The notes beneath the pieces are model-generated. The model was not told the DNA's origin. It made no database searches and worked only from the letters and a program-made list of their open reading frames with translations. A stretch of DNA of 46,427 nt from positions 1 through 46,427 of the forward strand of contig JASJBF010000011.1 of NCBI GenBank assembly GCA_030066685.1. Direction: 5' to 3'. Made by a program: the position numbers and the translations under genes. Origin of the DNA: Kiloniellales bacterium (lineage in GTDB: Bacteria; Pseudomonadota; Alphaproteobacteria; Kiloniellales; JAKSBE01). Positions 1 through 46,427 of this stretch are shown piece by piece. The stretch's first letter is position 1. Each line of letters begins with the position of its first letter.

Positions 1-347
<347 letters not shown>

Positions 348-485
348 CGGGGCCCGGCGGGGCCGGGTAGCGGAGCCTCCCGGGCCACATCCGGACCCGC
401 CGCGCGAAGGAGGGAAGGCGCCGGCACGGCCCGGGTCCCGCGCTGAGCCGGCGCCCCGGGCCTGGCGTCATATCCGGAGGTTCCC

Positions 486-1292
486 GTGGACTACGAAGCC
501 GAATCGATCGAGCGCGCGGCGCTCGCCGATCTCCAAGCCGCCGCTTCGCCCGAGCTGGTCGAGGCGCTGGGGCTTCAGGCCCTTTCGCTCGGCGCGGCGC
601 TGGTGTCGCTCGCCGGCGGGCTGCCGGCCTCGGCGATCGTGATCAACCGGGCGATCGGCCTCGGGCTCTCGCAGCCCGAAACCGAGGACAGCGTGGCCGC
701 GCTCCTGGCCGCCTATCGCGCGGCCGGGGTCCGGCGCTACTTCGTGCAGCGGCACCCGGCGGCGCGGCCGGCCCGGCTGGTCGACTGGCTGCACGCCGCG
801 GGCCTGCAGAAGGTGCGCGGCTGGCAGAAGTTCAGTCGCGGCCGGGAGGCCGCGCCGAAGACCGAGACGGACCTCAGGATCGAGCAAGTCGGTCCCGAGC
901 AGGGCGCGGCCTTCGGGCGGATCGTCTGTGACGCCTTCGACCTGGGAGACGCGGCCGTCCCCTGGCTGGCAGGGCTCCCCGGGCGCCCCGGATGGCAGGT
1001 GTTCATGAGCTTCGACGGGGAGGAGCCGGCCGGCACCGGAACGGTCTTCGTCGAGGACGGTCTCGCCTGGTTCGATTTCGGGGCGACGGCGCCGACGTAT
1101 CGCCGCCGGGGCAGCCAAAGCGCCCTGCTGGCGCGGCGCGTTCAGCACGCCCTCGACCTGGGCTGCCGCAAGCTCTTCACCTGCACGGGCGAAGCGGTGC
1201 CCGGCGATCCCCAGCATTCCTATTCGAACATCCAGAGGGCCGGATTCCGGGAGGACTACCTGCGGGAGAACTACGCACCCCCGAAGCCCTGA
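486..1292 (+). CDS. GNAT-family N-acetyltransferase
   Basis: The product is 268 residues, beginning at GTG 486 with CCGGAGG six bases upstream. The C-terminal half looks like a GNAT acetyltransferase fold: a beta strand (AGTGTVFVEDGLAWFDFGAT), then the acetyl-CoA loop region YRRRGSQSALLARRVQHAL, and a late YSNIQRAGFRE segment that resembles the closing strand and helix of the family. The N-terminal ~130 residues also look GNAT-like but degenerate, suggesting a tandem two-domain arrangement. The substrate is unknown. Its TGA stop at 1290-1292 abuts the MITE-like element that follows. Confidence 0.8.
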   Translation: MDYEAESIERAALADLQAAASPELVEALGLQALSLGAALVSLAGGLPASAIVINRAIGLGLSQPETEDSVAALLAAYRAAGVRRYFVQRHPAARPARLVDWLHAAGLQKVRGWQKFSRGREAAPKTETDLRIEQVGPEQGAAFGRIVCDAFDLGDAAVPWLAGLPGRPGWQVFMSFDGEEPAGTGTVFVEDGLAWFDFGATAPTYRRRGSQSALLARRVQHALDLGCRKLFTCTGEAVPGDPQHSYSNIQRAGFREDYLRENYAPPKP

Positions 1293-1552
1293 TACCAAGG
1301 AGCGTTGATAATGACCCATTTGATGGCGTGCGGCGACCCGCCGGGCAGGCGCGGCCCGCGGCGCGATGCCATCGCATCGGGCAAGGGTCGGAACGCACCC
1401 GGCGGGTCGCCGCACGCCACCGCAGGCCGGGTTTGATTGACCGGCCGCTGCGTTGCGCTCCGCCTACGGTACATCGCACCGCTGCGCGAAGCGCGCCTGA
1501 CGGGCGATCAAGCAAACCCGGTCAAATGACTCATTATCAACGCTCCTTGGTA
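1293..1552. mobile_element. MITE-like element with ~30-bp terminal inverted repeats
   Basis: The segment is bounded by near-perfect inverted repeats. The left end begins TACCAAGGAGCGTTGATAAT and the right end is its complement, matching over about 30 bp with two mismatches (left 1293-1323, right 1522-1552). TGA occurs at both outer borders (1290-1292 and 1553-1555), a possible 3-bp target duplication; a TA duplication inside the repeats is an alternative. Two further internal stems are present: 1325-1345 with 1398-1418 (perfect, 21 bp) and 1427-1440 with 1508-1521 (13 of 14). There is no transposase, so it would be non-autonomous. Each terminus holds an AAGGAG Shine-Dalgarno motif followed by an ATG reading inward. 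Confidence 0.8.
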
Positions 1553-1617
1553 TGAGCCTCCCTCCCCGGCCGTCGAGGCCGCAGGCCGTCGCCCAAGACG
1601 GGCGGCGCCGCGCCGGG

Positions 1618-2733
1618 TCAGTAACCCGGCCGGCAGCCGTGCTCGCAGCCCTCCTTGTCGCTCATGTGAAGGAAGCGAACCACCGTCGCGCCGGGCTCGC
1701 GCAGCGGATCGGTGGCGAGCGAGAGCACCCGGGCATCGAAGGGCGCGTGGTATTCCGCCACGATCTCGCCGAAGGCGTTGCGCTGCAGCGCCACGCGCTG
1801 GCCCTTGGTGACCGGTTGCTTGAGCTCGACCAGCACCTCCGTGAAGCCGCCGACCTCTGCGCTCAGGGTCTCGAAGTAGTTGCCGACGAAGGTCTCGACG
1901 CCGAGGTCTTCGATCTCGCCGTCCAGCATCTTCATGTCGACCATAACGTTGCGGATGCCGCGCTTCGCGCGGTCGATGTGGTCCCACTCGTAGACCTTCG
2001 GGGCGCCGATCTCGAAGGTGACCGCCGGGATCCCGGCCTCGACGAAGGCGTACTCGACGGTGCCCTCCAGTCCGGTGTCGATCTTGACCATGTCCGGCTG
2101 GAGGGCCTCCGCCAGGCGCTTGATCTTGGGATTGCGGTAGTCGGCGAAGACGTAGAGCGGATAGTCCGTGCCGCGCGACTGGGTGTGCATGTCGATCGCG
2201 GCGTCGACGTTGCCCTCGTAGACCTGGGTCCAGAGCCTGTTGGTGTAGCGCTCACCCGGGTTGCTGGACGACGCGTCTCCGGGCATGAGCCGGTTCAGGT
2301 TCGTGGCCGAGCCGCCGTCGGCGCTGTAGTGATAGAGCCGGCTGTGCAGGAGCATGCCGGAGGTGTTGATGCCGGGCAGCGCGATGACCGCGCCGCGCAG
2401 CGTCGCCGGGTCCAGCTCCTCGAAGAGCCGCTGGATCACCGCGACGCCGTTGAGCTCGTCCCCGTGGATCGCGGCGTTCAGCAGCAGGCCGGGGCCCTTT
2501 TCCGCGCCCTTGGCGACCATCAGCGGGACGTACCAGCGCTGTCCGACGTTCATATCGCCGGCGGCAAAGAAGAACTTGTGGACCTTGCCGCCCTCCAGGC
2601 TGGCGACGTCGAGCTTGGCGATCACCGGCTTGCCGTCGATGACGTCGCCGGTCATCTGGGTCTTCGCCGCGGCCGGCCCGGCCGCAAGGGCGAGGGCCGA
2701 GAGCACGGCCAAGAGAACCCGAGTCTTGCACAT
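1618..2733 (-). CDS. Secreted succinylglutamate desuccinylase/aspartoacylase-type zinc hydrolase (M14 family)
   Basis: The product is 371 residues starting at ATG 2733, preceded by a strong GGAGGAGGAAGG ribosome site. An upstream extension of the frame is not needed. Residues 1-23 are a signal peptide ending AAGPAAA. The mature part has AstE/AspA-type M14 hydrolase features: zinc ligands H90 and E93 in HGDELNG, a third histidine H183 in DMHTQSRG and the probable catalytic E241 in FEIGAP. A C-terminal beta domain follows (VGGFTEVLVEL). This family cleaves N-acyl amino acids or amides; the substrate is not known here, and export suggests a periplasmic role. A paralogue of nearly equal length lies at 17276-18379. 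An AraC gene lies upstream on the same strand. Confidence 0.85.
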   Translation of the reverse strand: MCKTRVLLAVLSALALAAGPAAAKTQMTGDVIDGKPVIAKLDVASLEGGKVHKFFFAAGDMNVGQRWYVPLMVAKGAEKGPGLLLNAAIHGDELNGVAVIQRLFEELDPATLRGAVIALPGINTSGMLLHSRLYHYSADGGSATNLNRLMPGDASSSNPGERYTNRLWTQVYEGNVDAAIDMHTQSRGTDYPLYVFADYRNPKIKRLAEALQPDMVKIDTGLEGTVEYAFVEAGIPAVTFEIGAPKVYEWDHIDRAKRGIRNVMVDMKMLDGEIEDLGVETFVGNYFETLSAEVGGFTEVLVELKQPVTKGQRVALQRNAFGEIVAEYHAPFDARVLSLATDPLREPGATVVRFLHMSDKEGCEHGCRPGY

Positions 2734-2882
2734 GACCTTCCTCCTCCCGATCAAGTCGCGCGTCTCCGCCCATTCGGCAGCGCACGCAAGGGTCGCAATT
2801 CTTGCCTGCAACTGCCCGTTTAAATTGCCCCTGGATGCCATGCGAAGTGTCCGCTTCGCCGTGCCGCTAGGCGCCCTGCCGA

Positions 2883-3896
2883 TCACGCCGTGAGCCGGTG
2901 GCTGCGGTACTCGCGCGGCGTGACTCCGGCCCAGCGCCTGAAGGCGCGGGTGAAGTGGGCGGAGTCGGTATAGCCCAGGTCCAGGCCGATATCGGTGATG
3001 CGGATGTCGGCATCCGCGAGCAGACGGGTGGCGGCCCGGTAGCGGGCCTGGTCGACGATCTGGAAGTGCGTGAGCCCGTGCTGCGCCAGCCGGCGCTGGA
3101 AGGAACGCACGGAAAGGCCGGTCAGTCCCGCCATCGTGCTTATCTGCGGCGGCCCCTCGAGTTTCAGCAGCGTCTCGGCCAGCTGCCGCAGCGCGTCTAT
3201 GAAGCCCTGCGCGGGCGCCGTCTGCCAGAGGCGCGCCTGCTCTTCCTGCCGGGCCTGCGGCGGACCGGCGCGCCACCGCAAGGGCTGCGCGAGGAGCGTG
3301 CGCGGCACGGCGATGGCGGTGCAGCTCTGCCCGATGCGGATCTCGGGATCGCCCAGCGCCTCCCGCAGCTTGCACCCCGGCGCCTCGGTCGCCTGCAGGC
3401 GGACCTTGGCCGGCCGCCAGGACGGGCCCATCCCCATGCGCACGTGGTCGATCAGCCGCATCAGAACGTATTGCTCCATCTGCCAGCGACCGATCTTGGG
3501 ACCGCGGAAGCGGCTGCGGCAGAACCAGACCTCCTCACCGGCCGGGATCAGCCAGATGTGGGCGGCGGAGGTGTGCAGGTGAAGCAGGCGGCAGCTCGTC
3601 TCGAAGGCCTGCTTGATGGTAGGCGCGCTCGCGATCACCTTCCCGTAGGAGCCCAGAGTCTCGATGCTGCTTTCCAGCCCGACCCGCAGTCCGAGGGCCC
3701 GGTTGCCCAGACGTCGAGCGGCCTGTCCCAGGAGCGCATAGATGTGCTGCGTGGGAATCAGGTCGTCCGGATGGCAATAGTGCCACGGCGGCAAGTTCCC
3801 CTGCCTCAGCATCTCCTCGGCCGACAGGCCGAGCCGCTCCAGCGTATCGGTGACGTGGATCAGCTGGCCCGCCCGTGTAAGCGCAATGGTTTCCAT
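2883..3896 (-). CDS. AraC-family transcriptional regulator
   Basis: The product is 337 residues. The N-terminal ~200 residues look like the arabinose-binding-like sensor of the OruR/ArgR-type AraC regulators (PF12625-like). The C-terminal ~100 residues are a double helix-turn-helix: the first HTH is around GLTGLSVRSFQRRLAQHG, and the second contains DIGLDLGYTDSAHFTRAFRRW followed by the conserved GVTPREYR end. It lies 149 bp upstream of the secreted M14 hydrolase on the same strand and is divergent from a second AraC gene, so it may control either. The effector is unknown. Confidence 0.9.
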   Translation of the reverse strand: METIALTRAGQLIHVTDTLERLGLSAEEMLRQGNLPPWHYCHPDDLIPTQHIYALLGQAARRLGNRALGLRVGLESSIETLGSYGKVIASAPTIKQAFETSCRLLHLHTSAAHIWLIPAGEEVWFCRSRFRGPKIGRWQMEQYVLMRLIDHVRMGMGPSWRPAKVRLQATEAPGCKLREALGDPEIRIGQSCTAIAVPRTLLAQPLRWRAGPPQARQEEQARLWQTAPAQGFIDALRQLAETLLKLEGPPQISTMAGLTGLSVRSFQRRLAQHGLTHFQIVDQARYRAATRLLADADIRITDIGLDLGYTDSAHFTRAFRRWAGVTPREYRSHRLTA

Positions 3897-4110
3897 CTGA
3901 TACAGCCCCCCTCGGCGCCGCAGCTCTGCGGCCGGTGCTGTCGCGACACTCCGAGCCCCCGGCGATCACGGGGACCAGGCGTGGACACTTGGCCGGTACC
4001 GCTTGTCGGTGTTTTCGAGCTTGGGACCGCCGGACGACCCGCTCGACGACAGGCGGAAACGACCAATTCGCGCCGGACACGACACCTAGCGGCAACGACA
4101 TCGCGTCAGC

Positions 4111-4176
4111 TATCCGCTGCGCGAAGAACCGTTATCCGCCTTGCGAAAAACCGTTATCCGCTTCGTGCAAGGCCGC
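4111..4176. repeat. Three 22-bp direct repeats, candidate AraC operators
   Basis: Units begin at 4111, 4133 and 4155, an exact 22-bp period. All start with TATCCGC. The first two share GCGAA-N-AACCGT in their second half; the third keeps only the first half well. A spacing of two helical turns on one DNA face is what AraC-type proteins use when binding direct repeats. The location between two divergent araC-type genes supports an operator role, but no binding is shown. Confidence 0.5.
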
Positions 4177-4478
4177 TCCGAGCGCGGGCGTTTTCCAGAG
4201 ATCCGAGCAGCCCTGACGGGAGCAGGGCAGCGGGCGTGGGAGCAAAGCCGGCGCGCGAATCCCGGCGGCAAAGCTGCGCCCGCCCTTTCGACCGGCGAGG
4301 CCGCGGAAGGCCTTCGGGACGCGGGTTATGCCCGAAGTCGCAGGAGCCTGCGCCCGGGTCGTCTAGAGAGCGCTCGCCCGGTCCCCGGCGTGTCGGGCGC
4401 GCACGACAGCCGAGATCGTTGACCGGACCTTAGATTTTCGAAGCCATAGCGGGCTGCGGTCCGCATGCCCTGGCGCGT

Positions 4479-4513
4479 AATGGCAAGCCTTTTTTGGCGG
4501 CTATTGGCAAGCC
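4479..4513. repeat. Pair of TGGCAAGCC direct repeats upstream of the second AraC gene
   Basis: AATGGCAAGCC at 4479-4489 is repeated as ATTGGCAAGCC at 4503-4513, 24 bp apart and 40-75 bp upstream of the GTG start at 4554. Position and spacing would suit an autoregulatory AraC site. The TTTTTT run between the copies is not preceded by a clear stem, so a terminator is less likely. Confidence 0.35.
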
Positions 4514-4553
4514 TCCCGTCAATGGTCCGAAAGCTGCCTTGGGAGGGGCCGGC

Positions 4554-5645
4554 GTGGAGAGCGAGGGACAGCATGGATCGCCGCTTTGGTCGATCTCGAT
4601 GGATGACATCGGGGAGCTCCAGGAGGAGGCGACCGCCGTCGGTTGGGACATCCTTTACACCCAGAACGAGGCGGGAAGCCTGGACGGCACCTTGAAGGAA
4701 CTCAGGCTTCCGGGCCTCATGGTCGCCCACGAAGTCTACGGCCGGGACTTCGTCTTCTGCGCCAGCTTGCCGAAGGACTTCACCCCGGCCCTCTTTCCCT
4801 TGCGGCCGAGGGACGGCGTTCGCCTGAACGGCCTGCCCTACGCCGCGGGCGACATCTTCATGCCGGGCGAGGTAAGCGAGATTGCCTGTGGCGGCCCGCA
4901 AGGCGTCGACCTGATCACCCTCCACCTCGAGCCCGAGTCGATGAGCGATCTCTCCGCCATGCTCGGAGAGGACATGTTCGACGATCTTCTTCGCTGGGCG
5001 ATGCTGCGGCATCGGGGCGACCCCCGGCAGAGGATAGCCTTCGAAGGTCTCCTGGCCTCCCTGCTGCAAGACGCGATGTGGCCGCCGGGGGCCAACGCCA
5101 ATCGCATAGAGGCTTTTCGCGACAAGATCGTCACCGACTTTGCGGCCCTGCTCGAGGACGCCCTTCCCAGGGGTGTGCCGTCCCGCAGCGGACGTCGCAG
5201 CGTCTGGGTGCGCTACGCCCGTCAGGCCCGAGCCTACCTGGACGGCAATCTGGACCGGGCCGTCTCCCTCGCCGAGCTGTGCCGGGCCACCGGGACCAGC
5301 GCCCGCACGATCCAGTATGCCTTCCGCGACCACTACGGCGTGGCGCCCCAGGTCTACCACCGAGCCCGGCGACTGAGCGCGGTGCGCCAGTCCCTTCAGC
5401 AGCGGTGGCCCGGCGAGACCACGGTCACGGACACGGCCTTCGACCACGGCTTCTGGCACCTCGGCCGCTTCGGCAAAGCCTACAAGCTCCGGTTCGGCGA
5501 ATCGCCTTCGGAGACCCTGGCGCGACGGCCCCTGCGGCCCGGGCCGACGAGCCCCTTTTCCTATAGAACGACGACCGCGTCCTTTCGGCACCAGATCGGA
5601 CCCCCTTCGGATCGAAGCGGCAAAGTGACTCCCTTCAGGTCTTGA
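4554..5645 (+). CDS. AraC-family transcriptional regulator
   Basis: The product is about 363 residues from GTG 4554, chosen because GGGAGGGG lies seven bases upstream; an upstream TTG (4494) and an internal ATG (4599) are also in frame. The N-terminal ~200 residues form a probable cupin-like sensor with no recognisable ligand motif. The C-terminal HTH pair includes LAELCRATGTSARTIQYAFR and DTAFDHGFWHLGRFGKAYKL followed by FGESPSETL. This pattern resembles EutR/FeaR-like members. The last ~35 residues are a low-complexity tail. It is divergent from the AraC gene at 2883-3896, and its target is unknown. Confidence 0.85.
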   Translation: MESEGQHGSPLWSISMDDIGELQEEATAVGWDILYTQNEAGSLDGTLKELRLPGLMVAHEVYGRDFVFCASLPKDFTPALFPLRPRDGVRLNGLPYAAGDIFMPGEVSEIACGGPQGVDLITLHLEPESMSDLSAMLGEDMFDDLLRWAMLRHRGDPRQRIAFEGLLASLLQDAMWPPGANANRIEAFRDKIVTDFAALLEDALPRGVPSRSGRRSVWVRYARQARAYLDGNLDRAVSLAELCRATGTSARTIQYAFRDHYGVAPQVYHRARRLSAVRQSLQQRWPGETTVTDTAFDHGFWHLGRFGKAYKLRFGESPSETLARRPLRPGPTSPFSYRTTTASFRHQIGPPSDRSGKVTPFRS

Positions 5646-5897
5646 GATTCGGATCACTCCGAATGCTCTCGAAGAGAGTCGCTCCGTAGCGTCGGACCCA
5701 CGAAGCCAAGCGGCGCTCGGGCGCCGGCTTCAGGGCCCCTCGATGCGCCCGGTGGCGAGCACCTTCCTCTGCACTGCCGTGCTCTGGCCGCGCGCGGCCC
5801 GGCGCCGCGGTCCGCAGGCCGGCGAATTGCAGCCGGAATCCAGACTGCTGTATGATCGCGACCGGCGGCATCGCGACATCGACGCGGGAGCGATCTC

Positions 5898-6776
5898 ATG
5901 CAGCCGATCAAGGATCTGGTGAACGTCCTTCAGATGGACCCGGGCCGCTTTCAGCCGGACCCGGCCTTTGCCTACCGATCCGTCCGGGACTACGTCCTGG
6001 ACCAGCAGTTCCTGGCCCTGCTGGTCGGGGCCGTCGCGCTCGGCCTGCCTTTCGCCATGCTCTTCGGCGTGCTGGTCGGGACCTGCTTCTACGATTCGAT
6101 CAGCCACTTCTACTATTCGCAGTTCTTCGGCGACGTTCTGGTGATGGCCCTGGCCTTCATCGGAACCTTTCTGATCGCCTACCGCGGCGAGAACTTCTGG
6201 GAGAATCGGCTCGCGACCCTCGCCGGTTTCTGCGCCTACGGCATTGCGGTCTTCCCGACCTCCGGGCGCGGCTGCGAAGAGAAGGCCTTCGCCGGCCGGG
6301 CCCTGGTGGACCTGCTGGCGCCTTGGAAGACCGAGCCGGTCACCGTCGTCCCCGCGACCAGGCTCGGGCAGTTCTTCGAGCTCTTTGCGAACGTCAACGT
6401 CCTTCACTTCGGCAGCGCCGCCCTGTTGTTCGCCTTCCTGGCGTTCTATTCCTTCTATGTCTTCACGCGCGTCATCCCGCGGGAGCAGACCGACGCGGAG
6501 GGGCGGCTCACGCCGGTGAAGCGGCGGCGCAATCGAATCTACATCTGGTCCGGCTGGGTCATCGTCTTTTCCATGCTCGCCATGGCGACAAACGCCCTGG
6601 TCTCCTACGTCACCGGGGAATCCTGGGCGTGGTGGACCGCGGTCAACGCGACCTTCTGGTTCGAGGCGCTCGCGCTCTGGGCCTTCGGCGTCTCCTGGAT
6701 GGTGAAGGGGCGGTTCTGGAAGGCGCTGCTGGCCGACCCGCGCGACCGGACGGCGGCGGCCCCGGCGACGGCCTGA
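5898..6776 (+). CDS. Multi-pass membrane protein of unknown function
   Basis: The product is 292 residues with GGGAGCG upstream of the ATG. I count about six hydrophobic segments: FLALLVGAVALGLPFAMLFG, DVLVMALAFIGTFLIAY, LATLAGFCAYGIAVF, ALLFAFLAFYSFYVF, WVIVFSMLAMATNAL and NATFWFEALALWAFGVSW. The first loop contains DSISHFYYSQFFGD, followed by a positive YRGENFWENR. A charged loop with PREQTDAEGRLTPVKRRRNR is probably cytoplasmic. I do not recognise a named family. It stands alone between an AraC gene and a convergent HAD gene. Confidence 0.75.
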   Translation: MQPIKDLVNVLQMDPGRFQPDPAFAYRSVRDYVLDQQFLALLVGAVALGLPFAMLFGVLVGTCFYDSISHFYYSQFFGDVLVMALAFIGTFLIAYRGENFWENRLATLAGFCAYGIAVFPTSGRGCEEKAFAGRALVDLLAPWKTEPVTVVPATRLGQFFELFANVNVLHFGSAALLFAFLAFYSFYVFTRVIPREQTDAEGRLTPVKRRRNRIYIWSGWVIVFSMLAMATNALVSYVTGESWAWWTAVNATFWFEALALWAFGVSWMVKGRFWKALLADPRDRTAAAPATA

Positions 6777-6844
6777 GGCCGGGGCGGCGGTCCGCCGGCC
6801 GCCAACCCGGGAATTCCGCCGCTCCCTCGGCGGACCCGAGGCCG

Positions 6845-7516
6845 TTACGGGCAAAGCAGCGTCTGCAATTCTTCCATCGACGGCACGACGCGTCCGGCGC
6901 CGACCTCGCTCAGAGCCTCGCCGTGGCCCGGGCCGCAGTGGCTGCCGCCGGTGAAGCCGATCACGGACATGCCCGCGGCCATGCCGGCGGCGACCCCGGC
7001 CAGACTGTCCTCGACGACGACGCAGGCCTCGGCCGCCACGCCTAGACAGGCGGCGGCGTGAAGGAAGAGGTCGGGGGCCGGCTTGCCGCGGGGAACCTCG
7101 ACGGCGCTGTAGATGTGCGGTTGGAAGCGCCGGTAGAGACCTGCCGCGCCCAGAGCGGCTTCGAGGCGCTGGGGATCGGAAGAGGAGGCAACGCAGGCCG
7201 GGACCCGTAAGCGGTCCAGCAGAGGCACCAGCCCCGGCATGGCCTCGGTCCCGTCGGCCAGGGCCGCGGTGACCCGGGTCTTCACCTCGTCACGCAGGGC
7301 GACGGGCAGCGGGCGGCCGGAGTCCTTCTCGACCTCGCCGAACATGTAAGCGGCCGAGCGACCGATGAAGCGCCGGGCGATCTCCTGCGCGGTGATCGGG
7401 AAGCCGTGGGCGGTGAAGACCTCGGCGCCGACCCGGCAGACCAGCATCTCGCTGTCGATCAGCACGCCGTCGCAGTCGAAAATGACGAGGTCGGGAGCTG
7501 ATGACCGGTGTTGCAT
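6845..7516 (-). CDS. HAD-superfamily phosphatase (phosphoglycolate phosphatase/beta-PGM-like)
   Basis: The product is 223 residues. Motif I is FDCDGVLIDSE with nucleophile D14 and acid D16. A helical cap domain follows at about residues 18-85. Motif II is VASSSDP. Motif III lysine is in PRGKPAPDLFLHAA, and motif IV is VVVEDSLAGVAAG. This is the class IA HAD pattern shared by Gph, YieH and beta-phosphoglucomutase. The exact substrate, a small sugar or organic phosphate, cannot be chosen from sequence. It converges on the unknown membrane protein gene. Confidence 0.9.
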   Translation of the reverse strand: MQHRSSAPDLVIFDCDGVLIDSEMLVCRVGAEVFTAHGFPITAQEIARRFIGRSAAYMFGEVEKDSGRPLPVALRDEVKTRVTAALADGTEAMPGLVPLLDRLRVPACVASSSDPQRLEAALGAAGLYRRFQPHIYSAVEVPRGKPAPDLFLHAAACLGVAAEACVVVEDSLAGVAAGMAAGMSVIGFTGGSHCGPGHGEALSEVGAGRVVPSMEELQTLLCP

Positions 7517-7551
7517 CTATCGATATGACACGCGTTCCTGGAACCCTGCGT

Positions 7552-7630
7552 CTGTCATGCCCGGGCTTGACCCGGGCATCCATCGGGCCGCCCGCACAAT
7601 GGATTGCCGGGTCAAGCCCGGCAATGACAG
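7552..7630. repeat. REP-like palindromic intergenic repeat
   Basis: A 79-bp imperfect palindrome between the HAD and HNH genes. The left arm is CTGTCATGCCCGGGCTTGA followed by CCCGGGCATCCAT; the right arm is its near complement, ending CGGCAATGACAG. Each arm is itself palindromic around CTTGA/TCAAG. Elements of this exact type are widespread in alphaproteobacterial intergenic DNA. Confidence 0.8.
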
Positions 7631-7703
7631 ATTTGCTGAGGCAAGCAAGGAGGCGACAGCACCCCTGCATCGAGGCCGCGGTTGCGCGCTCCTGCCGCGC
7701 CGC

Positions 7704-8264
7704 TCAGGCCTCCAGCTCGCTGTCCCAGTAGAGGAAGTCGTTCCAGCTTTCGTGCAGGAAGTTGGGCGGGAAGGAGCGGCCGTTCTCCTGCAGCTGGTAG
7801 GCGGTCGGCTGGGCCGGCGGGCGCAGCAGCCGCAGGCCGCAGTCCTGCAGCCGCCGGTTGCCCTTGAGAAGGTTGCAGGTCTGGCAGGCCGTGACGACGT
7901 TGTCCCAGGTGGTCCTGCCGCCGCGCGAGCGCGGCACCACGTGGTCGAAGGTCAGGTCCTCCGAGGGGAAGTCGGTCAGGCAGTACTGGCACTCGAAGCT
8001 GTCGCGCAGGAAGACGTTGAAGCGCGTGAAGGCCGGCCGCCGGTCCAGGTGGACGTATTCCTTGAGCGCGATGACGCTGGGCAGGCGGATCTCGAGGCTG
8101 GGCGAGCGCACCACGCGGTCGTATTCGGAGACGATGTTGACCCGCCCCAGGAAGGCCGCCTTGACCGCTTCCTGCCAGGGCCAGAGCGACAGGGGGAAGT
8201 AGCTGAGCGGCCGGAAGTCCGCGTTCAGCACCAGCGCCGGATATCCTTGCGCTGCAGCAACCAT
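7704..8264 (-). CDS. HNH endonuclease family protein
   Basis: The product is 186 residues from ATG 8264, preceded by GAGGTGCGGGGA; a longer frame to 8378 lacks support. The HNH core is complete: FECQYC, then LTFDHVVPRSRGG with the catalytic histidine, then NVVTACQTCNLLKGNR, giving two CxxC pairs for structural zinc. The N-terminus (LVLNADFRPLSYFPLSLWPW) is characteristic of a stand-alone HNH protein common in alphaproteobacteria. It is not associated with an intron, phage or restriction gene here. Its biological role is unclear. Confidence 0.9.
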   Translation of the reverse strand: MVAAAQGYPALVLNADFRPLSYFPLSLWPWQEAVKAAFLGRVNIVSEYDRVVRSPSLEIRLPSVIALKEYVHLDRRPAFTRFNVFLRDSFECQYCLTDFPSEDLTFDHVVPRSRGGRTTWDNVVTACQTCNLLKGNRRLQDCGLRLLRPPAQPTAYQLQENGRSFPPNFLHESWNDFLYWDSELEA

Positions 8265-8495
8265 TCCCCGCACCTCACGTCCCGTTTCGACCGGGGCCAC
8301 GACACCCGTGAAAGTGAATAGTGGATAACCTTCGTAAAGACAAGATTTACCGGCAGTTACCCCCGAAGGGTTTAACAAAAGCTCCTTATTTCACAGCGTT
8401 TAATCCAAGGGATCGCGCGCTTGTGACTGGCGCCGGGGCAGGGTAATTCACTTATCCGGAGCAGGATCCAAGTCTTACAGGAGATCGGCAAGAAT

Positions 8496-9008
8496 ATGTC
8501 ACAGAAACTCCAAGCGGGCGCGGAAATGCCCCGATTCGCCCTGCCCGCCGTCGCGGGCGGCGAAATCCAGGTCGGCGGTCCCGGCCGCTGGCAGCTGGTG
8601 GTGGTCTACCGCGGCCGGCACTGCCCGAAGTGCAAGGCCTACCTGGGCCAGCTGGAGGCCCTGAAGGCCGACTTCGCCAAGATCGGCACCGAGATCGTCA
8701 CCCTGTCCTGCGACCCGCGGGAGAAGGCGGAGGCGACCGTCGAGGACTGGCAGCTGAGCCTGCCGGTCGGCTACGACCTTTCCATCGCCCAGGCGCGCGA
8801 CCTGGGGCTCTACGTCTCGGAGCCGCGGAGCGCCCAGGAGACCGACCGACCCTTCGCCGAGCCGGGGCTCTTCGTCGTCAACCCAGAGGGCAGGGCCCAC
8901 ATCATCGACATCTCCAACGCCCCCTTCGCCCGCCCCGACCTGGCCCAGATCGCCGGGGCGATCGGCTTCATCCAGGACAAGGACTACCCGATCCGCGGCA
9001 CGGGCTAA
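8496..9008 (+). CDS. AhpC/TSA-family peroxiredoxin-like protein
   Basis: The product is 170 residues, with AGGAG upstream of the ATG. It has a thioredoxin-fold layout: LQAGAEMPRFALP, then VVVYRGRHCPKCKAYL with C43 and C46, then VTLSCDPREKAEATVEDW, and a late PGLFVVNPEGRAHIIDISN. The active site is a CxxC rather than the single peroxidatic cysteine in PxxxTxxC of classical peroxiredoxins, so it may act as a thiol-disulphide reductase or as a peroxidase. It is divergent from the HNH gene. Confidence 0.8.
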   Translation: MSQKLQAGAEMPRFALPAVAGGEIQVGGPGRWQLVVVYRGRHCPKCKAYLGQLEALKADFAKIGTEIVTLSCDPREKAEATVEDWQLSLPVGYDLSIAQARDLGLYVSEPRSAQETDRPFAEPGLFVVNPEGRAHIIDISNAPFARPDLAQIAGAIGFIQDKDYPIRGTG

Positions 9009-9131
9009 GGGGCGCAGGGCGAAAGTCGCCGTGCCGCACGATGCGGCGGCCGCCGGACCCCAGGTTTCCCAATCCCTGGCATGACGAATTGCGGGGCGAC
9101 GGCAAAGCGCCGATCCACTAGGCTTGCGGCC

Positions 9132-10367
9132 ATGAGAGCCGCGATCTCCCGCCTGCGCGGCGCCGGTGGCCTGGGCGACTGGCGCCGCGAAGACGTTCTG
9201 CTGCTGCTGATGGCCAGCGCGGTGCCGCTGTCCTTCGCGGCCTGGCAGGCGCTGCTGAACAACTTCGCGGTCGAGCGGGCAGCCTTCACCGGCGCCGAGA
9301 TGGGCATCCTGCAGAGCCTGCGCGAGGTGCCGGGCTTCCTCGCCTTCGCGGTGGTCTTTCTGCTGCTGATCCTGCGCGAGCAGACCCTGGCCTACCTGGC
9401 GCTGCTGCTGCTCGGCCTGGGCACCGCGGTCACCGGCTATTTCCCCAGCGTGGCCGGGCTTTACGTCACAACCGTCATCATGTCGCTGGGCTACCACTAC
9501 TACGAGACGGTGCAGATCTCGCTGTCCCTGCAGTGGATCGAGAAGGCGCGGGCGCCCGAGACCCTGGGCCGGATCATCGCCGCCGGGTCCTTCGCCTCCA
9601 TCGTCACCTTCGGCCTGATCTGGCTGGCCTTCGACCTCGCAGGGCTGGACTTCCACTGGGTCTACCTGATGGGCGGCGGCCTGACCGTGGCGATCGCCGT
9701 CTTCGCCTGGATCGTCTTCCCGCGCTTCGAGGAGAAGGTGCGCCAGCACCGCCACATGGTGCTGCGGCCGCGCTACTGGCTCTACTACCTGCTGACCTTC
9801 ATGTCGGGGGCGCGGCGGCAGATCTTCATCGTCTTCGCCGGCTTCCTGATGGTCGAGAAATTCGGCTTCACGGTCGGCGAGATTACCCTGCTGTTCCTGC
9901 TCAACGCGGTGATCAACGTGGTCATGGCGCCGCGCATCGGCCGCCTGATCGGGCGCTGGGGCGAGCGGCGCGCGCTGATCTTCGAGTACCTCGGCCTGAT
10001 CCTGGTCTTCGGCGCCTACGCCTTCGTCGAGAACGCGGCCCTGGCGGCCGGGCTCTACGTGGTCGACCACCTGTTCTTCGCCCTGGCGATCGCGATCAAG
10101 ACCTACTTCCAGAAGATCGCCGATCCCGCCGACATCGCCGCCACCGCCGGGGTCAGCTTCACCATCAACCACATCGCCGCGGTGGTGATCCCGGCCGCCT
10201 TCGGCTTCCTCTGGCTGGTCTCGCCGGCGGCGGTCTTCCTCTCGGGCGCGGCCATGGCGGCGGTCTCGCTGGCCCTGTCCCTGCTGGTCCCGCTGCTGCC
10301 GCGCCCGGGCAACGAGACGCTGCTCGCCGAACGCCGCCCCGCGGTGCCGGCCGCGGCGGCGGAGTAG
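9132..10367 (+). CDS. Major facilitator superfamily transporter
   Basis: The product is 411 residues from ATG 9132, which places the start just before the first charged residues; an upstream ATG at 9081 in the same frame would add a tail without homology. About eleven to twelve hydrophobic segments are visible, in two halves separated by a charged loop (FPRFEEKVRQHRHMVLRPR, around residue 210). The second half contains APRIGRLIGRWGERRAL, the loop signature of MFS proteins. The substrate is unknown. It ends just before a REP-like repeat and convergent recR. Confidence 0.8.
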   Translation: MRAAISRLRGAGGLGDWRREDVLLLLMASAVPLSFAAWQALLNNFAVERAAFTGAEMGILQSLREVPGFLAFAVVFLLLILREQTLAYLALLLLGLGTAVTGYFPSVAGLYVTTVIMSLGYHYYETVQISLSLQWIEKARAPETLGRIIAAGSFASIVTFGLIWLAFDLAGLDFHWVYLMGGGLTVAIAVFAWIVFPRFEEKVRQHRHMVLRPRYWLYYLLTFMSGARRQIFIVFAGFLMVEKFGFTVGEITLLFLLNAVINVVMAPRIGRLIGRWGERRALIFEYLGLILVFGAYAFVENAALAAGLYVVDHLFFALAIAIKTYFQKIADPADIAATAGVSFTINHIAAVVIPAAFGFLWLVSPAAVFLSGAAMAAVSLALSLLVPLLPRPGNETLLAERRPAVPAAAAE

Positions 10368-10382
10368 GACTGGGCCAAACCC

Positions 10383-10503
10383 GGGTCCCCTCACCCTCCC
10401 ACCGCTTCGCGGCGGGCCCCTCCCTCTCCCCCGGGGAGAGGGATGTGGAGGCTTGGCGCGGCCGAAGGCCGAGCCTTAGCCGGAGCTGGGTGAGGGGTGG
10501 GGT
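10383..10503. repeat. Palindromic intergenic repeat between convergent genes
   Basis: The outer arms are GGGTCCCCTCACCC (from 10383) and GGGTGAGGGGTGGGG (10488-10502). An inner perfect stem of TCCCTCTCCCC with GGGGAGAGGGA lies at 10421-10443, with a one-base loop. It fills the gap between the convergent MFS and recR genes and abuts the recR stop. It may serve as a bidirectional terminator, although no T-tract is present. Confidence 0.7.
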
Positions 10504-11097
10504 CTATGCCGGGCGGCGGGCCTTGAGGGCGGCGGTCAGGGTTCCGTCGTCAAGGTAGTCGAGCTCGCCGCCGACCGGGACGCCGTGGGCCAGGCGGGTG
10601 ACCGAGACCCCGCTGGACGACAGGCGTTCGGCCACGACGTGGGCCGTGGTCTGGCCGTCGACCGTGGCGCCGAGGGCCAGGATCACCTCCTCGACCTCGG
10701 ACGCCGCGGCGCGCTCGACCAGGGAGCCGATGCGCAGCTGCTCGGGCCCGCGGCCGTCGAGCGCGGAGAGCGTGCCGCCCAGGACGTGATAGCGGCCCTT
10801 GAAGGCGCCGCTGCGCTCCAGCGCCCAGAGGTCGCCGACCTGCTCGACCACGCAGATCACCCCCGGCTGGCGGCGCGGGTCGGCGCAGATCCCGCAGGGA
10901 TCGACGGTGTCGATGTTGCCGCAGCGGCTGCAGGTCCGGATCGCCTCCCCCGTCCGCTGCAGCGCCGCGGCCAGGGGCAGCAGGAGCTGCTCGCGCTTGG
11001 CGATGAGGTGCAGGGCGGCGCGGCGCGCCGAGCGCGGCCCCAGGCCGGGCAGGCGCGCCAGCAGCTGGATCAGGGTCTCGATCTCGTTCTTGGTCAC
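10504..11097 (-). CDS. recR: Recombination mediator protein RecR
   Basis: The product is 197 residues, the usual RecR length. The order is a helix-hairpin-helix at [19 protein letters not shown], a four-cysteine zinc motif [16 protein letters not shown], a TOPRIM domain starting [17 protein letters not shown] and a C-terminal region with [20 protein letters not shown]. RecR works with RecO (and RecF) to load RecA on gapped DNA. It is the last gene of the dnaX-ybaB-recR operon, 31 bp after ybaB. Confidence 0.97.
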
Positions 11098-11128
11098 GGG
11101 AACGCCAGGGTGGCCGCAGCAGCCCGCC

Positions 11129-11452
11129 TCAGAAGGGCAGCTGGAAGCCGGGCGGCAGGCTGAGGCCGCCGGTCAGCTTCTTCATCTCCTCGGCGACGTG
11201 GGCCTCGACCTTGGCCTTGGCATCCGCGGCGGCGGCGACGATCAGGTCCTCCAGGACCTCGATCTCGCCCGGATCGACGATCTTGGGATCGATCTTGACC
11301 GCGCGCAGCTCGCCCTTGCCGCTCATGGTGACCTGGACCATGCCGCCGCCGGAAGCGCCGGTCATCTCGGCCTCGGCCAGCTGCTGCTGCATCTCGGCCA
11401 TCTTGGCCTGCATCTCCTGCGCCTGCTTCATCATCTGACCGAGGTTCTTCAT
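11129..11452 (-). CDS. YbaB/EbfC family nucleoid-associated protein
   Basis: The product is 107 residues. An N-terminal helix rich in M, Q, A and K ([20 protein letters not shown]) is followed by [26 protein letters not shown] and a C-terminal helix ending LPPGFQLPF. This is the full YbaB fold, a small DNA-binding dimer. Its ATG overlaps the dnaX stop by four bases (ATGA, 11449-11452), so the two are probably translationally coupled. Confidence 0.95.
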
Positions 11453-13287
11453 GCCTCCGCGTCTCCTTCCTTGGGCGCGGCCGCAGCCGCGCCGGGCTCG
11501 GGTTCGGCCGCCGCCGCGTCGGCCTTGCGGCGGACGGCCAGAAGCTCGGCGCCGGGAAAGGTCTCCAGCGCGGCCTGCACCAGGGGATGCTGCAGGACCT
11601 CGTCGCGCTCCGTCGCCTCGGCGGCCCGGCGCTGCTCGGCCAGGGTCGGCGCGCCGGCCTCGCCCTCCGAGACGCTGACCATCCAGCGCCGGCCGGTCCA
11701 GTCCTGGAGCAGCCGCCCGACCGTGCCCGCGAGCTTCGGCGGCGCCAGCTCGCCGGGGCGGAACTCCAGAATGCCCGGGGCGTAGCGGACCAGGTGCACG
11801 TGGTCGCTGAGATGGACCGCCAGCTTGCCCTCCTTGCGGTCCCAGAAGAGCCGAATCAGGCCCTCGAAGCTCTCGGGCACCGCCGCGGTCGCGGCCTCGG
11901 GCTGCGCCTCGGCGCGCGCCCGGGTTTCGGGGTGATCCTGCGGGGCCGGCTCGGGCGCCGCCTGACGGGCCAAGGCGGCGGCGCCGCCATTGCCGCCGCC
12001 GGTCGAAACCGGCGCCCTCGCCGCCCCGGTCTTCGGGCCGCCGCCGGTCGCGGCCTTGTCGCCCTCCGCAAGCTGGCGAACCAGGGCCTCCGGCGTCGGC
12101 AGGTCGCTCATGTAAGCCAGGCGGATCAGCACCATCTCGGCCGCCTGCAGGGGCCGCTCGGCGGCCTGGGTCTCCTGCAGGCCCTTGAGCAGGACCTGCC
12201 AGGTCCGGGACAGCACCGGCAGGGACAGGCCCTCGCTCAGCGCCTTGCCGCGGGTCCGCTCGGCCTCCGGCGTGCCGGGGTCTTCCAGCATGGCCGGCAC
12301 GACCTTGGCCCGGGTCAGGAAGTGGGTCAGCTCCAAGAGGTCGGACAGCAGGGTCGCCGGGTCGGCGCCGGCGGCGTACATGTCGCTCAGCAGGGCCAGC
12401 GCCTCGGGCAGCTTGCCGCGCAAGGCCGCCTCGAAGAGGTCGAAGATCCGGGTCCGGTCGGCGAGGCCCAGCATCTCAGTGACCCGGGCCGCGGTCACGT
12501 CGCCGCCGGTGTGGGCGATGGCCTGGTCGAGCAGCGACAGGCCGTCGCGCGCCGAGCCGTCGGCCGCCTTGGCGATCAGGGCGATGGCCGCGGGCTCGGC
12601 CGCGACCTCCTCCTTCTCGACGATGGCGGCGAAGCGGTCGCGCAGCACCGCCTCGTCGATCCGCCGCAGGGTCAGGCGCTGGCAGCGCGACTGCACGGTG
12701 ATCGGCACCTTGCGCAGCTCGGTGGTGGCGAAGATGAAGACGACGTGCGGCGGCGGCTCCTCCAGGGTCTTAAGGAGCGCGTTGAAGGCGCTGGTCGAGA
12801 GCATATGCACTTCGTCGATGATGTAGACCTTGCGCCGGGCCGAGACCGGACGGTAGCGCACGCCCTCGATCAGCTCGCGGATGTCGGCCACGCCGGTGCG
12901 GCTGGCGGCGTCCATCTCGATGACGTCGACGTGGCGGTCCTCGGAGATCGCCGTGCAGTGCTCGCAGAGCCCACAGGGCGCCGCCGTCGGGCCGCCGCCG
13001 CCGTCGGGGCCGACGCAGTTGAGCGCCCGGGCGATGATCCGGGCGGTCGTGGTCTTGCCGGTGCCGCGCACCCCGGTCAGCAGGAAGGCCTGGGCGATGC
13101 GGTCCTGGGCGATGGCGTTGGTCAGGATCCGGACGATGGCCTCCTGGCCGGCTAGCTCGGACAGGCGGGTCGGGCGATACTTACGGGCCAGCACCCGGTA
13201 GGCGCCCTCGGGCCCGTCCTGGCCCCGGGGCAGATCTGGCGGCAGGTCCTGCGCCTGCGGCGGGTCTGGGCTCTCGGAGGCGCTCAT
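11449..13287 (-). CDS. dnaX: DNA polymerase III subunit gamma/tau
   Basis: The product is about 612 residues from ATG 13287. The AAA+ clamp-loader domain starts around residue 25 ([20 protein letters not shown]). Walker A is GVRGTGKTT, followed by a four-cysteine zinc module ([22 protein letters not shown], broken here: CVGPDG to CEHC). Walker B is [10 protein letters not shown] and the sensor region is [21 protein letters not shown] proline/alanine-rich linker and a C-terminal tau-like domain ([17 protein letters not shown]) follow. I saw no obvious frameshift signal for a short gamma form. Confidence 0.97.
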
Positions 13288-13410
13288 CCGGTGCTTCGCT
13301 CGCGCTGTCTTTCGGCTGCCCAGTATAGTCGTCCGACCGGCCCTCTGTCGAAGCAAGAGGCGTCGGCGGCGAGAAGAATGGGGCCCCGGACCGGGTCCCG
13401 TGGACAGGAG

Positions 13411-13514
13411 GCGGGAGGCTGGACGAACGACCCGGACCGAACTCGTTACGGCTGCTTCCTTCCGGATCTGACCGGGTTGGCGAGGGGTCCGTCCGCCGCC
13501 AACCTCCCGGGCCT
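13411..13514 (-). ncRNA. ffs: Signal recognition particle RNA, small bacterial type (4.5S)
   Basis: The minus strand carries the invariant SRP apical hairpin sequence TCCGGAAGGAAGCAGCC (about 13446-13473), flanked by AACCCGGTCAGA and GTAACGAGTTCGG. The ends pair as GGGAGGTTGG (5') with CCAGCCTCCC (3'), which sets the limits to about 13514 and 13411; exact ends are estimates. The gene sits just upstream of dnaX on the same strand, a known arrangement in alphaproteobacteria. It forms the SRP with Ffh for membrane-protein targeting. Confidence 0.93.
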
Positions 13515-13558
13515 ATATATCAGCCGCCGGCCCCGCCGGCGCAAGCGATTCCCGACCC

Positions 13559-14137
13559 TCAAGCGCCGCCTTTGCAGGCTCCCGGATCGGCGTCGAAGAG
13601 GCAGTCGGCCAGGCGCTCGGCAATGATCGGCGCCAGGGCCGCCTTGAGGCTGCCGGGATCGCCGGGGTCGGCCAGCAGGAGGCGGAAGGGTCCGAGCTCG
13701 ACCTCGCGCGTGGTCTTGAGCTTGCGCGGGTCGCGCAGGGTGAAGGTGAAGGACATCAGGGTGAAGGACTTCGGGTCCTCGGGGTACTTGAGGATCTTGC
13801 GGGAGCGGACCGCGACGTCCAGGCGCTTGCCGGAGGTGCAGGACAGCAGGTCCAGGTCGTCGATCAGGTTGTGCGCCTCGTTGTTGCGCACGACCTCGAA
13901 GCTGTAGGGCCTGCGCCCGTCCTCGGGCGCCAGTTCCTCGAGCACCTCGCCGACGGTCTCGGAGATCCGCACCGGCCGGAGGCGCCGGCCGGCGCCCTCG
14001 GGGTCGGTGTAGATCCAGATCCGCGGCTGCTGTCGGAAGCCGATCAGGCAGCCGAAGGACTGCGCCCGGACCTCGACGGTCAAGCCCGGCAGCAAGATGA
14101 CAGCGAGCAGACATGCGGCCATGACGGAGCGGGCCAT
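13559..14137 (-). CDS. Secreted protein of unknown function
   Basis: The product is 192 residues from ATG 14137. A signal peptide is evident (MARSVMAACLLAVILLPGLT to about VRAQS). The mature protein has three to four cysteines (FGCLIGF, LLSCTSGKR, DCLFDADPGAC) that could form disulphides, and alternating strands such as SFTLMSFTFTLRDPRKLK. I recognise no family. It is transcribed towards the SRP RNA gene and is divergent from the linalool dehydratase-like gene. Confidence 0.7.
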   Translation of the reverse strand: MARSVMAACLLAVILLPGLTVEVRAQSFGCLIGFRQQPRIWIYTDPEGAGRRLRPVRISETVGEVLEELAPEDGRRPYSFEVVRNNEAHNLIDDLDLLSCTSGKRLDVAVRSRKILKYPEDPKSFTLMSFTFTLRDPRKLKTTREVELGPFRLLLADPGDPGSLKAALAPIIAERLADCLFDADPGACKGGA

Positions 14138-14317
14138 GGGCCTGATCCCCTTATTGTTCTTGTCACCCCCCAGGGCGGCCGCCTCGCCCGACCCATCCGA
14201 TAGACTGCGACGGACGCGGTCGGCGCGCAAGGGGTCGCGCCGGAATCCGACCCTGAGCCAATGGGGAACCCCGCCAGGCCGACTTGCTCCGGCGGGCCCA
14301 CCGCAGCAGCCAGGCGC

Positions 14318-14346
14318 TTGACTCACGCGAGTCCGGAATTTAGTAT
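14318..14346 (+). promoter_or_regulatory. Sigma-70-type promoter for the Ldi-like gene
   Basis: TTGACT at 14318-14323 and TAGTAT at 14341-14346 are separated by exactly 17 bp. The -10 hexamer lies inside the left arm of the palindrome at 14339-14364, so a repressor bound there would block polymerase. The downstream gene starts at 14377 after AAAGGAG, giving a short leader. Confidence 0.6.
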
Positions 14347-14364
14347 ACCGATCAGTATACTAAA
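14339..14364. promoter_or_regulatory. Palindromic operator, probable TetR-type site
   Basis: TTTAGTATAC at 14339-14348 is the perfect complement of GTATACTAAA at 14355-14364, with a 6-bp spacer CGATCA. The 26-bp site overlaps the -10 element of the promoter. The second gene of the transcript is a TetR-family regulator, which makes autorepression the simplest model. Confidence 0.75.
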
Positions 14365-14376
14365 GGAGCCGAAACG

Positions 14377-15423
14377 ATGCGAGCGATTGTGAGCGATCCG
14401 ACCTCGGCGGCGAAGGACCGCCTCGAGCGGTGCTATTCCGGCGGTGCGTGCGACTGGACCCGGATCTATCGGCCGAAGAGGGAGATGCTGAACTTCGCGA
14501 GCCGCTATCACCTGGTCTATCCGGCGCTCGCTTACTTCGTCGAACTCAAGCGGGATCCAAGCCAGGCCGAGAGGCTGCGGCCACAGCTGGATGCGATCTA
14601 TCGCGGCCTTCTCGAACCGAGGTGCTGGACCTACTGGCATAGCGAGCTCGGCGAGCAGACCTGGCCGTTGCAGGAACGGAACCTGACCTATGCCGGGCGT
14701 CTCGCGACCTTCATCGGGTTCTACATCGACGCCTTCGGCGCGCCGCCGGCCGACCGCATCGAGCTCGAGGGGCGTGCGACGACCTATGAGGAGCTCTCCC
14801 GCGGACTCTGGGAACAGATGACGGTATCGCCGAGCTGCGGCGTGAGCTGCTACCACCACCAGTCGATGGTGATGTGCAACGCGCACATGCTGATCAACAA
14901 CAGGCTCCACGATCGCCTCTTCGGGACCGATTTCGCCGCCGCGAACGCCAGGTGGCTGGCAACCGTCGAGGACCATCTGCTGAGCGGCGAGGAGACCGGC
15001 CCGCTGTTCTACTTCGGCACCCAGCCGGACAAGCCGTTCCCGCTGGTCGAGAAGCGTGCGCTGGGCGCGGACATCTGGGCGCTTTTCCTGATGAGCGGGG
15101 TCGTGCCGGATCGCGTGACGACCTGGTTCGAGCGCTGGCAGCGGAACATCGTCTCCGCGGGCGGCGGCGCCTTCGTCCGGGTCGCCGACTGGGAAGCCGA
15201 GCAGGAGTTCTCGTCGAACGAACTTGCCACGGCCTGGGCCTTCTGCCTGGCCAAGGAACTGGGGCAAAGGAGCCGGGCGGAACGTCTACGACGGTATCTT
15301 GTGCCAAGGGTCGAGGATGGTTTCGAGCTCGATCCCTACAATACCGGTCTGTTCCTGCTGGGCGAAGGCCTGGAAGCAGGCGCCTTCCACCGGCTGATCA
15401 ACGGCCCGCTTGGAAGAGCATAG
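14377..15423 (+). CDS. Linalool dehydratase/isomerase-like protein
   Basis: The product is 348 residues with AAAGGAG eight bases before ATG. It resembles the helical (alpha/alpha)-barrel linalool dehydratase-isomerase family (PF18566-like). Recognisable segments are CWTYWHSELGEQTWPLQERN around residue 83, LTYAGRLATFIGFYIDAFG, and CYHHQSMVMCNAHMLINNRL with C158 and C167 nine residues apart, the same spacing as the two active-site cysteines of the characterised enzyme; HDRLFGTDF follows. No signal peptide is seen, whereas the characterised enzyme is periplasmic. A hydratase/dehydratase role on a terpenoid or other substrate is an inference. Its TAG stop overlaps the GTG start of a TetR gene by one base. 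Confidence 0.65.
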   Translation: MRAIVSDPTSAAKDRLERCYSGGACDWTRIYRPKREMLNFASRYHLVYPALAYFVELKRDPSQAERLRPQLDAIYRGLLEPRCWTYWHSELGEQTWPLQERNLTYAGRLATFIGFYIDAFGAPPADRIELEGRATTYEELSRGLWEQMTVSPSCGVSCYHHQSMVMCNAHMLINNRLHDRLFGTDFAAANARWLATVEDHLLSGEETGPLFYFGTQPDKPFPLVEKRALGADIWALFLMSGVVPDRVTTWFERWQRNIVSAGGGAFVRVADWEAEQEFSSNELATAWAFCLAKELGQRSRAERLRRYLVPRVEDGFELDPYNTGLFLLGEGLEAGAFHRLINGPLGRA

Positions 15424-16016
15424 TGCGCGGCATACCGGCGGAGACCCGAAGGCGCATCCTCGAAGCCGCAGCGGATCTGTTCTATGCCAAGGGTATTCGC
15501 GCCGTCGGCGTCGACGCCGTCGCTTCGGCGGCAGGGGTCACGAAACGGACCCTCTACCTACATTTCGACAGCAAGGACGATCTGATCGCGGCCGTCCTGG
15601 AGGCGCGAAACGAGCCCGTCCTCGCCGGCTTGATCAAGTCGATGAATCGGGTCTCCGGTGGCCTTGCAGCGCAGGTCGAAGGCTTGTTCCGGGCCTTCGC
15701 CCGGCAGGCCGGCAATCCGAAATGGCAGGGCTGCCCCTTCGCCCGCGCGGTCTCGGAACTTCGCGAGACCCCGAACGAAGCCGTCTCCGACATCGCGGCG
15801 AAGCACAAGCGGGCCTTCGAGGAATGGCTGGCGGGTCACCTGGCATCCCACGGCGTCAATGAGCCGGCCCGGCTCGCCCGGCAATTGATGGTCTTGCTTG
15901 ACGGCTGCATCACCCAGATCCTGATCCATCGCGATCCCGCCTATGCGGAGGCGGCCGCAGATGCGGCGGTCGAGCTGGTCGAGCACCGACTGTCCGACAA
16001 GCGTAAGGCCGACTGA
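15423..16016 (+). CDS. TetR/AcrR-family transcriptional regulator
   Basis: The product is about 197 residues from GTG 15423, which overlaps the preceding stop (TAGTG); GGAAGAG lies upstream. The N-terminal HTH is classical: RRRILEAAADLFYAKGIRAV, then VDAVASAAGVTKRTLYLHFD and SKDDLIAAVLEAR. The C-terminal ligand domain has GNPKWQGCPFARAVSELRE and a late helix LMVLLDGCITQILIH. Coupling with the Ldi-like enzyme and the palindrome upstream of both argue that it represses its own operon and responds to the enzyme's substrate or product. Confidence 0.92.
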   Translation: MRGIPAETRRRILEAAADLFYAKGIRAVGVDAVASAAGVTKRTLYLHFDSKDDLIAAVLEARNEPVLAGLIKSMNRVSGGLAAQVEGLFRAFARQAGNPKWQGCPFARAVSELRETPNEAVSDIAAKHKRAFEEWLAGHLASHGVNEPARLARQLMVLLDGCITQILIHRDPAYAEAAADAAVELVEHRLSDKRKAD

Positions 16017-16078
16017 CGCAGGGTTGCGCAAGGGCGCTGATTGCCCGGCGTCGGAAGCTGTGCCACCTTCGCCTCGGC

Positions 16079-17005
16079 ATGCCCGATCCCGACCACCGGA
16101 AGCCCAACTTCTATGCCAGCGGCGGGCTGGACCGCGCCCACGACAGGCGCGGCGACCCGTCCTGGCTGGCCGAGCGGCTGGCCGACCCGCGGACCCTGCT
16201 GGTGCCGGTCTGGCGCCAGCGCAACCTCTTCCTGCAGGTCGAGGTGCCGCGGGCCCGTTTCCTGCGGACCGACGAGGCCGGGCACCTGGTCGAGCAGTCC
16301 GCCGGCCTGGCCCTGCTCGGGCTCTACGAGGAGACGGCCTACATCGCCCTCGACCTGACGCCCCTGGAGGCGCCCGAGCCGGGGCCGGCGCTGACCGCCG
16401 ACAGCGCCTTCCAGGACATCCGGGCGGTCGGCCCCCTGCTGGCCCATTGGGAGGGCGCGCTGCTGGCCTACGCCCGGGGCATGATGTACTGGCATTCGCG
16501 GCACCGCTTCTGCGGCCTCTGCGGCCATCCGACCGAGAGCCTGGAGGCCGGGCACCTGCGCCGCTGCCGCAATCCGGACTGCGGCACGCCGCATTTCCCG
16601 CGCACCGATCCGGCGGTGATCATGCTGGTCCATGACGGCGCGCGCTGCCTGATGGGCCGCCAGGCCGTCTGGCCGGCCGGCATGCACTCGACCCTGGCCG
16701 GCTTCGTGGAGCCGGGCGAGAGCTTGGAGGACGCGGTCGCCCGCGAGGTCGAGGAGGAGAGCGGCATCCGCGTCGACGAGGTCCGCTACCATTCCTCCCA
16801 GCCCTGGCCCTTCCCCTCCTCGATCATGCTCGGCTTCCACGCCCGCTACGCCGGCGGCGAGCTCGTGGTCAATCCCGATGAGCTGGAGAGCGCGCGCTGG
16901 TTCACCCGCGACGAGCTGCTCAACTCGCCGGAGGACGACAGGCTGCGCCTGCCGCGCCGGGACTCCATCGCGCGGCGCCTGATCGAGGACTGGCTGGCGG
17001 GCTGA
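16079..17005 (+). CDS. nudC: NAD(+) diphosphatase (NADH pyrophosphatase), Nudix family
   Basis: The product is 308 residues. After an N-terminal domain, a zinc ribbon is formed by C145, C148, C163 and C168 (FCGLCG and CRNPDC). The Nudix box runs from G208 (GFVEPGESLEDAVAREVEEE), followed by the NudC-specific SQPWPFPSS motif. The enzyme splits NAD(H) to NMN(H) and AMP, and family members also remove NAD caps from RNA. It begins 62 bp after the TetR gene and may be independent of it. Confidence 0.95.
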   Translation: MPDPDHRKPNFYASGGLDRAHDRRGDPSWLAERLADPRTLLVPVWRQRNLFLQVEVPRARFLRTDEAGHLVEQSAGLALLGLYEETAYIALDLTPLEAPEPGPALTADSAFQDIRAVGPLLAHWEGALLAYARGMMYWHSRHRFCGLCGHPTESLEAGHLRRCRNPDCGTPHFPRTDPAVIMLVHDGARCLMGRQAVWPAGMHSTLAGFVEPGESLEDAVAREVEEESGIRVDEVRYHSSQPWPFPSSIMLGFHARYAGGELVVNPDELESARWFTRDELLNSPEDDRLRLPRRDSIARRLIEDWLAG

Positions 17006-17275
17006 CGGCCGCCCCGCGCCCGACCGATGGGCCGAGACGAGCCCGATACTCCGGATTCAGTCGAACGGCTCCAGCCGCCGCTCGAGCACGCCAGATCTCG
17101 GAACTACCGATCCAATTAAAATTTAAAGTCGTATATATTTGGTGATTTTCTAACATTGATTGCCGGACTATGCTCGAGAAACACCTTAGAGCGTAACACC
17201 TACATGATAAGACAATCACTGATTGTCACGAGTGAGATCCTGAATGACAGATCCTTGACAGGGAGAACCAAAATC
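17006..17275. promoter_or_regulatory. AT-rich leader with a short palindrome before the second M14 hydrolase
   Basis: This 270-bp gap is unusually AT-rich for the window around 17110-17160. GACAATC at 17211-17217 and GATTGTC at 17221-17227 form a perfect palindrome with a 3-bp centre, 49 bp before the ATG at 17276. It could be an operator. No protein frame is convincing here. Confidence 0.4.
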
Positions 17276-18379
17276 ATGCGCACATGCTTCGCGTTCGTCG
17301 CATCGCTCTTGACCCTCGCGATTGCGGAGGGATCGGCCCAAGCGAAGACCGAGCTGACCGGCGACGTCATCGACGGCAAGCCGGTGATCTCCAAGCTCGA
17401 CGTGGCCAGCCTGGAGGGCGGCAAGCTTCACAAGTTTTTCTTTTCCCCCGGCGACACCAACATCGGGCACGGCTACTACGTCCCGATCATGGTCGCCAAG
17501 GGACCGAACGACGGCATCCGCCTGCTGCTGAATGCCTCGGTACACGGCGACGAGCTCAACGGCATCGCCGTGATCGAGCGGATCTTCGCGAAGCTGGATC
17601 CGGAGTCCTTGACCGGCGCGGTCGTCGCGATACCCGGCGTCAACCCCTCCGGTATGCTCCACGACAGCCGGTACTATCGCGCCAGCACCGACGGTGGCGC
17701 GACAGAGGACCTCAACCGGCTGGCGCCCGGCAAAGAGGGCTCCAGCAACCCGGCCGAGCGTTACAACGACAAGCTCTGGTCGCAGATCTACGACGGCAAC
17801 GTCGACTACGCGATCGACATGCATACCCAGTCGCGCGGCACGGAGTATCCGCTCTTCGTCTTCGCCGACTTTCGCAATCCCAAGATCCGGCGCATGGCCG
17901 AACTGCTGCAGCCGGACATGATCAAGATCGACAAGGGGCAGGAGGGCACCTTCGAGACCACCTTTGTCGAATCCGGGGTTCCCGCCGTCACCTACGAGAT
18001 CGGCAGCCCGAAGAAGTACCAGTGGGACTACATCGAACACGCCCAGAAGGGCATCCGCAACGTGATGGTCGACCTCGGCATGCTGCAGGGCGAGATCGAA
18101 GACCTGGGAATCGAGACCTTCGTCGGCAACGAGTACAGCACCGTGCGCGCAGACGTCGGCGGCTTCACCGAGGTGCTGGTCGAGCTCAAGGAGGAGGTCA
18201 GCAAGGGTCAGAGCGTGGCCCTTCAGCGCAACGCCTTCGGCGAGCTCAGGGCGGAATACGAAGCGCCCTTCGACGGCCGCGTGCTCTCGCTGGCGACCGA
18301 TCCGGTCCGCGAACCGGGTCTGACCGTGGTGCGGGTCCTGCGCTTGAACGGCGAGGAGAGCTGCCGCTACGGCTGCTGA
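17276..18379 (+). CDS. Secreted succinylglutamate desuccinylase/aspartoacylase-type zinc hydrolase (M14), second copy
   Basis: The product is 367 residues from ATG 17276, with AGGGAGAA upstream; in-frame sequence before it is unlikely to be translated. A signal peptide (MRTCFAFVASLLTLAIAEGS, cut near AQA) precedes the mature domain. Zinc ligands H90, E93 and H183 and the probable catalytic E241 fall at exactly the same residue numbers as in the paralogue at 1618-2733. The two proteins look roughly 70% identical by eye, including TGDVIDGKPVI and VGGFTEVLVELK. Unlike the first copy it has no regulator beside it. The substrate is unknown. Confidence 0.87.
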   Translation: MRTCFAFVASLLTLAIAEGSAQAKTELTGDVIDGKPVISKLDVASLEGGKLHKFFFSPGDTNIGHGYYVPIMVAKGPNDGIRLLLNASVHGDELNGIAVIERIFAKLDPESLTGAVVAIPGVNPSGMLHDSRYYRASTDGGATEDLNRLAPGKEGSSNPAERYNDKLWSQIYDGNVDYAIDMHTQSRGTEYPLFVFADFRNPKIRRMAELLQPDMIKIDKGQEGTFETTFVESGVPAVTYEIGSPKKYQWDYIEHAQKGIRNVMVDLGMLQGEIEDLGIETFVGNEYSTVRADVGGFTEVLVELKEEVSKGQSVALQRNAFGELRAEYEAPFDGRVLSLATDPVREPGLTVVRVLRLNGEESCRYGC

Positions 18380-18455
18380 GCCGGCGCCCCGATGGCCTCC
18401 GCCGACCGCAAGGACGGCCGGGACGAGGCGGACCCGTGTGCACCGGAGCCGCGGC

Positions 18456-19328
18456 TCAACCGCCCCGGTACTCGCCGCTGCTGCGGAAGGGGTGGGCGGC
18501 GTAGACGCCGAGGATCTTGACCTCGCGGGAGAAGAAGCTCAGCTCCTCGAGGGCCAGGCGGACCAGGCGGTCCTCGGGATGGCCTTCGATGTCGGCGTAG
18601 AACTGCGCCACCGTGAAGTTGGCGTCGACGATGTAGCTTTCCAGCTTGGTGATGTTGATGCCGTTGGTCGCGAAGCCGCCCAGGGCCTTGTAGAGCGCCG
18701 CCGGCACCGAGCGCACCCGGAACACGAAGGAGGTGATCACCGGGCCCTGGTCGGACTCGGGATGCACCGGATCCTTGGCCATCAGCAGGAAGCGCGTGGT
18801 GTTGTGCTCGGTGTCCTGAACGTCTTCGGCCAGGCTGTCGAGGCCGTAGATCTCGCCGGCCAGGGCGGAGGCGATGGCGGCCCGGCTGGGGTCGCCCGCC
18901 GCCGCGACCTCTTCGGCCGCGCCCGCGGTGTCGGCACGAACCACGGGCTTGTAGCCATGGCGGCGGATGAAGTCCCGGCATTGCGAAAGGGCCTGGACGT
19001 GGCTCTGCACCGTCCGAATTCCCTCCAGCTGGGCGCCCTTGGGCGCCAGGAGGTGATGATCGACCCGCTGGAAGTGCTCGCCGATAATGTGCAGGCCGGA
19101 CTCGGGCAGCAGGTGGTGGATGTCGGCGACCCGGCCGGCGCTGGAGTTCTCGATCGGGATCATCGCCAGGCGCGCCCGGCCGTCGGAGACCGCGGCGAAG
19201 GTGTCCTCGAAGTCCGGACAAGGCAGGGTCGTGAGATCCGGAAAGACCGCCCGGCAGGCCATGTCCGAATAGGCGCCGGCGACGCCCTGGAAGGCGATGA
19301 AGGGCTCGGGCTGAGGGGGTTCGGCCAT
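18456..19328 (-). CDS. pheA: Prephenate dehydratase
   Basis: The product is 290 residues, the usual length of a monofunctional enzyme. The catalytic domain starts IAFQGVAGAYSDMAC and includes MIPIENSSAGRVADIHHLL and the NTTRFLLM signature. A C-terminal ACT domain begins near SFVFRVRSVPAALYKALGGF and has NITKLESYI, the region that binds phenylalanine for feedback inhibition in the family. It converts prephenate to phenylpyruvate. It lies 42 bp downstream of kdsB on the same strand, a pairing seen in other alphaproteobacteria. Confidence 0.96.
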   Translation of the reverse strand: MAEPPQPEPFIAFQGVAGAYSDMACRAVFPDLTTLPCPDFEDTFAAVSDGRARLAMIPIENSSAGRVADIHHLLPESGLHIIGEHFQRVDHHLLAPKGAQLEGIRTVQSHVQALSQCRDFIRRHGYKPVVRADTAGAAEEVAAAGDPSRAAIASALAGEIYGLDSLAEDVQDTEHNTTRFLLMAKDPVHPESDQGPVITSFVFRVRSVPAALYKALGGFATNGINITKLESYIVDANFTVAQFYADIEGHPEDRLVRLALEELSFFSREVKILGVYAAHPFRSSGEYRGG

Positions 19329-19370
19329 GACGGGTCCTGCGGAGAAAGCCTTCTGGGCGGCTATTGGGGG

Positions 19371-20108
19371 CTATCCGGCCGAAGGTGCCATGAGCTCGCG
19401 GATCCGGGCCAGATCAACGGGAGTATCGACACCGAGCGGATCGCTGTCAATCAAGGCCAGGTCGATCCTGAGGCCGTCGTCCATGGCCCGCATCTGCTCC
19501 AGCTTGCGCTCCAGCTCGCGGGCCGAGGGCGGCAGGGCGACGAAGCGGGCCAGGGCCTCGCGGCGGTAGGCGTAGATGCCGACGTGGTGATAGGCGGGGC
19601 CGCCGTGCCCCTCGGGCAGCTTGCGCAGGAAATCCTGCGCCTGCGCGATCCGTCCGCCCCCGAAGTCGCCCAGGGCTTTGACCACATGGGGATCGTCGCG
19701 TTCGGCCGGGTCTTCGATCAGGACCGCCGCGGTCCCGATGTCGACCGCAGAGTCCTCCAGGGGCACCAGCACCGCGCGCAGAACCGCAGGGTCGAGGTTC
19801 GGCAGATCGCCCTGCAGGTTGACGACCACGTCGTGACGGCCCTCGGGGTCGACGAGCTGGACCGCCTCCCAGATCCGGTCGGAGCCGCTGGGATGATCGG
19901 GGCGGGTCAGCACCGCCCGGCCGCCCGCCGCCTCGACGGCGTCGGCGATCGCCTGCTCGGCGCAGGCCACCAGCACCGGGCCGACGTCGGCCTCCATGGC
20001 GCGAAGCCAGACCTGCACGATCATCGGCCGGCCGTGAATGTCGGCCAGCGGCTTGTCGGGCAGGCGCGTGGATGCCAGGCGCGCCGGAATGACGACGAGA
20101 GGAGTCAT
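19371..20108 (-). CDS. kdsB: 3-deoxy-manno-octulosonate cytidylyltransferase
   Basis: The product is 245 residues from ATG 20108; a longer frame to 20258 would add a tail absent from the family. The N-terminus is VVIPARLASTRLPDKPLADI, followed by LTRPDHPSGSDRIWEA, VVNLQGDLPNLDP and HHVGIYAYRREAL. It activates Kdo as CMP-Kdo for lipopolysaccharide core synthesis. In most relatives the sixth motif reads QGDEP; here it is QGDLP, a small deviation. Confidence 0.95.
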   Translation of the reverse strand: MTPLVVIPARLASTRLPDKPLADIHGRPMIVQVWLRAMEADVGPVLVACAEQAIADAVEAAGGRAVLTRPDHPSGSDRIWEAVQLVDPEGRHDVVVNLQGDLPNLDPAVLRAVLVPLEDSAVDIGTAAVLIEDPAERDDPHVVKALGDFGGGRIAQAQDFLRKLPEGHGGPAYHHVGIYAYRREALARFVALPPSARELERKLEQMRAMDDGLRIDLALIDSDPLGVDTPVDLARIRELMAPSAG

Positions 20109-20272
20109 GTGAAAGGCGGGGCCGTGCTGTCTCGACTTCGCCGCAGAATAGGGTTGCCGGGCGCGCCGGAAAAGCGCTTTCGCCCAGGCCACGCAGTATT
20201 GAACGGGCCCCGGTCCGCCGGTATGGTCACGCCGCCGAAAATCAAAGAACCAGTGCATTCCAGGGGACGGGT

Positions 20273-21439
20273 ATGGACTCCCTCGAACTGAACAAGATCG
20301 TCGCAGCCATCCTGGCCGCCGGTGTCATCGCCATGACGGCCGGCTTCTTCGCCGGCTTCGTCGTGCCGGTGGCGGAAGCGCCGGAAGAGCGAGCCTATGT
20401 CATCGCGACGCCCGGCGAGGACGAAGCCGTGGCCGATGCGGAACCAGCCGAGGCGGTCGAGGAGTCGGTCATGGTGCTGCTCGCCTCGGTCGATCCGGTG
20501 GCCGGCGAGAAGGTCTCCAAGAAGTGCACGGCCTGCCACAGCTTCGACGAGGGCGGCGCCAACCGGGTCGGGCCCAACCTCTGGGACATCGTCGGCCGTC
20601 AGATCGCCGCGGTGGAGGGCTACGGCTATTCCGATGCGCTGTCCGGCATGTCGGGCGAGATCTGGAGCTACGAGAGCCTGGACGCCTTCCTGGCCGCCCC
20701 CAAGACCTGGGCGCCGGGGACCAAGATGGCCTATGCCGGCCTGAAGAAGGTCGAAGACCGGGCCGAGCTGATCGCCTACCTGCGGAGCCTGAGCAACGAC
20801 CCGCAGCCGCTGCCGGAGCCCGCGCCGGCGGAGGAGCCGGCCGCCGAGTCGGCCAGCGAGGGCACCGGCGAGATGGCGGCCGAAACGAGCGGCGAGATCG
20901 CCGCGGAGACGGAGCCGGACCCTGCCGAGGCCGCGGCGGAGATCGCCGAAGCGGCTGAGGGCGAGGCCGCCGGCGAAGCGACCGCCGCAGTGGCGGCAGC
21001 CGCGGCCGCCGAGACCCAGCAGGTGGCCGCCGAGGCCACCGAGACCCAGGAAGCGGCCGCGCCCGCGTCGGACGCCGCAGCCGGCCTCGGCGCGATGATC
21101 GCCGCCGCGGATCCCGCCGCCGGCCAGAAGGTCGCGCGCAAGTGCAAGGCCTGCCACACCTTCGACAGCGGCGGCAAGAACCGGGTCGGGCCGGCGCTCT
21201 ACGGCGTTCTCGGCCGGGGGATCGCCGGCGTCGAGGGCTACAGCTATTCCTCGGCCTTCGAGGGCAAGGCGGGCGAGACCTGGAACTACGACAACATGGC
21301 GGCCTTCCTGGCCAAGCCCAAGGAGTGGGCGCCGGGGACCAAGATGGCCTTCGCCGGCCTGCGCAAGGAAGAGGACATCGCGGCCATGCTGGCCTACCTG
21401 CGCCAGCAGCACGACAGCCCGCCCGCCCTGCCGGAATAG
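20273..21439 (+). CDS. Membrane-anchored cytochrome c with two tandem haem domains
   Basis: The product is 388 residues. An uncleaved N-terminal helix (IVAAILAAGVIAMTAGFFAG) resembles that of CycM-type cytochromes. Two class I cytochrome c domains follow: haem motif CTACH at residues 85-89 with ligand M152, and CKACH at 291-295 with M358. Each ends WAPGTKMA(Y/F)AGL. The domains are joined by about 100 residues rich in Ala, Glu and Pro (residues ~180-280), likely disordered. The usual CycM protein has one domain, so this appears to be an internal duplication. It probably carries electrons between respiratory complexes in the periplasm. It is divergent from kdsB. Confidence 0.92.
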   Translation: MDSLELNKIVAAILAAGVIAMTAGFFAGFVVPVAEAPEERAYVIATPGEDEAVADAEPAEAVEESVMVLLASVDPVAGEKVSKKCTACHSFDEGGANRVGPNLWDIVGRQIAAVEGYGYSDALSGMSGEIWSYESLDAFLAAPKTWAPGTKMAYAGLKKVEDRAELIAYLRSLSNDPQPLPEPAPAEEPAAESASEGTGEMAAETSGEIAAETEPDPAEAAAEIAEAAEGEAAGEATAAVAAAAAAETQQVAAEATETQEAAAPASDAAAGLGAMIAAADPAAGQKVARKCKACHTFDSGGKNRVGPALYGVLGRGIAGVEGYSYSSAFEGKAGETWNYDNMAAFLAKPKEWAPGTKMAFAGLRKEEDIAAMLAYLRQQHDSPPALPE

Positions 21440-21450
21440 GCGCCGCGGCC

Positions 21451-22257
21451 GTGCCGGCGGACGGCAGCGTAGACCGGCTGGAGGGCTATCTCGCGCTGGC
21501 CGAGCGCCTGGCGGAGCAAGCCCGGGCCGTCACCCGGCGCTGGTTCGCCGCCCCGCCGCCGGTCGAGGACAAGGCCGACGCCTCGCCTGTGACCGCCGCC
21601 GACCGGGAGGCCGAGGCGCTGATGCGGGCGGGGATCGCCGCGGCCCATCCCGAGCACGGCATCCTCGGCGAAGAATACGGCCAGGAGCGGGGCGACGCCG
21701 AGTTCGTCTGGGTCCTGGACCCGATCGACGGCACCAAGCGCTTCATCACCGGCCAGCCCTGGTTCGGCACCTTGATCAGTCTCACCCGGCAGGGCCGGCC
21801 GATCCTCGGTGTGATCGATCTCCCGATGCTCGATCAGCGCTGGACCGGCGCCCTGGGGCGACCGACCTTGCTGCGCCAGGGCGACAGCGTCGGCGAGGCC
21901 CGGACCCGGCCCTGCGCCGGGCCGGGCGCGGCGATTCTCGGCGCGACCTCGCCGGAAATGTTCCATGGCCAGGACGCCGCGGCCTACCGGCGCCTGCGCC
22001 AGGCGGTGAAGTTCCCGGTCTTCGGCGGCGAGTGCCTGTCCTACGGCCTGCTGGCGAGCGGCCGCATCGACCTGGTGCTGGAGGCCGACCTCGGGGTCTA
22101 CGACTACCTGGCCCAGGTGCCGGTCATCGAGGGCGCCGGCGGCAAGATCACCGATTGGCGGGGCCGGCCGCTGACCCTCGGCTCCGACGGCCGGGTGCTC
22201 GCCGCCGGCGATCCGCGCCTCCACGCGGCCGCCCTGGCGCTGCTCGCCGGCGATTAA
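21451..22257 (+). CDS. hisN: Histidinol-phosphatase, inositol monophosphatase family
   Basis: The product is about 268 residues from GTG 21451, 11 bp after the cytochrome stop. Metal-site motifs of the IMPase fold are in place: SPVTAADREAE, ILGEEYG, and WVLDPIDGTKRFITGQPWFG. The later SYGLLASGRIDLVLEADLGVYDYLA matches the region before the last metal aspartate. The GTKRF-ITG form favours HisN (histidine synthesis) over true inositol monophosphatase, but this is a family-level inference. Confidence 0.85.
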   Translation: MPADGSVDRLEGYLALAERLAEQARAVTRRWFAAPPPVEDKADASPVTAADREAEALMRAGIAAAHPEHGILGEEYGQERGDAEFVWVLDPIDGTKRFITGQPWFGTLISLTRQGRPILGVIDLPMLDQRWTGALGRPTLLRQGDSVGEARTRPCAGPGAAILGATSPEMFHGQDAAAYRRLRQAVKFPVFGGECLSYGLLASGRIDLVLEADLGVYDYLAQVPVIEGAGGKITDWRGRPLTLGSDGRVLAAGDPRLHAAALALLAGD

Positions 22258-22272
22258 CTTTTCGTCAACCCT

Positions 22273-24363
22273 ATGGCCGGAGCCTTGCTTCACCGGAAAA
22301 AACACTCTAACTGCCTAGGCGTGCGCAAGACCAAGCCACCTCGAAGAGCGCTGTTGCGCCCGACCGGCGCCGCCCTGGCCCTGCTGCTCGCCCTGGCCGC
22401 ACAGCCCGCGGACGCGGAGACCGAAAGCGCCGGCGGCGCGGAGGCCGGCCAGAAGATCCACCGCGCCCACGCCATCGCCATGCACGGCGAGCCCAAGTAC
22501 GGCCCGGACTTCACCCACTTCGACTACGTCAACCCGGATGCACCCAAGGGCGGGACGCTGCGGGTCGGCACGCGCGGCACCTTCGATTCCTTCAATCCCT
22601 GGATTGCCAGGGGCACGCCGATCTCGCCGGGCGGCGACACGCTCCTGACCAAGAGTGCCGACGAAGCCTTCACCGAATACTGCCTGATCTGCGAGTCCGT
22701 GGAGTGGCCCGAAGATCGCTCCTGGGTGACCTTTCACCTGCGTCCCGAGGCCCGCTGGCACGACGGACAGCCGATCACGCCCGAGGACGTGATCTTCTCC
22801 CTCGATATCCTCAAGGCGAAGGGCCGGCCGATCTACAGGTTCTATTACGGCTCGATCGAGCGGGCCGAGAAGGTCGGGCCACGATCCGTCAAGTTCCATT
22901 TCGCCGAGGAGCAGAACCGGGAACTGCCGCTGATCGCCGGCCAGCTGCCGATCCTGGCCAAGCACCACTGGGAAGCGCGCGACTTCGAAAAGACGACGCT
23001 CGAGCCGCCGGTCACGAGCGGTCCCTACAAGGTCACCGACTGGGAACCTGGCCGCTACGTCGTCTACGAACGGGTCGATGACTATTGGGGCAAGGACCTG
23101 CCGGTCAATCGCGGCCGGCACAACTTCGACCGCCGCCGGACCAACTTCTATCGCGACGAGACGGTGATCCGGCAGGCGCTGAAGGCCGGCCAGCTGGACT
23201 ATCGAGACGAGAACACGGCCAAGTCCTGGGCCAAGGACTACGAGGTTCCGGCCGTCGCTCGCGGCCTCCTAAAGATGGTGGCGTTCAAGCACGGCCGTCC
23301 GACCGGCATGCAGGCCTTCGTCTTCAATACGCGCCGCCCGGTCTTCAAGGACCGCAAGGTCCGGGAGGCGCTGGGCTATGCCTTCGATTTCGAGTGGACC
23401 AATCCGACGCTCTTCTTCGGCCAGTACACGCGCAACTACAGCTATTTCGGGAATTCCGAGCTGGCCTCGACCGGGCTGCCGCAGGGCCGCGAGCTCGAGA
23501 TCCTAGAGCCCTACCGCGGCAAGGTCCCTGACAAGGTCTTCACGGAGGCGTTCCTGGTCCCCAAGACCGACGGGCGCGGCTGGCCACGGGAGAACCTGCT
23601 GAAGGCCGCAACACTGTTGGAAGAGGCGGGCTGGAAGGTCGACTCAAAGGGTGTCTTGCGCAATGCGGAAAGTGGCAAGCCCTTCGTGTTCGAGATGCTC
23701 CTGGTCAGCCCCGCGTTTCAGCGCATCGCCCTGCCCATGGCACGCAACATGAAGCGGCTCGGCATAGAGATGAAGGTGCGCCTGGTCGATTCCTCGCAAT
23801 ACATCAACCGGCTCAGAGCCAAGGACTACGACATGCTGTCGTCCGGTTGGGGCCAGAGCAGTTCTCCCGGTAACGAGCAACGCAACTACTGGTCGACCGC
23901 ATCCGCCGATGCTGCGGGTTCGCGCAACTTTCCGGGGATCAAGGATCCAGTCATCGACGACCTGATCGAGCTTCTAATCCAGGCGCCAAGCCGCGAAGAG
24001 CTGATCTTCAGGACCCGAGCTCTGGACCGTGTCCTGCTTTGGGGTTTCTACATCATCCCGGCATGGCATCTGCAGGTCGATCGAATCCTTTATTGGGACA
24101 AGTTCTCCTACCCGGAGACGCCGCCGTCGGACGGCACATCGACCGACTTCTGGTGGTTCGATGAAGACAAGGCCGCCGCCCTCGGGGCGCAGATGCCGGG
24201 CACCCGACAGGGCAATGGGATCGCGGGCCAAGCGAGCCAGGGATTTGACGGGCGCAAGCTCTTCGGCCTTTCCTTCTTCATCGTCCTGATCGTCGCCGCC
24301 TGGTTCGCCTTCCGGGTTGGCAGCCGCCGACGGGACGAGGGGATTGCGGTGATCGAGTCATGA
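22273..24363 (+). CDS. YejA-like ABC transporter substrate-binding protein with C-terminal membrane helix
   Basis: The product is 696 residues from ATG 22273; GTG 22321 is an alternative start. A signal sequence (ALLRPTGAALALLLALAAQP) precedes a type II peptide-binding domain: HAIAMHGEPKYGPDFTHFDY, GTLRVGTRGTFDSFNPW, WHDGQPITPEDVIFSLDIL, VREALGYAFDFEWTN. These match the YejA branch, which takes up microcin C and peptides. Near the C-terminus LFGLSFFIVLIVAAWFAFRV (about residues 658-677) is a membrane helix followed by GSRRRDEG. Such an anchor is not usual for YejA. The stop overlaps the permease start by four bases. Confidence 0.9.
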   Translation: MAGALLHRKKHSNCLGVRKTKPPRRALLRPTGAALALLLALAAQPADAETESAGGAEAGQKIHRAHAIAMHGEPKYGPDFTHFDYVNPDAPKGGTLRVGTRGTFDSFNPWIARGTPISPGGDTLLTKSADEAFTEYCLICESVEWPEDRSWVTFHLRPEARWHDGQPITPEDVIFSLDILKAKGRPIYRFYYGSIERAEKVGPRSVKFHFAEEQNRELPLIAGQLPILAKHHWEARDFEKTTLEPPVTSGPYKVTDWEPGRYVVYERVDDYWGKDLPVNRGRHNFDRRRTNFYRDETVIRQALKAGQLDYRDENTAKSWAKDYEVPAVARGLLKMVAFKHGRPTGMQAFVFNTRRPVFKDRKVREALGYAFDFEWTNPTLFFGQYTRNYSYFGNSELASTGLPQGRELEILEPYRGKVPDKVFTEAFLVPKTDGRGWPRENLLKAATLLEEAGWKVDSKGVLRNAESGKPFVFEMLLVSPAFQRIALPMARNMKRLGIEMKVRLVDSSQYINRLRAKDYDMLSSGWGQSSSPGNEQRNYWSTASADAAGSRNFPGIKDPVIDDLIELLIQAPSREELIFRTRALDRVLLWGFYIIPAWHLQVDRILYWDKFSYPETPPSDGTSTDFWWFDEDKAAALGAQMPGTRQGNGIAGQASQGFDGRKLFGLSFFIVLIVAAWFAFRVGSRRRDEGIAVIES

Positions 24364-25481
24364 CGGCCTACATCATCCGCCGGCTCTTCCTGCTGATCCC
24401 GACCTTGTTCGTGATCATGCTGATCAACTTCGTCGTCCTGCAGTTCCTGCCGGGCGGGCCGGTGGAGCAGATCATCGCCGAGATCACCGGCGAAGGCAGC
24501 GAGATCACGGAGCGCGTCACACGCGGCGGCCAAGGCGAGCTCTCGACCCAGACCTCGGGCCCGCAGGCCGGCGCGGGACAATCCGAAGGGCCGCGCGGGG
24601 CATATCGTGGGGCCCAGGGGCTGGATCCGGAATACATTGCCGAACTGGAGAAGCAGTTCGGTCTGGACAAGCCCTGGTACCAGCGCTTCTGGATCATGCT
24701 CGCCAACTACGCCGTCTTCGACTTCGGCGACTCCTTCTTTCGCGACCAGCCCGTGGTCGACCTCATCGTCGAAAAGATGCCCGTCTCCATTTCTCTCGGC
24801 GTTTGGTCCACCATAATCATCTATCTGATCTCCATCCCCCTGGGAGTCGCCAAGGCGGTACGCGACGGCACGGACTTCGACGTCTGGACATCGGGCGCGG
24901 TCATCATCGCCTATGCGATCCCGGGATTCCTCTTCGCCGTCCTGCTTCTGGTGGTCTTGGCCGGCGGTGTCTACCTGGATTGGTTCCCGCTTTCCGGCCT
25001 TACGTCGGAGGGCTGGGAGGATCTGTCCGTCATCGAGAAGGTGCTCGACTATCTCTGGCACCTGGCTTTGCCCGTCCTGGCCATATCCTTGAGCGGCTTT
25101 GCCGGACTCACGATGCTGACCAAGAACTCCTTCCTCGATCAGATCGGCATGCAATACGTCGCGACCGCGCGGGCCAAGGGCCTCGCCGAGCGCCGCGTGC
25201 TCTTCGGCCACGTCTTCCGCAACGCCATGCTGATCGTGATTTCCGGTTTCCCGGCCCTGCTGATCGGCATGCTCTTCACCGGCTCGTTTCTGATCGAAGT
25301 CATCTTCTCGCTCGACGGCCTGGGCCTGCTCGGCTTCGAAGCCATCTTCAATCGCGACTACCCCATCGTCCTGGGCACCTTGTATGCCTTCACCCTCTTC
25401 GGCCTGCTGCTGGGCATCATCACCGATCTGACCTACACCCTGATCGATCCCCGCATCGATTTCGAGACGCGGGAGACCTGA
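24360..25481 (+). CDS. YejB-like ABC transporter permease
   Basis: The product is 373 residues. It starts with a membrane helix (LFLLIPTLFVIMLINFVVLQ), then FLPGGPVEQII and a long hydrophilic insert typical of YejB (residues ~40-95, ending YIAELEKQFGLDKPWYQRF). Five further helices follow. The EAA loop is MQYVATARAKGLAERRVLFG, which contacts the ATPase. It is one half of the membrane channel of the peptide importer and begins in the last codons of the binding-protein gene. Confidence 0.93.
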   Translation: MTAYIIRRLFLLIPTLFVIMLINFVVLQFLPGGPVEQIIAEITGEGSEITERVTRGGQGELSTQTSGPQAGAGQSEGPRGAYRGAQGLDPEYIAELEKQFGLDKPWYQRFWIMLANYAVFDFGDSFFRDQPVVDLIVEKMPVSISLGVWSTIIIYLISIPLGVAKAVRDGTDFDVWTSGAVIIAYAIPGFLFAVLLLVVLAGGVYLDWFPLSGLTSEGWEDLSVIEKVLDYLWHLALPVLAISLSGFAGLTMLTKNSFLDQIGMQYVATARAKGLAERRVLFGHVFRNAMLIVISGFPALLIGMLFTGSFLIEVIFSLDGLGLLGFEAIFNRDYPIVLGTLYAFTLFGLLLGIITDLTYTLIDPRIDFETRET

Positions 25482-25484
25482 GCC

Positions 25485-26605
25485 GTGGCCGATCGCCTCT
25501 TCGGCAAGACACTGACGCCGATCAACCAGCGCCGCCTGGCCAATTTCAAGGCCAATCGCCGGGGCTATTGGTCCTTCTGGATCTTCCTCGTGGTCTTCGG
25601 TCTGTCGCTCTTCGCCGAGGTCATCGCCAACGACAAGCCTTTCCTGGTGGTGTTCGACGGCGGGATCTATTCGCCGATCCTGCGTTTCTATCCGGAAACC
25701 GAATTCGGCGGCACCTTGCGTTCGGAAGCCGACTACACGGACCCCGAGGTGCAACGGATGATCGATGACAAGGGTTGGATGCTCTGGCCGCTGATCCGCT
25801 TCAACCATCGCACCGTGGCCTGGGATCTCTCCGATCCCGCCCCGACCCCGCCCGATTCCAAGCACTGGCTCGGTACCGACGATCAGGCCCGGGACGTCGT
25901 CGCGCGCCTGATCTATGGCTTCCGGATCTCGGTGCTCTTCGGTTTCGCCTTGACCATCGTCTCCGCGATCATCGGAGTCAGCGCGGGCGCCATTCAAGGG
26001 TACTACGGCGGCTGGATCGATCTTCTGGCCCAGCGCTTTATCGAGATCTGGTCGTCGGTCCCGCAGCTCTACATCATCATCATCATTGCCTCGGTCATCG
26101 AACCGAACTTCTGGTGGCTGCTGATCGTGCTGTTGTTGTTCTCCTGGATCGGCTTCGTCGGCGTGGTGCGGGCCGAGTTCCTCAAGACCCGCAACTTCGA
26201 CTACGTCCGCGCCAGCCGGGCGCTCGGCGCCACCAATACGCGGATCATCTTTCACCACGTTCTGCCCAACGCCATGGTCGCGACCCTCACCTTCATGCCT
26301 TTCACCTTGGCCGGGTCCGTGACCATCCTGACCTCCCTCGATTTCATCGGAGTCGGCCTGCCGCCCGGTTCGGCCTCGCTGGGCGACCTCTTGGCGCAGG
26401 GCAAGGCGAACCTGCAGGCGCCCTGGCTCGGGCTGACGGGCTTCTTCGTCATCGGCAGCATGCTGACCCTGCTGATCTTCATCGGCGAGGCGGTGCGCGA
26501 CGCCTTCGATCCGCGCAAGCTCTTCGCCGCACCGCCGGCGGCGGAGAGCACGCCCGACGTGCGGCCGAGCACCACGCCGGAGCGCGCGCCGCAGGGGGCC
26601 GAGTG

Positions 26606-26606
<1 letters not shown>
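25485..26606 (+). CDS. YejE-like ABC transporter permease
   Basis: The product is 373 residues from GTG 25485, three bases after the yejB-like stop. NFKANRRGYWSFWIFLVVFG is the first helix region of YejE, and a long periplasmic segment includes LGTDDQARDVVARLIYGFRI. The EAA loop reads FDYVRASRALGATNTRIIF. The C-terminal tail is proline-rich. It forms the channel with the YejB-like subunit. Its TGA overlaps the next ATG (TGATG). Confidence 0.93.
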
Positions 26607-28251
<1,645 letters not shown>

Positions 28252-28255
<4 letters not shown>

Positions 28256-28878
28256 AGGTGCAGCCGCCCTTGCGCTGGCCCCGCCCCTGCCTGCTCATCG
28301 TCCTGGCGCCGCTGCTCGCGGCCTGCCCGACCGCACCGGAAGAGGGAATCGAGACCAAGGTCGAGAACCCGGCCGAGAAACTTCTGCTGGCCGGCTGGTA
28401 CTACGAGGAGCGCAACCGCCCGCGCCCGGCCGAGCGCCTGATCCGCGAAGCGATCCAGATCTACCAGGCGACGGGCGACCGCCTGGGCCTGGGCCACGCC
28501 TATCGGAGCTACGCGCTCTTCCTGCGCTCCGACGCGGTCAAGCGGGCGGCCGAGCTCTACGGCCGTGAAGGCTTTCTCGATCCCAGCATCACCTACGAAA
28601 ACCGGCTGGCCCAGTCGATCGCCTACCTGGAGCGGGCGGCGACGCTCTACGAGCAGGAAGCCGCCTACGGATGGGTCATCAACGCCCAGCTCCAGCTCGG
28701 CTACGGGCACCACTTCCAGAAGCAAACCGCGGAGGCCTGCGCCGCCTTCGACCGCAGCCTGGAGGTCTACCAGCAGCACCGGGCCTCGACCGAGGCCAGC
28801 ATCCGCCTGCCGCCGGGCGAAAGCAGCTACGAATCCTTCGTGGCGGCGATGAAGGACCAGTCCGAGTGTCCCAAGTGA
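28252..28878 (+). CDS. Lipoprotein with TPR-like helices, coupled to the peptide importer
   Basis: The product is 208 residues from GTG 28252, overlapping the yejF-like stop (ATGTGA). The N-terminus is a lipoprotein signal, LLIVLAPLLAAC, with the lipobox cysteine near residue 25. The rest is helical with TPR-like repeats: KLLLAGWYYEERNRPRPAER, DRLGLGHAYRSYALFLRS and AYGWVINAQLQLGYGHHFQK. It is not a standard Yej component. The overlap suggests co-translation with the importer, but its function is unknown. Confidence 0.75.
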
Positions 28879-28993
28879 CCTCGGGCCCCGAGATCCCCGC
28901 GGCGCCTCGCCGCCCGGTTGAAAGCCCCGGCATTTCCCTGTAGCTCTCGGCCGTCGTGCATCGTTTGACCGCAGGGGCCTGGGGACTCTGGAC

Positions 28994-29923
28994 ATGGCGC
29001 TTCTCTTCAAGGGCGATATCGACCGCGGCGGCAGCTGGGAGCGGGCGCTGGCACGCCACGCGCCCGATCTCGAGCTGCGGTCCTGGCCGCAGCTCGGCGA
29101 TCCGGCCGGGATCGACTATGCCCTGGTCTGGGCGCCGCCGCCGGGCCTGCTGGCCGGGCTGCCGAACCTCAAGGTCATCTTCTCGATCGGCGCCGGCATC
29201 GACCACCTGGCCAGCGATCCCGAGCTGCCGCCGGCGGTGCCCGTGGTGCGCATGGTGGAGCCCGGCCTGACCGCCGGGATGACCGAGTTCGTGGTCATGA
29301 GCGTGCTCTATCACCACCGCTTCATGCTCGACTACCTGGCCCAGCAGCGCGCCCGCGCGTGGCGGGAGATCTCCCAGATCGGCGCGCAGGAGCGGCGGGT
29401 CGGGGTCCTGGGCCTGGGAGTCCTGGGCCAGGACGCCGCCCGGAGTCTGCTGAGCTTCGGCTTCCCGGTCGCCGGCTGGAGCCGCAGCCCCAAGTCGGTG
29501 CCGGGTGTCGAGAGCTTTTCCGGCGTCGAGGGCTTGGCCGCCTTCCTCGGACAGAGCGACATCCTGGTCTGCCTCCTGCCCTCGACCGCCGAGACCCGCG
29601 GCCTGCTGAACGCGGAGGCCCTGTCAGCCCTGCCGCGCGGCGCCGCCATCGTGAACGCCGGCCGCGGCGACCTGATCGTCGAGGCCGACCTGCTGGCGGC
29701 CCTGGACGACGGCCGGGTCGGCGGCGCGACCCTGGACGTCTTCCCGGAGGAGCCGCTGCCGGCCAACAGCCCCTTCTGGGACCATCCGCGGGTCGTGCTC
29801 ACGCCCCACGTCGCCAGCATGACCATCCCCGACAGCGCCGCCGCGGCCGTGGTCGGCCAAATCCGCCGCTTCGAGGCGGGCCAGCCGCTGGAGCACGTGG
29901 TCGAGGTCGCGCGCGGCTACTGA
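28994..29923 (+). CDS. Glyoxylate/hydroxypyruvate reductase A-like D-2-hydroxyacid dehydrogenase
   Basis: The product is 309 residues. The NAD(P)-binding core has VGVLGLGVLGQDAARSLLSFG followed by VAGWSRSPKS, typical of NADPH-using GhrA proteins. Catalytic residues are recognisable in VNAGRGDLIVEADLL (Arg), DVFPEEPLP (Glu) and LTPHVASMT (His). It would reduce glyoxylate or hydroxypyruvate in the cytosol. It is a single gene with no strong ribosome site before the ATG. Confidence 0.88.
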   Translation: MALLFKGDIDRGGSWERALARHAPDLELRSWPQLGDPAGIDYALVWAPPPGLLAGLPNLKVIFSIGAGIDHLASDPELPPAVPVVRMVEPGLTAGMTEFVVMSVLYHHRFMLDYLAQQRARAWREISQIGAQERRVGVLGLGVLGQDAARSLLSFGFPVAGWSRSPKSVPGVESFSGVEGLAAFLGQSDILVCLLPSTAETRGLLNAEALSALPRGAAIVNAGRGDLIVEADLLAALDDGRVGGATLDVFPEEPLPANSPFWDHPRVVLTPHVASMTIPDSAAAAVVGQIRRFEAGQPLEHVVEVARGY

Positions 29924-30034
29924 GCGCGTCGCCGGCTTGGCCTCGGAGGGCGCGCCCGCGCTATCCCGGCGTCCGCTCCGACGCTAATCTGCGCGACGAA
30001 GACGCGTACGCAAGCGCCGCGGGGAGGGAGTCCC

Positions 30035-30478
30035 ATGTTCAACAACATCGTCTGTGCCGTCGACGGCTCCGAGCACGCGCTCAAGGCCGCAGAGGTCGCA
30101 AGCGCCCTGGCCGCCAAGTTCGGCGCCCGGCTGACCTTGCTGACCGTCACCAGGAAGATCACGGTGACGCCGGAGATCAAGCGCTACCTGGAGCTCGAGC
30201 ACCTGACCGGGGAACCGCAGTACGTCCTGGACGAGATGACCAAGCGGATCCTGGAGGCGGCCGCCCAGGCGGCCCGGGCCGCTGGCGTCGCCTCGGTCCA
30301 GACCGAGGTCAGGATCGGCCCGCCGGCCCGGACCATCGTCGACTTCGCCAAGCGCAACGACGCCGACGCCATCGTGCTCGGCAGCCGCGGGGTCGGCGAC
30401 ATCGAGGGCGCCCTGCTGGGCAGCGTGTCGCACAAGGTCGCCAACCTGGCCGCGATGACGGTGATCGCCGTCAAGTGA
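30035..30478 (+). CDS. UspA-family universal stress protein
   Basis: The product is 147 residues, with GGGAGGGAG before the ATG. It starts FNNIVCAVDGSEHALKAAEV, the first strand of the Usp fold. The nucleotide-binding region reads VLGSRGVGDIEGALLGSVSH followed by KVANLAAMTVIAVK, matching GxxGx9G(S/T). It is therefore probably an ATP-binding type. It is a single gene with no partner. Confidence 0.93.
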   Translation: MFNNIVCAVDGSEHALKAAEVASALAAKFGARLTLLTVTRKITVTPEIKRYLELEHLTGEPQYVLDEMTKRILEAAAQAARAAGVASVQTEVRIGPPARTIVDFAKRNDADAIVLGSRGVGDIEGALLGSVSHKVANLAAMTVIAVK

Positions 30479-30529
30479 CCGGCGCCCCGGACGCAAGCGG
30501 GATCAACGCTTGCCGCCTTTCGGGGACCG

Positions 30530-30567
30530 AGAGCACGATTCAGATTTGAAGCCCAATCGGCTTCAAA

Positions 30568-30579
<12 letters not shown>
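30530..30579. repeat. 50-bp hairpin repeat, copy A
   Basis: The outer arms are AGAGCACGATTCAGA at the left and TCATCCCGCTCT at the right; the inner stem is GAAGCC with GGCTTC around CAATC. It belongs to the same family as copies B (35281-35330) and C (35344-35393). The right arm covers the stop and last codons of the M17 peptidase gene. The outermost stem is a hybrid of the B and C types and so is less perfectly paired. Confidence 0.8.
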
Positions 30580-31947
<1,368 letters not shown>

Positions 31948-31985
31948 GGTCCTCGGCTCCCCCTTCCCCTCGGTCGTCCGCCGGA

Positions 31986-32723
31986 TCACGGCAGATTGCC
32001 GACGGTAAGCGCCGCGCCCGACGCCAGCAACAGCCAAAGGACCAGGCGCCGGAACTGGCGGTCGTCGATCCGGCCATAGACGCGATGGCCCAGCCAGGCG
32101 CCCAGAGAGGTCGCCGGCAGGCAGACCAGGCCGAGCAGCAGGACCTCCCGGGTCACGACCCCGCCCAGGGCCTGGGAGATCAGGGCGAGGCTCAGGATCG
32201 TGAGGTTGAAGCCCTGGAAGACGCTGCGCTGCTCGTCCTTGCTCCAGCCCTTCAGGCCGCACCAGATGGTCGGCAGCGGCCCCGAGAGGCCGGCGAAGCC
32301 GCCCAGAACGCCGCCGCCGAAGCCCACCGCGGCATCGGCCAGGCGGCCGCCGAAGCTCAGGACCGGCAGCCTGCGCAGCAGCAGCATGATCCCAGCGTAG
32401 GCCAGCAGGAACAAGCCGACCAGGGCGCGGAAGACCTGCGGATCGAGGAGCCCGAGCAGCAGGACGCCCAGCGGCACGCCGGGCAGGCCGCCCGCCAGGA
32501 AGGGCCGAAGCCGTGACCAGACCAGACTGCGGCGCAAGCTCCAGAGCGATTGCAGCTGGCCGACCACGGAGCAGATCACCACCAGGGGCGCCGCCAGCAG
32601 GGGATCGAGGACGTGCAGCCAGACGCCCAGGGCGACCAGCCCGGTGCCGAAGCCGGCGAGACCGGTCACGAAGCCGGCCAGACCTGCCCCCAAGGCGACG
32701 ATCAGGGCCAGGTCCGGGGTCAT
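31986..32723 (-). CDS. TauE/SafE-family membrane permease
   Basis: The product is 245 residues with about eight hydrophobic helices. It has the two-half organisation of the family: the first begins LALIVALGAGLAGFVTGLAG, and the second has FGGGVLGGFAGLSGPLPTIW. Members export sulfite or organosulfonates, or act in related anion transport; the substrate here is unknown. It may be co-transcribed with the M17 peptidase. Confidence 0.9.
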   Translation of the reverse strand: MTPDLALIVALGAGLAGFVTGLAGFGTGLVALGVWLHVLDPLLAAPLVVICSVVGQLQSLWSLRRSLVWSRLRPFLAGGLPGVPLGVLLLGLLDPQVFRALVGLFLLAYAGIMLLLRRLPVLSFGGRLADAAVGFGGGVLGGFAGLSGPLPTIWCGLKGWSKDEQRSVFQGFNLTILSLALISQALGGVVTREVLLLGLVCLPATSLGAWLGHRVYGRIDDRQFRRLVLWLLLASGAALTVGNLP

Positions 32724-32856
32724 CGGCGAGGGGCGAAGGCGGGCATGGAAGGGTACTCGGTCGGGGGTTGCGCGAAGCCGCCGGCGCCACCGTGCGCTTG
32801 CCTCGGGGACGGCAGCGTCGCTAAATGCCGGTCACGTCACGAAGGGAGGGCTCGAC

Positions 32857-33504
32857 TTGGCCGACTTTACCATCATCCTCGGGAACAAGAACTATTCCTC
32901 CTGGTCGCTGCGCGGCTGGCTGATCCTGGAGGCCAGCGGGGCCGAATACGACGAGGTCGTGATCCCGCTCGACCTTCCCGAAACCAAGGCCGCGATCCGC
33001 GCCCATTCGCCGAGCGGCCGGGTGCCGACCCTGAAGCACGGCGATCTGACCATCTGGGACAGCCTTGCGATCGGCGAGTACCTAGCGGAGTGCTTCCCCG
33101 AGGCCGGCCTCTGGCCCGAGGACCCGAAGCAGCGCGCCCAGGCACGCGCCATCGCCGCCGAGATGCACGCCGGCTTCGCCGCCCTGCGCGAGCACCTGCC
33201 GATGGACCTGCGCGGCCGCTTCCCCGGGCGCGGCCACGACGCGCCGGGCGTCGCCGCCGACATCTTGCGGATCGTCGAGATCTGGGAGGTCTGCCGGCGG
33301 GACTTCGGCCGGGGCGGCGACTTCCTCTTCGGGCGCTTCGGCATCGTCGACGCCTTCTTCGCCCCGGTGGTCGGCCGCTTCGTCACCTACGGCGTGTCGC
33401 TGGAGGGTGCGACCGCCGCCTATCGCGACGCGGTCTGGACCTGGCCGGCGATGAAAGCCTGGCGGACCGCCGCCGAAGCGGAGCCCTGGGTGATCGATCA
33501 GTAG
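32857..33504 (+). CDS. Glutathione S-transferase family protein
   Basis: The product is 215 residues from TTG 32857, chosen because GAAGGGAGG lies seven bases upstream and the protein then begins at the first beta strand. The thioredoxin-like domain has LGNKNYSSWSLRGWLILEAS, with the likely catalytic serine in YSSWS, and GRVPTLKHGDLTIWDSLAIG for glutathione binding. The helical domain follows from about residue 85. The substrate is unknown. Confidence 0.9.
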   Translation: MADFTIILGNKNYSSWSLRGWLILEASGAEYDEVVIPLDLPETKAAIRAHSPSGRVPTLKHGDLTIWDSLAIGEYLAECFPEAGLWPEDPKQRAQARAIAAEMHAGFAALREHLPMDLRGRFPGRGHDAPGVAADILRIVEIWEVCRRDFGRGGDFLFGRFGIVDAFFAPVVGRFVTYGVSLEGATAAYRDAVWTWPAMKAWRTAAEAEPWVIDQ

Positions 33505-33551
33505 CGCCGGGGATCAGTAGCGCCGGGGATCGGCGAAGGCTGCGGCCGCGC

Positions 33552-34232
33552 TCAGCGGCTGAGGGCCAGGTCGCCCGCGGCCTCGGTCTCCAGCACCCGC
33601 TTGGCGGCCTGGCGCAGATCGTCCATCAGGACATCGCTGGCCCGGCCGGCGGCCTCCGGATCGGCCTCGACGATTGCACCCATCACGGCGACGTGGAGCC
33701 GGGCCGAGGGCTCCAGGTCGCTGCCCGCGTGATGGGCGTACCAGAAGCGCCGGCTCAGGGTCTGCATGGGCGCCACGGCGGCCGTGGCAAAACGGTTGCG
33801 AGCGCCCTGGGCGACGATCGCATCGAAGGTCTTGTCCTGGCGCATGAAGCCCTCGAGATCGCCGGCCTCGGCGCGCCGGGTCATGCTGACCGCGCAGTCG
33901 ACCAGCTCGCGGCGCAGCGCGTCCCGGGCCACCGCCGCCGCCCGCCGTGCCAGCAATCGCTCGAGCACCGCGCGAGCCTCGATCAGCGCCAGATGGTCGA
34001 AGGGATTGACCTCGGTGATGACCAGGCCCTTACCGGCCTGGACCCGGATCAGGCCCTGCGCGGCCAGGCGCTGGACCGCCTCGCGGGTCGGGGTGCGGCC
34101 GATCTCGATCATCTCGACCAAGGCCGGCTCGGTAACGGCCTCGCCCGGCTTCAGGCGCAGCGAGACGATCATCTCCTCAAGGCGCCGGAAGGCCTCGTCG
34201 GCCAGCCGCTTTTGTCCATCCGCAGGTCTCAT
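33552..34232 (-). CDS. GntR-family regulator, FadR/FCD subfamily
   Basis: The product is 226 residues. The winged HTH occupies residues ~8-75 (FRRLEEMIVSLRLKPGEAVT, MIEIGRTPTREAVQRLAAQG). The C-terminal FCD domain includes DHLALIEARAVLERLLARRA and HHAGSDLEPSARLHVAVMGA, with histidines that bind metal in this subfamily. It is divergent from a DapA-family gene and probably represses it in response to a carboxylate ligand. Confidence 0.92.
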   Translation of the reverse strand: MRPADGQKRLADEAFRRLEEMIVSLRLKPGEAVTEPALVEMIEIGRTPTREAVQRLAAQGLIRVQAGKGLVITEVNPFDHLALIEARAVLERLLARRAAAVARDALRRELVDCAVSMTRRAEAGDLEGFMRQDKTFDAIVAQGARNRFATAAVAPMQTLSRRFWYAHHAGSDLEPSARLHVAVMGAIVEADPEAAGRASDVLMDDLRQAAKRVLETEAAGDLALSR

Positions 34233-34264
34233 CTGCTTCTCCGCCCGGTTCCGGCGCCAAATTT

Positions 34265-34280
34265 CGTTGGAATTTCAACG
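34265..34280. promoter_or_regulatory. Imperfect palindrome, candidate GntR operator
   Basis: CGTTGGAATTTCAACG is palindromic at 14 of 16 positions and lies 33 bp upstream of the GntR start in the divergent gap. A second symmetric motif, TTGCTAGCAT, lies at 34299-34308 within an AT-rich stretch. Either could be the regulator's site. Confidence 0.4.
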
Positions 34281-34378
34281 GCTCCCGGTACAAATATATT
34301 GCTAGCATATTTCCGCTATGGAAGACTAAGAAAACTTCGGGCCAAGCCCGTCTATCCCGAGCATAAAGGAATTCCGCG

Positions 34379-35275
34379 ATGGCGATCGCCTGGTCGGGCG
34401 TCTTCCCCGCCCTGATGACCGAGTTCAAGCAGGACGAAAGCCTCGACCTGGAAGCGACGGCACGGCACATCGAGTCCTGCCTGGACGCCGGCTGCGAAGG
34501 CTTGGTCATGCTCGGCACTCTAGGCGAGAACGCCTCGCTCATGCCGGAGGAGAAGGAGGCGGTGCTGCGCGGCGCCGTCGAGGCCGCGGCCGGCCGGGTG
34601 CCGGTCCTCTCCGGCGTCGCGGAGTACACCACCGAGCTGGGCATCGCCCACGCAAAGCGCGCGGAGCGCGCCGGCTGCGCCGGCCTGATGGCCCTGCCCT
34701 GCATGGTCTACGAGCAGGACGAGCGCGAGGCCCTGGCCCACTTCGAGTCCCTGGCCGCGGCCAGCGACCTGCCGATCATGATCTACAACAACCCGGTCAG
34801 CTACAAGGTCGACCTCGGCCCGGAGGCCTTCCTCAAACTGGCCGGGAGCGAGACCATCGTCGCGGTCAAGGAATCCTCCCACGACAGCCGCCGGGTCACC
34901 GACATGATCAACGTCTGCGGCGACCGCTATGTGCTGTTCTGCGGGGTCGACGACTTGGTCCTGGAGAACCTGCTGTTCGGTGCCGCCGGCTGGGTCGCCG
35001 GGCTGGTCAACGCCTTCCCCAAGGAGGCGGTGGCGCTCTATCGCCTGGCCGTGGCGGGGCGGGTCGAGGAGGCCCTGGCGCTCTACCGCTGGTTCATGCC
35101 GCTGCTGCATCTCGACGTCGACAAGAAGCTGGTGCAGTACATCAAGCTGGCCAACCAGATCGCCGGCGAGGGCGCCGAGTGGGTCCGACGGCCGCGGCTG
35201 CCGCTGATCGGCGCGGAGCGCGAGCGTGTCACCGGAATCGTCGAGGCTGCGATCGCGCGCCGGCCTTCGATCTGA
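34379..35275 (+). CDS. DapA/NanA-family aldolase or dehydratase
   Basis: The product is 298 residues, with AAAGGA upstream. It is a TIM-barrel class I aldolase: Schiff-base lysine K164 in VAVKESSHD, catalytic tyrosine Y136 in IYNNPVSY, and GTLGENASL in place of the usual GTTGE motif. True DapA usually keeps the two threonines, and lysine synthesis genes are rarely behind a GntR regulator. I therefore favour a catabolic keto-acid aldolase or dehydratase. The substrate is not known. Confidence 0.85.
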   Translation: MAIAWSGVFPALMTEFKQDESLDLEATARHIESCLDAGCEGLVMLGTLGENASLMPEEKEAVLRGAVEAAAGRVPVLSGVAEYTTELGIAHAKRAERAGCAGLMALPCMVYEQDEREALAHFESLAAASDLPIMIYNNPVSYKVDLGPEAFLKLAGSETIVAVKESSHDSRRVTDMINVCGDRYVLFCGVDDLVLENLLFGAAGWVAGLVNAFPKEAVALYRLAVAGRVEEALALYRWFMPLLHLDVDKKLVQYIKLANQIAGEGAEWVRRPRLPLIGAERERVTGIVEAAIARRPSI

Positions 35276-35280
35276 TACCT

Positions 35281-35330
35281 AGAGCACGATGACATGAGGT
35301 CGAATCGACCTCTTGTCTGAATCGTGCTCT
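35281..35330. repeat. 50-bp hairpin repeat, copy B (inverted orientation)
   Basis: The outer stem is AGAGCACGAT with ATCGTGCTCT. The inner stem is GAGGTCG with CGACCTC around a three-base loop. Read on the other strand it aligns along its whole length with copy C, with changes in both stems that keep pairing. It lies just downstream of the DapA-family stop. Confidence 0.85.
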
Positions 35331-35343
35331 AAACTGTTGAAAG

Positions 35344-35393
35344 AGAGCGGGATTCAGACATGAAGCTGGATCGGCTTCATGTCATCCCGCTCT
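35344..35393. repeat. 50-bp hairpin repeat, copy C
   Basis: The outer stem is AGAGCGGGAT with ATCCCGCTCT and the inner stem GAAGC with GCTTC. It faces copy B across 13 bp and is opposite to it in orientation, giving a doublet like those of REP/BIME elements. It sits between the convergent DapA-family and TAXI genes. Confidence 0.85.
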
Positions 35394-35414
35394 AGGAGCC
35401 TCGGTCGAAGCCCG

Positions 35415-36539
35415 CTATTCGGTGACGGTGGCCAGCTCTTCGTAGAAGCGCTCGGCACCCGGATGCAGGGGTATGCCGATGCCCTGAAGGGCGGTTTCCC
35501 GGGTGATCAGCTTGCCGGTCGGATGGCCCCGCCCCAGCAGGCTCGCGGTGTTCTCGTGCCACAGCGCCCGGGTGATCTCGTAGACCGTCTCCTCCTCGAC
35601 CTCCGCACCGACCAGCCACTGCGCACCGACGCTGAGGGTCTCGGTCGCCGGCACGTTGAGGTAGGCCCCGGCCTGGATCCTGTAATGGCCGAAGAAGGGA
35701 TACTTCTTGGTCAGGGCCTCGGCCTCCTCGCCCTTGATCGGCAGCAGGGTGATCGAGGTGTCCTCGGCCAGCGCGCTGACCGCCTTGGCCGGCGGCCCGG
35801 CGATGAAGAAGAAGGCGTCGAGCTCGCCGGCCCGCAGCTTGTCGATCGACAGCCCGGCCGGCACGTAGTGCGCCTCGATGTCCTTGGTGGTCAGCCCGTA
35901 GGCGCGCAGGATCAGGTCGGCGTCGACCTTGGTGCCCGAGCCTTCCTTGTCGAGAGAGACCCGCAGGCCCTTGAGGTCGCGCGGCGAGGTCAGCCGGGCG
36001 TCGCGGCGCACCACGATATGCACGGCCTCGGGGTAGAGGTTGGCGATGGCCCGAAGATTGCCGACCGCGCCTTTCTTGCTGTAGGCGCCCTTGCCGTTGT
36101 AGGCCCAGTAGGCGATGTCGGCCTGGCTGAAGCCGGATTCCAGGAGGCCGCGACCGATGGCGTCGACATTGTCGACCGAGCCGCTGGTCGACTGGGCCAC
36201 CGCGATCAGGCCCGGCACGCCGCAGGAGCCGCCCACCTCGCAGGCCCGGCTGCCGGGCGGGCTGCTGATCGCAGTCGCGATGATGCCGCCGATGGGAAAG
36301 TAGGTGCCGGAGGTCGAGCCAGTGCCGATCCGGAAGAAGCGGATGTCCTCGGCCGAGGCGCCGGGCGAACCGGGAAGCAGGACCGCCCCAACCCCCAGGC
36401 TCAGCGCCGTGGCTGCGCCACCAAGCATGCCGACGAGCCGCAACCAGCGCCGGCGCGGGTGCTGATTTTGCTTTTTCTGTGCTGCCTGCGGGTCCTGCCG
36501 CACGGCTTCAGTCCGATCCCTCCGCCGGCCATCCTTCAT
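35415..36539 (-). CDS. TAXI-family TRAP transporter solute-binding protein
   Basis: The product is about 374 residues from ATG 36539. A charged N-terminus (KDGRRRDRTEAV onward, with PRRRWLRL) and a hydrophobic stretch LVGMLGGAATALSLGVGAVL make a long signal sequence. The mature part begins FFRIGTGSTSGTYFPIGG, a TAXI hallmark, and continues with QSTSGSVDNVDAIGRG and ARLTSPRDLKGLRVSLDKEG. It would bind an organic acid or amino acid for a fused TRAP permease. No such permease lies in the window. Confidence 0.9.
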   Translation of the reverse strand: MKDGRRRDRTEAVRQDPQAAQKKQNQHPRRRWLRLVGMLGGAATALSLGVGAVLLPGSPGASAEDIRFFRIGTGSTSGTYFPIGGIIATAISSPPGSRACEVGGSCGVPGLIAVAQSTSGSVDNVDAIGRGLLESGFSQADIAYWAYNGKGAYSKKGAVGNLRAIANLYPEAVHIVVRRDARLTSPRDLKGLRVSLDKEGSGTKVDADLILRAYGLTTKDIEAHYVPAGLSIDKLRAGELDAFFFIAGPPAKAVSALAEDTSITLLPIKGEEAEALTKKYPFFGHYRIQAGAYLNVPATETLSVGAQWLVGAEVEEETVYEITRALWHENTASLLGRGHPTGKLITRETALQGIGIPLHPGAERFYEELATVTE

Positions 36540-36765
36540 GGATCGCCAATTGTTTGATATATAGCAGTTCGACTTGGTGCCTGCCAGGGCCAGACCCAGG
36601 AGAAGGCCCGGTCCAGGCAAAAATTCGCCCTGAGTCCCTTCTCATGATTTCTGTACGCGCGAAATAATCTCCGGCATCCCCGCAAATAGTGGTTCTTGCG
36701 ATCGACCGGCCGGGTCGGCCTCGTCTTTCCCGTCGACCGGGACGACATCTCCGGTCAGGCCCGCT

Positions 36766-36827
36766 AGTGTGATGGTTTCGAAGCCCGACACATTTCATAT
36801 GCCCGGCTTTGGAAGCCGGATCACACT
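36766..36827. repeat. Palindromic element D
   Basis: AGTGTGAT at the left pairs with ATCACACT at the right. A perfect inner hairpin CCGGCTT-TGG-AAGCCGG lies in the right half, and GGTTTCGAAGCC is near-palindromic in the left half. The layout of a closing stem plus inner hairpins is like copies A-C, but the sequence differs. Confidence 0.6.
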
Positions 36828-36842
36828 GGATTCACCAAGATG

Positions 36843-36893
36843 GTGTCCCTTCGATTCTGAATTTCGCTCCTGCGAACTTCAGACTCGGGACAC
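36843..36893. repeat. Palindromic element E
   Basis: GTGTCCC at 36843-36849 pairs with GGGACAC at 36887-36893 around a 37-bp loop. It directly follows element D and ends 43 bp before the NIPSNAP start. The short stem makes this a weaker call than D. Confidence 0.4.
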
Positions 36894-36935
36894 TTGGGTC
36901 CCGTGGAGACGGATGAGGACGAGGGAGACCGCCGC

Positions 36936-37289
36936 GTGATCAACCAGCTGCGCATCTACGAGATCTTCGAGCACAACAAGGCCGCCTTCCACGGGCGTTT
37001 CCGCGATCACGCCGCCCGGATCATGGCCCGCCACGGCTTCCGGATCCTCGCCATGTGGGAGACCACCTTCGAGCGGGGGACCGAGCGGCGGACCGAGTTC
37101 GTCTACCTGCTGGCCTGGCCGGACGAGGCGGCGAAGGAGGCGGCCTGGGCGTCCTTCATGGCCGACGAGGACTGGCAGGAGATCAAGCGCGTCACCGCCG
37201 CCGAGCACGGCAGCCTGGTCGGCGCCATCGAGGACCGGATCCTGCAGGCGACCGACTACTCGGCTCCGATCGTGCCACCACAGGCCTGA
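36936..37289 (+). CDS. NIPSNAP family protein
   Basis: The product is about 117 residues from GTG 36936, with GAGGGAGA eight bases upstream; an ATG at 36894 would add an acidic tail overlapping element E. The dimeric alpha-beta barrel (ferredoxin-like) pattern of NIPSNAP is clear: INQLRIYEIFEHNKAAFHGR, then HGFRILAMWETTF and EFVYLLAWPDEAAKEAAWAS. The biochemical role of bacterial members is not established. Confidence 0.85.
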   Translation: MINQLRIYEIFEHNKAAFHGRFRDHAARIMARHGFRILAMWETTFERGTERRTEFVYLLAWPDEAAKEAAWASFMADEDWQEIKRVTAAEHGSLVGAIEDRILQATDYSAPIVPPQA

Positions 37290-37293
37290 CCGG

Positions 37294-37500
37294 ATGGGCC
37301 CCACCGGCCTAGCGCTGGGCGCGCGGATCGCCTCGGAGGTCGCGCTGTTCCAGGATCGGGGCCTCGGCGCGATCGCCGAGGACCGGCGCCGTGACCTGAT
37401 CGAGTCCGACGGCGGCTTCGCCGGCAACCCCTACGCCGAGGAGCTGCGCGCCTGGCTTTAGGGCGCCTACGCCTTCGACCCGGACTGCCTCACGGATTGA
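37294..37500 (+). pseudogene. Short frame interrupted by TAG, possible gene remnant
   Basis: From ATG 37294, five bases after the NIPSNAP stop, a frame runs 55 codons and ends GNPYAEELRAWL followed by TAG at 37459-37461. Reading on in frame gives GAYAFDPDCLTD and TGA at 37498-37500. The NPYxxxLRAW pattern vaguely resembles small ribosome-modulation-factor-like proteins. It may be a gene with a nonsense mutation or a chance frame; I cannot decide. Confidence 0.3.
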
Positions 37501-37539
37501 GCGCAGCCTGCCCCCGGCCGCGTCCGCTTCGAGCTTCCC

Positions 37540-37983
37540 CTACGACCCCGTCAGGGAGAGGGCGAGCCAGAACACGAAGAGATAGCGCGCGAGCTTGCCG
37601 ATCGTGACCAGCAGCAGGAAGGGCAGGAGCCGGACCCGGAAGGCGCCGGCGATGACCGTCAGGGGATCGCCGACGACCGGGGCCCAGGCAAAGAGCAGCG
37701 ACCAGACGCCGTAGCGCGCGAACCAGCCGGCCGCCTGGGCGTAGCGGCGCGGCGACACCGGGAACCACCTGCGGTCCCGGAAGGCCGCGAGGAAGCGGCC
37801 GCAAACCCAGTTGACCAGGGAGCCGAGAACGTTGCCGGCCACCGCCGCGGCCAGAAGCAGCCAGGGCGCGCCACGCCCGGACACCACGAGCCCGGTCAGC
37901 AGGGCCTCCGAAGACCCCGGGAGCAGGGTCGCCGAGAGCAAGGCGCTGAGGAAGAGACCGCCATAGACGGCAAGGTCCGCCAT
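37540..37983 (-). CDS. YqaA-family small DedA-like membrane protein
   Basis: The product is 147 residues with about four membrane segments. It has the short SNARE-associated/DedA core of YqaA: LPGSSEALLTGLVVSG, AAAVAGNVLGSLVNWVCGRF, FARYGVWSLLFAWAPVVGDP and LTVIAGAFRVRLLPFLLLVT. The family is thought to act in envelope or lipid homeostasis; the specific role is unknown. It is divergent from the acyl-CoA ligase gene. Confidence 0.88.
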   Translation of the reverse strand: MADLAVYGGLFLSALLSATLLPGSSEALLTGLVVSGRGAPWLLLAAAVAGNVLGSLVNWVCGRFLAAFRDRRWFPVSPRRYAQAAGWFARYGVWSLLFAWAPVVGDPLTVIAGAFRVRLLPFLLLVTIGKLARYLFVFWLALSLTGS

Positions 37984-38218
37984 CGCCCTTCAGCCCGGCG
38001 CCCCGGCGGCGCGGCCTTCGACGCGGGCGAGCCGGACCGTCGCATGTTCCCGTTGCGACCGAAGCCGAGCCATGCGCCAAGCTAGTCGCTGACAAGCAGG
38101 CTGCAAAGCGACGGCGAAGCCGGGAGCGCAAGCGGGGCCGCAGGTCTTTCGATATCGCCCGCGGAATTGCAAGATGGCGGGGCCAACACGCAGAGGCAAC
38201 GAGACCAGGCCCACGCCG

Positions 38219-39769
38219 ATGAACCTCGCCCAGCTTCTTCTCCGCACCGCCCGGGCGGCGCCGCAGGCGCCGGCGCTGGCCGTGGGGACGCGGGTGGTCG
38301 CCGACTACGGCGGGCTCGCGAAACGGGCAGCGGCCTTGGCCGGGGCGCTGCGCGGGCGCTTCGGGCTCGCGCCCGGGGAGCGGATCGCGCTGATCATGCG
38401 CAACTGCCCGCAGTTCGTCGAGCTGCTCTACGGCTGCTGGTTCGCCGGGATCGGGGCGGTGCCGGTCAACGCCAAGCTGCACCCCAAGGAGTTCCACTAC
38501 ATCCTGGCCGACAGCGGCTGCCGGCTGGCCTTCGCCACCGCCGAGCTGGCGCAGACCCTGGGCGGCCTTGCCGAGCTGCCGGCGCTGAGGGAGGTCATCG
38601 ACGTCGAGGGCCCGGCCTACCCGGCCCTTTTCGACACCGCGCCGCTGGCCCCAACCGAAGTCGCGGCCGACGACCTGGCCTGGCTGTTCTACACCAGCGG
38701 GACCACCGGCCGGCCCAAGGGCGCGATGCTGTCGCACCGCAACCTGCTGACCATGACGCTCTGCTACTTCGCCGACGTCGACCGCATCGACCCGGGCGAC
38801 TGCATCCTGCACGCGGCGCCGATCTCCCACGGCTCCGGCATCTACATCCTGCCGCACGTCGCGGCCGGCGCCCTGCAGGTGATCCCCGAAAGCGGCGGCT
38901 TCGACCCCGAGGAGGTCTTCGCGCTGCTCGGCCATCACCCGGGCACGACGATGTTCGCCGCGCCGACCATGGCCAAGCGGCTGATCGAGCATCCCGCGGC
39001 CGGCGGTGGCGAGACCGGCAACCTCAAGACCATCGTCTACGGCGGCGGGCCGATGTACGTCGACGACCTGAAGCGCGGCCTGGAGACCCTGGGCAACGTC
39101 TTCGTGCAGATCTATGGCCAGGGCGAGAGCCCCATGACCATCACCTCGCTGACCCGGGCCCAGCACGCGGACTGCGCGCACCCGCGCTACGAGGCGCGCC
39201 TGGCCTCGGTCGGGCGGGCGCAGACCGCGGTCGAAGTCCGGATCGCCGGGCCCGACGACGAGGCCCTGCCCCCCGGCGAGCTGGGCGAGGTCCTGGCGCG
39301 CGGCGATTCGGTCATGCCCGGCTACTGGAACCGGCCCGAGGCCAGCGCCGAGGCCCTGCGCGGCGGCTGGCTGCACACCGGCGACATGGGCGTCCTCGAC
39401 GACGACGGCTTCCTGACCCTCAAGGACCGCTCAAAAGACGTGATCATCTCCGGCGGATCGAACATCTATCCGCGCGAGATCGAGGAGGTGCTGCAAAGCC
39501 ATCCCGACGTCATGGAATGCGCCGTGATCGGTCGGCCGCATCCGGACTGGGGCGAGGAGGTCCTGGCCTTCGTCGTCCCCCGCCGCGGCGCCAAGCTCGA
39601 CCCGGCCGCGCTGGACGCCCTCTGCCTGGCCAGCATCGCCCGCTTCAAGCGGCCGCGCGGCTACCGCTTCGCCGAAGCCCTGCCCAAGAACAACTACGGC
39701 AAGGTGCTCAAGACCGAGCTGCGCCGCCTGGCGGCCGCGGACGGCCCCGATTCGGCACAGTCCGACTGA
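38219..39769 (+). CDS. AMP-dependent acyl-CoA synthetase (class I adenylate-forming)
   Basis: The product is about 516 residues from ATG 38219; an in-frame ATG at 38174 would add 15 residues. Adenylation motifs are complete: P-loop WLFYTSGTTGRPKGAMLSHR, YGQGESPMTIT, GWLHTGDMGVLDDDGFL, the hinge DRSKDVIISGGSNIYPREIE and the catalytic lysine in PKNNYGKVLKTELR. It activates a carboxylic acid as acyl-AMP and then acyl-CoA. The acid, whether fatty, aromatic or other, cannot be decided from sequence. Confidence 0.92.
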   Translation: MNLAQLLLRTARAAPQAPALAVGTRVVADYGGLAKRAAALAGALRGRFGLAPGERIALIMRNCPQFVELLYGCWFAGIGAVPVNAKLHPKEFHYILADSGCRLAFATAELAQTLGGLAELPALREVIDVEGPAYPALFDTAPLAPTEVAADDLAWLFYTSGTTGRPKGAMLSHRNLLTMTLCYFADVDRIDPGDCILHAAPISHGSGIYILPHVAAGALQVIPESGGFDPEEVFALLGHHPGTTMFAAPTMAKRLIEHPAAGGGETGNLKTIVYGGGPMYVDDLKRGLETLGNVFVQIYGQGESPMTITSLTRAQHADCAHPRYEARLASVGRAQTAVEVRIAGPDDEALPPGELGEVLARGDSVMPGYWNRPEASAEALRGGWLHTGDMGVLDDDGFLTLKDRSKDVIISGGSNIYPREIEEVLQSHPDVMECAVIGRPHPDWGEEVLAFVVPRRGAKLDPAALDALCLASIARFKRPRGYRFAEALPKNNYGKVLKTELRRLAAADGPDSAQSD

Positions 39770-39823
39770 CCCCGCCGGGCGCCGCGGCGCCGGCAGGGGG
39801 ATCCGAGGCGGATCCGCTGCGTG

Positions 39824-40033
39824 TCAGTAGGATACGGAGATGTCGATTGCCATGGTTCGGCCCTGGGGGTCGGGCGAAAGCTCGAACTTGACCTTCTGGC
39901 CCTCTTGCAGGCTCTCGAGCCCCGCGGCCTCGACCGCGGTGGCATGGACGAAGACGTCCTTCGAGCCATCCTCAGGTTGGATAAAGCCGTAGCGCTTTTT
40001 GGTGTTGAACCACTTCACAGTCCCGATAGGCAT
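39824..40033 (-). CDS. CspA-family cold shock protein
   Basis: The product is 69 residues, a single OB fold. It begins [16 protein letters not shown] with RNP1 at KRYGFIQ and has RNP2 at VFVHA. The end [13 protein letters not shown] is normal for the family. It binds single-stranded RNA and DNA. The gene is divergent from the SLC13 transporter across a 250-bp AT-richer gap, long enough for the extended 5' leader common for csp genes. Confidence 0.95.
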
Positions 40034-40283
40034 AGTCAGTACCCTCGATAGTCACAGCCGCCGTCCTGGTTGGCCGCCAAGGCTGGGTAAATATTCTGAC
40101 CGCCAAAAATTAACTCGACCTTTACGGATGGAATTTTGAACAATTCCAGCCTTTGCCGGGATTACCTCCGTATTTCAGAGGTTTATCCTCGTGAACTCTT
40201 GCCCGGGCCGGGTCAGGCGCTATTGTTAACCAAAGGCCAGCAAAAAGTTTCCGATTCGTCACCGCCGATTCCCGTATGACCGC
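40034..40283. promoter_or_regulatory. Divergent promoter region between csp and the SLC13 gene
   Basis: This 250-bp gap is noticeably richer in A and T than its surroundings (for example around 40085-40205). It must contain both promoters and the csp leader. I cannot place the hexamers with confidence. Confidence 0.45.
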
Positions 40284-42062
40284 ATGACCGCCGAGCAGTC
40301 CGCCGTCTTCGCCATCCTCGTCGCCGTGATGGCGCTCCTGATCTGGGGCCGCTGGCGCTACGACCTGGTGGCCTTCGCGGCCCTGCTGGTCGCGGTGGTC
40401 GCCGGAGTCGTCCCGGGCGACCGGGCCTTCGCGGGCTTCGGCCATCCGGCGACGGTGGTCATCGCCATGGTCCTCATCGTCAGCCGGGGGCTCAGCAACT
40501 CCGGCGCGGTCGACCTCCTGACCCGGGCGATCTCGGGCCTGGCGCGGGGCCTGACCAGCCACATCCTGGTGATGTCCGGCCTGGCCGGGGTGCTCTCGGC
40601 GGTGATGAACAACGTCGGCGCCCTGGCGCTCCTGATGCCGGTCGACATCCAGGCCGCGCGCAAGGCCAAGCGCGCCGCCTCGCTGACCCTGATGCCGCTG
40701 TCCTTCGCCTCGATCCTGGGCGGCCTGGTGACCCTGATCGGCACCCCGCCCAACATCATCATCGCCGCCTTCCGCGAGGACGCCCTGGGCGCCCCCTTCG
40801 GCATGTTCGACTTCACCCCGGTCGGCGGCGCCTGCGCCCTGGCCGGGATCGCCTTCGTCGCCCTGATCGGCTGGCGCCTGATCCCCAAGGACCGGGGCGG
40901 CGCCACCGACGCCAAGGCCTTCGAGCTGGAGGACTACATCGCCGAGGCCCGGGTCCCGAAGGACAGCAAGGTCGCCGGCAAGAAGCTGCGCGAGCTGGAC
41001 GTCGCCGCCCAGGACGCCGAGGTCGACATCATCGGCCTGGTCCGCGGCGGCCAGCGCCTGGCCGGCATGGCCCGGCACCAGGAGATCCGCGAGGGCGACC
41101 TGCTGGTGATCGAGGGCGGGCCCGACGACATCGAGCGCCTGATCGCCAACCTCAAGCTGGAGCACGCGGTGGTCACCGAGGCCAAGACCGGCCTCCTGTC
41201 CAGCGACGACGTGGCGGTCATGGAGGTGGTGGTCCCGCCGGGCGCCCGGGTGGTCGGGCGCAGCACCATGAGCCTGCGCCTGAAGTACCGCTTCGGCGTC
41301 CACCTCCTGGGCATCGCGCGCCGCGGCAAGCGCTTCCGCGAGCGGCTGCGCCACCTCTCGGTCGAGGCCGGCGATGTGCTGCTGCTCCAGGGCAACGCCA
41401 ACGAGCTGCCCGAGGTGGTCCGCTGGCTCGGCTGCCTGCCCTTGGGGGAGCGCGGGGTCCAGGGCGGCCGGCGCGGCAGCGCGATCATCTGCGGCAGCAT
41501 CTTCGCCCTCGCGATCCTGCTGGCCAGTCTGGGCTGGCTCTACCTGCCGGTCGCGCTGAGCGCCGCCGCCGCGGCCATGGTCTTCCTGAAGATCGTGCCG
41601 CCGCGCGACATCTACGAGAACGTCGAGTGGCCGGTGATCGTGCTGATCGGCTCGATGATCCCGATCGGCCAGGCCCTGGAGGCGACCGGCGGCACGGAGA
41701 TCATCGCTTCCGGCATCCTGGCCCTGTCCCAGGGCTATCCGGCGGTGGTGGTCCTTGTCCTGCTGATGGTCATCGTCATGACCCTCTCCGACGTGATGAA
41801 CAACACGGCCACCGCCGTGGTCGCCGCCCCCATCGCGGTCGAGATCGCGCGTCGCCTGGACGCCAACCCCGACCCCTTCCTGATGACGGTCGCGGTCGCC
41901 GCCTCCTGCGCCTTCCTGACCCCGATCGGGCACAAGAACAACACGCTAATTCTTGGCGCAGGCGGCTATAAGTTCGGGGACTATTGGAGGATGGGGCTCC
42001 CGCTGGAAATCCTAATTGTCGCTGTCTCAATCCCCATGATCCTGTGGGTTTGGCCTCTCTAG
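40284..42062 (+). CDS. SLC13-type anion permease with TrkA-C domains; C-terminus supplied by an island
   Basis: The product is 592 residues. Membrane helices occupy residues 1-200 and 395-592. Between them lie two RCK_C/TrkA-C-like soluble domains (KKLRELDVAAQDAEVDIIGL and STMSLRLKYRFGVHLLGIAR). Conserved half-repeat motifs are SAVMNNVGALALLMPV with GTPPNIIIA, and SDVMNNTATAVVAAP. From about codon 554 (near 41943) codon use changes sharply to CTA, ATT, CTT, AGG, TCA and GTT, yet the protein stays in family (GYKFGDYWRMGLPLEI). The original 3' end appears to lie at 46092-46184. The gene should still be functional. Confidence 0.9.
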   Translation: MTAEQSAVFAILVAVMALLIWGRWRYDLVAFAALLVAVVAGVVPGDRAFAGFGHPATVVIAMVLIVSRGLSNSGAVDLLTRAISGLARGLTSHILVMSGLAGVLSAVMNNVGALALLMPVDIQAARKAKRAASLTLMPLSFASILGGLVTLIGTPPNIIIAAFREDALGAPFGMFDFTPVGGACALAGIAFVALIGWRLIPKDRGGATDAKAFELEDYIAEARVPKDSKVAGKKLRELDVAAQDAEVDIIGLVRGGQRLAGMARHQEIREGDLLVIEGGPDDIERLIANLKLEHAVVTEAKTGLLSSDDVAVMEVVVPPGARVVGRSTMSLRLKYRFGVHLLGIARRGKRFRERLRHLSVEAGDVLLLQGNANELPEVVRWLGCLPLGERGVQGGRRGSAIICGSIFALAILLASLGWLYLPVALSAAAAAMVFLKIVPPRDIYENVEWPVIVLIGSMIPIGQALEATGGTEIIASGILALSQGYPAVVVLVLLMVIVMTLSDVMNNTATAVVAAPIAVEIARRLDANPDPFLMTVAVAASCAFLTPIGHKNNTLILGAGGYKFGDYWRMGLPLEILIVAVSIPMILWVWPL

Positions 42063-42102
42063 GTGCCTAGGCCTAGTTGACCAACGGGCGTACAATACAG
42101 CG

Positions 42103-42333
42103 ATGTTGCGCCTTGCCTTGCCCCTTGCCCTGCTCCTTGCCGGGTGCGGCCAAACCGGCATGGTTCTGAAAAACCCAGAAACGGGCAAAACAGTTGGCTG
42201 CAACGAGTGGTATTGGTGGACCTATAACGACGCTGGCAAGGCCAATGCCGAGTCGTTGGTAGAGCATTGTGCAAAGCAATGGGAAGCCCAAGGCTACATT
42301 GGGATAAGGAGGCCACGTCCGAGCGGGACCTAA
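42103..42333 (+). CDS. Small lipoprotein, island gene
   Basis: The product is 76 residues. The signal MLRLALPLALLLAGC ends in a clear lipobox with the acylated cysteine at residue 15. The mature part contains KNPETGKTVGCNEWYWWTYN and a second cysteine pair partner in EHCAKQWEAQGY. Small lipoproteins of this shape are common in alphaproteobacteria and without function. It starts 40 bp after the transporter's new stop. Confidence 0.65.
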   Translation: MLRLALPLALLLAGCGQTGMVLKNPETGKTVGCNEWYWWTYNDAGKANAESLVEHCAKQWEAQGYIGIRRPRPSGT

Positions 42334-42730
42334 GCCTAAAGCAAGATCAGCACCACCCAGAGCCATACGCGAAGCACCCTGGCCCATTCGCGCAGCTCCT
42401 GGGAGACCGCGCGGGCGATAACAAGCCATCGTGGGAAAAAGGGTTCGGGCGCAGCCATACGTCCAGAAACAAAGGTTCCACCAAAATGTCGCCAAGCACT
42501 TTGCTTGCGTCATCGACCCGTTGGGCGGAAACCTCTGCGCCTCCGATGGCTGATACGAGAGAGAAGTGATTCATCTCCTGATTTTCACCCCGTGTCAACA
42601 GCACGGCATCGGCCAGCGCGGAAAACCTGTTGATGTTTCTGTGGGTTTCCAGTCAGTTAAGCCTGGGGATTGTCGAGAGTATGTTTGCCACCCGGGGGGC
42701 GCTGGCCTATGGATGGTTGACTAAGACCGA
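42334..42730. other. 397-bp stretch without a convincing gene
   Basis: Frames on both strands are short. A minus-strand frame at 42347-42571 (start MNHFSLVSAIGGAEVSAQ) has a plausible first half but a low-complexity end. A small plus frame at 42633-42734 is annotated separately. The stretch may hold remnants of island genes. Confidence 0.35.
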
Positions 42731-42734
42731 ATGA
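42633..42734 (+). CDS. Possible small hydrophobic ORF coupled to the next gene
   Basis: ATG 42633 to TGA 42734 encodes 33 residues, beginning MFLWVSSQLSLGIVESMFAT, partly hydrophobic. Its stop overlaps the next ATG by four bases (ATGA). That overlap is the main support; there is no clear ribosome site, and it may be the tail of a lost gene. Confidence 0.25.
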   Translation: MFLWVSSQLSLGIVESMFATRGALAYGWLTKTE

Positions 42735-43141
42735 GAACATATTATGAACATATAGGGCGGATGAATAGCGAGCTATTCAAGCAAAGGGCCGAACGACTCT
42801 ATCCGTACAAAGTCGATATTACTGTCCCTCCCGAAGGGCTGGGGAAGCGGCTGGATCAAATGTTCAATTGGCTGGGCTGTGACGGGCTTCGTATCCCTGT
42901 CTGGGACCAGCACGGCCACTCAGAACCAGGGAACCCTCCGAAGCACTTCGCCCGGTTCTATTTCGTGAGCGAGAAACAGGCCAAGGATTTTGAGAAAGAG
43001 TTTGGACAATGGGCGCGGAAAGCGAAAGCGGCTCTGGAGGCCGTGGCCCAAGTGATCGTGATATTCGGGAAGCGGCTTCTAGATGCGAGATCAGCACCCG
43101 TGGCTTCGACCCGGACACCAACACCAGAACTGTTAGCGTAG
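42731..43141 (+). CDS. Hypothetical protein, island gene
   Basis: The product is 136 residues from ATG 42731, or 126 from ATG 42761. The central part looks like a real folded domain: RLYPYKVDITVPPEGLGKRL, FNWLGCDGLRIPVWDQHG, HFARFYFVSEKQAKDFEKEF. The last ~35 residues look less natural and the gene may be frameshifted near its end. I recognise no family. It converges on the DUF4062 gene, whose stop is 8 bp away. Confidence 0.5.
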   Translation: MRTYYEHIGRMNSELFKQRAERLYPYKVDITVPPEGLGKRLDQMFNWLGCDGLRIPVWDQHGHSEPGNPPKHFARFYFVSEKQAKDFEKEFGQWARKAKAALEAVAQVIVIFGKRLLDARSAPVASTRTPTPELLA

Positions 43142-43148
43142 GTGATTT

Positions 43149-44237
43149 CTACGTTGACGTGGACTTCGCGGCTTCGGAGGGCTTTGGAGAAGGTTCTTCG
43201 TGGCCTTCCCTCCTAATTGCTCTTAGCTGCGTCATATACGAATCGCCGTAAGGTGTGAGCGTCCAGTAGTTTTGGGTGTCCTTCACGCTTCGGCTTTTGA
43301 CGCTTTTCGCTATGAGTTTCAGCGCGAGCAACTGCACCTTAATGGTGTCGAAGTCATTGTCATCGATCTGGAAGTCGATTATTGTAAACCCATTGAACTC
43401 CGCTCTTTCACTTAATGGAACAATATTTACTTCCGTAGTCATATCATCTAAAGCGCGCTTGATTTCGCGATCTGATGCCTCATCAATCATAAGAGGTGAG
43501 ATTCGTGAGAATATCTGCGACCAAGAAGCATCAAAAGTCGTGTGATGTATAGTGGATCTATAAAAATTTGCCCCTTCGTATGACTTGAATGTGAAACTTA
43601 TCCTATATTGTTCGTCTCCTTGCGCTAAATGCTCAGTATCTTTCGGGGCAGATGTGCGCGATAGTTCAAGTTCTCGCTCAAGAGAGTCGACAATTTTTCT
43701 CAGTTCAAGTATCTCTTCTGTGGTCGCCTTTGATGGGAGCAAATCTGCTTTCACCCAACCTACAGCCGGATTATTCTTTATCAGCTTAACGAGACTCCGG
43801 CTGACGACAGAGCCGAGATCTGCTGGGCTCGTCCAATATTTGACCACCTTCTGTTGAGCTAGCTGACGAAACGCTTCTAGCTTTTTCGCGTTCTCTGGAT
43901 CTTTCTCGGTATGCTCAGCGGGGAGCTTTCCTGGCTCCTTGTGTAAGAATGCTATTACTGGCTTACCCATCGAGACAGCATACTCGTATTCCAACTGCGT
44001 AAAGCTCTTTTCATCTGGCCCAAGAGAGCCATAGCGTCCGCCAATTATGACGATGTAATAGTCGCAATCATCTATGACACGCTTTATCAAAGTCCACTGA
44101 TCATCATCTGCGGCAGGGAACAATTCCATACCGGCAGGGATGCAGTCCAACTCCAAAAGCGCCTGCATCACTTCCTGCCGGGCTTCGAGTAGGTCGGTAT
44201 AAGTGGAACTTACAAAGACCTGATAGCGTTTGTCCAT
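43149..44237 (-). CDS. DUF4062-domain protein with C-terminal winged-helix-like region
   Basis: The product is 362 residues. Residues 4-105 are a DUF4062 domain: YQVFVSSTYTDLLEARQEVM, AGMELFPAADDDQWTLIKRV, CDYYIVIIGGRYGSLGPDEK and YEYAVSMGKPVIAFLH. This fold is related to TIR and nucleotide-processing Rossmann domains and often occurs in prokaryotic immune and NTPase proteins. A short coiled coil (LRKIVDSLERELELS) precedes a unique domain ending NYWTLTPYGDSYMTQLRA, like a winged helix. Codons are AT-richer than in host genes. It is the last gene of the island's minus-strand cluster. Confidence 0.8.
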   Translation of the reverse strand: MDKRYQVFVSSTYTDLLEARQEVMQALLELDCIPAGMELFPAADDDQWTLIKRVIDDCDYYIVIIGGRYGSLGPDEKSFTQLEYEYAVSMGKPVIAFLHKEPGKLPAEHTEKDPENAKKLEAFRQLAQQKVVKYWTSPADLGSVVSRSLVKLIKNNPAVGWVKADLLPSKATTEEILELRKIVDSLERELELSRTSAPKDTEHLAQGDEQYRISFTFKSYEGANFYRSTIHHTTFDASWSQIFSRISPLMIDEASDREIKRALDDMTTEVNIVPLSERAEFNGFTIIDFQIDDNDFDTIKVQLLALKLIAKSVKSRSVKDTQNYWTLTPYGDSYMTQLRAIRREGHEEPSPKPSEAAKSTST

Positions 44238-44314
44238 TTCCTACCAAATCCAATATCGGGTTCTGTCGGCGAATCGGGTAGAAGTGGAACCTAGCACCGC
44301 TGATGCCAATTCTA

Positions 44315-44515
44315 CTATGGTCGGACAGCGACTCCCCCTAGAACGGATTCTCGCCGCCCCGGATTCGCGGATTTGATTCCCAGGTAGGGGTTGGCGGCCC
44401 AGAAATCCAGATCGCTCTGTATGACTCTTAGAATGGCTTCTAGGGGGTGTCTATGCTTAGCTAGCAAACGACTATCGCAAAGCACATCAAGAGCCATTAT
44501 CGATGCCCGCACCAA
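44315..44515 (-). CDS. Possible small ORF in the island cluster
   Basis: A 66-residue frame starts at TTG 44515 inside the end of the preceding gene, has no ribosome site, and ends at 44315. Its C-terminal part (SDLDFWAANPYLGIKSANPG) looks protein-like, its start does not. It may be chance. The remaining 258 bp between the neighbouring genes shows nothing else. Confidence 0.2.
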   Translation of the reverse strand: MVRASIMALDVLCDSRLLAKHRHPLEAILRVIQSDLDFWAANPYLGIKSANPGRRESVLGGVAVRP

Positions 44516-44919
44516 TATTCTGCTGCTTCTGTGCCAAAGAGCGTTGCCGTTGTGCTGAGATCACTAGCAGCAGACCGGGAAGCATGAAGCTCTAGCACCC
44601 GAAGGGCGTGTTGTTTTGACACGCGGCTCCCGTTCAAGGTCTCGGTCTTAAAACGTTCACACTTCCCTTCTAATGCATACACGTAAGCCGCGCCTTGAAT
44701 GGCGCCTATGTTCTGATGTACAGCACTCCAGCTTAGGCTTACGTTGTTATCCAATTTCGTGCGCGACCGCTCATTCAAGATCACCTGGGCGAGTTGATAC
44801 ATAGTCACTCTCACTTTTTCTGTTGCCGCCGCCCTAGCGAAAGGGAACACCCCAACACCAATGGCCACGAAAAGGAAAATGGCGAGGTAGTGACGATTGC
44901 AAGAGTTAAAGAAGATCAT
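44497..44919 (-). CDS. Secreted small protein of unknown function, island gene
   Basis: The product is 140 residues. A signal peptide (YLAIFLFVAIGVGVFPFARA) is followed by a helical domain with IGAIQGAAYVYALEGKCERF and a C-terminal EAAEYWCGHR. The two cysteines and the GAIQGAAY-type helix recall the Rap1a/Tai immunity-protein fold, but the match is weak. Its ATG is two bases after the stop of the TIR-like gene, so the two are very likely co-translated. Confidence 0.55.
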   Translation of the reverse strand: MIFFNSCNRHYLAIFLFVAIGVGVFPFARAAATEKVRVTMYQLAQVILNERSRTKLDNNVSLSWSAVHQNIGAIQGAAYVYALEGKCERFKTETLNGSRVSKQHALRVLELHASRSAASDLSTTATLFGTEAAEYWCGHR

Positions 44920-44921
44920 TT

Positions 44922-45800
44922 CTACTCGTCAAAAACAAAATCAACAGACATCTTGTTTTCTCTTGCAAGTGAATCGACGGCTCTGCAAAAATCTTCAATC
45001 CCAGGTATTTCCCTTTGTACGCCTTGAAAAAATTCGAGTTCGAAATGATCTGGTCCTACGACATGAACAGCAGCAGGAACTCCTTGGTTATTGACCATAT
45101 TCCGTATCCGATGTTCAACTTTCTTACGGAGACTTTGGCGTGAGCGAGAAGGCCTGGGCAAGTTGCCGTCAATCATCCTATCAATATCAGCGAAACTAAG
45201 GGGATTCCCTTCTCTTTGGCCTTCAACCAGGCTTCGCAGATATTCCAGCTGTTTGTTGATGAGCGCGAATTGAGCCTCTGCTCCTGGTTTTTCCTCTAAC
45301 GGCTCTGCCTTCACGGTTACGCTAAAGTACTTCCAAAGGGCGTTGCCTTCGTCGATTTTTGAAAGGCAACTTTGTAGATGGTTTTTCAGGCCGCCAATTT
45401 GCTGCTTCATCTCCCAGGAATGTAGAGTGGAGCTATAGGTGTAGTGATTGATTATGTTTAGATCGAATGGCGCCTTTGGTGTGTCTCGGTCTTTCACAAG
45501 GGCTACCGGCTTATTGGCTGCTGTCCGCATTCCTAGTTCGAAGAACACATTTGCATTCAAAGAGGACATGTCGCATAGCAGCATGTCAGCAGTTTCGATG
45601 TGCTTTATAATATCTCCGTGAATGATTTCAGAGCCTTCAGAAATCGGTCGAATTGCCTCTAGATCAGCGGCCTCCACCGCAGGGACGAATAGCTCCTCCA
45701 ATACATACTTGAAGTGCTCCCGGCCCCCACTGTAGGTCTCAACTAAATCTGGGGGCGTGGTGATAGGCATAATGATGAAGCATGTCTTCTTCTTGGCCAT
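44922..45800 (-). CDS. TIR-like/nucleoside 2-deoxyribosyltransferase-like protein
   Basis: The product is 292 residues. The N-terminal ~130 residues have the pattern of TIR-like effectors such as those in CBASS and Pycsar systems: FIIMPITTPP, HFKYVLEELFVPAVEAADL, IIKHIETADMLLCDMSSLNA, then NVFFELGMRTAANKPVALV, where the glutamate in FELG is the expected catalytic residue. This fold cleaves NAD or nucleosides in known members. Residues 130-292 are an uncharacterised region with a basic stretch (LPRPSRSRQSLRKKVEHRIR). No cyclase gene is next to it. It leads the cluster with the secreted protein and DUF4062 genes. Confidence 0.7.
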   Translation of the reverse strand: MAKKKTCFIIMPITTPPDLVETYSGGREHFKYVLEELFVPAVEAADLEAIRPISEGSEIIHGDIIKHIETADMLLCDMSSLNANVFFELGMRTAANKPVALVKDRDTPKAPFDLNIINHYTYSSTLHSWEMKQQIGGLKNHLQSCLSKIDEGNALWKYFSVTVKAEPLEEKPGAEAQFALINKQLEYLRSLVEGQREGNPLSFADIDRMIDGNLPRPSRSRQSLRKKVEHRIRNMVNNQGVPAAVHVVGPDHFELEFFQGVQREIPGIEDFCRAVDSLARENKMSVDFVFDE

Positions 45801-46091
45801 TCGTGCAGCCCTTTGGTTGGCGGCTCTTAGTTGTCGACAGCAAGGAGCCTACAACAAAGGGTAGATCATTTGTCAACGAAGGTGATTGCTCCTCCTGTGC
45901 TAATTTCACGGCGCTTGATGCCCTCTGTATTCAGAGGGTCGTTAGCCTCGAAGACGAAAACTTCGGGGCAGGGAACACCTGGAAATGCCATTTATGGATA
46001 TATGGATAGCTTGGGATTGTCACCTGCCAGAGCCTGTGTCGCTGTGCAGAAAACTCCCAAAATGTCCCTCAATCCCGGGGCGGGCCGCAAC
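45801..46091. other. Right-hand non-coding end of the island
   Basis: This 291-bp stretch upstream of the TIR-like gene should contain its promoter. A small hairpin (CGAAG with CTTCG) lies near 45949-45965. No gene is convincing. The sequence runs into the host-like transporter end at about 46092. Confidence 0.4.
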
Positions 46092-46184
46092 CGCTTCGGC
46101 GATTACTGGCGCCTCGGCCTGCCGCTGGAGATCATCGTCATCGCGGTGGCGATCCCGATGATCCTGCTGGTCTGGCCGCTGTAG
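46092..46184 (+). pseudogene. Orphaned 3' end of the SLC13 transporter gene
   Basis: The frame encodes RFGDYWRLGLPLEI, then a hydrophobic helix and IPMILLVWPL with TAG at 46182-46184. It matches the last ~30 residues of the transporter at 40284-42062 nearly residue for residue, but with GC-rich host codons (GTC, GCG, ATC, CTG). It has no start or promoter of its own. It is best read as the native gene end displaced by the island. Confidence 0.85.
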
Positions 46185-46203
46185 CGGGCCGGCGCCGGAG
46201 CCG

Positions 46204-46427
46204 TCAGAACTTCAGGTCGTAGGTCAGGGAGATCGAGGCTTCGGCCAGGGGGCCGGTGCCGGCGTCCGTGTCGTCGCTGAAGGAGGTCTCGCCTTCGAGG
46301 CCCAGAGTGCCGTGCCAGAAGCGGGCGGTGGTGAGGTCGAATTCCAGGTCGAGGCCGTGGGAGTCCCGGGCGCCGCCGCCGTCGATCTCGCGCTGCAAGG
46401 TCCAGGTCGCACCCGCCGAGAGCGCCC
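46204..46427 (-). CDS. Probable outer-membrane beta-barrel protein, C-terminal end (partial)
   Basis: The frame enters from the right edge and ends at 46204. The ~74 residues alternate polar and hydrophobic (LDLEFDLTTARFWHGTLGLE) and finish SISLTYDLKF. A terminal phenylalanine on a last beta strand is the classical outer-membrane assembly signal. The rest of the gene is outside the window, so the family is unknown. Confidence 0.65.
   Translation of the reverse strand, partial: ALSAGATWTLQREIDGGGARDSHGLDLEFDLTTARFWHGTLGLEGETSFSDDTDAGTGPLAEASISLTYDLKF

Follow-up and report, generated by a model that had tools for sequence, protein, structure and literature searches.

The 46,427-nucleotide stretch of Kiloniellales DNA analysed here (the window) carries a two-gene unit that is rare and occurs mainly in Alphaproteobacteria. 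In this unit an uncharacterised clade of the linalool dehydratase/isomerase (Ldi) superfamily is joined to a dedicated repressor, and the two have probably moved as a unit. We regard the finding as sound but modest. To the first-pass annotation of this DNA it adds that other genomes conserve the pair and sister species lack it, that its operator is unique, and that several relatives carry extended palindromes. The features are listed in Table 1.

Table 1. Features of the enzyme-repressor module in the window
Feature	Position	Strand	Remark
Left 8-bp direct repeat GCGCAAGG	14225..14232		Insertion boundary; sister species G745 has one copy at its empty site
-35 hexamer TTGACT	14318..14323	+	Promoter search
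-10 hexamer TAGTAT	14341..14346	+	Promoter search; within the operator
Operator TTTAGTATAC-CGATCA-GTATACTAAA	14339..14364		Perfect 10-6-10 palindrome
Ribosome-binding site AAAGGAG	14362..14368	+	8 nt 5' of ATG; overlaps operator end
Ldi-superfamily enzyme, 348 aa	14377..15423	+	Cys158/Cys167 pair, predicted (alpha/alpha)6 barrel
TetR-family repressor, 197 aa	15423..16016	+	GTG start
Right 8-bp direct repeat GCGCAAGG	16026..16033		Insertion boundary

The annotation had described an Ldi-like enzyme in an autoregulated TetR operon. The enzyme gene is confirmed by a Pfam Ldi match of the open reading frame 14377-15423, and promoter, operator, coupling and conservation of the pair all fit the layout of an autoregulated operon. 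The TAGTG junction between the genes is present, the GTG of tetR overlapping the TAG stop of the enzyme by one base. A promoter-like site, TTGACT-17-TAGTAT (14318-14346), carries 9 of 12 consensus bases (one found versus 0.2 expected); transcription would be expected to start at about 14353-14355. TTGAC also stands 5' of the enzyme in seven of ten relatives when inspected by eye. The perfect 10+10 palindrome that the annotation had placed on the promoter is found at 14339-14364 and covers the -10 hexamer. It is more than a product of chance, since no such palindrome, at up to three mismatches, arose in 100 shuffles of the window and the site is the only one of its kind in the 5.96-Mb genome. 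Elsewhere in the window, G+C content falls to 0.49-0.52 at 42001-46000, versus 0.62-0.74 in the other 2-kb blocks.

We scanned a genome collection with two exact motif patterns and obtained ten loci, which together with the window make 11 distinct ones (L002, L005, L006 and L020-L024 are repeats of counted loci; L006 equals L010 and L005 equals L018). Because the patterns are exact, more distant members, perhaps without a TetR gene, would be missed. Nine of the locus titles name Alphaproteobacteria or a subgroup, and that of L014 only Proteobacteria. The TetR gene adjoins the enzyme gene in all 11 loci: directly downstream in nine (L015 is one of these, and so is L019, whose enzyme gene is frameshifted), upstream in L016 and divergent in L017. 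In L015 an insert of about 4.1 kb (L015:11229-15378) splits tetR but leaves the operator and the reading frame of the enzyme undamaged. With 14 of 20 consensus bases as the minimum, an operator occurs in 8 of the 11 loci, once each and 5' of the enzyme, and its arms are nearly identical and stand at the same place in relatives despite diverged surrounding sequence. The L014 operator is imperfect (5 of 10 arm pairs), and at this threshold no match was found in L016, L017 or L018, where inspection by eye gives degenerate versions (L016, L018) and a half site (L017). The TetR proteins of L016 and L017 are also more distant (45% and 42% identity, long branches). Taken together, these exceptions show that the pair is not a frozen unit everywhere. 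For 36 pairs of loci, enzyme identity rises with TetR identity (r 0.84, kinship ignored); in the enzyme tree, just one of seven internal branches has good support. Protein alignments leave out the frameshifted enzyme of L019, and the TetR alignment leaves out the split gene of L015.

We also looked for further genes that travel with the pair. Fifty-five other ORF clusters are common to more than one locus, and 20 of them span more than two: three lie antisense to the two genes, 12 reflect synteny of L012, L013 and L019, and the remaining five occur in at most four loci each. Leaving aside these five clusters of three or four loci, no shared catabolic neighbour beyond TetR was recognised in the loci. 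The clade is sparsely distributed: 1 of 398 genomes in a phylum sample and 1 of 3 in the genus and family (in both cases the window's own genome), 2 of 385 in a class sample of genome G184, the source of locus L010, and 1 of 2 in the order of G184. The Pfam Ldi family as a whole was found in 7 of 385 genomes of the class and 3 of 299 of the phylum, own genome counted. Among viral contigs, 57 stretches fit the motif pattern and none encodes a relative of the enzyme, nor did plasmids yield one (tblastn, 1e-5). Our literature search returned no mention of PF18566 and, among titles, none linking Ldi proteins with a TetR regulator. The window's genome holds a second Ldi-domain protein (G000:C13:48850-49743, L001), encoded by an ORF of 688 aa; with its long N-terminal extension it resembles, by eye, the membrane-anchored linalool isomerase (LIS) in layout.

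Both sister species (G745 and G746, genomes 99% and 81% complete) are without the module. In G745 the window's left flank runs directly into its right flank, with one copy of the 8-bp repeat at this empty site. In G746 the empty junction is likewise spanned by the contig that holds the right flank (by eye); a second contig carries the left flank. The same intergenic spot of G746 has an inverted pair of sequences of about 34 bp, one copy on each of two contigs (L036/L037, by eye), which might mark the insertion of a different element. The enzyme and TetR are 83% and 84% identical to those of G184, the nearest relative and a member of another family, versus 69% for RecR; against G007 the values are 59% and 52% versus 68%, and there the module, less alike than RecR, behaves as it would in ordinary descent. 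Module G+C is 0.652 versus 0.716 and 0.683 in the 5 kb on either side. The simplest reading would be transfer between the lineages of the window and G184, a comparison that uses a single marker protein, RecR; the module may instead have been lost in the sister species by recombination or deletion between the 8-bp repeats. A transposon was considered and rejected: no terminal inverted repeat was seen by eye, and the interval bounded by the 8-bp repeats contains no recognised gene other than these two.

By its sequence the enzyme is a distant member of the Ldi superfamily and is not classed as linalool dehydratase/isomerase (LDI). Pfam Ldi (PF18566) matches residues 54-312 with 56.9 bits (cut-off 26.1, E 3e-15), and LDI chains in the PDB are matched with a best E-value of 2.4e-17 (phmmer); NCBIfam, searched at E up to 1, gave no model. 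An AlphaFold2 model built from ten sequences (pLDDT 80.9, pTM 0.87) superposes on LDI with Z 31.6 and rmsd 2.9 over 314 aligned residues (model span 6-345). Ten LDI entries score Z 30.8-31.6, and the next entry, dextran dextrinase, 20.7. The annotation had proposed the predicted fold as a point on which its case could fail; with LDI the clear best structural match, the model is an LDI-type (alpha/alpha)6 barrel, as expected, with pLDDT below 50 at residues 155-157 and 159-162 of the active-site loop 155-162. Hydropathy also bears out the claim that a signal peptide is missing (maximum 15-residue Kyte-Doolittle mean 0.59 in the first 54 residues), and a LIS-type membrane anchor is absent (highest 19-residue mean 1.12).

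We next turn to the active site, for which ten clade members were aligned with six non-clade Ldi proteins, LDI among the six (the other Ldi loci L007, L008 and L009 are not). Excerpts of PMC12455561 give H128, Y44, D38, C179 and C170 as substrate contacts of LDI. The two cysteines that the annotation had noted at nine-residue spacing are C158 and C167; they align with C170 and C179 and are kept in all ten members. However, the annotation took them to mark the characterised active site, and the Cys-x8-Cys pair is present in all six non-clade proteins, so it is no marker of linalool chemistry. LDI H128 is replaced by Arg108 and E171 by Tyr159 throughout the clade, and Met124 by Thr in the window enzyme. 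The N-terminal alignment is weak at the D38 column, which is variable (Asp in the window enzyme, other residues in relatives), and at the Tyr44 column, which holds Tyr in 9 of 10 members. Of the five contacts, only the two cysteines are surely kept. LDI is capped by a C48-C101 disulfide (PMC6600392, in the part seen), which is missing from the alignment of all ten members: the Cys101 column holds Glu, Asp or Thr, and the Cys48 column has no Cys in MAFFT, with Cys25 aligning there in one HHalign run. With H128 and E171 replaced, D38 not conserved, and cap and export signal missing, the enzyme is placed in the Ldi superfamily and not with LDI. Loss of the cap together with the missing export signal would fit a cytosolic enzyme. 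A terpenoid or alkenol substrate is possible; the label of a terpenoid-alcohol enzyme is not earned. Another protein of the same class (L026 in G573, 385 aa) keeps His128, Glu171 and the cysteine pair of LDI and, judged on these residues, is a better LDI candidate than the window enzyme.

The second gene encodes a TetR-family protein (TetR_N 1.9e-17, TetR_C_31 3.6e-8 in Pfam), and its model (pLDDT 92.4) has the TetR helix-turn-helix and an all-helical ligand domain. The top structural match is NemR (Z 19.7, rmsd 2.7, 185 residues aligned), tied with SCO4454 (Z 19.6), SAV143 (19.5) and YxaF (19.5); the matches are 21-30% identical and also include CifR.

Overall, we lean, at somewhat better than even confidence, towards a self-contained, horizontally transferred enzyme-repressor module in which a ligand induces the pair and the enzyme removes the inducer. 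When no inducer is present, a TetR dimer would sit on the single palindrome, where it covers both the -10 box and the predicted start of transcription, and would thereby shut the operon, its own gene included. The repressor would be released by a small hydrophobic compound that is unsaturated or reactive in some other way. One mRNA would then yield a cytosolic (alpha/alpha)6-barrel enzyme and, through translational coupling, fresh repressor. The enzyme, with an LDI-type cysteine pair in a pocket presumably remodelled by Arg108, Tyr159 and clade-specific histidines, might hydrate, dehydrate or isomerise the inducer itself, so that the signal is removed and the operon closes.

The annotation's own proposal, in which a TetR responsive to terpenoid alcohols controls a genuine LDI- or LIS-like enzyme acting on linalool, geraniol or myrcene, strikes us as unlikely. 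It draws on LDI being the sole strong PDB sequence relative and the clear best structural one, on the second, LIS-like Ldi protein of the same genome (its layout judged by eye), and on the precedent of LIS, whose cytoplasm-facing Ldi domain works at 20% identity to LDI (PMC4791888, in part). It has to contend, however, with the invariant replacements of H128 and E171, the unconserved D38 and the absent cap, and among the 12 window proteins classified, none next to the module was recognised as terpenoid-related. The same region of the enzyme could be read differently, with the cysteines as metal ligands alongside clade-specific histidines (C-x-H-H...C-x2-H) and a chemistry unlike that of LDI. 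C158, H160, H161, C167, H170 and H178 are indeed invariant in all ten members, and LDI has no histidine at the places aligned to these four; but the entire stretch 158-175 is invariant, so the histidines are not singled out, and the loop is poorly predicted in the model. Moreover, LDI is cofactor-free and no cofactor was seen in LIS, according to portions of PMC6013536 and PMC4791888. We therefore hold a metal site to be highly improbable.

A thiol-based defence against electrophiles or epoxides, with TetR as a NemR-like sensor acting through Cys104 and the enzyme rendering the electrophile harmless, starts from the regulator and seems to us quite unlikely. NemR is the top structural match and CifR, which responds to epoxides, is among the matches; Cys104, aligned to NemR Cys106, is the sole cysteine column kept in all nine TetRs. 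But the tie with SCO4454, SAV143 and YxaF weakens the structural argument, the Gly-Cys motif also occurs in SCO4454, SAV143 and 3dpj, and none of the nine TetRs has NemR Lys175 or its other five cysteines at those columns. Furthermore, E. coli NemR responds to electrophiles via Cys21 and Cys116 and to bleach via Cys106, as described in a section of PMC7464077. Taken on its alignment, Cys104 is a lead for electrophile sensing and no more.

A further observation concerns the operators of relatives. Among 234,558 bases in 11 sequences we found five perfect inverted repeats with arms of at least 14 bp and a loop of at most 8, and four of them are the module operator: L011:9105-9148 (19-bp arms), L012:4549-4610 (28 bp), L013:9953-10002 (22 bp) and L015:9936-9995 (28 bp). 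The window and L010 have the 10-6-10 core only. The right arm includes the start codon used here in L012 and its first two bases in L013. Outside the core the extended arms vary by species yet stay complementary: 18 of 27 arm pairs across 8 operators (L016, L017 and L018, with no operator match at threshold, are left out) show changes on both sides, 16 of them beyond the 10-bp core. None of 500 shuffles reached 18, and slid versions give 8-12; the shuffles ignore relatedness, and the structure tested was itself drawn from the same sequences. There are two candidate causes. Stems of this kind can arise and persist through template switching during replication (excerpted from PMC8794818). Selection for a hairpin that sequesters the ribosome-binding site of read-through transcripts is also plausible, because the module's own transcription would start just right of the palindrome centre.

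From these features one can assemble a bolder joint reading, a mobile insulated chemical switch with a reaction new to the Ldi fold and read-through hairpins over the ribosome-binding site, which we consider very unlikely as a whole. If it were true, the clade's Arg, Tyr and histidines would replace His, Glu and Asp for the new reaction, and in several lineages the palindromes would begin close to the -35 box and end around the start codon. Read-through RNA from any insertion site would then hide the ribosome-binding site in a hairpin, and only the module's own promoter at the palindrome centre would yield freely translatable RNA. The extended palindromes offer a natural series for setting template switching against selection for transcript insulation. 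As regards the favoured enzyme-repressor module, the clade has its own regulator, and inducer screening with the TetR-operator pair could thus lead straight to the substrate of this orphan clade. Owing to its unique operator and small size, the unit could also serve as a sensor part.

Compared with known systems, the enzyme resembles LDI (LinD) of Castellaniella defragrans (PDB 5HLR, 5G1U) in its predicted (alpha/alpha)6 barrel over nearly the whole length, its Pfam Ldi match and its Cys-x8-Cys pair followed by Asn. LDI is a homopentamer recognised by hydration and isomerisation of monoterpenes. In contrast to it, the window enzyme, 21% identical, lacks the capping disulfide and export signal and is paired with a TetR gene. 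LIS of Thauera linaloolentis likewise has its Ldi domain in the cytoplasm (PMC4791888, in part), where we would also place the window enzyme, but is 644 aa long with four N-terminal transmembrane helices, whereas the window enzyme has 348 aa and none. In the passages available of PMC6600392, PMC6013536 and PMC4791888, LDI and LIS are the only Ldi-fold enzymes described as characterised. The repressor shares the TetR fold over nearly its whole length with NemR, SCO4454, SAV143 and YxaF. Like the repressor gene of the window, nemR adjoins the gene of a detoxifying enzyme, but E. coli nemR lies upstream of nemA, whereas the window repressor lies downstream of its enzyme.
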